A stretch of 64,000 nt of DNA from assembly GCF_016859285.1 (NCBI RefSeq), contig NC_053403.1, positions 19,435,448-19,499,447 on the forward strand, in the 5' to 3' direction. Within the stretch, counting starts at the first letter, position 1. Each line of letters starts with the position of its first letter. A model generated the notes under the pieces. The model searched no databases, was not told the DNA's origin, and worked only from the letters and a program-made list of their open reading frames with translations. Made by a program: the position numbers and the translations under genes. Shown here piece by piece: positions 1-64,000 of this stretch. The stretch is from Xiphias gladius. Lineage: Eukaryota; Chordata; Actinopteri; Istiophoriformes; Xiphiidae.

Positions 1-3000
1 TAAATTGTTACTTATAAAATAGGCCACATTTAAACTTACTTTTGTTTGCCTTGTGCAAAGCAAATTAGGCCTACTCTAAAGAAGCAGCAACTTGATGCGA
101 AAAGAGTCTAGGCAGTATAAGATAAAAAAAATTGCTATACTCTGAGTGCTAATGGTGAATTCTAGGCCACTGCCTTTGACACACCTAGAGAAGTGATACC
201 AGGCTCATCTAGAGCACAGGGAGCAAGGTGCAGCACTATCCATTTGAATCCAACTTGCTCTATGTATACCTCTCTCTTCTCATGTATCCTGATGATGAGC
301 AGCTTGCCCCATCCCTTTGATGTTAACGTATGGATGTATGCATTTAACACTCTTACACAATCAGCAAAGGTACACACCCACGCACAGCCCTACCACACAG
401 CACATGCGTGCATGCACAAAGAGATCCACATACACAGCCTCATTCTCCTGAAAGTTCATACCAATACAAACAAATATACATCACACAGAGGGGCAAGGAT
501 ATAAGTAATTTAGCACAGTTTGACACTTTCACGGTCTAATTAGCCCAAGTGTTGCAGTAAACACGTCCCCATGACCCTCCAGTTCTGGTTACTCATTAAG
601 TATAGATAAGGTTGAAGATGGCCAGCTTCTCTCATCCGTCAGGACCTGACTCATCACATTAGTAGCTACCCAGAGCCCTCTAGAACCTCAGGACGAGCCA
701 TAGATTCAACCAGCAGCTTCACAGATACAGTTTAACAGAAAACAAACAATTAATCCCCTTCCCTTTGCTGTTGTGTGTTTGCATCTGCATGTCATGTCCA
801 ATTCTGTCCATATTTCTTCATGCATTCATGAGCACATTCACAGGAATGTGTGAAGCAGTTTCAAGGAATGCATTAGAGATGCTGCATAGCGTGCAAGAAA
901 ACAGGCAGCCCTGTTGCCTGCTTGCTGCTGCTGCCTTTAATGCGGTCATAGGGATTTTCCTCTCTCTCTCTCTCCCTCGCTGTGTTGCAGTAGCAGACGT
1001 GGCCAGCAAGCTGTGATCAAACTGTGCCTTTATCAATTCTCTCTCTCTCACTCACTAACTCACTAACTCATCAGCTGGCAGGCTTCAGTAGCAGGACGCC
1101 CCAGATTCTCAGACCAACTCCCTCCTCTCATCTAGTGCAGAGGTTGCTAGCTCTCTACTGTTGAGCTCTACTGACACCCTCTGGCCAGAGATGTGGTAGT
1201 GCACCGGGGAAGTGCAAGCAGGGCCTGTTTAGCTGTTTAAAATGAGGGAAATTTAGATACACAATCTTCACTAAAACTTCATAGTGTTGACCATGTGGCA
1301 AATTATAGCAAAGAATATGTATTGAAAACATCAGTTTTGGTAATAAAGCTCTATCTAGAGGAAATTTTTAACCAATTAGCCTTTCAATTGATTCCACCAA
1401 ATTTTTGAATATTACCAATAGAGCAATCAAAGGTTGCAGGGGTTCCGCATGAGTTGTCCGGACAGGCCCGAGGACAGGCAGATAGACAGTGAGGGGGGCA
1501 AGAAAATGGTATTTCAGCACAGATCCTGAATCGATACCAGTATGTTGGGTTAATCTAGTGAGTGGCCCTCTGGCAGAAATAAGTGACTGAAAGATTAAAC
1601 AGCACAGCAGACCAAAGAGCCTTTATCAAATAGGACTAGCTCAGCATTTTTCTCCTAAATAAGCCACTTTTTTTGGCCCAGAGGAGTGTAGCCAGGGTTA
1701 AGCAAACCTCAGGGGTGACTTTGGGTTGAGCACTGTCAGGGACTTTCTGCCTTTGTACACTGGAGTATTATATAAGATTTTATCTAAGCTTTTTGTGCAT
1801 GCTAGGCCAAATCCAATAGGATATTTAATTTCTATGCCAAACTCTGATATTTTTTTCATCCGAAGCTCTTAAGTCAAAGAAAAGGAAATTAGCTCGACTC
1901 AAACTGAGCAGTGCAGGTTGATACTGTAATTGCCTAAATACAGACACTTTCTTTTTGCTAGAAAAGCAGGAAGGAAGGACAGTAGAAACACAATACTACC
2001 AAAATTAGGAATCTCTGCTCTCTTATGAATTGTTTGTGTGCAGGTTAGACTATTCAAATGATACAAAACAAAATCTTTAATCAGCTATACATGCATTGAC
2101 ACAATTTCAGCTTTTTCCTTTTTTGGAAAAGGAACCATGATGCATAAAAACAAAGGAGAAATAAAAAAACAAGTTCTACTCAGTGGAAGCCACATTAGGC
2201 CTCACCAACACTTTTTCTTTATGTTTATGGTATAGTGTTGCAAGCAGCTCTCTTTACAATACTATTGGCAGGTAATACTTTGAAATATGTATGCAATGCT
2301 GAAAGCATAAAGCACCACATAGACACACAAAGCAAGATCCCCTTCAATTAACATAATTTACATTGGACGGATTGTATGCACAAAAATATCCCTTAACCTT
2401 GCCTTTTCTTTGTACCGTTTAAACATCAATGTTGAGGAACATTTTTACTGACAGCAAAGAAGAAGACAAAGGGGAATAAGCAAAGAGAAGTGACAACAGA
2501 AGAGGTACAAAGACAAGAAGACAGGCAACAGGAGATACTATTGATTTTTTAGAGATGTAACATTTACACTGCAGTACTTAATAAATGATCCTCTCTGTTA
2601 TTTTATTCATAGCAGACACAAACAGGCTGAATAAAGAAAAAAAAAAAGCTGAAAAATGGCTTTATGAATTACAAATCCAATTCTGTTATGAACTCACCAC
2701 CAAACATATGCAACCCAAACCCGTGGAGTAGACCTTTTTTGGATCCTGCCTTAAAAGGGAAATTCTGCTATAGTTCAACCTGGCCTATTTCCCATCAACT
2801 TTGCTATTGTCACTTTATGAGTGAACCTAACTTAGCAACAAAGCAAGTGGCGCAAGCCTCCTACAGCTTTCAAAATAAATATGAGTTTTACATGAATCAT
2901 TTCAAATCCTTGTCTCTGACTCCAACAGAACGTCGACACAGAAAGTAGCTGCCTGGGGTAGCCTGCATAGGGAGCCACAAAAGCCACATGTATGGGAAAT

Positions 3001-3463
3001 ATGCCAGGTGGAAATATTTTCCTTTAAATGTTAAGTTCTAGGCACTGTCAGACGCATGGCAACATGATAGGAGACAGAGGGAAGAATCAACTAAACTGAA
3101 AATACACTGTCGCCTCTATATACAGGGCACCTCCCATTTCTGCATGTTTAGGCTTCTTTTCCAACCATTATGTTTTGCTTAGTGCATGGGGCTGGCCTTG
3201 GTTTGAACTTAAAAATATAATGTTGGTAATATTACACTAAAACATCAACACATCAACAGATCATTTAGTACAGTGGCTCCCAAGCGGGTTTCAACAAAAC
3301 CCTGGGGTGTTCTTGAAGAAGAGTTTTATCTCATGTTAACAATATAATAATTTACTCAACATTGATTAATCATTCTCCGTCTCTATAGTGACACTTGTAC
3401 ATTTTTTTCTTTACTAAATCAAACATTTTCTCAAAGTGGGGCCCCTGGGGATCCTAATAAAGA
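1..3463. other. Left flank, no gene recognised
   Basis: AT-rich sequence downstream of brms1l with scattered homopolymer runs and (CT)n stretches near 958-975 and 1040-1060. The open frames here (for example 193-504, 765-1016, 2664-2948) have no family resemblance, splice context or conserved motif that I can recognise. Part of it could be a long brms1l 3' UTR. Confidence 0.6.
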
Positions 3464-3469
3464 TTTATT
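3464..3469 (-). terminator. brms1l: Candidate polyadenylation signal for brms1l
   Basis: The plus strand reads TTTATT, AATAAA on the minus strand, about 600 nt past the brms1l stop. It is one of the nearest canonical hexamers in a T-rich stretch. No cleavage-site evidence is available, and a site near 2600 is also possible. Confidence 0.3.
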
Positions 3470-3701
3470 AGGCTCTGTGGAGCATGAAATTCAAGGCTAA
3501 TGGCATCCTCACCTGGATCAGGGTTTCTCACTGATTCATTGACCCGCTTCCGTCCTCCTGGTGCTAACGCAGTACAGAGTAAGGCTTCACTGCATTGATA
3601 GTTCAGGAGTTTTTTTTTTTTAAATCAGCAGAGGCATCGTCTTGTCTCAGAAAGGCACGCGACTGAGCTTCACCATACGCTACTGCTCTGGTTTTTCTCC
3701 C

Positions 3702-3741
3702 TTTTTTTTTTTTTTTTTTTTTTAAATTTTAATTTTTTTTA
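3702..3741. repeat. Poly-T / T-rich homopolymer tract
   Basis: A run of about 22 T at 3702-3723 is followed by AT-rich and T-rich sequence, in the expected brms1l 3' UTR. It would read as poly-A in the transcript. Confidence 0.9.
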
Positions 3742-4067
3742 GTAGCACTTTGCATTGATCTCCATTTCAGAGAAAATGACACTTTGTGACCTTGTCAACA
3801 TTATTAACATACATATACATATTTACAGAGAAGACCATCTTCTAAAAAGGTCTGTTGACACTTGTTTGTTTCTGGACAGTTTCTTTTTTGTTACTCATAC
3901 AAAGAGGTTGTGAAATGAGGTGTGTTTGTGTGAGTGTGTGTGTGCGCGTGCGTGTACTGTACATATGGCAAGCATGTAGAAAGACAGAACATGGAAAAGA
4001 GGCAGAGAAACATTTCAAAGATGATAGTCTTTGTACTGTATGTGTGTGAGCGAGTGTCAGTGTGTTC

Positions 4068-7000
4068 TTATGAGTGCTTAATAGTGTATTTGCCTTTCTG
4101 CAGTTGGGAGATGTACAGCTTTGACTTAGTGCCATCCAGTCGTTTGAACCACACCTCATCGTTGTTGATTGTGGTGATGATGGCACTGCATGACACACAG
4201 ACAGGACAATGTTAGTGCAACACCAAACTACAATCCTCACAGTCATTTAGAGGGTTTGCATGTGATGTTACTGTAAACAGAAGTTGATGGCCACTCCTTC
4301 CTGAGTGGCAAACACTCAACAGTTAGAATCTGCCATCAAAAATTCAAAAACAGAAATAAAGTGAGGGATGGAATCTACTACTAAATATGTGATCAGTACA
4401 GTCTCCATTTTATCATTGTTGTCTCTTTTGATATGATACTGGATAATTCCATGTCAAATCAACAGATTTTAGAAAATATTCCCAACTGATGATCTTAGAT
4501 TTGCTTCATACTTCATGTAAATAGTGTCATTTAACCCAATAACTAGTGTGCAATTTTTTTGGCATGTATCTCCTTTAGTTTCTGAGATATGGAGGCATTA
4601 AAAAAGGGTTTGTGGCTTTAATGATAATTATGCTTAAAAATTGCAAAGTTCCATAAATCATTACTTTTGAACTATTTGTTTTACATGCTTGGAATTTTCA
4701 GGGATTGTTCCACACTATTAAATGCCTTTAACTTCTGAAATGGTTGGCCTACTGTTGCATTTCTGCCAAGTTATGGCTTGCTGAAAATTGTATTTAAAAA
4801 ATTCTTTCATGCATTGGAGCCCACCATATCTTCACACTGAATCACTTCAGATCTTTGAAAAAATGTTTTTTATATAAATACTCATGTTATAGTACTTTCT
4901 TCACAACTAGGTGCAAGTCTGAAACAAATCAAACTTTCCGATTTATGAAAAACAAAATCATTTCAAACCAGTTTTTCTAGAGCATATTTCTGGCTAGATT
5001 TTACATTTTGCCCTCAGACCACTGACTGACTGGTATTTTGTACGGACCACTGTATCACAGCTCTACCTATACATATGCCACCCAGTGGTGTTGAAGGGGG
5101 TTAGTGTTATGCTGTGAAAAACTGACATCAGTGCATTTCCTCTATTCAGTGTACATCCTGTCCTGAGAACACACAGGGCACACGAAGAGCAGAATGTGGA
5201 ATAACAGCTAAAACTCACATTGTCTTTGGTTAAATCAATCCATGATCCTTTCCATTACAAATAATGCACCATGTGACCACACTGCTTCTCAGTCACAGAC
5301 TCACACAATGACTCAGAAACACAAATTGGCAGATGAGCATGTACATGTCATTTAGCTTTATAAATCTCTCACGCTATAACCAAAATCCTCACTCCCTCTC
5401 ATTTTTAGAAATAACAGTCTATTCTTCAATAACCCCCCCCCCCCACACACACAAACACATGCACACACCTCGTCGGGTACTCGTCCTTTCTGTTGATACA
5501 GATGGTCTGTCCCCTGCAGTACCACTGGTTGTCATAGAAAAGTCGACCGTCCTCAGAGTGCACCACATGGTGATGTCTGTCAGGCTTTACTGCAGGGACT
5601 GAAGGAAGAAAAAGAGAAGGAAAAATTGGGTGTGAAAGAGATGAGGAGACAGGGACAGGGAAGGGAACAAATGACTTAGGGCAGGGTAAGGTTAAAAGAA
5701 ATACAGTACAAAGCATTAAAAAGGAGGACAGAGGGACAAAGGCAACATTTGTCTCTTTATCAATGAACTTTAGCACTTTTGGCAGAAAGTATCGAATCAA
5801 CTGCTCCTGTGGAACTATGGGTCGATCACTGCACTCAGACAGCTATTGACTGTAACCAAGGACAAGGAGAAACTCTTACCATCCACCTTCACCCTGTGTG
5901 GCCCCAGCGAAGCCATCGCCTGCATGGGGGAGAAAACAGACACAACTCGAAAAATCAAATCAAAACTTAAGATCAACATAGATGCATTTACCAGTTGACT
6001 AGTTTGCCCATTATCATAATAATACCTTTCTTATTGCAGTCCAGTCTTCAAGAATATCCAGATCTTGCAGCATGTAAACAATATAAGGCCGTAATGGAGA
6101 GGTTAAGGTTGAGTAAGTGATTCTAGAGAAAGAACTCAACAGCCAAACAAATATAGCCCTCCCTTCGGTGCTCCTTCAGAAGCTCTGCCCCCCAAAATTC
6201 ATGGATGTGCATTGCTAAGGCAACTACACAATTGTGGAATCCAGAGAGTCTCTTATGGCATGGAAGTGGATACTCTCTCTTCTCATGGCTGAAGCAAAAC
6301 AAACCTTGTAATAAAAAAAATCATCAAGCAAACAACATACAAAAAAAAGAAAAAAAACAAAAAACAAAAAACAAAAAACACAGCACCCAAAACACAACAG
6401 AGTAAAAACTAGCCTGAGTTAGTTTAGACTGTTCTCACAAAAATACAATGAAGGAAGTGAAACCGTAGGTTTGTAGCCAAGCTAACAAGTGAGGTAACAT
6501 GACCTAGCATTTTGAATTATGCATCACTCCAAAAAATTCCCCTGTGCTAGCAAACATGTGTTTTTAGGTCTTCGTGACTATAAAACCGTTTACACATTGT
6601 ACGGATAGATACCATAATTTACAGCAAAGAGACAGCAAACTGTTGCTGCTGCGAAGCTAACATGCAGAGAAGACAAGACAGTTTTCCAGGGCCAGCGTAC
6701 CAGCTGCAAACAGCAACAACTCTCCTGCTACTATTGCTAACATCACACCAACACAATATCGTGGTAAACTAGAAAGTAAGCTGAATGTCCATGGGCAAGT
6801 AATTTACCGTCAAAAACATTACTGCCCTATGGGCTCTGTGAAACATAGCAAGACTAATGTTTTACACACCTGTCAAGCAGAAACAGAGCAACCTCTGCAT
6901 CTGTCTTAATGTCTTTCAACCCTCAGAGGTCTCTCCACCACCGGAAAGTCTCACTGATATTAACACGGCTCCTCGCCATGGCTTGATCACAGCACTTCTT

Positions 7001-10000
7001 TTCAGTTTTTGTTTATCTGACCTTCTCCTCTTTGGCTTCTCCTCTTCCATGTCTCATTCTTGGCAATGTGACTAAGTATACGCTGCTGTCATGCTGCCGC
7101 CAGTAAACATTTCTTTCCATGCACTCGCTTTAACATCACCACCGGTGTCTCATCTGCAGTCCCAATCAATCCCATTCAAAACTCCACATAGTCTGCCAGC
7201 GACAGATGGGTAGAATGCTCCTTCTCCTTTCCCTGGTAATCCTTAAATTGGCAATATCTGTTAGCATGTGCCAGATTTACCGTCCCTCGCTCCCACCGCC
7301 CATTTCCCCCATCTCCCCTCTTCACCATCTCCTTTCCCTTGTCCTGTGTACGAGCATGAATGCCCCCTGTTGCCCATTGGCTGAAATAGTGTTTTTGGCT
7401 CGGTCCAAGACGTTTTGTTTGTTTCCCATTTTCAGAGCCAGAGCAGTGTCGGAAAACCAGAGTTTTTTCAGCACGCAAACAGAACGGACAGGTAGACTGT
7501 GAGGAGAATTTCACTGAATTTGACAAAAACTGTATTGCATTAGAATCACTGACTATACCTTTAACAGCATGACACTGAAGTGCTGCGGCAAAATGTGGTG
7601 CAGATGACCTATGGAAGGAATAAGACAAGAACGGGACAAAAGGAAAAGGATATCAGAAACAACAACAGGCTTCTTCTTCTTGACTGGGCAGAACGGGTCT
7701 TTTTTCTTGTTTTTCCGTGAGTGCAATCCATCATTCCACAACTCTAGGAAACAAAGAGGACAGATTACAGCGGGGGGGTATTATTATGCTTCTGCGTCAC
7801 TTCCTTCTATTGAATATTTGCTTCCTATTTCAACCTGTTTTATAGACAGTAAGTACAAACTTCGAATGTTGTCGGTTAACATATTCTTGACCAAATTCTC
7901 AATGTTTATTCATTGATTCTTCATTAGCGCCACTAATTATACCCTGTAAGGTGTGTGAGTACTTAAAAATTAATTCTACAGGTTTGTCAACTGACAGTTC
8001 CCAGTTGGAATAAATTAACTGCTTTATTTATTGTTCAATGAAAATATTAAATATTTACTAATTACTGCCAAGCAAAATGAATACAAGGAATGCTTTTCTC
8101 TATTTCATAACAATATAACTGAATACTGTGGGCTTTGTGGATAGTGGCTGCACTAAGTAAGCAACTTTAGGATGTCACTGTAAGCCCAACTTATGATTGG
8201 TTTTGACATTTTTTTGACTAAATGATGAATAAATGGATGAAAACCACATTTTCTTCAAACAATGGTTTGTTGAAGCTTTGGTTGGTACCTGAGGTAATGT
8301 CAATACTGTGTCTGTCTTCTTCCAATCTTCTTATCTTTTCCTCAAGTTCACTCTGCACAGTGTCAAACAGCAGCAACTTCTCACTCTGGAGGGGAGAAAG
8401 AGAGGTCAACAAACACACAAAGTCATCAATCTCAAATCTCCAGAAGTAGGACTAGGGTTGGAATTTATTCCAGGTAGTGCTTCCTTTGGTGAAAACCCAA
8501 ACATCCAAAATTACAGTGTATTTCCTACATTGTTTAGGGAATTGTCTGTTGAACAAAATCTATTAATCTATTAATCTATTAGGTACCTCACATAAGCCCT
8601 GACTCAAATGTTGGCCTCTCACCTCCCAGTGTTGGCAGGCTGCCTGGATCTCACACTCGTACTTATTCTTCACTGACTCCAAACACAGCTCCCTGTAGAT
8701 CCCTGCAACAAACATTACTGGCAAATCAGCAACCAACAGGAAAGATGACAAACTATAATCTTTAAATTGCAAAGCGCATGCTATTAGTTAAATATCATTG
8801 CAGACATTGACAACTGAATAAGTGCCAAGTCCTGCTATGCTCAACTTGTTTCCTATATAAATGCACACATTAAGGGTTAAGGCTGGGGGGGTTTGATCCC
8901 TGAAAGAATTCAATGTAATACCTAAATATGTAAGTAAGCAACAAAGACTGAAAGATTACTCGGACTCACCAGCCACTTTGGTCCTGATTTGCATGTTCTC
9001 CTGCAGGTTGGCTAAAGGTTCCAGATACTCTTGGGCACAGCCAGCCATTACCTCCTGCAGCTTGATGTCCACCTGGTTCAGACGCTCCTTGTACAACCTA
9101 AGCAGCACAAAATACAGTAACAAAGCACATCAATTCATAAGGCTGAACTGAGGCGTAAACACTTCATTATTATTGAGGCATTACTGTGAGTCTAGCACCT
9201 GTGGTGAATTTACTTTCAAGGCAGTTTCGAGAGTCTAGCAATTGTCTTGAATTGGTCTTAAAAGCCAATTGACCACAGTGTCCATACACAAGAACATAAT
9301 AAAACACAGCTGGGAGTAATCACATTACTCTACTCTCACTGGTCTGGGCAGAGCATCAAAATCATGTCCTTACTTCTCAAGGAACCGGATGCTTTGGCAT
9401 GGCAGGGGGCCATTTACTTAATCTTTGTCAAATACACCAGCCAAGATTACACATTTTAAAAGCCAAAAAAATTTTCAAAACTGAATGTCACTTCCAAAGA
9501 ATGGACAGTTACACACCGAATGGCTGCTAGAAGTCAGAAAGAACGTAGCCAATGCAGCAAGAGCCAAGATCTACCAGCACCTAGCTGGCTGATGTAGATT
9601 TCTCACCCAGAATTGTCACCTGTTTTCATACCTGTGAAACAGAATGCAGCTAACCATCGCTGTGGAAAATATCTAGGCAAGTAATCTGACCCTGCAAAAG
9701 ACCCTGACCAAGATTCAGGGCTTGACATCCAGGTTAACCTTTGCTCCATTCAGTGCGATTTCAGTGCATGGTCCATTTCATTCTGAACATCAGACTGTCC
9801 ATGCTGACTACTGAGTGTGTACAAATTCTATTTTAATGATATTATGTTGATTAGTAAGGATTAATGTGAAGAATATCTAAGAGAGAGTATCTTAAATAGT
9901 CAGATGATATGACAAGCATCTCAGAGTCTCTGACCCAGACTATGGTAAGTTTTTCATGAAGAACACTGTTAATTCAGGACAGACAGCTTAAAATGAGGTC

Positions 10001-10492
10001 TATATTTTATTGGCAACAATAAGGTGAAGGAACTTACTGCTCTTTCAAGTCAGTGAACTGTTTCTCCAGGGTGGTCATCTCATCCAGGCACTCCATCCTC
10101 CTCCTTTCACAGTCCTCATCATCCATCTCTGTTCACATGAAGACATGGCAGGTTCGGCATCAGCTCCATATCGACTATTTTCTTTTCAACCACTATTAAC
10201 ATCATAACAACTCTGATCCATATTGTGCCACCACTTCCCTGGTCAAAATATCAGCTAATTTTAAACAGCTACCGCATATTTGTTTAACCCATGTTTGACA
10301 GACAAGCATGTTAAAAAATTAACTGTGGGTTGGTGTTTATGGCCTGTTTTTCCTACCCGAGCTGTCTCCATCCTCGGACACGGATGAGCTAACGGTGTCC
10401 TCCTCGTCTGTGCTGCTACCGTCCTGCTCGGGAAAATCCACCTCCATTTCTTCGTGGTTACTTTCTTTCTTCTCCCGGGAGTGAACCGGCAT
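4068..10492 (-). CDS. brms1l: BRMS1-like transcriptional repressor (Sin3-HDAC subunit), 10 coding exons, 324 aa
   Basis: Coding exons in transcript order: 10492-10357, 10128-10038, 9097-8970, 8702-8623, 8385-8289, 7743-7654, 6090-6026, 5919-5880, 5598-5469, 4185-4068. They total 975 nt, and every junction keeps phase. The product starts [12 protein letters not shown] and ends KYTIKHS, like vertebrate BRMS1L (about 323 aa in human). Residues about 10-50 are acidic and serine-rich ([16 protein letters not shown]). Residues about 50-185 are a charged, probably coiled-coil Sds3-like region ([13 protein letters not shown]). The C-terminal part carries [27 protein letters not shown] and [14 protein letters not shown]1/BRMS1L proteins are known nuclear subunits of the Sin3-HDAC corepressor. 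Start choice: the ATG at 10492 opens the family's conserved N-terminus. Nine introns have eight GT-AG pairs and one AT-AC pair (see 6091-7653). No frameshift or missing segment was seen. Fish often carry a and b copies of this gene; which one this is cannot be told here. Confidence 0.96.
5431..5469 (-). promoter_or_regulatory. brms1l: 5' splice site of brms1l intron 9, embedded in a GT repeat and poly-G tract
   Basis: On the minus strand exon 9 ends ACGAG at 5469. The intron opens GTGTGTGCATGTG, runs through more GT repeats, and reaches an uninterrupted run of about 13 G (plus-strand C tract 5432-5444). The donor lacks the usual GTRAG. It is fixed by phase: AG|T makes serine 286, followed by A-I-I-T-T-I. 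G-runs just inside introns are known splicing enhancers; that they help here is inference. Confidence 0.7.
6091..7653 (-). other. brms1l: U12-type (AT-AC) minor-spliceosome intron of brms1l, intron 6
   Basis: On the minus strand exon 6 ends GTTTCTG at 7654 and the intron begins ATATCCTTTTCC (7653 downward), the textbook U12 AT-AC donor. It ends ACCTTAACCTCTCCATTAC at 6091, with the U12 branch motif CCTTAAC about 12 nt before the terminal AC. Joining across these borders gives codons S-G-P-Y-I-V-Y, the exact family sequence. A GT-AG reading would need a different junction and break it. The intron is 1563 nt, of which 1454 nt is a TTAA-flanked transposon (6107-7560); without it the intron would be about 105 nt. 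Confidence 0.93.
6107..7560. mobile_element. Non-autonomous TTAA-flanked inverted-repeat element, copy 1, inside the brms1l AT-AC intron
   Basis: The element is bounded by TTAA at 6103-6106 and 7561-7564. The left end reads GGTTGAGTAAGTGATTC; the right end, reverse-complemented, reads AGGTATAGTCAGTGATTC, so it has imperfect terminal inverted repeats of about 18 bp. It is clearly homologous to 58997-59732: both share the interior segments around 'tcagaagctc', 'gctgaagcaaaacaaac', 'aactgttgctgctg' and 'catgaatgccccctgtt'. Copy 1 has about 0.7 kb of extra interior sequence. No transposase-like reading frame was recognised; open frames inside (for example 6857-7075) look accidental. A TTAA target is typical of piggyBac-type elements; that classification is inference. 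Confidence 0.75.
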
Positions 10493-10690
10493 AGTGGCGT
10501 ACAAATATGCCGATGTTAACGGGGTGGCAGAGCCGTTCGTTAATTTTACCCCGAATAAAAAGGCAACTGTAGCTCAGACAGCTAACCAGTTAGCTAACCC
10601 GCATATAGACACCTGGAATTGCAAACATGGCCACCGTCGACCAATGACAAAAGACTTTACTGAATTTGTCCAATCAGATGTGGGTATGGG
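10493..10690 (-). promoter_or_regulatory. brms1l: brms1l 5' UTR and probable TATA-less promoter
   Basis: This is the region directly upstream of the brms1l start. It holds two CCAAT boxes on the plus strand (10641-10645 and 10670-10674) and a YY1-like AAACATGGCC at 10623-10632. No TATA box was seen at a sensible distance. The transcription start was not located. Motif matches only; the core-promoter assignment is inference from position. Confidence 0.45.
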
Positions 10691-13600
10691 TGTGCGATAG
10701 CTACTGGAGGGTTTTAGGGATTTGTAGTTTCTTAAACATTTCATGAGCAACCGATACGTACTGTATGTGCAGGTATGTAACTATGTTGTTTTTTGTCATT
10801 GTTGTTTTTGTTTGTTTGGTTGTTTTTTGAATTTTATAGAAAGTCACTGGAAAGGGGGCCTGACGTTTCCGCGCTTTCGTGAAATTAATGCTTATTTAAT
10901 GTATACTAATTAATACTGATTTAGACTACTTATTACACATAGCTTGTGTATTAGATACTTTAACCACTGAAAGTAATGTGAAGACCTTCCTCCCAATAAA
11001 CAAATAAAGAAACAAATGTTATTGTAAGGAATGAAGCATTATACAAAGAATAAAAAATATGAGCAGCTATGATTAATTAAGAAAGAATATTAAGAAAAGA
11101 ATATTGATCAAATTGTAAAAATGTACTGTATATTGGGAATATTTGATGTTTCATTATTTTTGTATGGTTTTTGATTGTTGTTTTTTTTGTTTGGTTTTTT
11201 TTTTTTAAATTTAATACTAGCTAATAAGTTTGTTGGTTGGTTAATAAATAATGCTTAATTGATCAGTTATAAGCCATTAATAAGAAGAACTTTGCAGCAG
11301 CCAGGTTGTCCTCCAGCAGGACACCTGCGTTGGCATTTTAGCTGTTTAATTCATCATGAAGACCCCTCAATGGACTATTTGGCTCTTTACTAAAAGTTAT
11401 AGCAGGGGCCCAGACCAGAATAAAATAAATAATAATCATAATTAAGATGGTTTACGTAGCACTTATCAAAATCAGTGATTACAAAGTGCTTTACAAAGAG
11501 CAAGTATATGACAATAACATAATTCAAGTGAAACATCTTTATTAATTATTTATAACAGCAGTCTTGATATTTACTATCCTTTATTAATGTCTTTCTAACA
11601 TATATTACTGCTCAAATGATCGCTCATTAGAAACTGAGGAACTCTTGACCCTTTACCAGTGATTAACAACTAGACATATAGCTATAACATAACTATAACT
11701 AAACATATTATGAACAATTCAAAAAGCAGGGAGATTTTTCACTGCCTGACAACCCAAATGTTGTTTTTATCAATGGTTTATAACTGCTTTAATAAGAATT
11801 ACTAAATTATTTATTCACATTTATAAAGTTATTGGTTATGACATGTAACGCTATGCTAAGGTTAGTTAAATCGTACTGTTTTCCTTTATTATCTTGTTAC
11901 TTGTGTAAATAAAAACTAAAAAGGATATACAGTAATAATATTGAAAACACAATATGCCTGTTATTTTGGTAACACTTAGCATTATAAAACATTTAATAAA
12001 CATTAATAAATGCTATATAACACACTGTAATGTAGTTATAAGCTATCAGCTATAAGGACATTTATTTACATTTATTTATTCAAAAATTGTTATTCTCCTA
12101 TGAAGACATATTATTAAAACTGTGTTTTGCTATATTGTCATTCATTATTTGTTTAAACTGCAGCTTCCAATTGTGGGTGCCCACAGGAGGCATTACAGTT
12201 GTTGATAAATACATTAATAACACTAATATCTGCTTACAACTACATTATAGTGTGTTAGACACCACTTTGTTAAATGTTTATATACTGCTTATAAATAGTA
12301 AATAGGGACACTTGAAGTGTTACCGTTATTTATATACCAGTATAAGTTTTAAGATGTATTCATATCAATGAACAGGAGGCAGTTAGTAGTGTAGAAAATG
12401 TTGAGTTTGAATGAACAAAGAGGTAGGTAGCATACCACAGAATCATATGTGCTGACTGCTGACTCATGAATGAGAGTCTGTTAGTCCTGCAAGACTCCAA
12501 GATTTTCATTGCAGGCTATCAGTGCCATCATCATAGTCTGTCAGGTCACTTGAATTTTTTTTCTGGCACTGGAAGCAGATGGGAGGTCTTCACAATAACT
12601 GCACCCTTTGGAGCTGTGTGTTGTCTACTAGCCTGATGGACAGTTGTGTGTGCATGCGTGTGTATAAAATGAGTAGGTGTTTCTCTAGAAAATGTACTGC
12701 AGCACTTTGAAAAACAAAAAATTTTATGGTTGTTCACATGTCAGAAAGACATTGTATTTTGGTTGAAAGTATGCATGTTATAGTGCATTTTATACCACTG
12801 ATAAGGAGAAGGACCTGCAATCACAGGATCTGCAATTCATGTTTCAACCACAGGAGAGTGATAAAGACCTTTGCTAGGTGGATAAACAATAGCTCCCTAT
12901 TTCTTCAATTTTAATCAGTTCCGGAATAGTATGACTTATCCTGCTGTTGAAACTGGAATTATTCATAATAATGATTAAATAAAATAGCCATTTTATTATT
13001 ATGAAAAGAACGTGATTTAAATATGGATAGCTGGATACATTAATGAACGGATTAAAAAAGATTTTTAACAGGGACATTAATGAAGAAATAATGAACATAA
13101 ATGGTGGCTATATATGACAGAAATCCTGTAATTAAAAATGAAAAATGGAACATTAAGAATGAACTAAAACCCAAGTATGTTGTCATCAACAGACAAAACA
13201 AAAAGCTGGAGTTTTGTTTGCGATACATAAGCTTGCAGAACAGACAGAGGGCCTGCTTGAACATCACAAAACTGCAAAAATGCATATTAGAATATTAAAC
13301 TGAAAGATTTTGCTCAGTTAATTGCGGTTTGTCTCGTAGCCTTACTATTATTATGGTATGTAGCACACTGCCAGTCAGATCCATTTTCACACTGCTTTAA
13401 GTGTGTCAGGAAACTTTGCTGGTCTAATATGTATTTAGGGTGCAGTGCAGTGTGCTAGCAGAAAATCTGAGTTGTCTCTGTGGTTTATTTCATAATACTG
13501 ACCTTTTTTTTTCTCATAGTCTCACAAAGTCCAGAGTATAGACTGCTGACACAATGAACAATCAATAAAGTTGCACACTAAGGAATGTAGGAGAGACTCA

Positions 13601-14517
13601 AGAACAGAGAACCACAGTTTATGGTAAACTGCATATTCTCTTTTCAAATTCCATTACTTAAAGCTGTACAAAAAGTGTGTCTCTGCAACCTGGGGAAAAA
13701 AAAATCTTAGTACAATATTATTTGCCTTGTTTTAACTGCTTTGCATGTGCACTCACATGACAGTCCGCTCTGTGATAACAATGTGTAATCAATGTAAATC
13801 TATGAACTCAAACCATACTTACTTAAACAGGCTGAGTGTCCAACCTTTTTTCTCCTGATATTATTTTAGGCCTGCAGTTTCAAAAATACTTTAACCTTAA
13901 TAACAGTTTCATATTGTTTCATATTGTTTTGACTTCAATTGAGAGTTCTAAGAATCCAGGTGATCTATCCTTCACTACAAACCCACTGGCCAGACTACGG
14001 ACTAAACTTTAGAGTAATAGTTGGAGATACAGGTGAAGGTTTGCCTTCTAGAATTGAAAAATGACTATCAAAAAACAAGTTGAAGTAGGTCTCTAACGTT
14101 TTAATCTTATCTCCTTTGAGGTACTGCAGATCCCTCTCCTAATTCCTCGAACAAAAATCACTCTTACATCTCCTGCTTTTTCAATATGCAGTGGCAAGTA
14201 TTTGAATTGGAGCCAAGCAAAGCATTTGTAAATCCTCAACATTAGCATTCCTACTCTGCTTACCACTATGAAATCATATTGAAATTTTAACGACCCATTT
14301 AACTTTTGCATTACAGAGCCCTTTGTTCTACATATGCACAGCCTGAGATCTTCCAGCCTTTTTTTGCTCACTAATACGTAATCATCTTTAAAGCTATGTC
14401 TTTAATTGTATATTTGTGTTTAAACATTAGCTTGAAATAATAGGGAGACATTTTGATAAAAACTCTTATGCGCTTTCTTTCTTAGAGGAAGGTGAGTACA
14501 CTGATAACACTGGGTTA
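10691..14517. other. Intergenic spacer, AT-rich, MITE-bearing, no gene recognised
   Basis: It lies between the brms1l promoter and the repeats before psma6. It includes the inverted-repeat element at 11968-12324 and a stretch around 11450-11500 (GTGCTTTACAAAG) that resembles dispersed fish repeats. The open frames are short and low-complexity in composition; none resembles a known protein. Confidence 0.6.
11968..12324. mobile_element. MITE with GGTAACACTT termini
   Basis: The left end begins GGTAACACTTAG and the right end finishes AAGTGTTACC, exact 10-bp inverted termini. A second inverted pair sits inside: ACACTGTAATGTAGTTATAA near 12022 and its counterpart CTACATTATAGTGTG near 12240. There are no coding frames of transposase type. 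Short AT-rich elements with these termini are common in fish genomes (general knowledge). Superfamily not determined. Confidence 0.7.
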
Positions 14518-14972
14518 ATATGAAGCTAGAGCCAGCAGGTCTAAAAATTGCATTACAAAATCGCATAAAGAGTGGAAACATTGGGGAAACAGCTAACCTA
14601 GCTCACTCCAAAGGTAAAACAAATCCACCTACCAGCACCTCTAAACCTCACTAATTAACAAGTTATACTTAGTTTGTGTAATCTTTACAAAAGTTCTGGT
14701 TTTAAAGGGAGTTATGTGCTAGAATTTTTCTAGGCCACGCACAGTCTTACAGTCTCTGCTTATTGCCTGGCAACATCATGGTGATGACATTAAAACCTTA
14801 ATCTCTAGTTTTTTGTTCATTTGGACAAAATTGGGCTAGGTGCTTCCCCTGTTACCAGTCTTTACTTTAAGATAAAGCAAATTGCAAGACAAAAGTGGTA
14901 TTGATCTTCTCATCTAACTTTTGGCAAAAAAATGAATGAGCATTTTCCAAAATGTCAAACTGTTCTTTTAAG
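14518..14972. repeat. Dispersed fish repeat, family A, copy 1
   Basis: It shares ordered blocks with 16427-16826 and 40070-40194: 'agagccagcag', 'gaaacagctaacct', 'cacctctaaa', 'ctcactaatta', 'tcatctaact' and a terminal 'ccaaaatgtcaaact' followed by 'ttttaag'. Blocks of this kind are widespread in perciform genomes. It is noncoding and diverged. Confidence 0.7.
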
Positions 14973-16189
14973 AAAGCTCAGAAATCTCAGGGACAAATAT
15001 CTCAAAACATCTGCAAATAAAACCAAAAAATATCTGCGTGGCTAGATACCACCAGGGGTAAGTGGGGAAATATGCTTTTTTGTAAACTGGTTCAACTGAA
15101 CCTAAGACTTAACCAACAACTCTGAACCTGATAGTGACACTATACGGGGAGAGATGCCTGGTCACAGTAGGACAGCAGAACATATTGCATAGATTGATCC
15201 TTCTCTGTGTGTGTGTGTATGTATAAAACTGTAGGAATGCTTGGGGAGGGAAATAAATGTATTACCCCTTCTCTGAAAAACACCCACATTTCCCTGAAAA
15301 AATATGCATTTGCACATTCAGCACGAAACCGAGTAAATAAAGGGAACAATCTCAAAGTTTTTCACCTCCGTTTGAAAGTTTCAATCAATAGGTCTCTGAT
15401 GTCTTCAGTCACTTTTTCAGAAGCTACAGCACTAGAAAGATGTTGAAACACTGTTATTTTCCCACCCTTCAAACCATCAAAATCTCATGGCCATCACATG
15501 GCATTGTGAGGGGAAAATTGTTCTTTTTACAGATAAGGAAACCTGTTTGAAATTATTTTTAAAAATTTGTTCTGGAACACATGGGATTAATGACCTGCCT
15601 TGCTCTTTTTCTCAACTCATTGAATGAGGTCAACACAGATGAAGTCATGAGAGTAAAGATCGCACACATTTATTTGTGTTCATTTATGTCTACTCCTCAC
15701 AACTCTGTTAAAATCATGTCATAGTATACTGTGATTACATGAGATAATAACCACATATAATGTTTTCTTTTCATAAAGCAAATTTTGGTGAAGTCCCTCT
15801 GATGCAGAAACAGCCTGACTCATACCATTAAACAGCCAGCATGCCTACCCATTATTTAATACAAGCCATGGAAAAAAAAGCCATGTGTGAAGTTGTCATA
15901 CTAAAATACTCCTTTTTACATCAAACTTTATGTTTTCACACATTTTGAAAACATATGGTAGGTGTAAACTCTGGGTGTAGAACTGCTGTGTCACAGAGCC
16001 CACACAAGAAATGGATGAGTTGAGGTTGACTGATAGTATAAGTGTCCACTGATTGATTACTGTAATAATGGAATGATAACTTCTTTCTGAAACAGGAGGG
16101 AAATTGTCATGAATGACATGCACACATCTGGGAAGCTGAAGCTATTTTTAAGACAGCTGACTTCAGTGCAGATCACTGATACAACCTAC

Positions 16190-16285
16190 TGACATGCACT
16201 GATCAGCCACAACATTGAAACGTCTATATATATATATGTGTGTGTGTGTGTGTCTATATATATATATATATCTGAATATATATAA
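16190..16285. repeat. Transposon-end fragment plus (TA)n/(TG)n microsatellite
   Basis: The phrase 'tgatcagccacaacattgaa' at about 16200 is the terminal sequence of a common fish DNA transposon. It is followed by TA and TG dinucleotide runs (about 16225-16272). A poly-A tract follows at 16327-16343. Confidence 0.65.
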
Positions 16286-16426
16286 ATAGTTCAAAGACTA
16301 CAGCTAGCCTAGTGCTCCTACAAAGCAAAAAAAAAAAAAAAAAGACATATATGACTACCGAATATTTTTGTTTAATTTGTACACTAACAAATACAGATGA
16401 GATACAAGTGTGTCAGTACACTACTG

Positions 16427-16826
16427 ATGGAACCAGAGCCAGCAGTTTATTAGCATACTGTAACTTAACGTGAAGACTGGAAGCAGGCAGAAACAGCTAA
16501 CCTGGCTCTGTCCAAAGTTAAAAAATATGCTCACCTACACCTCTAAAGCTCACTAATTAGCATGTTATATCTCTGTAGTAACTGTTTGTGTACAGAATAA
16601 ACAAGTCAAAATTTGTTAATTATGATGCTTTAAAGGTGCTGGAATGTTTATTTTGAATTTTGGAGCTAGCCAGGCTAACTGTTTCCCCTTGGTTTTTCAA
16701 AGCAAAGCTAACTGCGTCCTTGCTCCATCTCCAAATATAGCATTCCGACATTGGTATCGATTGTTTCATCTCTCGGCATGAAAGTGAATAAGTGCATTTC
16801 CCAAAATGTCAAACTATCACTTTAAG
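16427..16826. repeat. Dispersed fish repeat, family A, copy 2
   Basis: Same block order as 14518-14972, including 'accagagccagcag', 'gaaacagctaacctggctct', 'aggctaactgtttcccctt', and the ending 'cccaaaatgtcaaactatca' plus 'ctttaag'. Orientation matches copy 1. No coding content. Confidence 0.75.
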
Positions 16827-17473
16827 TGTAAATTGTAGATGCTCTACAGAAATTACAAGTGTTTCAGTTTCACAAATTAGCCATGATGTAATTTCAGTAT
16901 TAGTAATTTTGTGACCCCCCCCCCCATTTTACCTCTTGCTATTGCTAAGCTATTGCTGTTAGAAAAAAAAACATAAAGCAAAAGCACAACATTTAGCTAC
17001 TCATAACCCTTACGTAAAATGTTTGGTGTCTATAACTGTAAAATGTTTGCTGGAATGAAGGTATTGAAAATTATTTTAAGTTGCTTTTTTTGAAAAAAAA
17101 AAAAGGATTATGTAATCTTTTAAAATTTATTATAGAGATATACTGTACACGCAGTTGTCAGTTTATAATTTATCCCTTATATAAATCTAATCAATACAGC
17201 GCAACAGCCCTGGAATAAATCCTGCCTTCATAAAGGTTTGATTTGAGGAAGGATCAGTTTTTGTTGAAACCTAATTCAGCTTTCAGGTCAGCCTGTAGTT
17301 TGTTTTCTTGTTGAACTGTATTGGAATACATTGAGGGGTGTTTAGAATTTTTTGTCCACCCCATTTATATCAATGAGAGTAGGTACACTATTAACAAAAA
17401 CTGAACAGTATAACCTTAATGACAGCAGAATTTATTGTGGGCTTTATATTAGACAGTATAGAGGCATTAGTTT

Positions 17474-17500
17474 TAATTTGTTGTACCTAATAAACTGGCA
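17474..17500. mobile_element. Tc1-like element terminus cut by the assembly gap
   Basis: The last bases before the N run include 'gtacctaataaactggca', which resembles the inner terminal repeat of the widespread fish Tc1-like element whose relic is also at 59894-60909. The sequence stops at the gap, so its extent is unknown. Confidence 0.5.
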
Positions 17501-18000
17501 NNNNNNNNNNNNNNNNNNNNNNNNNNNNNNNNNNNNNNNNNNNNNNNNNNNNNNNNNNNNNNNNNNNNNNNNNNNNNNNNNNNNNNNNNNNNNNNNNNNN
17601 NNNNNNNNNNNNNNNNNNNNNNNNNNNNNNNNNNNNNNNNNNNNNNNNNNNNNNNNNNNNNNNNNNNNNNNNNNNNNNNNNNNNNNNNNNNNNNNNNNNN
17701 NNNNNNNNNNNNNNNNNNNNNNNNNNNNNNNNNNNNNNNNNNNNNNNNNNNNNNNNNNNNNNNNNNNNNNNNNNNNNNNNNNNNNNNNNNNNNNNNNNNN
17801 NNNNNNNNNNNNNNNNNNNNNNNNNNNNNNNNNNNNNNNNNNNNNNNNNNNNNNNNNNNNNNNNNNNNNNNNNNNNNNNNNNNNNNNNNNNNNNNNNNNN
17901 NNNNNNNNNNNNNNNNNNNNNNNNNNNNNNNNNNNNNNNNNNNNNNNNNNNNNNNNNNNNNNNNNNNNNNNNNNNNNNNNNNNNNNNNNNNNNNNNNNNN
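17501..18000. other. Assembly gap, 500 N
   Basis: Exactly 500 N. Such a round number usually marks a gap of unknown or scaffold-estimated size rather than a measured length. It is flanked by a transposon end on the left and TA/CA microsatellite on the right, which probably explains the failed assembly. It is the most likely location of the missing last psma6 exon. Confidence 0.98.
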
Positions 18001-18171
18001 TATATATACACATATACACACACACATATACATACATATACACACACAAACATATACACACACACATACATACATATATACACACATACACACACAAACA
18101 TATACACACACACATACACACACAAACATATACACACACACATACATACATATACACATACATATATACAC

Positions 18172-18254
<83 letters not shown>

Positions 18255-18299
18255 GACACAGACACAAAGACCACAAAGACCACAAAGACACACACACAG
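18001..18299. repeat. Complex (CA)n/(TA)n microsatellite
   Basis: About 300 bp of CA-rich repeats with interspersed TA, ATAC and ACAA units, ending in ACAAAGACC triplicates. It keeps several frames open across the gap, so the long open frames at 17352-18319 on both strands are artefacts. Confidence 0.97.
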
Positions 18300-18364
18300 T
18301 AATATAAAATTTCTTTCAATTCAACAAACAGATATTTTGATCTTACAACAGTAATTTCTTTTAC

Positions 18365-22330
<3,966 letters not shown>

Positions 22331-22354
22331 ACAATGCTCTGTCTTCGGAAGTAC

Positions 22355-22510
22355 TTAAGTACTCTATGTACTATGCTAAGTAAATTATAGGCTCAAGTAC
22401 AATTTTTAGGGAGTTGCACTTACTTGAGTATTTCCTTTTTATGCAGCTTTATATTTACTCCACTACATTTCAGAAGTAAATATAGCTTACTTAATACCAC
22501 TAGCTACATT
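22355..22510. repeat. Dispersed fish repeat, 'ACTCAAGTAC' family, copy 1 (fragment)
   Basis: Contains 'ggctcaagtacaa', 'cacttacttgagtatttcc', 'ttttatgcagctttata' and 'ctccactacatttcag'. These are ordered blocks of a very common teleost repeat, also present at 45764-46870. Noncoding. Confidence 0.75.
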
Positions 22511-23520
22511 TTTTTGAAGGCTAGGCTTCAGTTATTTGCTATTTTAGCAGATCAATATTTTACATTCAAAATAAATGGCTATCTCATCTAATATATCGTA
22601 TAGGCATACGTTTAATTACTCAATAGTAAATAAAGTCTTTTAAATTAGAAATACATGGACTGATATGGACCAATACAGAGCAGTCCAGTCCTGTGGCCAA
22701 TTGGCCTTTTTCACAGTAGATATGCTGATATGTCTTAGTAGGAAAAGCACAGGTGTAATAAATAACATTAATTTTACAGTTCCAGGGTTATGGTATTGTG
22801 CATGTTGGCTCACAAAGCCACTGTTAACCCTAATGTTCTGGTTGTTAAACAATTTAAAAACATACTTAAGATCCTCTTATCACCTCAATACTTCATATTT
22901 CCGAATTTTATGAAAATCACTTATAAACATGATTTTGAACTGATAACCTGTTTCGGAAGTCTGCTATAGAAAATAACGTATTACTTGTGTAAATAGCCGC
23001 AGAGACCCCAGCTTAAAACATGGGTAAATAAAATTGAATTTCAAAGCCCTATAACTGTGATTGATGTTGACAGTTACTTTACCCCTCGTAGTACCCAAAT
23101 TAGTCTGTTAGGATGTATGTTTTTGGAGTTTTATAACAGTTTGTTCATAGGACTTGTACCTCTCTGTGGTCTAATTGACCCTAAACATAAGTAATGTCAT
23201 CAAATGCATCGGTCCTGATTGTGGCAAGGGTTATCAGAAGTGAAGGAAAAGGGTATTTAAAGGGAAAAAAAAATATTGATTTTTAAGTTATTGTTATTAT
23301 TTTTTATATATAACAAAGTTGGATCTGTGGGAACCAAAACCAGTGAGCATTTCGTCATTTCCTGTTTGGATATAACAGTATGCAAGTATGTGTCTTTCTT
23401 GTGTATTTACTGCAAAACAGTATACTAGGAATAAATATTACATATTGTATACATCTAGTGTGTAGCGTAGAATTGGGATTCAGCAAAGATATAGGCAGAC
23501 ATTCTGACTTGTTAAGCTGT

Positions 23521-23622
23521 AGTAGGAAAAGTACAGGTGTTAGGATGGCTTCTTTCTGACTCCCATGACAGTGTGCACAATACCGGTAGCCAGTCAGTTT
23601 TTACACCTGTGCTTTTCCTATT
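23521..23622. mobile_element. About 102-bp inverted-repeat MITE (AGTAGGAAAAGTACAGGTGT family)
   Basis: The left end AGTAGGAAAAGTACAGGTGT pairs with the right end ACACCTGTGCTTTTCCTATT. Single related ends occur at about 22736 (TAGTAGGAAAAGCACAGGTG) and about 23725 (ACACCTTTGCTTTTCCTTCC), so the 1-kb neighbourhood holds several degraded copies. No coding frames. Confidence 0.65.
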
Positions 23623-26600
23623 GTGAAATGACAAAATGTCTTCTATGAAAAAGGCCCTGTACATGCTGGCTCACTATCATGGCTTACTGGAACATTTACA
23701 TGGAGAGGTGAACCTTAAGTTACACCTTTGCTTTTCCTTCCAGTCACAATGTCTGCTGCATATAAAGGCCTGTTCTGCCTTTGTGAATCTTATAATATTT
23801 AACTTTTGTCTTTTAGCTGTGACAGGAGGCTGGTGAGTCAATGCTGTGTTGGACTACATGTTAAATTGTTAATGGTATTTTTCCAGGAACATCTTAAAAT
23901 ATAATGCAATTCAGTACAAAACCACCACCAATTACTGCCTCAAAATTCACCTTGGATTCTAACACAGTCTTAAGAAAAGCTGACCACTGTAAACCTCAAA
24001 AAGGTAGCGTATATTGCAGATCTATTGAATTGGATTACATTAAATGTATTTTGTATAGTCTACATATACATTTTGCACACCCATAACACAGATATTAACA
24101 TACCCATGAGTTAACACCTTGATTGCTAACTAAAGAAAGTTGTTATGTATAAATGTAAATTTGGTTCATACTGTATATTAATTAGTCTATTTAGTGTCAG
24201 CCCCGGGTGCCTGTTTTGTTATTTAAGATTTAACATTTACTGATATGTTAGCTATTATATTACTATTCCTTTTGCCTGCTATAGACACCAACATAAATTC
24301 TGCATAACCTGCATTTAAAAGCTAAAATTGTAATTGTATATTACTGTGACAAAGTGAAAACAGAGGAGAAGCCATCAGATTAACTCTTATGATGCGACAG
24401 GTTTAGGTTTCCTCATCATATAACAAGCTATGTGAAAATAATGCCATCTTTTAATTGGAACATGAGTAGTTTTTTTTTCATTTCATGGAACAAAATCACC
24501 AACTGATCACTTGGTATGCACTCAATTCCCATTTCCAAGTGCAAATGTGCATGTGTCATCCGGGATTTTCCCTCTGTCCCCAGGTAGCTAATACAGCTGA
24601 ATAGAGGATGTTTATTTCCTCCTTATTAGTTACTAACCCATTCAGATAATGACTGATAAAGCTACGCAGAGTGGTATCATGGTCAGCGATAACCAGATGT
24701 TGAATTTTCGGTCCGCGTTGGCAACAAGGGTTATCTTATAAAATTTTTCTCATATGGTTTTATGGCAAAAAGTCCCAATCTTTGGTTGTCATGTCATTAT
24801 CCTATTCTAAAAATGGTACAGTCTGTGATATAACCATAAATGACATACATAGGATTATTTGTATTTAACCACTGAACCAAATATGGCACAAGTACTCAAC
24901 ATGTATGTCATTAGGTATTTTAACAACAGTTAAGCATTTAAAAATTAAATGCAAAATCCAGTATTGCAAAAAGTATTCCTTCATACTAAAACGTAATGCA
25001 GAGGGATAAAGACATGAGTTTACAACATGGATTTTGCAATGCCAAAATATACAGTTTTAGCATCATTTTAGAAAATGAACACATTCTACATTCATTGTAT
25101 GAGTTTTGGAATTCAAATTGAGAAATTACTTTTATAAAACATTTATCTATCAAATGTATTTTTAAGGCCTAATTATGTTGTTGTCTGAGTTTAATAAATG
25201 GCTAAAAGGCAAAACCTTAAAATGCTTCTAGGTTATGTTGCTAGAACATCTGCACCTCCTTTGCTTTGATATTTCGCAAACCTAGGCAGCACCCCCCCAC
25301 ACACACACCTTGATGCCCTGCCATCCTGATACCGCTCACTTATCTTCCCCTTTCCTGTCCTCTTCCCCACCCCTGTTCTCACTCTTTCTCTCCTCTAGCT
25401 TTGGTTCTTACCCTTTGAAAGCAGGGCTCATTCATACTGTATCAGCGCTGCATATGCACACTGTATTAATTTTTGAAACCAGAAAGACCCCCACCCCCAG
25501 GTTTAACAGAAGAAGCGTGGGACTAGTCGCTAGAGTACCGGGGGATCTCCACCATCTATGAAATTTACTTCTTCACACTGCAAAGCCACAGTCTGGCTAA
25601 TGTTTTCCAAGCACAGGAGTTTAGATGTTAGGCAATAAGGGAAACATTAGTATTCCCTGAAAACCCTCATAACTTAAAATGAAACATTTGTAGTTTGGAC
25701 TTATTTTGTATAAAACATTTTTATGGCTTTTTTTCCCCCATAACTCTTGACATTTTTATTTGAGTATTCAAAAATGTTCCTAAGATATTTCTCTGAAACT
25801 GTCTTTTATATGTGGTTTTCCGTACAAACCCCATACCCAGAACCATTATGTACATTTTTTTACTGTAAAAACATGAAAATATAAAGCAGACAATCTAATT
25901 TGCCCCCCAAACATGAAATATTCATTATAGTTTACTGCTCATAGTATGCACAAAGTTTCTAAGAACCTGAATATAGTGTGCAGCTTCTAGGAACAACTTA
26001 TCTAAAGTGAACTAAATGCAGGGTGATGCAAGTGATATAAGTCTACAAAGCATGTGTGATAAAAATGATGCATGCTTGCTTCCTTTTACTACAGACATCT
26101 TCTTTAGAATTTGTCTGTTGTTCCTTGTAAATTATCTAGTGGTTTTGTCATGTTGCAAAGAACACTGGTTGCATATAAGCCTCAAGGTGTGTTGCAATTA
26201 GTGTTGTCGCACTTGTTTGGAAATGCTTTAGGTATTAGACTGAAATGCAAAATATATAATGTGAATAAGTGGAGTAAAATGGAATCTTGTCATTCAGGAC
26301 TGGTTGCATAAAAGTGAGACAGCAGAGTGCAAACATCTTTAGGATGTAGTAATATTGGTGTTTAGGAAAACAAACCACTCTGCTGCATTACACAGATTAA
26401 CATGTATGCAATAAGTGTGGTTTAAAGAGAGTGTGTAGAAAAGCTTTGCTCCACAGCCCAGAACAGATGCCAGGCTTTAAAAAAAAAAACAGACCTCGGT
26501 TATATTATGGATAAAACATGCCCTGAGCTCTTGATCTAATGTCATAAATTATTTGTATATGACTCTTGAGCAAAAACTCTCCTGACTCCACTTGTTGTGA

Positions 26601-27171
26601 CACAGAACCTTGGAAAATACAGGCTTGTATTGTTTACCAATGAATATTTTTTACTCCAGCTTTTCTTTATCTAGGGCTACAATGGGTTCATCAGCTCCCA
26701 GCTAGGTCAAGTCTACTTACATTCTCTATTTATAATACATCTTTTTATTTACTGAACAACTTGCCAGGAAATTTCCTTATTGGCCTTTATTTTTGGCATA
26801 TCTTGTCAATATTCCACTCATTTACTGTTAAGGCAATATCTTTGCTTTTATACCCAAATTCGTTTCAGGGCTATTCTATGATCATCCAGGTAAACACTGT
26901 GTTAAGATCTATAGAGACTGGAGGGTAGGAAAAACAAAACCTGCTTATTTACTTCAAATAGAAAGAAAAACACACTCAGCTCTTCCCATAACTGCTACAA
27001 TGTCAGTTACGCACAAATATGCAAATACAAGTTCAGAACTGGATGTTAAACTGTAAATCACACAGAACTTGAAATTTGTGTTAGAGAAAAAAGAAAATAA
27101 TAAGAAAATGAATACAAATCATTATCAGATAATGCCTTCATACCACATCTTAGTCTGCAGTGGGTATTATG

Positions 27172-27681
27172 GCCCCATGCACACTTGGCATTAACATGCA
27201 ATCTGGAAATCCTATCCAGAAAAGGAAAACCACGTTAATGCAAGGTGTAAATGCATGCAGACTGCAGCGTGATTAGACTGCAATCGGATCGTCCAGAACA
27301 CATCTGGAGGTGGTTTGGCTTGCATTATGGTTGGATCTCGTCAAGGTGTAAATGCTATCAGTACAGCGTGACCACATTCTTAATAAAAAAATATGCCCAG
27401 TAAGTTCAAAGGTCACCGAACTCCACTTGCTTGTCAAAAAACTACAAGTAGTAGCTGTAGTTCGCAAGTTATAAATGAATGATGCCCTTCCCTGGCATTG
27501 TTTGTCTGCCCCCTCTAACTAATTTGCACATTGAATTCTGAGCACAATGTGGGAAGAATCAAGATAATGAAAACATTTACTGATACCAAGTGTAAATACA
27601 AAAGCCTGTGGATTGATAGATGTTATTGCCCAGATAATGTATCCAGATACAGATCACATATAACCAAGATGTAAATGTGAC
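27172..27681. mobile_element. Inverted-repeat element, about 510 bp, hAT-like MITE candidate
   Basis: The left end 'catgcacacttggcattaac' followed by 'atgcaatctgg' pairs imperfectly with the reverse complement of the right end, 'cacatttacatcttggttat' followed by 'atgtgatctg'. The phrases 'aaggtgtaaatgc' (twice) and 'agatgtaaatgtgac' recur inside. There is no transposase frame; the superfamily is a guess. Confidence 0.5.
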
Positions 27682-30600
27682 TTACATTATAGATGTAATA
27701 TATTAAGGGGGTAATACAGTGATTTAGTATTGCAGTTCCATAAAGTTGGGGGACGTGTGAGAGACAGATTTTTAAAAAGAACAGTCAAAATTGATGCAGC
27801 AAATGCTGAGAAATCCAGACTTTTAGTCTTTAATATGAGTCAAGCTCATACTAGCTTAAATAGTCGGCTGAAATAGCCATATGGCAGCATTCAAATTAGA
27901 TGAATTTCAGCTGGAATATTGGGCACTAAGCTTTGATAGTCACATGGTGTATTAACTTTTTTTATTAACAGTTTACCTAAACCAAAGACATGTGCCTTTC
28001 CTACTTTTGGTTAGAGAAAGATGTGAAGTTTATGAAAGGTTCTAGATTTTATAGCATGCTCCTGCATGTCCTGCATTTTGTGTCTCAGGTTTCTCTAGTG
28101 ATTTATAATGATTGAACAAACCATGTTATTTCAAGACTGTAGCTCACCAAAGGTTTCTTTTGCAAAGTCCCAGGTAGAAGGTTATCATGATGGTAATAAG
28201 AAGTGTACGGTAAAGTTCCATGAGACTCAAAATGGGCAGTGACAGTGACCACTGTTTCCTGGCTTTCAACCAATCTCACTCCAGATAATGTTTGCCATTA
28301 TCTCTCATTTTTCCTGTAAAAACTGAGTCTATGAATTGACCGTATCAACGGTGAGTAAAAGCTGACTGGGACCTTTACAGGTGTCTATGGTAACACCAGA
28401 GCCAGCATAGAAGGGGGGTGTGTGGTTTTAACCCACATATTCTTTATATATATATAATTTTAAAAAAGGCTGAATTAACCTGTGCATTAAATCACCTAGA
28501 CAGACACAACTGAAATGATATTCACAGAGTCTGACTGCTTTTAATTCCAAACAGATGCACTTCATGTCTGTGTGAAGTTTGTAATGTAAAATAAAAATAC
28601 AAATAAGGTAAGAAACCCACATGGCAGGATTTCAGAGTGGTGGGTGAGATCAATAGCTGTTTTAGACAGCCAGCTTACTCCAACATACGTCCTCTTGTCC
28701 CTGAATATAACCAAAAAGCTGTCTGGTAGGATGGATAGATTAAATTAGATTCTATAACTAGAAAAGGACTTTTGATATGCACATTGCCACAGCAGAACTG
28801 GGCCTAGTTCATAGAAACAAAATGGAGTGTGTGTTGAACACACATGGATCAAATTGTACCTGAGAAAATATCCCAATGGGAAGCATGAAAGAACAAAAAC
28901 CATGTTAAACATTTCTCACTCCGCTGTACCACAGGGCAGCAGGAAACCCAAAACTTCTTCCTCTTTTTCAAAGTATTTCTCAATATTTTGAGTCTGAGAA
29001 CCTTGCAGAGTGTTTCTCAGTACACACTATCAGGCGTATTCAGACAGGCCTTAACTATCAGGTTCTGCTGGTAAGCTTTGTCTGCCATGCCTCATACCTT
29101 GATCACTGTATCTAGTCTTCCTCATGCTGAGCTATCTCATTATGTGCACCTTTAATGCCCATCATCTGATAGCAGTCTGCAAACCAGACATGCAGGGTTT
29201 TAGTCATGCGCTGACAGCCAATTCAACTTTACTCCTTGCCCTCAGGCTTTGACACTGTGTGTAAGCTTTCAGTTTGTTGAGCTCAAACCAGAAAAATTGC
29301 TACTCCAAAGAGGCTAAAACAAACAAATCAAAAAGCAGCTCATTTGCTACAACTTTATTTAGTTGATTAAATAAATAATTTTCATTTAATTCACCATACA
29401 TTTTTCAGTAAGCAACTGACTTTTTGGCCCCTTGGTTTCAGTGGAACAAACTGGAAACACAACATTGACATATTATCACCTTAATTTGAGTTGATTTGGC
29501 TTAAGTGTCTTGGCTTACGTATCTTTTAAACATCTAGCAGTTGCAGCTGCGGTTGTGCTTCTGACCACCTGACGAATATAAGTCCACTATTCATTCTTTT
29601 AGGTCTGGTTTCTTGAGTAATGTCTAGCTTTTTAGCGGCTAAGTGCTCCATGTTGTTCACCAGCTTATCACTAATGGCAGAGTGGCATAGTATGGAGCCC
29701 AAAATGTTACTTTAATATTCTTAACTGCTCTAAATGAATAGCAAAGACAGGCTTACCTATATTTTCACTTGACTGCCAGCTCAGTAGCATTGCTAAATTG
29801 TGACTCGAAGAACTGTAATGTTTTAAACTACCTAGAAATCATTAACGTTAGCTAACAGACAGAGCAGCATTGCACTGGCAGCAATGTTTGTTTTTACCAC
29901 AACTGTATTGTTAAGTAATCACTGATTTTATAAATTAAATATTCTGTTTGGTGCTAACATTATTACAATGGATGTGCGCTAAGATCCCCTCCTGTAGTTT
30001 TATTGTTGGGAGTTAGTTGGTCTGAGAGCAACCCCTTTCACATTACATGTAATCATTGATCTATTGCTAATACAAAAGTACTGCAGCTTTAATGATTAAT
30101 TTTGAAAAAATAATAAACAGGATTATGTATCTACATTAATGTGGCACTGCTTATTAACCAAAAGAAAATAAAAATAAAGAATTCTTAAATTTGAAACAGG
30201 AGAGATTTTCCCGGTAGGTGCACAAGGGATTGGCTGATACAAAACCTGGAAAACCCATCTGCAGATTAATTTTGGAGTTCAGTAGTTCCTGTATGGTGGC
30301 TTCAGTAATAACAGAGTGAAGTTAGTAATCTCCTGATGGTTTAAGGAAAGAGGAAACACCCTGCTGCACTGCAGCAATGCCAACTGTACCATGCAGTAGG
30401 GGCACACCAACTGTGCTTTGGACCATTACCTACATAATGATGACAGAGATGTCAAACACCAACAAGATTAATGATACTGTTACCTAATATTGACCAATCC
30501 TGGCACAAGACCACGACTTAATACACATGCTTGTGGCACGTTAGGAGGGAGACTGTGAAAGAAACAAGTCACCAAAAAGCATGACTCATTTTTTGCACAC

Positions 30601-33600
30601 TACTGTACGCCTATAAAAATCCCCCCTTTCAGACCCTTCTGCATTCATGAATCCAGCGTCTACATGGAAAATATGCACTATGTATCATCTTATTTGGTTA
30701 TTTAGATAGTCAAACAGGATTAAAAATAAATAGCCACATTTAGCTATGAAGTCATCACAGGGAATTTGGTATGACAAAACTTTTCCCAAAAATTATACAG
30801 TTGATATGACTGTATATTGGATGGTTAGTCATGATGCTATTTTGTGTTCCAGCAATGCGCGAACTCTATAGAGATGTAACCTTATGAATTAATCAACAAT
30901 ATCTTGCTGTTTTTACATTTATAGCGCCTACACTTAACTTCCTTGCTCTCTTCCTCCTCCCGTCTACTCTACTTGTTCTTTCAAGCAGAGTAGACATTTG
31001 CATCCAGCAAATTTAGCAGGGATATAAGCTTACATGCAATATCCTCAGTCTAAGAAGATTTATTGCTAGATTGCTAGATATGCTGGGTCTTCAAAACTGC
31101 CCCACAACTGTAAATTTGACTTTCATTTCAGAAGCAAAATGTTATAAAAAACACAGGAATGTGCTCACAGAGGACTGCTAGAGTGGAATTTTTGCTGGGA
31201 ATTTCCCACTAGTTTGTGTTTGCACATGTGCACAGTATGTCTCTGGCCTATGTGGAGCGCCTGTTGCCTCTGAATGAGCATGAACAAGTCGGACTAACTC
31301 AGGTGCACGTCTCTTTTTGAGGAAGTAAACAACAAGCATGTGCCAGGTGAAAGGTGCCAAATATGCCTTGTTTGTGTGTGAGTCCTATAATTATGGATTA
31401 TTAGTAGTAGCTGGAAATGTTCCCTGTTCAGGAAGACATGCTGTACTCCAAATTTAACAACATTGTGTTAGACATGTATGCTTACTCATTCACACTTTTA
31501 AAGTTATTTTAACTTAATTAAAAGCTAGTTTCAAGATTGGCCTTTTTGCATTTCAAAATAAAATGTGGTAGAAAGCTGCTTTATTTGGAGAAGTAGGTCC
31601 AAGAAATGAAAATCAACCTTTAGCAATGTGTAAATTCTGCAAAACTATATAACTGTAAAAGTGCAGTTTTGCAGAAGTGTCGGACTACTGCTGACCTCCA
31701 GTAGCACTGTCATTTAGAAGCTGCATGTTTCCCTTCTGAAATCCCCCAAAACTTTCCCTCGCCATATCTCTCCTCCCAGCTGCCAAGGTAATGGTCTTTT
31801 CAGGCCTCCCATGATACACACTGCTGTGGATCTTCCACAGCCGCTGAACTGGCTGCCTGGTGAGTAGTTTACACCGGGCCATGTGTTCTGCCTAATTGCT
31901 TTTCCAGGGTACAGCAGAGGGCAGTGTTATAAAGACGAGACATGGAGAGCTCCGAGGATGGAAGAGGAGGCGTGCAGGGAAGCTTTCTGGTCCAGATGTG
32001 TGTAGTAGCAGTCAGCCAGGCGCACATCTGCAACCGTTTGAACTTACTGGGGGAATTCCTCTCTCACTGTGCGTCTCCATGTATTTTGTGTCACTAAATC
32101 CTAAACTCCAGACAATGAATTGCTTGACTGCCTCCCTCTGTTCTTCCTCTCATATTTCCCTCTATGTGTCATGAACTGTTTCCCCCCACAGACAGACAAA
32201 CAGGCTGGTCTGGTAGTGACTCCAGAAGGCGTGGGATCCTTTTGTGTTGAGGAAATTTAAAGGGAAGATAAAAGAGCCAAGTCTTTCTGTAAATATACAG
32301 TACCATGTGTGAAGCACAGACATAACAAGCACTTAGCTATGATGCTGTGTTTGGTGTCGCGGGCTTTGAATGCACCTCACCACACATTTCCTGACTATTA
32401 CAAAGGAAAAATGTAAAGATTTCAGCCACAAGTGTTTTATCAAAGCAACAAACGAAAAGCTTCTGTGTGCCTAAAAGCCTTCATAAATGTAAACAGCAAT
32501 TAAATTTTAACAGTGCTGGTAAGTGGGTTAAATTTAACAAAAGGGCTAAAAATATCCATTGTTTTGCTGCTGCGTGGGTTGGCCACATCATAACATAAGC
32601 AGGGAGTTTCCTCTCCTCCAGGATGTTGGGAGATTTCCTTGTATGTATTAGCATTTCAAGATTCAGGACAACATGTTCTGATTGACAGTGATCTAAGATG
32701 AGATGCACTTTAGTTGGTTGACCTCAGGAACACAGTGTTTTTCACATTCTCCCATTTCTCTTGGGATTGAAGCAATTTAGGGTGTGAAGCATCAGAAACA
32801 TTAAGTAACAAGTACTAGCTGTACCTGCATTATCCTTTTTATGAAATCAGGTTCTGTTATGTGTGCGTCTGTTTATGCAGGCAATGTCTTCCTATTGTGC
32901 CTTTGACATGGGCTGCTATATGACATTACCACTCCCTGAAGATTTTCATACTCACCATTCACTTGACCTCTGCCTCTGTTACACCTTTTGGGGATTGTAA
33001 GTGACTGGGCACACCGAGGTTTGTCATATTCAGTAAAGTGGATGAAGTGAAGTAAGGTCATTTTTCACACAAATGTACAGACATATTTTTGTCTTTTAAC
33101 AGAAGGACATTTGAGACAGTGGTTCTGTCAATGCTTTGTTCAGCATGCAGATAATAAACAGAAAGTTACACTATAAATACAGGGGTTTATGTTCTCCTTT
33201 CAAGATTAGTCTACTGTCTAACTATAGAAATGAAAAATCTTTCTGTGAAAAGGTTTGTGAAAAGGTTTGTGTGCTGTGCCTTCTGCATTAGTTGAAGATC
33301 GGTTTAGTGGTTCATACAGTATATAGGGACAGATTATATGGGCTCTGTCTGGCTTATTGGTTGATTTTTGGTCCTGGTATTAGCACTATGTCTTAAACCT
33401 GCACTGTGTTTAAAGCTGAAATAAGAATTATTTACATATTAATAACGGATCCAGTGTCTGTGTGCAATTTGAAAGGCATCACTTCTAGTGACAAACTCAC
33501 AGAGAATATTGGACTTAAATTCAACATGTTACTCCATGTCGGCTGGATGTGTAAATAAGCAACATGTCACGTCAGCCTTATTAACTGTATAAGGTGATAA

Positions 33601-34146
33601 TATGTTGTGTTTACAGCTTGTTTTGCTGCCCCCAAATGGTAAAAAAAAATCAATTGATACTTTAAATGATCAACTTTTGTTACATCTGCAGCGTAACTGA
33701 AAAAATTATTGCGTACTAAAAGGCAGTTATTCAAGTAATCAAATAAATAAAACTGTAACAAATTAATGACTTGTTCTTTGGATGTTTTTAGCCTTACCCT
33801 TTGGACTAGCTTGTTTTCTTGTTTGAGCTCAACAAAGTGAAAGACGTGACAGATGTTTTAAACTACAGTACATAACATATATCTTCTTATACATATCTAC
33901 TCATATACCACTTTCATAAAATCCTGTATATTAAATACCTGTAATTTTGAGTATATTCATAGATTTATTATATATTTATTCTAAGTACTCATCTATGCAA
34001 TTCAATGGCACACCTTGCCATACCAATACAAGACAATATAAAACTTTATTTTATTCTCGTTGTATAATACTATGCTGCACTTAATTGATTTAACTGAACC
34101 GTACTAGTGAATGCATCTAGATTCTAGGTATTTTTTATTATTATAA

Positions 34147-34190
34147 TCATATCTCACAACACGAGTTGTGTGTGTGTGTGTGGGGGGGGG
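34147..34190. repeat. (TG)n-(G)n tract
   Basis: Short TG repeat of about 9 units followed by 9-10 G near 34167-34191. A simple-sequence tract with no gene context. Confidence 0.8.
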
Positions 34191-34650
34191 TACTTTTGCA
34201 GAGGAAAGTACCTAAAGTATACATCTGGACCTCAGTGTCCTTTGCAGCACCACACTCCACCCATGCAGGGACATTATTCTGCAGAGGACGTTTCACTACT
34301 GTTTTGCTCTGACAAACAGTTACATAAGCCATTCTGAAAAAGGAGCAGGCCTCCACCCTGCAGAACAAAACACCCACTGACCAGTCAGTGTTTCTCAAAC
34401 AAAGTCAAAAGGCCAAAATAATCAGAATCATTACTACTTGTTCCAAGTGGAAATGACATTTGAGCTGTAGTCCAGGGAGTCAAAGCTTTATCCATAAATT
34501 TAGCCATAATGCCTTAATTACATTACTGTATACTACCATACCACCATGTTTTTTAAAACTCTCTTTCTAAGCTTTTGAATCTACTAATCCATGGGTTAGA
34601 AATGCTGGGGCCAGACTGGGGCACACATTCAAAGAACGCGGTCATGCAGC

Positions 34651-35012
34651 TGTGTCTTTTTGCGGTCGTTTTGCATTTCTTTTTAGTTGTATTGCATCTC
34701 CTTTTGTATCTTCTTTTGCATCTCTTTGTAGTTGTTTTGTCTATCGTTGTGGCTATTTTGATATCTTTTTTGGTAGTTTTTGCATCTCATTGTAGTTGTT
34801 TTATGTCTCTGTGTAGTCATTTTGTGTCTCTTTGTGGTCCTTTTGTGTCTCATTTTAGTTGTTTTATGTCTCACTTTGTGGTCTTTTTATTTCTGTGGTC
34901 TTTTTGTGTCTCATTGCAGTTATTTTGTGTTGATTTGTTGTTGTTTTGCATCTCCTTGTGGTTGTGTCTCTTTATAACCATTTTATGTCTCCTTGTATTC
35001 ATTTTGCAATAA
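34651..35012. repeat. Degenerate minisatellite, about 21-bp period
   Basis: Units such as TTTGTGTCTCTTTGTGGTCCT, one base over a 20-base core, repeat with drift about 15 times (for example starting near 34800, 34821, 34842, 34923, 34965). Because 21 is a multiple of 3, a frame that escapes stops in one unit tends to escape in all. That explains the open frames on both strands here (34575-35012 plus, 34683-34874 minus). The similar 'tgtctctttgtagttgtttt' type of repeat is common in fish. Confidence 0.85.
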
Positions 35013-37922
35013 TAGGTATTTGGTCCCAAATGTGAATTAAATTAATTTTATTTTGATATGGTTTGACTGATGGAAGTACTTAAAAAAGCAATATCGATCT
35101 GGCTTTTCGTGAGACTTTGATTGTCAGTCACTGATATAAGTATATCTAAACAAATCAGAGTTTTCACTTGTACCTTTCACAAAATGCTAACATCGATCAA
35201 TCGTTAATCATGTCAAGCTGAGGAGAAAGCGAGAGATTGTGATAAAAGACATTGTTTACTGGTTGATGGGAACTTCAGTCTTACTGTGTGTGACAATCAC
35301 AGAGAAAACACTGATAAAGATGAGATACTGTCAGGGGCATTGATTGATCAAGGAACTGACTCATATAGTCCATTTACCTTCTAGACACATTTTTTTCTAC
35401 TGATATATGCATTTTTACTTAAAAATAACATGCTTAAATTCACAAGTTCAATTACAAAGGCCATATACAGTGTGCAACTATCATAGAGTCAGTTTAATTT
35501 TCAGCAGGAAAAGCATTCCCAGCTGTAGGTCTGACTCAGTTTAAAAACTAGCAGGTTTCCTGCTGTTTCATCCAGTGTGGCCAAAGACCCATAAAATAGC
35601 ATAAAGGAAAGACAAACAGAGAACAATGGAAGTTAGACAAAAACATTCCTGATATAATAAACTAATTAAAGGTATACAGAATATGGCAGTAAACAGCAAA
35701 AACAAAAAATGTATACAGGCAGATTGCACAGAATTTTGAGGGCTGCCATTGGTTGTCGAAAGGATCAGTTAATGGTAAAAGTTTTGATTCAGAAGAATAT
35801 TTAATGAATATTTAATAAATCACAAAAGGAGGGAGTATTTCACCAAGTTATAAGATTTTTGAAATTATTAATTACAGTGAGGCTGAGACTAGACTAAGTT
35901 TTTGCATTAAAAGTTACACCAGATTTTTCATCTAAAGTAGTTGTTCTTGTTCTTGTTGTTCTTGTTTTGCAGATTTAGAGGAGAATAATTGAATACACAC
36001 TGTAAACCCTTGCCAAGTGTAGTTGTTATATGAACTCCTGGTGTTAATTTCAAGCCATGGGTCTCATGTGCATTTAATTTAACTTTTCCGCTTTTCTTTT
36101 TTAAATAAACAAGCAGCAAGTCAATTAACTAAGCTAGAAAGTATACTGTAGGGTCACAGGTATTTTGTCTTAGCCTTCTTGTCATTGAAACAGCCACCTG
36201 TACTAGCAAACTTGCAGCTGAGATAGGAGGCAGCTTGTGCCAGGGACTTTCCACAACCTTGTGTGTGTGTACATGTGCGTGAGTGTGTAAAGTACTTTTT
36301 TTTACAGTCAAGTGCATGTTTCTGCATTTGGGTGTGTGCATGTGTGTTTGGGTGTGTAAAGGGCGCTGTGTGCAGACAGACAGTGAGTGAATGATTGTAG
36401 TGTGAACTGCAAAAAGTGTGAGAAAATATTTAGCTTTTACAGAAATGTATTGTAGATCGTAATCATGCATATAAGATGTTTTCTGTGCATGTAAAAAGAA
36501 ATGTGTTTTTTTGTGTTTGAGAGAAAATAAATGTATGGGGGTAGTGAATATTCATATGGCTTGCAAACTGTGGATGCAATATAATTTTAATGCAACAAAG
36601 GATGCTTCAAAGGATGTTTCAATGGGGAAACATAGAAGCATATTGAAAATTCTTTAATGCGAAGCTGAAAATATCAGTGTTATTATGTAGCATGCAAACC
36701 TAAAGAGAAAGAACTTGATGCCCCACAGCAAAGCACCCCACACTCTTCCACCTTGCATGTTCTACTCCATTTTATCCCCAAAGGGATGTGGTAATAAAAC
36801 AGTGTCTTATCATTGAAATGACAATGCCTGTCATTCCAGTGTCAGTGTTAGCTATAGAGGCTTTGTGTCAGAGTAGACAGGTTCTCTGTTTCTTTGAGCT
36901 GTAGCCCACAGAGGAAGCAAAAGCTAAGGAGGTGAGACGGGAGACCAAGCAGTGCTGGAAATCCCCTTCCCTCAGCAGGCCTGCCTCGTCTTAGACACAG
37001 GGCCCCGCTGAGGCCCACATCAAAGGGACTTCTGCTGTTCTCATCACCCTCCCTCCTTCTGTCTTTCTATATGTCTCACTGTCCTGTATCTTTACTTCCT
37101 CACCTCTGTCTCTGTTTCCATTTGAATACATATCTCTTTTACCGCTGAGAAGCAGCTGTCCTCATTTTTAAAAACCATCTGCATCTCTAGGAAATTTGGT
37201 GTAAGATGCCAAAAACCTACCTGGGTATTTTTGTGTCATAAGTCAGACAGGTACCAGGGGCATTTGCCAGGCATTTTGCATCTACAGCACAAACTGCACT
37301 TACGTTAACTATCTCTAACAGTGCTTGCAGTACTAAACTGCATGTGCGCACTGATTAATCACAGAGTAGATGTAACAGCACATATGGCAATCATGTGTGG
37401 TGTAATACATTTTTAGGGCATGTGGTTAGAGTTGTGTACCACCTTTGAGTAAATCAGAAGTGAAAATGCTTGCTAAACTTGGCTCCACAGAACAGTAAAC
37501 ACCTCCTTCCCCCACCCCCACCACTCAAAGCCCAAGAAAATGTCAGGTATGCTTGAAATGTCAGACAACTCAAGGCTGGCACATGGACACACAGGTGGGG
37601 GATTGGCACATGAAAGTTGAAGCAAACTATGGGAGGGACTCTTGAGCACACATGCAGCTACACAAGCATGTGTTCGGATGACTATTTGTGCAAACACACA
37701 CATTCATGGCTGCACCAGTAAACAAGGAATGGCATTGTGAATTCTCAACACTGGACTTTCCCTCTTAATCACTGATTGCCTGATGACTGCTGTGTGTCTC
37801 ACATCTTCCAGAAGGAAGACACCCAAATGGATGAAGCTTCCAAATTTAAAAAGACAAAAATATAAAAACTGATTTTGAATTAAGTTTTTCCATCCATCAT
37901 TGTTTTACTATTTTATCAGGAT

Positions 37923-37925
<3 letters not shown>

Positions 37926-37954
<29 letters not shown>
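37926..37954. repeat. Poly-T tract
   Basis: An uninterrupted run of about 28 T. It could be the poly-A tail of an old minus-strand retroposed copy, but no adjacent source sequence was recognised. Confidence 0.9.
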
Positions 37955-37957
<3 letters not shown>

Positions 37958-38269
37958 ATGATGTGCTTTACTTTCATGCTGCCAAATTATTTTGTCAGAG
38001 CAATTGTTTAAACTTTAATAAAATCTTTTTTTAAAATATTACTTCAGAATTAGTTTATTTACATTGTTTCAACCTGACTGTATCATGGTCCATAGTAACC
38101 CCAGTTAGTCTCTCCCGTTAAATATAGTACTACCCTCTAGTGGACTAATTAGGAACTTCTAAATCTTGCCTCCTGTCTATAGATACTTTCTCTATCAACT
38201 GGTAAACACTGGTGAGTAACTACTGGGAAAAAAAGAAAAATATATATTAGATATTGTTGATCATTTTTC

Positions 38270-38935
38270 CACACAGGCCTTACTGGGTCTTATTCAGAAC
38301 AGTCATTTCTCTCCTCTTCATAATCCTGTTCTGACATTGCCTTCTCTAAAAATATATGATGTTAACTTGAACAGTAGGAGATGTAGTAACATACTATTCT
38401 GTAAGGAGTTTAAACAAGTTCTACTCTGGAATTTTCACCGCTCTGTTTACTATGATGCTAATGTCTAAATGAGAAAAAAACATTTTCTTCATAACCTGAT
38501 GGAGATCTACTATCAGTTAAGTTTGATATGGATCCTTGTATTTTCTGTTCCTCTTCTGTAGAAACTATTGAGCATCTGTTCTTTCAGTGTGAAGACACAA
38601 ATGCATTTTGGAAAGACTTACTAAATTGTGTGTCCTTTAAAATGGAAAAAAAAAGATTTTTTTTACTGGGTAAATATCACATTTCCATATACAAATGGTC
38701 TAACAGATTTCTGGTCAATTTGTAAATTTTTCAAAGATGAACAGAAAAACTTAAAAACGTTATACTGATGTGTCGAAATATCATTTATTTGAATTGTCTC
38801 TTGTATATTTATATTAAATATATTTAGTTTGCTCTTGATATTCCTATTTTCTCTTATTTTCTTTAGTCATGTTTCTTTGTCTATTTTGTTCTCCTTGTTC
38901 TGTTAGGTGTTTTTGTATTTTTTTGTAAAAAAATC
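38270..38935 (+). mobile_element. LINE 3' fragment (L1/Tx1-like), degenerate ORF2 C-terminus
   Basis: The frame at 38528-38725 begins MDPCIFCSSSVETIEHLFFQ and continues CEDTNAFWKDL. This is the CxxC...H...C zinc-knuckle-like end of L1/Tx1-type LINE polyproteins. It is followed by 'LGKYHISIYKWSNRF', also typical of that C-terminus. Upstream sequence (38270-38520) continues the same homology with stops, so the copy is 5'-truncated and dead. It is followed by an AT-rich tail ending near 38935 with A-rich sequence. Clade assignment rests on motif memory. Confidence 0.7.
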
Positions 38936-40069
38936 CAAAACAAATAATTGTGTTAGATGAGACTCTATTAACAGGTGTGTATGTGGCAGTGTATCAGCAA
39001 GCTATGAAACTGTAAGGTGCATTTATTATGATTTATGTTAAGGATATATATAGTTATAGAGCTTGATCCAGCATTTCAGCATTTAAGAAATTGATCTCAT
39101 GGGGCCAACAGAAAATTAATTCTCACATAATTACTTTTATTACTATTGTTCCCCCTACTCAGACAGACCAAATCCCATTTTTATGTAGAAACTGGCACCT
39201 TAAATATGTCAGATTCTCTTGAAGAATCCCTTCACTTGCAAATTGTGCAATGAGAAAGAAAAATCTGAGGCATCTGAGGCTTTACGTGTGTACATAATTG
39301 ACTCAAAAACATATAAATAAATGATAAAGATAAAAACAGCCAGGAGCTCTTTTCAAATATCCAAGTCTATTTTAATTACAGCAGAAGAGCCGAAGTGGTC
39401 TCAGCTTTAGGCTAACATCTCAATTTATACTCTTAACAAAAAAATTTATCTGTGCTATCTCAGATTGGAAACACAATTAAAAATTTTGCCCTGTCTCTGT
39501 GTTTTTGAATTATGTATACCAGCATGATGGGCTATCAGCAGTGTTACATAACTCTGTGTACTTGGCTGTGCAGGCTATCAGTGGGTGGTATTGTCTGTCA
39601 GTGTGGATGTTTTGTGAGACTGCCTTGTGTGGCCTGGCTGTGGCACGGATTGACTTCACTATGTGACTATTAGAGATGAGCTGTCTCATCATGGCACCAC
39701 CATAATGACATGGTGCAAGATGTATTTAGCCACCAAATGGAGCATCATCCACCAACAGGATTTGCTTTCATATCTTGTTTGTGAGTTTGCATAGACGAAG
39801 ATGGCAAGTGTCCTAATGTATAATTTCCCATCTCGTCTAAATGACAAGTAGAACACAGTTTTTTTTCTGTTTTTCCAGAAAACAGCTTTCATACTGAAAG
39901 GGAAACTTGTGTTTCCAGTCACGGTCACTGCCAAGCATTTCCATCAAAATTCATTTAGTCTATCGCAAAGTCCTAAAATGCTGAAAATGTGCTTTATTCT
40001 GCCTAGTTTCAAGCTCTTATTCTCAGAAAATGTCATGAAAATAAGTAAAACCATTTTTAAATTACTCGT

Positions 40070-40194
40070 TAATGGCTCATGGCTGTAGCTTCATATTTAC
40101 CATACAGATGTGAGAGTGGTATCGATCTTCTCATCTAACTCTCTGTAAGAAAGCCAGTAAGCCTATTTCCCAAAATGTTGAATTATTCCTTTAA
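40070..40194. repeat. Dispersed fish repeat, family A, copy 3 (3' part only)
   Basis: Blocks 'tggctgtagcttcatattta', 'gagagtggtatcgatcttct' and 'tttcccaaaatgttgaatta' followed by 'ttcctttaaaac' match the ends of the copies at 14518-14972 and 16427-16826. Orientation is the same. Confidence 0.75.
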
Positions 40195-41066
40195 AACAAA
40201 TGAAAAAAATCTGCAAGTGTGGCGACAAAATACAAATCTGTTTCCAACACAAAAAACTTTAAGTGTTTTTTTTTTAGAATGAAAATGTTTTTCCTGATTG
40301 TAGTGCAGCAATCTGCCTAATTCTGTCTTCCAGTCTAGAAAAGTCTTGAAAGAGTGGTTTGGTTTGTATTGGAAACAGGCTGAAATAATCTTACTGCACT
40401 GACAGATTTTTTTTTCAATTGTTTTAAGAAAAAACTAGACCTCTATCAACAAAAATACTTGATTATATGGAGATTTTTTCAGTCTACAATCTTATACATA
40501 ACCATTATGGTGACTGAAGCGATCATAATGATTGCAATGCAGGCATTGTAGGTAAACACACACATACACACAAAAAAAATTCACTATTGCTGTAAAAATC
40601 ACGTTCTAACAGTAGTTTATGACCATGCCAATGTCTTCCTGATTCTAATATGTACTCCCAATCACACCTACCAGCTATCACTTAGCACGTTGTCCATTTG
40701 TGAGCCTGAGTATGGCATGCTGACTGTTGTGTATAATAGTTGCAGTGAGGGTGTGACTGCTGTGGGGGTCGTTCAGGACCAAAGAAACCCACTCTGACCT
40801 GAGAATGGTGATATTGTGCAGTGGACAGGGTCTCTGACCTCAGAGTAGTCTGCGTACAGAACAACACAGGCTCTTTGTTACCAGCGACAAATATCAGTCA
40901 CATCACTCATACTGTAGCACCACTATGAGTCTTTCAACAGGCAGCCAACATTGACTTAGGTAAATAATACAGATTTTTCCATTTGGACCTATTTAACTTG
41001 ATAATTACAATTTTGAAATTACAAACTCCCACACAGAGAAGTATAAAGGTCAGACAAAGCTATTAT

Positions 41067-41072
41067 TTTATT
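41067..41072 (-). terminator. fam177a1: Candidate polyadenylation signal for fam177a1
   Basis: TTTATT on the plus strand (AATAAA on minus), the first canonical hexamer downstream of the fam177a1 stop at 42208. It implies a 3' UTR of about 1.1 kb. No cleavage evidence. Confidence 0.4.
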
Positions 41073-42207
41073 AACAGTTCATTACACAGTTACTTAAAAC
41101 ATGCTTAAATTAAGTGCAGTCAGTTTGTTAAAATAAATACATAAATATCAAAAACTGTACTAGAAAACTTTTAAAAATGTTACATGTCTTTATACAGACT
41201 TAGTGTAACAATGCTCCCTGCCATTATCGAAGGTCTACATACCACATCTACTACTGTATGTTTTATGTCCGCAGCAGATGAGGGAGACAGTAAGAGCAAC
41301 ATAGAACAGCTAAACCCGTTTTCATAGTCATTTAACAAAATATAAGTTAGTCTTGTGGTTCACAGATGATTTGATAACCAAGGCTAAATCTGCTCACAGA
41401 CATTGAGTGCAATACAAGCTTAATAAACATTAATATAGACAACAATTAAACAGGTGAGGGAGTGTTAAAATGGCGAGCTTTCTGGTGCAGCCAGATTTAT
41501 CAAGAGTGCACCATTTTGACCAGATCTGGAAAAAATAGCTGTTGAACACATTAAATATTTGAAAAATGTTATCCAAAGCTGACTCTAAACCAAGGCTATT
41601 TTTTACGTCTTTAAACACTTTAAATCATTTTCAAATTTATGTTTAGTCTAGATCTGGCACTGACTTGGCTGCATTGGTGATTTAGGCACAGTGTCCGGTC
41701 CATCAGAGGCACAGGGGGGGAACATATGACCTTAGCTCCATAGCAAACTTTCAAATTTGGGAGGCTGCTGTAGCAACTAACAAAGCCATAAGTGTTGGAT
41801 CATGAAATAATAAGCCAAAATGGAAAACTGTTGGTCTGAATGGGAAAAATGGTAAACATCTCAATGCAGGAGCAGATAAACTTGCACATTTCAAAACATT
41901 TTCTGACTCACTTTGTATGTTCTTTATAACAACCTTTAGTTAAGTTCAGTGTATCCAAAGATCCAAAGATGTTTCTATATTATCCAACAGTTTCTTTATC
42001 AATTGCTACACTGTTGCAAAGGGACACCTAGTAGCCAAAGGACTAATTCCTGCACTACTGTCCTTGCCAAACAATCACCTTACAGCAGCACTCTCCATCT
42101 AAAGCTGAGTCATACACAAACCAAACGGTGCTTGGTGAAACAAGACAGTGTTCCTTCTTTAATACACAAACAGACATTAAAGATCCAACATTCTTTTATA
42201 GGGATGG

Positions 42208-44723
42208 TTAGGTTGCTGTGATGATAGCAGGAACTCTGATGGTGCTTGAAGGTACCTGATTTTCATTCTCGATCTGATAGGTCACATCAGGGTGAGTGGT
42301 GAAAACCTGTGATTGGTCTGTCATGGTGATTGGCTTGTCTTTGCCTTCCTGAAATTGTAGCTGGTCGAAGGTTCGTTCTGCTCCTTTTGACAAGTGATTT
42401 CCCTCTTCCTCCCTCTGACACAGGGACACAAGAGGGAAATACGTCAGCTGATTAACAAATTCAAAATCACAATAAAATGCGCTCAGAACTACGGAACTTT
42501 CCTGCAACATACCTCTTTCTTCATTCTGTAGTATTCATCAATGGCATACTGATATTTGGCTGATGTTAGTCCAAAGAGGGAGGCCATCCTCTCCCCCAGG
42601 TAGTCACATGCTGGAGAATATTAAGGATAAACTGGATAAAGTACAAGCCAACACAAAACATCCTCCACTAATGATGCAGCGCACTGCCTGGAATAACCAA
42701 TGACTACAATTCCAGTTTAGTACAATCCAATACAATTCAAGTAAAAAAAAACTGTAATTTTTCATCTATGTAAGACATTACATATTCTAGTTCCAATCCT
42801 CTCTTAACTTCACAATTGTTGAGTTTAATGTCAGCAGCATCAATAATTCAAATTTTGTCTAAATTTTGTTTTTTTTATAGAGTTTTCCAAAATATAGATA
42901 GGCCTAGAGCTTCACTGATATAATGCATAATTCAAATAAATTAGTAAAAATTCTTACATGACATTTTTCAAATACATCTGAGATTTAGCATGGATTTTAA
43001 CCTAAGAAGTGTGTGTATAATTTTTTGTACACTATGGGGCTGTATCATAAACGATGTTCAACTTAGTCAGAGCTATCTGACTTCATTGAGCTAAACAGCG
43101 GTGATCCTGGATAACTGTTATCACAAAGTTGGTTCATCAACTGGCTAAATCAACTCTGGTTTTCTGAATTACACAAAAATCACATCATCAGAACTGTGAG
43201 TGAAGTACTCAATATGACATGAGATCAGTGATGATACCTAAAGGAAATTAGGTCAGTACAGCAGCAAAAAGTGGTTTAAAAGTGATATAAAATATATACA
43301 ATATGATCACATGAAATAAATATAATAAGAACCTGTGGAAACATAAAAAATAATATCAAAATATTAGAAGTAAGGCTAAGGCTATAAAAAAACGGAATTG
43401 ATAATTAAACATTTGAACTGTTCAAATTCAAAACTCACAGTCTATAAGCATAACAGCAGTCTGAAGTAGTTTGCCTTGAGGTCCAGCAGTGGGCACACAT
43501 AAAAATGGATAATAATATCATCCATTTATTTTAGGTAGTAACATTTTGGTGTTTTTTTTAAATTAATTTCATGACAAACAAACTAAAATTAATAAGTTCA
43601 CAACAGTGCACATCATTCTGTGCAGTTAATATGCAGCTATAATTACCATTCATCAGAGCCCGCTTCTTAGAAGCCCTTCTTTAGCCCATGAGGACTCATG
43701 GTTTTGTAACAATGTTTCTTCTATATATGACATAATTACAATTTTTTATTACTTGTCACTTTATTGTAAACTCAGTAATATGTCAAGATCGTGTAGGAAT
43801 GATGACTTCCACTAATCTTATTCTCAGAGTCTGACTCTGAAGTTAACCTGCTTTGGAACTAGTTAACCATGCAGCATGGGGTGCTCTACCTCAGCCAAAA
43901 GCCAGCACTATGACACCAGAAATCCCAAAGATAGCTGAGTGAAACACTAATCTTGCATTGTAATACAGGCCCTAAGTTCATTATAAATAATGACCTTAAT
44001 GAGCAAACCTGAAATGGTGGATGTGGCAGCTCTCCACATGTGGAACCAGAAGTATGGACCCCAGGTCATCTTTGACTGCAACACAAAAAAGTACAGTCAC
44101 TGTCACACTTCTATATAGGGGAAGGACTACATATCCCTCCACTGTTCCTCACCCTCACCGCATCGACCGGGGAGGACAGCAGGTCTTTCCTGTCTGGCTC
44201 CTTGTCCTCTCCCGCCTCCTCGTCGGTGCTATACTCCTCCATAGTCTCCCCGCTGGAGAAATGGATGATCCTGCGAGGAACCCTCTCTCTCTGCTGCTGC
44301 TGCTGCTGCTGCTCCTCTCTTTTGTATTGCTCCCCCAGCTCCACACTCTCAAAGTCCTTACCCGCGTTTGGACTCTGAGCCTGGGAAGACATCACAAGCA
44401 AACACAAATACATTGTGTATTATTATGGGACTATTTTGTCAGGGAGTCAGTCAGTCAATGCAGCCTCAAAGCAGGATATAAACATTGTTGCAAAAAAAAT
44501 TTCTAGTGTAATATCATGACCAACCAGCCCGTCAAGACAGAGCTGACAAGTGTCAACAAGCTACAGGCGATGAGCGACATCATTAGCCACATTCGGTAAA
44601 CTAGAAGGTAACGAGAAAATGCGGTGAGAATAAAAGAGAAAGCTGTTTACCGACCTGCTCCACAGCCAAGTTCTGCCCTATCGATACATTAACGTTAGTG
44701 AGATACAGTGATATATCGGCCAT
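42208..44723 (-). CDS. fam177a1: FAM177-family protein, 5 coding exons, 220 aa
   Basis: Coding exons in transcript order: 44723-44655, 44380-44159, 44075-44009, 42610-42513, 42414-42208; 663 nt including TAA. All junctions keep phase, with GT-AG borders. The N-terminus is MADISLYLTNVNVSIGQNLA. The FAM177 core follows: FESVELG, a glutamine tract (residues 47-53), VPRRIIHFSSGETMEEYSTD, then MTWGPYFWFHMWRAATSTIS, CDYLGERMASLFGLTSAKYQ and YAIDEYYRMKKE. The last exon encodes a variable polar tail ending VPAIITAT. Human FAM177A1 has the same exon order, and similar length (about 213-236 aa). The family is reported at the Golgi, with a link to VPS13B; the molecular role is not settled. Exon 1's donor is the unusual GTCGGT (CAG|GTCGGTAAAC). 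Using the GTAAAC 4 bases later would shift the frame. N-terminal isoforms are possible. Confidence 0.94.
43036..43972. mobile_element. Inverted-repeat element in fam177a1 intron 3
   Basis: The left end GGGGCTGTATCATAAACGAT pairs imperfectly with the reverse complement of the right end, GGGCCTGTATTACAATGCAA. Termini of this GGGCCTGT-type are common in fish hAT-like nonautonomous elements (general knowledge). About 940 bp, AT-rich inside, no transposase frame. Clear target-site duplications were not found. Confidence 0.55.
44291..44311 (-). repeat. fam177a1: Coding CAG repeat, (CAG)7, polyglutamine in fam177a1
   Basis: Seven pure CTG units on the plus strand encode seven glutamines just before the conserved RERVPRR segment. 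Human FAM177A1 has lysines rather than glutamines at this place (recalled, not aligned). A pure triplet tract in an exon is prone to length change. Confidence 0.9.
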
Positions 44724-44835
44724 TGTCGCCGTCTTCTCTGTATCTCTGAATACTGCGCCCACAACAACGTCTCTGCTCAGCACTACCAGAACCGGAAGAG
44801 CCGTTAATCCCTCCGTACGTAACGATATCCATAGA
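44724..44835 (-). promoter_or_regulatory. fam177a1: fam177a1 5' UTR and probable promoter with ETS motif
   Basis: Upstream of the ATG at 44723. ACCGGAAGAG at 44791-44800 is an ETS-like core, and the segment is locally richer in CpG (several CG in about 110 bp) than its surroundings. No TATA box. The transcription start is unknown. Confidence 0.45.
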
Positions 44836-47800
44836 TATACATTGATATCACAATGTACCATATAAGGATTGTTAAATAGTTGTACTGCAGAGGTATTAAA
44901 GCTAAATGTAAATGTAACGGTTACTCTTTGTGCTTCATTTTATTTAAATGTTGTTATTTCAATGAGTAAATTTCACATACACAAAACTATTTGTTTTGTT
45001 TGTAGTTTTCGCCAAATATTCTATCACTTGTTTTTGGCTAATAATTTAAACCATTCAAACCAGTGACTGTATTGATTCACGCCGTCGAAAAATAGAAAGT
45101 GCGAAGTAAGGTTACTCCACTGTATTATGAAGAGTTGTTTGGTTAGTCTTCAGAATATTCCTATTTTTTAAATGACTGTAGCCTATTATTTATTTTTTGT
45201 AATTTTAACCACTAATTTATGCTTTTAAGTAAATTGAAATGATTATTGTCCGTACAATAAATCACCATAAGCTGCTGCAAAATAATGTCTCCATATTTAT
45301 TGTGACGTTACAATAAACAAATAAAAAAACCAGTAGACAAGTCAAAATGTCAGCTGTGAAAGGCCTATACTCCAAACTTGTAAGATTTGTGACTTTCTAC
45401 TCAATATGTGGGAGCACAAAAGCATAAACTATTGTAGAAAACCTGATTAAAGCTTTCAGAACAAGGAAACGTTATACTTAAAAAGGGTTTACAGTAAATT
45501 GATGTGAATCCACTTTTCAGCAATACTAAACAGGTGTACTCAACACAGGCGTAGGGGCCAAATGGCACAGGAGACCTCAGAGTGTCTGTCTCTGTTTGAA
45601 GTGAATATTATTAACATTTCTTGTCTGAAGTTCAGACCTCAGTCAAAAGAAGGGATGTCCAAGTTAGATCTTTTTAATCTTAATCGTTGAATATTGAGTA
45701 TCTGGTGACAGGAAGTCTGGTCTGATATTTATTTATTGCATCACTGGCTCATGGTTTCAGCTTTACAGTGGTGGAATGTAACTACATATGTACATTTACT
45801 CAAGTACTGTTCTCAGTACATATTTGATGTACTTGTACTTTGTATTTCCATTTTATGGTACTTTATAATTCTACTCCACTTCTACTCTCATCTGAGGAGT
45901 ATAATTTTTTGTTTCCAAAAAAATATGTTCAGCCTCTCATTATCATCAAATAATTTTAGTTGAGAATTAAGTCCTTTAAGTTTTACTTTCTGAAAAACAA
46001 AAAATAAATCTTTCATCTTAGTCGAAATAACTCCACTTGTTTTCAACACAAATCAGCTTGTGTGAGAGACTTTGCAAAAATCAATTTTTTTCATTATTTT
46101 AGTGAATCAACAATACGTTATTTTTTTCTCATTTGAAGATACAGACACTAATTTCAGACCATTTTTTAAACAAGCTGCATTAAATAAAAAACAGGTTAAA
46201 ATATTCTCACTGCACCACAAAATAAGGCCTTAGAACTAAATTATCAAATGTCTTTATAAGGTTGAAGTTCTTGCATACTGTTATGGACCAAGCAGTCAAA
46301 GGACAAGAAGGCAGAGGTTTACTTCTCAAAAAATAGGTTTTTATTTCACCCCAAAACACACCAAAAATTGCTTACAAGACATGAACTCATCTAACTGACC
46401 TAACAAAATGAGGCAGGAGGAAGACATATACTGGCTGATCAGACCATTTAGAAAGAAAGGGGGGAAACATAGACAATAACTAAAACTCAATACAAAGATA
46501 ACCCCCTTGGTGTGGCTGTGGACACAGCCATCCCACATATTAAACTACCCAAAACTTATTTGTAAGTATTAGTAAAAAACAGCTACAACTCAACCAACTA
46601 CAACAAAAATACTGCTCACAAATTAAGGTAGCAGTGACAATAATCCTGCAAACTGTATAACACTGTGAACAGGCCAACTTGGTATAACAACAACTTCACA
46701 ATAATTTAACATAACAATAACTTACATTTGTTACTTTAGGTATATTATGTTGATTACACTTCTATACCTTCACTTGAATAAGGTTTTGGTTCCAGGACCT
46801 TTACTTGTAATTGAGTACTTTTACATTCAGGTATTGATACTTTCTGGAGGTAAAGAATCTGACTTACTTCCAGCCCTGCAGAGTGAGCTTGTGAGTTGTC
46901 CCAACCTACATTTACTTTTTAATACCACTAGATGTCAGTAGAGCTCCATCTAATGCTGAACGCTTAGTTCTCTGAGATAAGCTGAGTGTCTCTTACTGGG
47001 CAATTAATTATTTGGGTCTGATTTAAATAAATCACCAGCAGGAATCTGTATATCTGCATATTCAATAATCAATCACTCTGTTTAGATACCCTCTCTCACC
47101 CTGGAGAGCTGAAAAGTATCTTCAACAGTTAGAATTTACTGGAGGCCACAAAACCACAGAACTAACTCTCAGACTTATGTCATCAGCTCTAAATAGTGGA
47201 GTCTCCCCACATAAAATGCATGTCAGTCTCATTTTGTGACTTCAAAAAAATGTTTGCTTGAGGTGCATAAGGAAATCAGCTTCATTATTAAACTGTTTTA
47301 TTAGTAATAAGCCAAAATACGCTTCCTCTTTTCCAGAAAATCCTTGGAGCCTTCCATGCTTAGGTTCTCTTAGCCCCATTCTCCATTTCTGTGGATATTA
47401 ATTTTGCGCTATTGACGGATTTACAGCTGAACCTTTTCTAACCTGGTTTGTTTGGATTAGTCCAGTTTGTCATTGGCTGAGTCTTGTTTCACATTCACAA
47501 CTGACAACAGCATTTAAGCAGGCTAGTAGTAATCAGTCACATGCTGGTTATTGAACAAAACATTATTAATCTTGAGCTGTCAAAAATTATGGATTTCTGG
47601 AAAGTGTAAAATCACAACCAGTAGGATACATCTGTTGTGTTTTATAAAAAAGATACTGTTATCATATGGTGTTCCAAGTTATTGAACTCTGAGAAGCTGC
47701 TGGTCTCAAAATCTGCATTAATATTGTATTAATAGATGAATTTTTGTATTATATGGCTGTTGCCTGTTTTGTTTTCCCACAAAATACTTTAAATAAAAGC

Positions 47801-49663
47801 AAGGACATACAAAAAGTTAATATCTGGAAGTTATTTTTAATGTCACTGTGATTTTAAAAGTACAAAATGAAGGTCTTGGAGTAATTTGGACAGTTGTAGG
47901 AAAAGCGAGCGAAATAGCAGCCAAAAAGAATCAGTTAATCAAGTTTATTATGGGTTTTGTAAGAGACAGTGCAATTTTGGTTAGATTCTCATCTTAATTT
48001 GCCCTCTCCAGGATTTAATTGAAAGTAGTGTGAAATCACTTGTGTCAGGCTGGCTAGGGAGCTGTTGTTTCATGCAGATCTTATTTGATTGGAGCATTCT
48101 CCAGTTCTGACGGGAGGCTAAAACAAGAGGGTAAACAACTGAGGATTCGATTCAACTGCACCAAATAAGTTGGAAAAAGCAGCCTAAGTAGTGCCAGGTT
48201 TTTGGACGTGTTCACCTTTTCTGGCTTTGAGAGAAAGCCATTTGTGTTTAAATAAAGACTTACTGATTTGACTGCCCAGACTGGATAAGAGCATACTAAT
48301 TAAATCAGCTCCAATATAATGGCTTTCAAATGATGGAGGAATGGGTGCATATATTAGGATTGCACAGAGCTATTATTCCTAAACCTTGAGCAAAGTTTAC
48401 TCAGGTGTCCTGTGCAAGCTCTGTAAATTGTATAAATAGTATGTGTGCAAGAGAGATAGAGTTCTGTGCACTCTATGTGTCTGTATTTTGTGTATACATG
48501 TGTAGTTTTGTACAATATGTGTGTCGCCTGTGTCTATGCTTCATGCTTAAGAGAACACTCTCCCAGCTTTTAATGATGACATCCATAATATGGTATGTTT
48601 CCTTCCAGCAATATCCCTTTTACACCCTGGGTGATATGGGCTCTGCTGTCGACATGAATCATCCCTCTCACTGGCCCATTGCTTCCAGATAGTTAAAGAT
48701 CTATATGGCCTCACGCATGCTTTTCACTGAGACTGTAGGACTGTTAACTGCTCTGCAAAACATGGGAACAGACATGGGGGGACTTTGAGACATGGTGAAT
48801 AAACAAAGACAAATTAAATAAAATATACATCTCCTATGGTTATATCCCGGCAATAATTACTCAGTGGTCATAATGACACCACAGCAGACACACATCCAAC
48901 TTTTTCATACTTTATTTCTGTCTGCTTTGACCCTCCATTTTCCTTCACTAATGTAAGTCACATTAGTCAGATGGAATGAATGACTGACTTTTCTTCATCT
49001 TGCTTCAACTCCTCACACAGTGACACTTTCCCAAATGTCTTAGCACTTATGGTATATCCCCAGTAGTCATTGTACTCTCTCTGTGATTTAGCTCAAGGTT
49101 AGTCACAATGAATGGCTGCATTAGTGAAAGATGATGTTACTAATCCTACAGTTGAATTCTTCTTCCCCACTGGATATAATACTAACCAAAAACAAGAGCT
49201 TTATTTTAAATAACTGCCTTATCTATGTAGAAGAATTAAAAGTCAGACTCAAAACATGTGTATTCGCAAGAGATAGACAATCGAGCTCTACGTGCAATCA
49301 GCTTAACTCTGTAGGCCTGTGATGCAGTGTTCATTTCTAGATTTAAGATTACTTTTGCTTTGCATGTAAAGATTTTAATTATTGCACAGCACATAGTGCA
49401 GTTTTAATTTAAAATTTTTGAAACAATGTGTCCCTGATTTCAGACAGAGGTAGACAAAAGCAGGCTTCTCATTTTTAGCTGGCAACTGTAGACTTTATCA
49501 GCAAAAAAGGTAACTTTTGCTGAAAGATTTTCACAGCTAAACAACCTAATATTAGCTCAATTAGTTGTTTAAAAAACATCACTAGCTTACATTTTAAGGA
49601 CTCCTTTTAAAATGGGAATTTAGTAATAGGTCTTAGGTATGCACATGATGTCTACATCATATA
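44836..49663. other. Intergenic, repeat-bearing, no gene recognised
   Basis: AT-rich DNA upstream of fam177a1. It contains the split repeat at 45764-46870 listed separately. Remaining open frames (for example 48405-48692) carry no recognisable domain. Confidence 0.55.
45764..46870. repeat. Dispersed fish repeat, 'ACTCAAGTAC' family, copy 2, split by an insertion
   Basis: The front part (45764-45960) reads 'tggtggaatgtaactacata', 'tttactcaagtactgt', 'gtacttgtactttgtatttc' and 'attctactccacttctactc'. The back part (about 46735-46870) reads 'acctttacttgtaattgagt', 'acttttacattcaggtattg' and 'ggtaaagaatctgac'. These are the two ends of one teleost repeat normally about 350-400 bp long. The intervening 0.75 kb (about 45964-46734) is foreign to it. 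Confidence 0.65.
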
Positions 49664-51227
49664 CAGTCTTGGTTGAAATTATTGGCATCGCTGAATTTTA
49701 AGTACAGAATTTAGAATATCTTCAAAAAAAAATGCAAAATAACTATCTTTATAATCAAATATTTAATTAAAATGTCCAAGGTTACTGAACAAAAGGAAAT
49801 AAAAAAATAAAACTTGCAAAATAGTGAAATAATAAACACAAAATGTACCCCAGACACAATTATTGCCACCCTTCACTAATATTTGGTTGCAGAACCTTTG
49901 GCAACAATGTTAGCTTCAAAACTTTTCTTGTAGCCATCTACAGTCTTCTTGCACCTGTTTGCTAGTAGTTTCTGCCTTTCTTCCATTGCTATCTGTCCAA
50001 GCTCTTTTAAGTTTGCAGGTCTCCTTTTTGCAATGGTAGATTTAAGCGCTCTCCACAGGTTTTCGATAGAAAAGGTCAGGACTCAGTGTTGGTCAGTTTA
50101 AAACAGTCCATCTTTTCCTTTTCAACCATTCTTTTGTCCTGCTGGATGTGTGCTTTGGGTTGCTGTGCTGCTGAGAGACCCAAGACCTTCGCAAGAAACG
50201 TAGTTTTATGACACTGGGTAACACATTTCGCTCTAAAAGGTAACCTTCCAATTTAATCTTTTTTGATACATTCAATGCCTCCAGTACCAGAGGCAGCAAA
50301 GCAGACCCTGAGCATGATAGAACCTCCACCATGTTATACTGTAGGTAGGATGTTCTTTTCCTTATGGGCTTCATTTTGTCACCTATGAACAAACTGATGC
50401 ACTACATTGCCAAAGAGCTCTACTTTGGTTTCATCTGTCTATAGAACATTATCCCAGGAAGACTGTGAGTTATCTATGAAAGTTTTTGCAAACATTATTC
50501 TTGCCTTTTTGTGCCTTTCTTTCAATAGTGGTGTCCTCCTTGGCCTGTGGAGTTCAGTGGGAGGTATATGGTACGGGATGAAACCATCACTCTAGATCAA
50601 CTCGAGGTCAGCCTGAAGCTCTTTCAATGTCTTGCTTGGTGTTTATTCCACAATCTGCTTTTGAAACCTTCGCAGACATCTCTCATTGAGTTTCTTCTTA
50701 TTGCCATGTCCAGGAAGCATCTTAACAGTTTTATGTCTGTGAAACTTCTTGATAACATTATGAACTGCTGAAATTGGGATTTCGTGATTGCCTTGTAGCC
50801 TTTGGAATTGTTATGCTTTTTGATAACAGTTTTTCTGATGCTCTAAGATAGCTCTCTTGTCTTCTCCACGGTGAAAAAGAAATTGGAAACAATCAGCCCC
50901 TTTCTTTGCAGTAAAACCATCATTCATTGGTTAATTCAGGTCATGTGAACACTGAAAATTATGCATGTGATTCTTTTTTTTTTTTAATTAGTTTGAGGAA
51001 CTAATATAAATTTATTAAAAGGTTGCCAATATTTTTGTTGATTGTACATTTTATGTTTGTGTTTTTTATTTCACTATATGACATCATTTTTTGTTGTTGT
51101 TCAATAACTTTGGACATTTTATTAAATACTCTGATTATACAAAATTGGCTGAAGCTATTCTAAATTCTGTACTTCAGAATTCTGTACTTATGTAATTCAA
51201 GGGTGCCAATAATTTTAGCCAGGACTG
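49664..51227 (-). mobile_element. Tc1/mariner transposon relic, about 1.56 kb, degenerate transposase
   Basis: TA-flanked ends (49662-49663, 51228-51229): the left begins CAGTCTTGGTTGAAATTATT, the right (reverse-complemented) CAGTCCTGGCTAAAATTATT. The transposase lies on the minus strand and is broken by stops and frameshifts. Recognisable pieces are SNPKHTSSRTKEWLKRKRWT with VLNW after it, about 50093-50392, and downstream the counterpart of 'RPANLKELGQIAMEERQKLL'. The catalytic DN..PKHT motif has lost its aspartate in this reading. A dead element. Confidence 0.88.
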
Positions 51228-52676
51228 TACATGTTGTGCTAAGAGTCACAGAGGTGACCATCAGTTCTAGCCATATTGATGAAAAACTATTCTGTCCACT
51301 GCACAGTAAAAAAGATTTTAACCAAGTTACACTTTCATTCTGAATCAAAAAAGATATGGCAGCCGGCTACCTGGATAGGAAACTTGGAAACGGGTTAAAC
51401 ATCTTTTTTTACAATGCAGCATAAAAAAATATTTATTCATCCAGATGGTTAGAAGAGTCTTTGAGGATCCTGGAAGTGTTTTTAAATTACCCTCTGGGTT
51501 TTTCAGACATCATTAATTATCTTGTAGAGAAACCGATGGTTGCCTGTATGACTTCAATATATGCTTATGCATGTCAGGCACAAACTGGTGCTAGTTTCTG
51601 TATTCTCACCAGTTCATGATCCCTGTAGAAGACATGGAAATAAAGAAACAGCATATGTTTCATTTTTAATATTACAAGAGAAAAGGCTTTTAGGATGAGG
51701 ACTAACTGATGTGTATGGCTAATGTCATGCAATCTCAGGTAATGAGTCTGGCTGGGTTAGCTGGGCTGTAAACCTGCTCCAATACCACAAATATCAGGTC
51801 AGACCTGTTAATGTAAGCCTAAATACCATCTAGGACTGGCTTCCACACAGTTGCGAAATACTACACAGTGGATGTGCTATTCATGAACAGGACTTATTTA
51901 AAATGAAACCTGTAACTCCAAAAACTAATTTGTCAATGAAATGCTCCTTGGTTTAAGAAGTAAAGCTGGGTTACTTCTGTAGGTAGTAAAATGGCTGGAC
52001 ATGCTAACAATTGCAGCTTATGTTACTTTTTCTCTGACCATCTTGGTTTTGGCAAGGACAAAAAAAAGACTATATGCTCCAAACTCTTTAAATGCACTCT
52101 AGCGCTATTATTACAGCATCATGCACAACATGGAGAAATCTAATGCTTGACAGGTCTACCATGCCTAGTTACAACTGCACTACTGCAGTAGAGAGAGGGG
52201 TTTATATAACGGTCAATGAAAACATTTCAAAATGCTGCTTGTCAAACTAAGGAATCAAATGTAAATTAAAAGAGCCCTTAAAACCTACACTGGAACAGAA
52301 TGTGACAAAGCAGCAGGAGCCTTCGAGGTAAGCACAGGCAGGCATAACTTTCTGTATTCCAGCAGAAAGTTATGAAAATGAGGTGGCACAAAGAAAATGT
52401 GGTGGCATCTCTTCAGCAAGAGAGAGGGAGAGAATAATAAATACTATTTCACGGGATACCTGGGCACCAGTTGTGCTCATAAAAGACTTTCATTGCTTAT
52501 ACTGCTTTTGGGTGGATTTTTCAAGCAATGTAGCCACAGTAGCATGAAAGGCTAGAAAAGGACAAAAGAGTATCAGGGGTTTATTCGCCTTTTGCATTTT
52601 GCTGGCATGTGTGCTGCCACAGATGCATTTGAATTGTTGATAGCGCACAAATCAGAATACAGAGAAATAAAAAGCC

Positions 52677-52708
52677 TACAATGATGCATGTGTTTATGCA
52701 TCATTGTA
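52677..52708. repeat. Perfect inverted repeat, 13-bp arms, 6-base spacer
   Basis: TACAATGATGCAT, spacer GTGTTT, ATGCATCATTGTA. Arms are perfectly complementary. Each holds an ATGATGCAT/ATGCATCAT word of octamer/POU-like character. The stem is too short for a microRNA precursor. Function unknown. Confidence 0.85.
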
Positions 52709-53524
52709 TCTGGAGCTTATTTCAGAAGACTGAAGGACACTTCACTGAGTGTACATGTATGAACAAGTATGTGTATTTGTATTCATTAACACCTAGTTAT
52801 AAGCAGAATAAAACAACCTGAGCCTCATCCTTTGTGTATCCTAATCACTGCCTCTGACTCTCCAAGGTGTTTATCTGCTTTTATCAATACACCCTATTAA
52901 GGAAACTGCCTATCACAGAAATTAATTCTCCCATGTTTGGATTCAGAAAATGCAAACAGAAGTTACCCAGTTAATTCAGGGTCTCTGTGTTTGTATGACC
53001 ATATTAAAGCAGCTCATTACAACTGAATCAACAGAGCAAAAGGGCAAGGATATAATAATGTTCACTCCAAGCAGAGAAAGCCATGTACCACAAGCGAAAA
53101 GAACTTATTTGTGACTACTGGCACTCATTACCGTGCTATTAGAATTTGAATGATACTTATGCAATTGAAATATTTCCAGGTTCAAACACCTTGACTCAAA
53201 ATACCTCTGTGAGGTCAAACTTAAATGGTTTTAATCTGTGCTGAATTGCTGAACATGAGTTTCTGAGATATTCAGTATGTTCCAGACAGACATTTATTTG
53301 TCATGGTTCTCACATTCCAGTTAGTGTTTCTGCAAGTTCTGTGTTTTCATTGTCACTAACTCTCATGTCATTTAAGACCCAGCCATACCCCTAACATATT
53401 GTTTTACAGTCTTTTGTCACTTGTTTATGTCATTTCCAGCTAAATGAAACCTGTTGGTCATATAGAAAATCAAAAATTGGCATGAGTATGAATAATTTTG
53501 GGCTAAACTGTATACAGTATACAC

Positions 53525-53720
53525 AGTGCATTCAGAAAGTATTCAGACAACTTCATTTTGTTTCACATTTGTTTATGTTGCAGCTTTATGCTAAAATCGT
53601 TTAAATGCATTTTCCCCCTCATCAATCTACACTCAATGCTCTAAATTGACAAAGCAAAAACTGAATTTTCTAATTTTTGCAAAATTATTAATAAGGAAAA
53701 ACTGAATAATATTTAAACTA
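53525..53720. mobile_element. Solo Tc1-like 5' terminal fragment
   Basis: 'gtgcattcagaaagtattca' with 'gacaacttcattttg' after it, then 'catcaatctacactcaatgc' and 'attgacaaagcaaaaactga', follow the start of a very common fish Tc1-like element. Its transposase part is absent. Confidence 0.75.
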
Positions 53721-54729
53721 GGATTGGATTGTAGAAAACTATTGTGTAGGACATAAAAGGCAGAATGTTCAAACCTAACCCTTTTACAAACCTTAATAGT
53801 TTACGCTAGACACATAATCCAAATGAACATCGCAATTTAAACTCTTTTCATGTTTTTCAGTGTATCTTTTGTGGTTTTTGGTACATTACAGTTTACATTT
53901 CATGTTTTTTTTTCCTCAGACATTTTTCAGACTTTAATATTTGAGTGTTTTGGAGAGGATTAAAAACAGCAGGTGGTGAGGACAGGACTATTGGGGTGAG
54001 GTTTGCTGCTTGAAGCGGGACAAGACCTATCGATGAAGCAGTGTCCTGCTGTTCAAAATGAGGACAGGACCAGGAACCCACTGGGGGCATGGCTGTGCAG
54101 TATGTGGGTGGGTGGGAATGTTTACATAGGCTGCTTCACAAATTTTTCCTCAACTTAAAACAAAATTTTATTTACCCATCACTTATCTTTTTTGTCATCC
54201 TGAAGAAATATTCTAACTGGGATAGAAAAACCTGTTACAAAGTTCTCAACCAGATGCTTTAACTCTATCCAGCTGTTCATCACTCAAGTGGCCAACTAAA
54301 AAATCAAGTTTACCATTTTGCCTTACTGTATATTAGCTATTAACTATATGATCTTAATTTAATCTTTTTTGGGATTCAGTGTATGAGACTTTAAGGCTCT
54401 CTCATATACATATTATAGTGGCTATTTGTTCGGGTACAGAAAAACTAAATTTGCCTGAGTGGACCTCTTACCCACTGTATCAATATTTGCGTTTTAAAAT
54501 CTGAAATTCAATTCAATCTGAAAGAGCTGCATGCTCATGTACAAAATGGAGAGGAGGAAAAGAGAAGGAGACAGAGAGAGAGAGAGAGAGAGATTCACAA
54601 ACCACTAACTGTTCTGGTTTCTGACATCTGCAGCTCCTCAGCTTTTCACAAATCAGAACAGGCTGCTTCTTCTTCCTCAGACAGGCTGGAAGACAACTGT
54701 GCTGTCAGAACATCTATCACTAAAATACA

Positions 54730-54754
54730 TCACACACACACACACACACACACA

Positions 54755-54826
<72 letters not shown>

Positions 54827-54832
54827 CACACG
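54730..54832. repeat. Compound microsatellite (CA)n-(CACG)n-(CA)n
   Basis: About 12 CA units, then about 14 CACG (GCAC) units, then about 10 CA units. Flanked at 54569-54592 by a (GA)n run. It produces open frames rich in CV/RA or HTHT on both strands that are not genes. Confidence 0.97.
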
Positions 54833-55500
54833 CAGTCACAGAGCACAACACACATATGAACACAAACATAGATGTACACACCTCTGACATTAAGATGAAT
54901 TGCACAAATCAATGTTTCCACCTTCTGCTCACTACAGGGCCCTACTGAGGGGCCTCTGCTACAACGAGGAGCCAAGTTCCCCTCATGCTGCTCTTTCATG
55001 ACCATAAAAATTACTTACAATAATTTATATGATGCAACTGTGATTAAAGGAGGAGTTTTGCAACATGCTAGAAATTTGGCATGGAGGAAACATGAGAAAA
55101 TGCAAAAGGCAGCTCAAAGCAGGTAGCTTTAATCCAGAAGTATCGGTTTTATGACTCGTGCCCTGAAGTGTACCATCCATGGCTAGAGCGTCATCTGCTG
55201 ACATCCTAACAGATCTTAATACTCATGAACCTACGCTGAGTGACTGACAATAACAGAAGAACTTGAAAAGATGGAATGGATGATAGTTTGAAGGCCAACA
55301 CTTTTTGGTTTAGATGAACTGATGTTCAGTGCTGACTTTGGAGTTGATAATTCAGCTGCCAGATTTTTTTATTTATGCCAAGGATTTGTTTGTTGGACTC
55401 TGATTAGAGTGTCCAGAAACTCAAAGAAAAATTTTCTTTTAAACCTGCAATTTGATATTCATTTTAATTTCCTCTCACAAGTTGTCATTTAGATAAAAAG

Positions 55501-55582
55501 AAATAAAAAATAAAAAATAAAAAATAAAAAATAAAAAATAAAAAATAAAAAATAAAAAAAAAATAAAAAATAAAAAATAAAA
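55501..55582. repeat. Heptanucleotide satellite (TAAAAAA)n
   Basis: At least 9 tandem units with a 7-base period, one unit slightly longer near 55554-55563. Purely simple sequence. Confidence 0.95.
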
Positions 55583-58500
55583 TTTTTTGGCTGTTATTAA
55601 TTATTGATAATTAGAAATGTATAATATTTGCCTGTTGACTGCAGCAAAAGTTTGCTAATTCATGTAAACAGCTTTTATCTCTAAAACTTTATCATGATGC
55701 ATAATACAAAAACAATCACCATTCCTGTGGTTCTTGTAGCTAAAGGCACAATTTCTTTGAACAGGCTCATTTCTGTAAAAACAATAGGACAGTGAGTAAA
55801 CTCAACCCCAAGGGAACATAGTAACCTATGCATGCAAGAGAAACTTCCACTGAAGCCCATGAGATGGGGTTATGGGAGGATACAAACAAAGACTGCAGAG
55901 TTCAAGGGCCCCAAATTGGGGCCAGAGAAATGTTTCTGACAATGACCAACCTCAGCACAGTTAGCCATGCCATTTTGCTGTCCTGCCCCTGTGATAGATG
56001 GATAGTGATGAACCTCCGAGAAGGTTGGTACATGTGTGTATGCACGCGCACTCCTCAATTACACGAACGTCTGTGTCAGCCCGTGGTTGCCTCTCAGCAC
56101 GTGTTTATACAAATGAATGTGTGGGCATGCCTTCCTCTGGAGGCAGGATGCCGTTTCTACATCCTTCTCTGCCTATAATTAGCCATCCTGATAAAACACT
56201 GGTTTGCTGGCGCTTGCAGGATCAAACAATGATGAGCAGGCAGCTCTCTTCACAGCACATTGCAGACGCCAGGTGGCTGTCCTTGAATTGAGTGCTGGGC
56301 TATATGCATTTTGCATCTGGAGGGCAATTAATCAGAGAAGGAAATTGTGATATTATATGATGACACTCTTGCAATCCCAATTACCAGAGACAGAGTCCTT
56401 GTTTTTTGATGTACAGTAAGCTCTGATTTGTGATATCAAGGGGATTTGTACATATTTAGGAGATTTTGTCACTGATTACCTTTTTGCATTTTCAGTGTCA
56501 CAGATCAATAAGATGCCCTCGACAGACTAACAGAACCTGTGTCTATTACAGTTTCTCCAAGCATGTCTCATTTTCCTCCACCTGTCTTCGCACACATACA
56601 GATGCCCAGTCACACATGCCTGCACACACAAACACATAACTCTATCTTAAATCACCTGCAGAATGATTACCTTCCCTTTTTGCTAGGAGGAGAGTATAAT
56701 ATTTGGGGGAGCAGGGGAGGGCCTTTTACTCAACCCAGTTTGTATTTTATTTCATTCTTATTAAAAAATGGCAACATCAGATGGCTTTTGTGTGCTCTAT
56801 GGGTCATAAAGGTACAGACAACAATCCTTTATATCAAGGGATCCCTGTATCAGGGCTCAGCCTCCTCATTGAAATCAGATGGTAAAAAACAATGTCTGAT
56901 ATTTTTTCAAATCTGGAGGTGGATTGAAAATATTGTGGTGCTCAAGTCCATGAACAGGCACAGAGCTGCCACCTTGGCACCATTTATTTAGCAGTGATTT
57001 ATTCAAAAAGGAGGTTTGGCTGTAAGTTTTAGCCATGTTAATGGCATTAAATATCATCAGGTCAAAATGTTTTTAAGAAATGAAATAAAAGATTCTGACC
57101 CCTTCCCACCCCATTAATTTTTGTCTCAGTTGCTTCAGTGGCAGAATATGAAACTACTATTAGGATGTCAGCCTCGGCAGCCTGCAGCTCTCTCTGTGAA
57201 TCCAAGCTAAGGAGCACAGAGCACAATCTGTGCAGAAAGGTAAAAGTTGGTTAGCAGTAGGAGGTTGCATGGATTTTGTCCTTTGATTACATTTTGTGTT
57301 TAAACGTCAAGATATCCCCGTGGAAAGATTCAGGGTCACCGTGCTCAGGTATATTTTGGCCTGACATAGTGAAGGAGCACTTATGTGACCTGAGTCCAGA
57401 AAGATGGAACAAAGGTTTTACTCTTTCTAATGTGAATCCCTTTCTAATGTGCTTTATATGAGATTTTAACCTAAAAATAACCTCAAACTGTCAAAATAAA
57501 AATCTGAAAAATTGTTGATGATCAGACTTGTTCCTATTATGACTTCTAAACCACAACTGTTACAGTGATGTCAAACAACTTTACTTCATTTCTGCTTCCT
57601 TTTTCTAATCCAACTTTTACTTTAAACTGTCACTGGCAGCTATACAATGACAATGAAACTAATTTATAGTGTGTAGTGGCCAACTGCCTTGGGCTGAAAG
57701 CTGCTGCGCTAAATTGACACTTTTGGCTTTGTGTGGCAGAAGCTTCTGTGATAAAGAGAAACACTCACTGAAAACTGTCTTTAAAGAGGCAGCACTTTGC
57801 TTACACTTTGAAATCCTGTCTACTGCAACAACACAAATGGTAAAAAAGAAGTTATAATTGGCCATTATGCAACGGTAATGGCCTTCATGTCAACCCGTCA
57901 TGATGGGCTGTTTCTCCTCTTCCCTTATCCCCGTGATTCCTTCTCTCCCATGCAGTCTACTGTCTCTTAACAAAGCAAATAGACAGAAAAAGACATAGTG
58001 AGACACAAAGATACTGACAGAGCATGACAAAGAGTCAAATGAGAAACAGTTGCTAATCTGAAAATCACACTGGCAGTGTTTCCATGGACTTCAGGGTCAA
58101 GGAATAGTCTCATGTGAGTTGCATGAGGATGAAAGGAGAGTGAGAGGCTGTCATTTCGGGATGCAAGAAGGCGAGGGAAGTGAGAGGTGAGGAGGAAGAT
58201 AGGGATTGGGGGCGGGAGAGGGTAGACGTGAATAAACGGAGAGAGCCAAGAGAGCAGTGAGATTTATGGCCAGGAGTGGGTGGCTGCTGAATTGTTCATG
58301 AGCTTGTGAATGTTGCCTCTTTCAGCACCCAGGTAGCATGATGCAGGATAGTCCAGATCTTCCACTTTTACAGGCCAAATCCAGAATTGTTGACTTCTCT
58401 CATTTTTTCATTAATTAGGCTGATTACATTTCTCAATTAAAGATTTACTTTACTTGGTAGTGTTGTGTCGGACTGTACTGACAGCTTTATTTACACAGTA

Positions 58501-58996
58501 AAATAAACATAATTACATCTTACATTTAAAAGAGGCTATTATCAATATGAACAGTTGAGCACAACTACTTTTATTCGAAAGGTGTCACACGTAGTGATTA
58601 AGCCACAGATAATTATCACCCAGCTCTGCAGGTGACATCCACTCTACGGAGCATTTTAGCATCTTTTGCGCTCATTGTTTTGGTTTTCGGGACCACAACT
58701 TTGGTTTTTTGGCTCACTCTCACTGCTCTCAGAGGGTTGTTTTTGGCTGCAACAGGGAGCTGTTTTTAGCAACAAAAAAAAAAACCCCTGAATGCCCACA
58801 GTATGCTCGCTGTCCAGCACCAATCGGCAGACAGACAGTAAACAGCAAGCTGGTAACCATCTTTAGCTTTAGCAGCTGCCACCATTTGCTTCCACAAAAG
58901 GGGTTGCTAGTATGTGGCTAGTTCAGTGAATGCTTTGTCTGAAAATACGCACCGCATGAACAAACAATTCTAAAAAAGGACCTTAAAGGGCCTTAA

Positions 58997-59732
58997 AGGA
59001 GTAGTAAGTGATTCTTGAGAAAGACTTGATATTTGAACTCAAAAGCAAAACAAATACATCCCTTTCTTCAGTGCTCCTTCAGAAGCTCAACCTCCCATTT
59101 CAGGGATCCACATTGCCAGTCAGCAACACTAACAACTGGGCTGGCTGACCAAAAGAGAAATATGGATACTCTTTCTCATAGCTGAAGCAAAACAAACAAT
59201 ATATTATAGAACGCCATCAAACAAATGACATGAACACAACATCCAGCATCCAGAGTTAGTTGTTTAGATTGTTTGATAAAACTAAAGTGTCAGAAGAGAA
59301 GACCGTAAGTTTGTAGCTAAGCTAACAAGTTAGGTAATGTTACCTGGCATAGCATTTTGAATTATGCATCAATACAAATAATCCCACTGTGCTAGCAAAC
59401 TTGTGTTGTTATGTCTTTGTGGCTTTAAAACCCTTGAGCAAATGCCATGAGCATATGTCAACAAGACAGAAAACTGTTGCTGCTGTGAAGCTGACATGCA
59501 GAGAGGATGGGACAGTTTCCCCTATGCATGAATGCCCCCTGTTGTTGATTGGCCAGAAGAGTGTTGAGTGGCTCGGTCCGAGTCAGTTTGTTCCCCATTT
59601 ACAGAGCCTGGGCCTTTAGGAACATCAGATTTTTTTTCAGTGCACACACAGAACGGAAAGCTAGTGGACCATGAAGATATATTCAGTGAATTTGACAAGA
59701 AGTGTATGGGATTTGAATCACTGACTATACCT
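58997..59732. mobile_element. Non-autonomous TTAA-flanked inverted-repeat element, copy 2
   Basis: Flanked by TTAA at 58993-58996 and 59733-59736. The left end is AGGAGTAGTAAGTGATTC; the right end, reverse-complemented, is AGGTATAGTCAGTGATTC. The interior follows that of 6107-7560 but is about half as long, as expected for internal-deletion derivatives. The frames 59389-59619 and 59568-59759 arise from it and are not supported as genes. Confidence 0.75.
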
Positions 59733-59893
59733 TTAAAGCCCCTGAAATCTTGGTTTTAAATCTTGACTATTTCTGTGTAACAGTAATATTCCAAACTATA
59801 TAAGCAAAAATGAAAGTCACAATTCAGAAAAAAATATTCAATGGACAATATAAGGTAACAACCCCACAACAACTAGATTTTGATTCAAATATA

Positions 59894-60909
59894 CACCCAG
59901 TAAGCACTTAATTTGGAACACCTTGTCACCTGCCTATCCATGCAATTATCCAATCACTCAGTCATGTGGCAGCAGTGCTATGCATAACAGCATCCAGTCA
60001 GGAGCTTCAGTTAATATTCATAGAAAACATCAGAATGGGGAAAAGAATATGATCACAGTTACTCTGACCGTGGCATGATTTGTGTTGCCAGACGAGCTGG
60101 TGTGACTGTTTCTGAAACAGCTGATCCCCTGGGATTTTCTTGCACAACAGACTCTAAAATTTACTCGAAAATGTGTGAAAAACAAAAAACATCCAGAAAC
60201 ACCCTGTTGATGAGTGATGCCAGAGGACAATGGCCAGACTATTTAACTGTGGTGAGCAGAAAAAACATCTCAGAATGCACAACACATCAAACCTTAAGGC
60301 GGAAGGGCTTCAACTGCAGAGGACCATGTCGGGTTCCACTCCTGCCAGCCCAGAAAGGAAATCTGTGGCTGCAGTGGGCACAGGCTCACCAAAACTGGAC
60401 AGTTGCAGACTGGAAAACATAGCCTGCTCTGATGATACCCGATTTCTACTGAGGCAGGCAGATGGAAGGGTCAGAATTTGGCATCTATGGACCCAACCTG
60501 CCTTGTGTCAAAGGTCCAGACTGGTTGTGTCGGTGTAATGTTGTGGGGGATGTTTTTTTGGCACACTTTTGGCCCCTTAATACCAATCAATCATTCATTG
60601 AATGCCACACTGTTGTTGCTGACCATGTGCATCCATTTATAGCCATAATTTACCATCTTCTAATGGAAACTTCCAGCCTGATAATGCATTATGTCATGTA
60701 CTTCAGTGGCCTCCCCAGTCACCGGAGATGAGTGTGAGTTTGGCAGAATGAATGTGCAGCTGATAAATCTGCACAAATTATGATGCAATCATGTAAGTAT
60801 GGACCAGAATCTAAAAGAAATGTTTCCAACATCTTTTGGAATCCATGCCATGAAGAATTATGCCTACCCAGTATTAGTATGGTGTTCATAATTAAGTGCT
60901 TGATTACTG
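59894..60909 (+). mobile_element. Tc1-like transposon relic, degenerate transposase
   Basis: Flanked by TA (59892-59893, 60910-60911). The ends CACCCAGTAAGCACTTAATT and (reverse-complemented) CAGTAATCAAGCACTTAATT are imperfect inverted repeats. The transposase reads on the plus strand in several frames: VARRAGVTVSETADPLGFS (helix-turn-helix part), 'HQTLRRKGFNCRGPCRVPLL', 'WAQAHQNWTVADWK', and later 'DGRVRIWHLWTQPALCQRS'. Stops, frameshifts and a deletion near 60690-60740 remove the C-terminal catalytic part. About 1.0 kb against roughly 1.2 kb in intact relatives. Confidence 0.88.
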
Positions 60910-62844
60910 TAGCTAGATCTAAACAGATCTAGCTAAGCAGTGTAGCACTTAGCACCAACATCTCCTCCTATGATCTATGCGTCCTATGATCTTGTTTAGC
61001 TTTAACTATTTGCTACACTGCCCCCTGATTTCTGGTGGTACCGCTCCATTTCGTTCGTATCCGTAAGCTTTCAGAAAACATTCACAAATACGGACGATGA
61101 ATGAAAGCAGAATACAGACACAGCCTTGAATGTGACAGTTCCAGTTGATCAATAATCAGTTTAATCTAATTAGCCTTCAGATTTTTAAGTAGAATTGTAG
61201 TGTAGTGTTGACTATGGGACCATATAATTTTTGGTCTGAATTCTTTCTTGAATCATTTCCCAGCTTCCTACTGTGTTCAGTTGTGTCTGTGTTCAACCAA
61301 ATGCATGCAGCATTTCTGGTAAAGGGAAATCTGATATCCCAATAATCCTGGAGTCCCAATATGCATCCAGTGATCAGAAAAAGATTTGTAGGCCCAGAGA
61401 GAGCAGACACAAAGGATTGAGTTTTCCCATTTGGTTTAAGTAGGAAATCTGTAATGTGAGGGCAAAGGGCTCAGTGGGCTCTTGTCTGATAAGTCATGGC
61501 ATTTTGTGTTAGCTGCATTGATAAAAAAAAATAAATCCTTTAAAGGGTTTAAGTTTTCAGACTGCTGAAGTCAAAACAGATTTTCTATTAGGTACAGACA
61601 GTTTCTCTTCTCTCTCACTTTCTGTTTTTCTGTCTGTCTTTGTTTCTCTCCTGGTAATTCTTCCTCCCTGGGAAATTCTTTCTCCTTTCTGCATCTGTGT
61701 CCTCTTTCGATTTCTCACAGTCTCTGCTGGGTTATTTCTATTCCCTCCCTTATTTTCACATAGTGTACAGTACCTTTACTGAGGGACATCAATACTAGTC
61801 CAGAGTGGACAATTTATTAAAACAGTGTGGAACGAAAATACCAACCTGACAATCATTTAGCTTCTACACTGTGTTCGGAATCGCAATTTATCTCCATTGT
61901 CCACATTATCTACATTCTGTCTGTCATCTTTCTGTTCACCTTAAAAACCGAGTTAAATGTTTCAGAGCTAATATCAACACAAGAGTAGCAATGCACATGG
62001 TGAATGGTTTTGCAAAACAAAACAAGCATAAACAAGCGCTAGCCAAATAAAAAAGTGTAAACAAAACAACATATTTTTTTTTTCATATGTTGCATTTACT
62101 AGTCAAAGGAGAAGATAGACTAAAAGTGAAGCTCATCATCACATATACATTGGTTGAAGGCATGTAGACAGACAAAACCCAGAAACATATTGTAACCCAC
62201 TTTCAAAAGCACTGCTATTCTGAAATGATGGGATCTCTAGAATTTGTGAAAGTATGTGAAATATAGTTACAAATTCACACTCTGTGCTTGGAACATTAGG
62301 GGCTCAATAAAAAGCCCTCTTTACCTTTCACATGTTTCTGTCTCTCCTATATTAGATCTAAGCCAAGCAATTTCCATCTCAAGGTTAAATCATCTGTGAT
62401 AGACATAGTGCTCCCTTTATTTTTCTCCATTTGTGGCAACTTTGAAAAATTGCATGTTTCTGCAGAGCAATTACAAGAGTAAGTTTAACTATTTGATAAT
62501 TGCCCTAACAGAATGAAAAACATTAATATTTAAGTTAATAGTATTTGTAACAAGTTTTACATTTGCTGTTTTCATTGTTCACTGTAGTAAATAGTTAGCA
62601 GAAGTTAAAAAGAGACCTTAGAGACCTAGACATGAGCTATTTAAACATTTTAGCCAATTAAACATGAGGTGTTTTTTTTAAAACAATTTTTACACAAGCT
62701 GTTATTATTTAAACCGTTCGATAATTAGTTTAATTTAAAGAAAAAACAATAGCAATAGCAAACCGTTAGTTTGCTTTAGTTGTGGTTCATGTTCCTATAT
62801 GAGGCAGAAGGAGAAACAGGAACTGAAGTTAAGAAAGGTAGGTA

Positions 62845-62916
<72 letters not shown>

Positions 62917-63000
62917 CAGTGAGAGCCTATTTCCTTTAAAGGAGCATCAACATGTTTAAAGGAAAGGTGGATATTGAAATTGCCTTTGAAGGCAAATTTC
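60910..63000. other. Intergenic, no gene recognised
   Basis: AT-rich DNA with pyrimidine-rich stretches near 61600-61750. Simple repeat (GT)n(GA)n at 62847-62916 is listed separately. No family-like reading frame. Confidence 0.55.
62847..62916. repeat. Compound microsatellite (GT)n(GA)n
   Basis: About 26 GT units followed by about 8 GA units. Confidence 0.97.
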
Positions 63001-63830
63001 CTGGTCTTACAGGAGATCTGTCCCTTCCACTCCCTACCTCACCCCTGACATCAGGCTGGATAACAGCAGATCTGGGCACTGACTGCTAAGTAAATGTCTG
63101 ACGAAAAAGAGGAGGTGGAGTACAATCCTGGAAGGCCTGAGGCCCAAACTCTGGCCAGATGTGACGGAGAGCAGCACTGAGCCAAAGACACAAGCCCAGC
63201 AGTCACTTCATTTACCCTGACTAGTGCTGCCTGCCCCAGCCGCAGAAGAAGAGTGCCCCTTAGGGCTGCTCCAGCAACCACCTCCAGCCTTTCTGTCGCA
63301 GGTTCCTCAGCATGCTCCACGCCGCCTTGTGCCTCCCATGTTCCCTCCCATGGTCCCTGACTGGTTGCCCCTAGTTAAACAGAGAACCTGACAAGCCTGG
63401 CTGCTCAGGGATTTCAACACCTTTCCCTTTCTTCTGTTAGGTAAGCAGATGGCATACCTACTTTTTAGGGATGAACTTAAATATCAAAATTAACCAATTG
63501 TGCTGCATAAACATTAAGAGTATTTTTTTTTAATGTTGCAATAATAAAATGTTACTCAATTAAACCCTCAACATCAGCAGCAGAATGTTGCGTCCAAGAG
63601 TTCTGAACTCTAAACTAACCTATAAATAAACTATGAGCAACATTTTAAGATGTTAGTGACATTAACTATGATTAATACAAAACAAAAAAGAGTCTAAGCT
63701 TAGTCTCTTATTTATGTAGCTTCCCAGCCTCAGCAGACATCTTCCAATGTTCCCTTATCGCCTACCTCCTCCTCCTCATCTGCTGAACCTACAACATCCA
63801 CCACTAGTGTATAACAGTCTTTGCATCCAG
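63001..63830. other. GC-richer island near the right edge, exon-like but unassigned
   Basis: Composition changes abruptly at about 63000 (CpG- and C-rich to about 63400). Plus strand: an ATG frame MSDEKEEVEYNPGRPEAQTL at 63094 meets TGA at 63178 but stays open after it to 63360. A good acceptor-like tract (CCTTTCCCTTTCTTCTGTTAG) with a GTAAGC directly after lies at about 63421-63446. At 63719, after 'atttatgtag', a Ser/Thr/Pro-rich frame SQPQQTSSNVPLSPTSSSSS ends at TAA near 63814. The minus strand is open for 89 codons (63051-63320). No family was recognised; it may be a gene edge, a retroelement scrap or chance. Confidence 0.3.
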
Positions 63831-64000
63831 ATGACATGGTAACTTGGCATTTTTCTTATAAACAGTCCCAAACCTCAAAATTTTAGGCATTAATAGTATA
63901 TTGAGGATGCTTTCAAAAAATGCCATGAATAGTTTTTATTTATCTATTAATTTAACATAAAAAGTGCAGTAAAGAGAAAAAACCTAAATCAAATCAATAT

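Follow-up and report, generated by a model that had tools for sequence, protein, structure and literature searches.

A Kolobok/T2-like transposon at the TTAA of a putative U12 branch site in the swordfish brms1l gene

Kolobok elements and T2-MITEs are marked by TTAA, by RR..YY ends and, in T2, by AGGRR tips, according to the accessible parts of two accounts (PMC6004289, PMC9587614), the second of which also describes, in its accessible part, some KolobokP families with duplications of 3-4 bp. Because the branch motif on which minor introns rely is strongly conserved, any insertion within it would be expected to do harm. BRMS1L is named in a discussion of minor-intron genes in the available portion of PMC3728624. 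The literature on transposon insertions in minor introns, or in branch sites of the U12 type, judged mostly by titles and abstract openings, yielded no case of this kind, and 'transpos' occurs 0 times in the main text of two U12 surveys (PMC10639083 and PMC7367187). The brms1l gene of swordfish probably presents a single case of a tolerated insertion, with the branch core preserved through the target duplication and the upstream half of the motif now formed by the end of the element.

The AT-AC intron of brms1l and the element within it

The window, that is, the whole stretch of DNA analysed (64,000 nucleotides, C4:19435448-19499447 of a 690.8-Mb genome), carries exons of brms1l on its minus strand, which were located by tblastn with a BRMS1L protein as probe and, when stitched together, match Pfam Sds3 (E 1.8e-17). 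An exon at 7654-7743 (minus strand, tblastn), whose start after CCTAG was judged by eye, and an exon at 6026-6090 (minus strand), which is followed by GTATT, are separated by an AT-AC intron of 1563 nt (6091-7653, minus strand), and the reading frame is kept over the junction (TCT G/GG CCT TAT, encoding S-G-P-Y). Judged by its sequence, the intron has U12-type signals: the donor at 7653 is ATATCCTTTT, a perfect U12-type donor that fits ATATCCTT; the acceptor at 6091 reads ..CCATTAC, the intron ending in CCTTAACCTCTCCATTAC; and the putative branch motif AACCTTAAC (6102-6110, minus strand), which agrees with TTCCTTAAC at 7/9 positions, lies 11 nt from the junction, within the 10-15 nt set for a branch like TCCTTAAC. 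A U12 snRNA gene containing GTAAGGAA and GAGTAAGGAAAATAACG is present in the same genome (RF00007, 125 bits).

CCTTAAC is probably the branch actually used, and the minor spliceosome presumably still removes the intron. A switch of the intron to the major spliceosome, or to splice sites within the element, is highly improbable, for the AT-AC ends, the perfect donor and the in-frame AC acceptor all argue otherwise. An alternative branch candidate inside the element, TTACTCAAC, 6 nt nearer the donor, also agrees at 7/9 positions by eye, but lies 17 nt from the junction, outside the range of 10-15 nt. In a predicted fold of the whole intron, ACUCAAC (the last C of which is the first base of the motif) is paired with element sequence at a probability of 0.78-0.90, as are donor bases 4-11 at 0.76-0.94, folds of 1.5 kb being unreliable; such pairing of the donor and of branch-adjacent bases could weaken both sites, at a possible cost to splicing.

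Most of the intron is a DNA element (6107-7560) flanked by TTAA at 6103-6106 and at 7561-7564, which would be the two copies of the target duplication; the first of these is also the core of the branch motif, in which AACC belongs to the element, TTAA to the duplication and the final C to the host. The terminal inverted repeats are 21 nt long and 86% complementary, the branch-side arm (6105-6125, plus strand) including two bases of TTAA and the donor-side arm (7541-7561, minus strand) including one. The element and one TTAA make up 1458 of the 1563 nt (93%), and the joined host flanks amount to 105 nt. The first-pass annotation had given the same intron coordinates, TTAA sites and proportion of element and an original length of about 105 nt, and had held that the U12-class signals survived the insertion; all of this is borne out, as far as the sequence of donor, CCTTAAC and in-frame AC acceptor can tell. 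The middle of the element belongs to the same family as its ends: another copy (L095) aligns in one piece over 30-1459, which rules out a nested insertion there. No Pfam match was obtained for the 38-residue coding remnant of the intron copy.

The element family and its target sites

When 298 bases from the branch-side end were searched against the genome, 319 candidates resulted, of which 40, including the window copy, were scored. The fetched set consisted of the 39 other scored loci and the stretch over a second, shorter family copy in the window (58993-59736, plus strand, with TTAA at both ends), 40 loci in all, plus the window copy itself; three of these loci (L064, L065 and L071) cover a near-identical span of the element and seem to derive from a single insertion. 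Ends were recognised by subterminal motifs with at most 6 mismatches, one duplicate row (L091) being left out. TTAA is exactly in register at 38 of the 53 ends recognised, and lies somewhere within 26 nt before the motif at 45; an AGG tip is present at 32 of the 38 in-register ends. Thus the boundaries of the element fall on TTAA in other genomic copies, a point on which the first-pass annotation had staked its reading. A duplication of 2 bp or 3 bp as the rule of the family was rejected, given that the second window copy fits only TTAA by eye and that TTAA is in register at both ends of 10 of the 18 two-ended copies (the brms1l copy not being among the 10).

A 34-nt pattern of the family end has 185 matches in the genome at 3 mismatches or fewer, and 0 when reversed as a control. 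A wider, partly overlapping set of ends, taken from the window and from 80 loci, half of them selected through a TTAA-containing pattern, comprises 76 distinct ends with TTAA and 23 rows without it, the latter possibly holding duplicates; CCT directly precedes TTAA at 59 of the 76, in what is a partly pattern-selected set. The tips are AGGAA or AGGAG in some copies and AGGTG or AGGTA in many, and copies of which both ends could be placed measure 646 to 1784 bp. The median K80 distance of the intron copy from the 40 fetched loci is 0.22, suggesting a divergence of about 0.11 per copy if the family copies radiated together. By these sequence features the intron element is one old, TTAA-flanked, Kolobok/T2-like non-autonomous copy. 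The end patterns found 10 and 1 stretches in viral_contigs, ten of which share one stretch unrelated to the element, with only A-rich matches otherwise, and 43 stretches in genome_contigs, none matching either window copy at E 0.001.

The joined 105-nt host intron has just one TTAA, which lies in GTTAAC at position 90 and is the branch core, so any TTAA-specific element entering this intron had to strike the branch. C follows TTAA at 14 of the 76 ends in the wider set (two of the ends being the brms1l copy's own) and at 5 of 30 copies drawn by end pattern, compared with 172 of 1080 readings in the window (540 sites on two strands); hence the family has no preference for TTAAC, and the proposal that elements targeting TTAA are predisposed to minor-intron branch sites finds no support here. 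The search for further family copies in U12 branch motifs also came back empty: among the 14 ends followed by C, only the branch-side end in brms1l lies in a recognisable U12 intron, within flanks of some hundred bases to about 1.5 kb that a distant donor would escape. One of the other copies (L093) has GTATCCTT 1555 nt upstream, but was rejected as a second case because there is no open exon in about 150 bases downstream. From a genome total of about 5.9 million TTAA sites (540 in 63,500 bases), a crude family copy number of about 336 (the 185 pattern matches over 22/40) and no more than about 700 minor-intron genes (a human figure, from the accessible part of PMC12332006), we infer at most about 0.04 hits of the family on a minor-intron branch TTAA, which makes the event uncommon for one family. 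This rarity is tempered by the existence of other TTAA-type elements and by the case having been picked after the fact.

The branch site before and after insertion

In the mechanism that we consider probable, a TTAA-specific, Kolobok/T2-like non-autonomous transposon would have entered a 105-nt U12-type intron at its sole TTAA, the core of the branch site. After the duplication, one TTAA would still have adjoined the host C, as far from the AC acceptor as before, and it is for this reason that the TTAAC core would have been kept; the upstream half of the motif would have been swapped for the element end ..CC(T), a fairly good fit to U12 snRNA; and, the end being one base short of the family tip, the site would now read CCTTAAC. 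The CC before the branch TTAA had been annotated as the terminus of the element, with TTAAC on the host side, and the duplication as having preserved TTAA near the acceptor: the CC is indeed element DNA, and one TTAA copy adjoins the host C at the old acceptor distance. The sequence, the family boundaries, the single TTAA, the element-free paralog described below and the U12 snRNA gene are directly supported; the form of the branch before insertion is reconstructed from the flanks and the paralog.

The branch-side end of the brms1l copy reads TTAAGG, one base short of the TTAAAGG of the family, or, on the strand of the gene, ..CC before TTAA instead of the usual ..CCT. The branch site reads CCTTAAC because of this missing base; a full family tip would read CCTTTAAC. 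The claim that an inverted-repeat end in ..CC(T) restores the branch consensus therefore stands as regards the presence of CCTTAAC, but the full tip would not suffice, and either loss of one base or a 3-bp duplication is needed. In a search for the short form, TTAA occurs at that spacing at 5 ends among the 100 matches listed (of 126), the brms1l copy included, and of the remaining four, three (L136, L095 and L073) read CTTAAA, which can be read as a T-to-A substitution, a route that would take two substitutions in the brms1l copy. The short tip may reflect either the loss of one base or a 3-bp TAA duplication at this insertion. The call for such an extra event, or for a 3-bp duplication, counts against the tolerated insertion as proposed.

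Predicted pairing with GUAAGGAA of U12 snRNA is -6.8 kcal/mol for the consensus, -6.5 for the branch site of the paralog, -4.9 for the present site, -3.3 for the present site with a full tip and -0.9 for the joined host flanks; the family tip AGGAAGAG would give -5.1. A longer piece of U12 leaves the order unchanged (-9.0, -6.5, -4.9, -3.3 and -2.0, respectively), but with longer flanks as well the present site comes out ahead of the paralog (-7.0 against -6.5): the predicted energy order of the sites depends on the snippets chosen. The gain from -3.3 to -4.9, together with the short form at 5 of the 100 listed ends in a family with CCT before TTAA, would suit the idea that selection after insertion shortened CCTTTAAC to CCTTAAC and so restored splicing; we think this rather unlikely, as it rests on a single case and as a 3-bp TAA duplication yields the same sequence with no later change. 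When all 1024 possible 5-mers upstream of TTAAC are ranked by predicted pairing, TTCCT falls in the best 1.7%, CTCCT in the best 5.2%, TCCCT and CCCCT in the best 10.6%, and CACCT, TACCT and AACCT in the best 14.8%. Tips of the T2 kind would thus be better partners for U12 than most random sequence. TAGGG, a piggyBac-type tip, falls at the bottom of the ranking.

In a likely paralog of brms1l on C10 (L107), the same place is occupied by an AT-AC intron of 171 nt that lacks the element, ends in TGTCCTTAACCCTGTCCAC and already has TCCTTAAC (CCTTAAC); thus nothing of use need have come from the element. On C12 lies a third relative (L108), probably brms1, whose intron at that place is of the GT-AG type. 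The AT-AC intron with CCTTAAC in the likely paralog counts in favour of the tolerated insertion. The first-pass annotation had looked to element-free orthologs with CCTTAAC as evidence against its reading, and the C10 intron comes close to this, but belongs to a paralog rather than to an ortholog.

The earlier state of the branch turns on the left flank, GCTG, which may be ancestral or may have decayed after losing its role; a rough weighing makes the G before TTAA about equally likely to be either. If the flanks are taken as they stand, they join to read GCTGTTAACC, and the element end would have turned a weak branch, GCTGTTAAC, into a better one (-0.9 to -4.9, or -2.0 to -4.9 with the longer U12 piece). 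A divergence of about 0.11 per copy (half the median K80 over the 40 loci), at which most flank bases should be unchanged, speaks for this reading, which we hold tentatively and at less than an even chance: the element-free likely paralog has TCCTTAAC, the C before TTAAC belongs to the U12 consensus, so that an earlier G there is unlikely, and the left flank could have decayed at any time after the insertion. The improvement that had been claimed for the insertion accordingly keeps the poor pairing of GTTAAC in its favour and has the paralog against it. Replacement without gain, for which the chance comes close to even, would start from CCTTAAC as in the C10 paralog, the upstream half being exchanged for the element end and the left flank later becoming GCTG. 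Such a swap would be mild, since the predicted pairing of family tips with U12 is stronger than that of most random 5-mers (from TTCCT at 1.7% to CACCT, TACCT and AACCT at 14.8%), but both of the last two bases of the left flank must have changed, at about 0.11 per site.

Implications and comparison with known systems

If the tolerated insertion is accepted, a transposon can split a branch motif and yet leave a good match, because its target duplication and the core of the motif coincide. This gives a testable rule, that of TTAA elements in TTAAC branch cores, and suggests a way in which minor introns might lengthen and their branch sites change. Joined to TTAA and C, the T2 tip YYCCT makes YYCCTTTAAC, which differs from the U12 branch consensus by one additional T. 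It would be a bolder claim, and one that we regard as distinctly unlikely, that the ends of T2/Kolobok elements are preadapted to U12 branch sites, the elements being able time and again to insert at the branch core of minor introns and to leave a working site there; if true, minor introns would lengthen and their branch motifs turn over without loss of class.

As far as the accessible parts of the published accounts go, the element resembles the Kolobok/T2-MITEs of Xenopus (PMC6004289) and KolobokP (PMC9587614) in its TTAA duplication, AGG tip, RR..YY ends and non-autonomous copies, but many tips of the swordfish family are AGGTG or AGGTA instead of AGGRR, and the brms1l copy fits the TTAA duplication only if one base of its tip is missing, the duplication otherwise being 3-bp TAA. 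The intron is like the U12-type AT-AC introns described in the available portion of PMC3488318 in its ATATCCTT donor, in CCTTAAC 11 nt before the AC end and in its occurrence at the same place in the likely paralog, but differs in that the upstream half of its branch motif is transposon DNA. As in transposon-supplied splice signals and Introner elements, to judge from the part of PMC10228655 available to us, mobile DNA provides part of a splicing signal, whereas in brms1l a minor intron that existed beforehand would have kept its class, only part of its branch motif being exchanged and no new intron being made.

Terminal inverted repeats and coding-like remnant of the element

The terminal inverted repeats of the Kolobok/T2-like element (6102-6130 and 7540-7564, minus strand) could pair across the brms1l intron, the predicted duplex having an energy of -22.8 kcal/mol, and in such a duplex CCTT and AAC, both parts of the branch motif, would be covered. 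A broken coding-like stretch lies on the minus strand around 7060-6860 (within 6103-7564); further copies of the element read, for example, KRRRSEEQKLKKKGYDRARGKTPVNIGEAFQRW across it, a second example being a 20-residue reading. A Pfam search with the 38 coding-like residues of the window copy gave no match.

Other sequences resembling the branch motif or the element end

A separate minus-strand stretch at 40194 (beginning TTAAAGGAATAATTCAACATTTTGGGAAATA), presumably a common fish repeat, has the tip ATTCCT adjoining TTAA, which would likewise resemble the U12 branch motif; the opposite end of this repeat was not found. The 18-mer AAGGTATAGTCAGTGATT occurs in ten metagenomic viral contigs (L001-L010), and was set aside as a chance resemblance to the element end, all ten sharing one conserved stretch, which is probably coding.

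Intron class in a relative, probably brms1

At the site of the AT-AC introns of the two brms1l genes (that of the window and its likely paralog), a relative in the same genome, L108 (G000:C12:6951500-6957500; probably brms1), carries an intron of GT-AG type (about 2766-3020, ends GTAAAT..CACAG), as would be expected if the intron had switched between the U12 and U2 classes.
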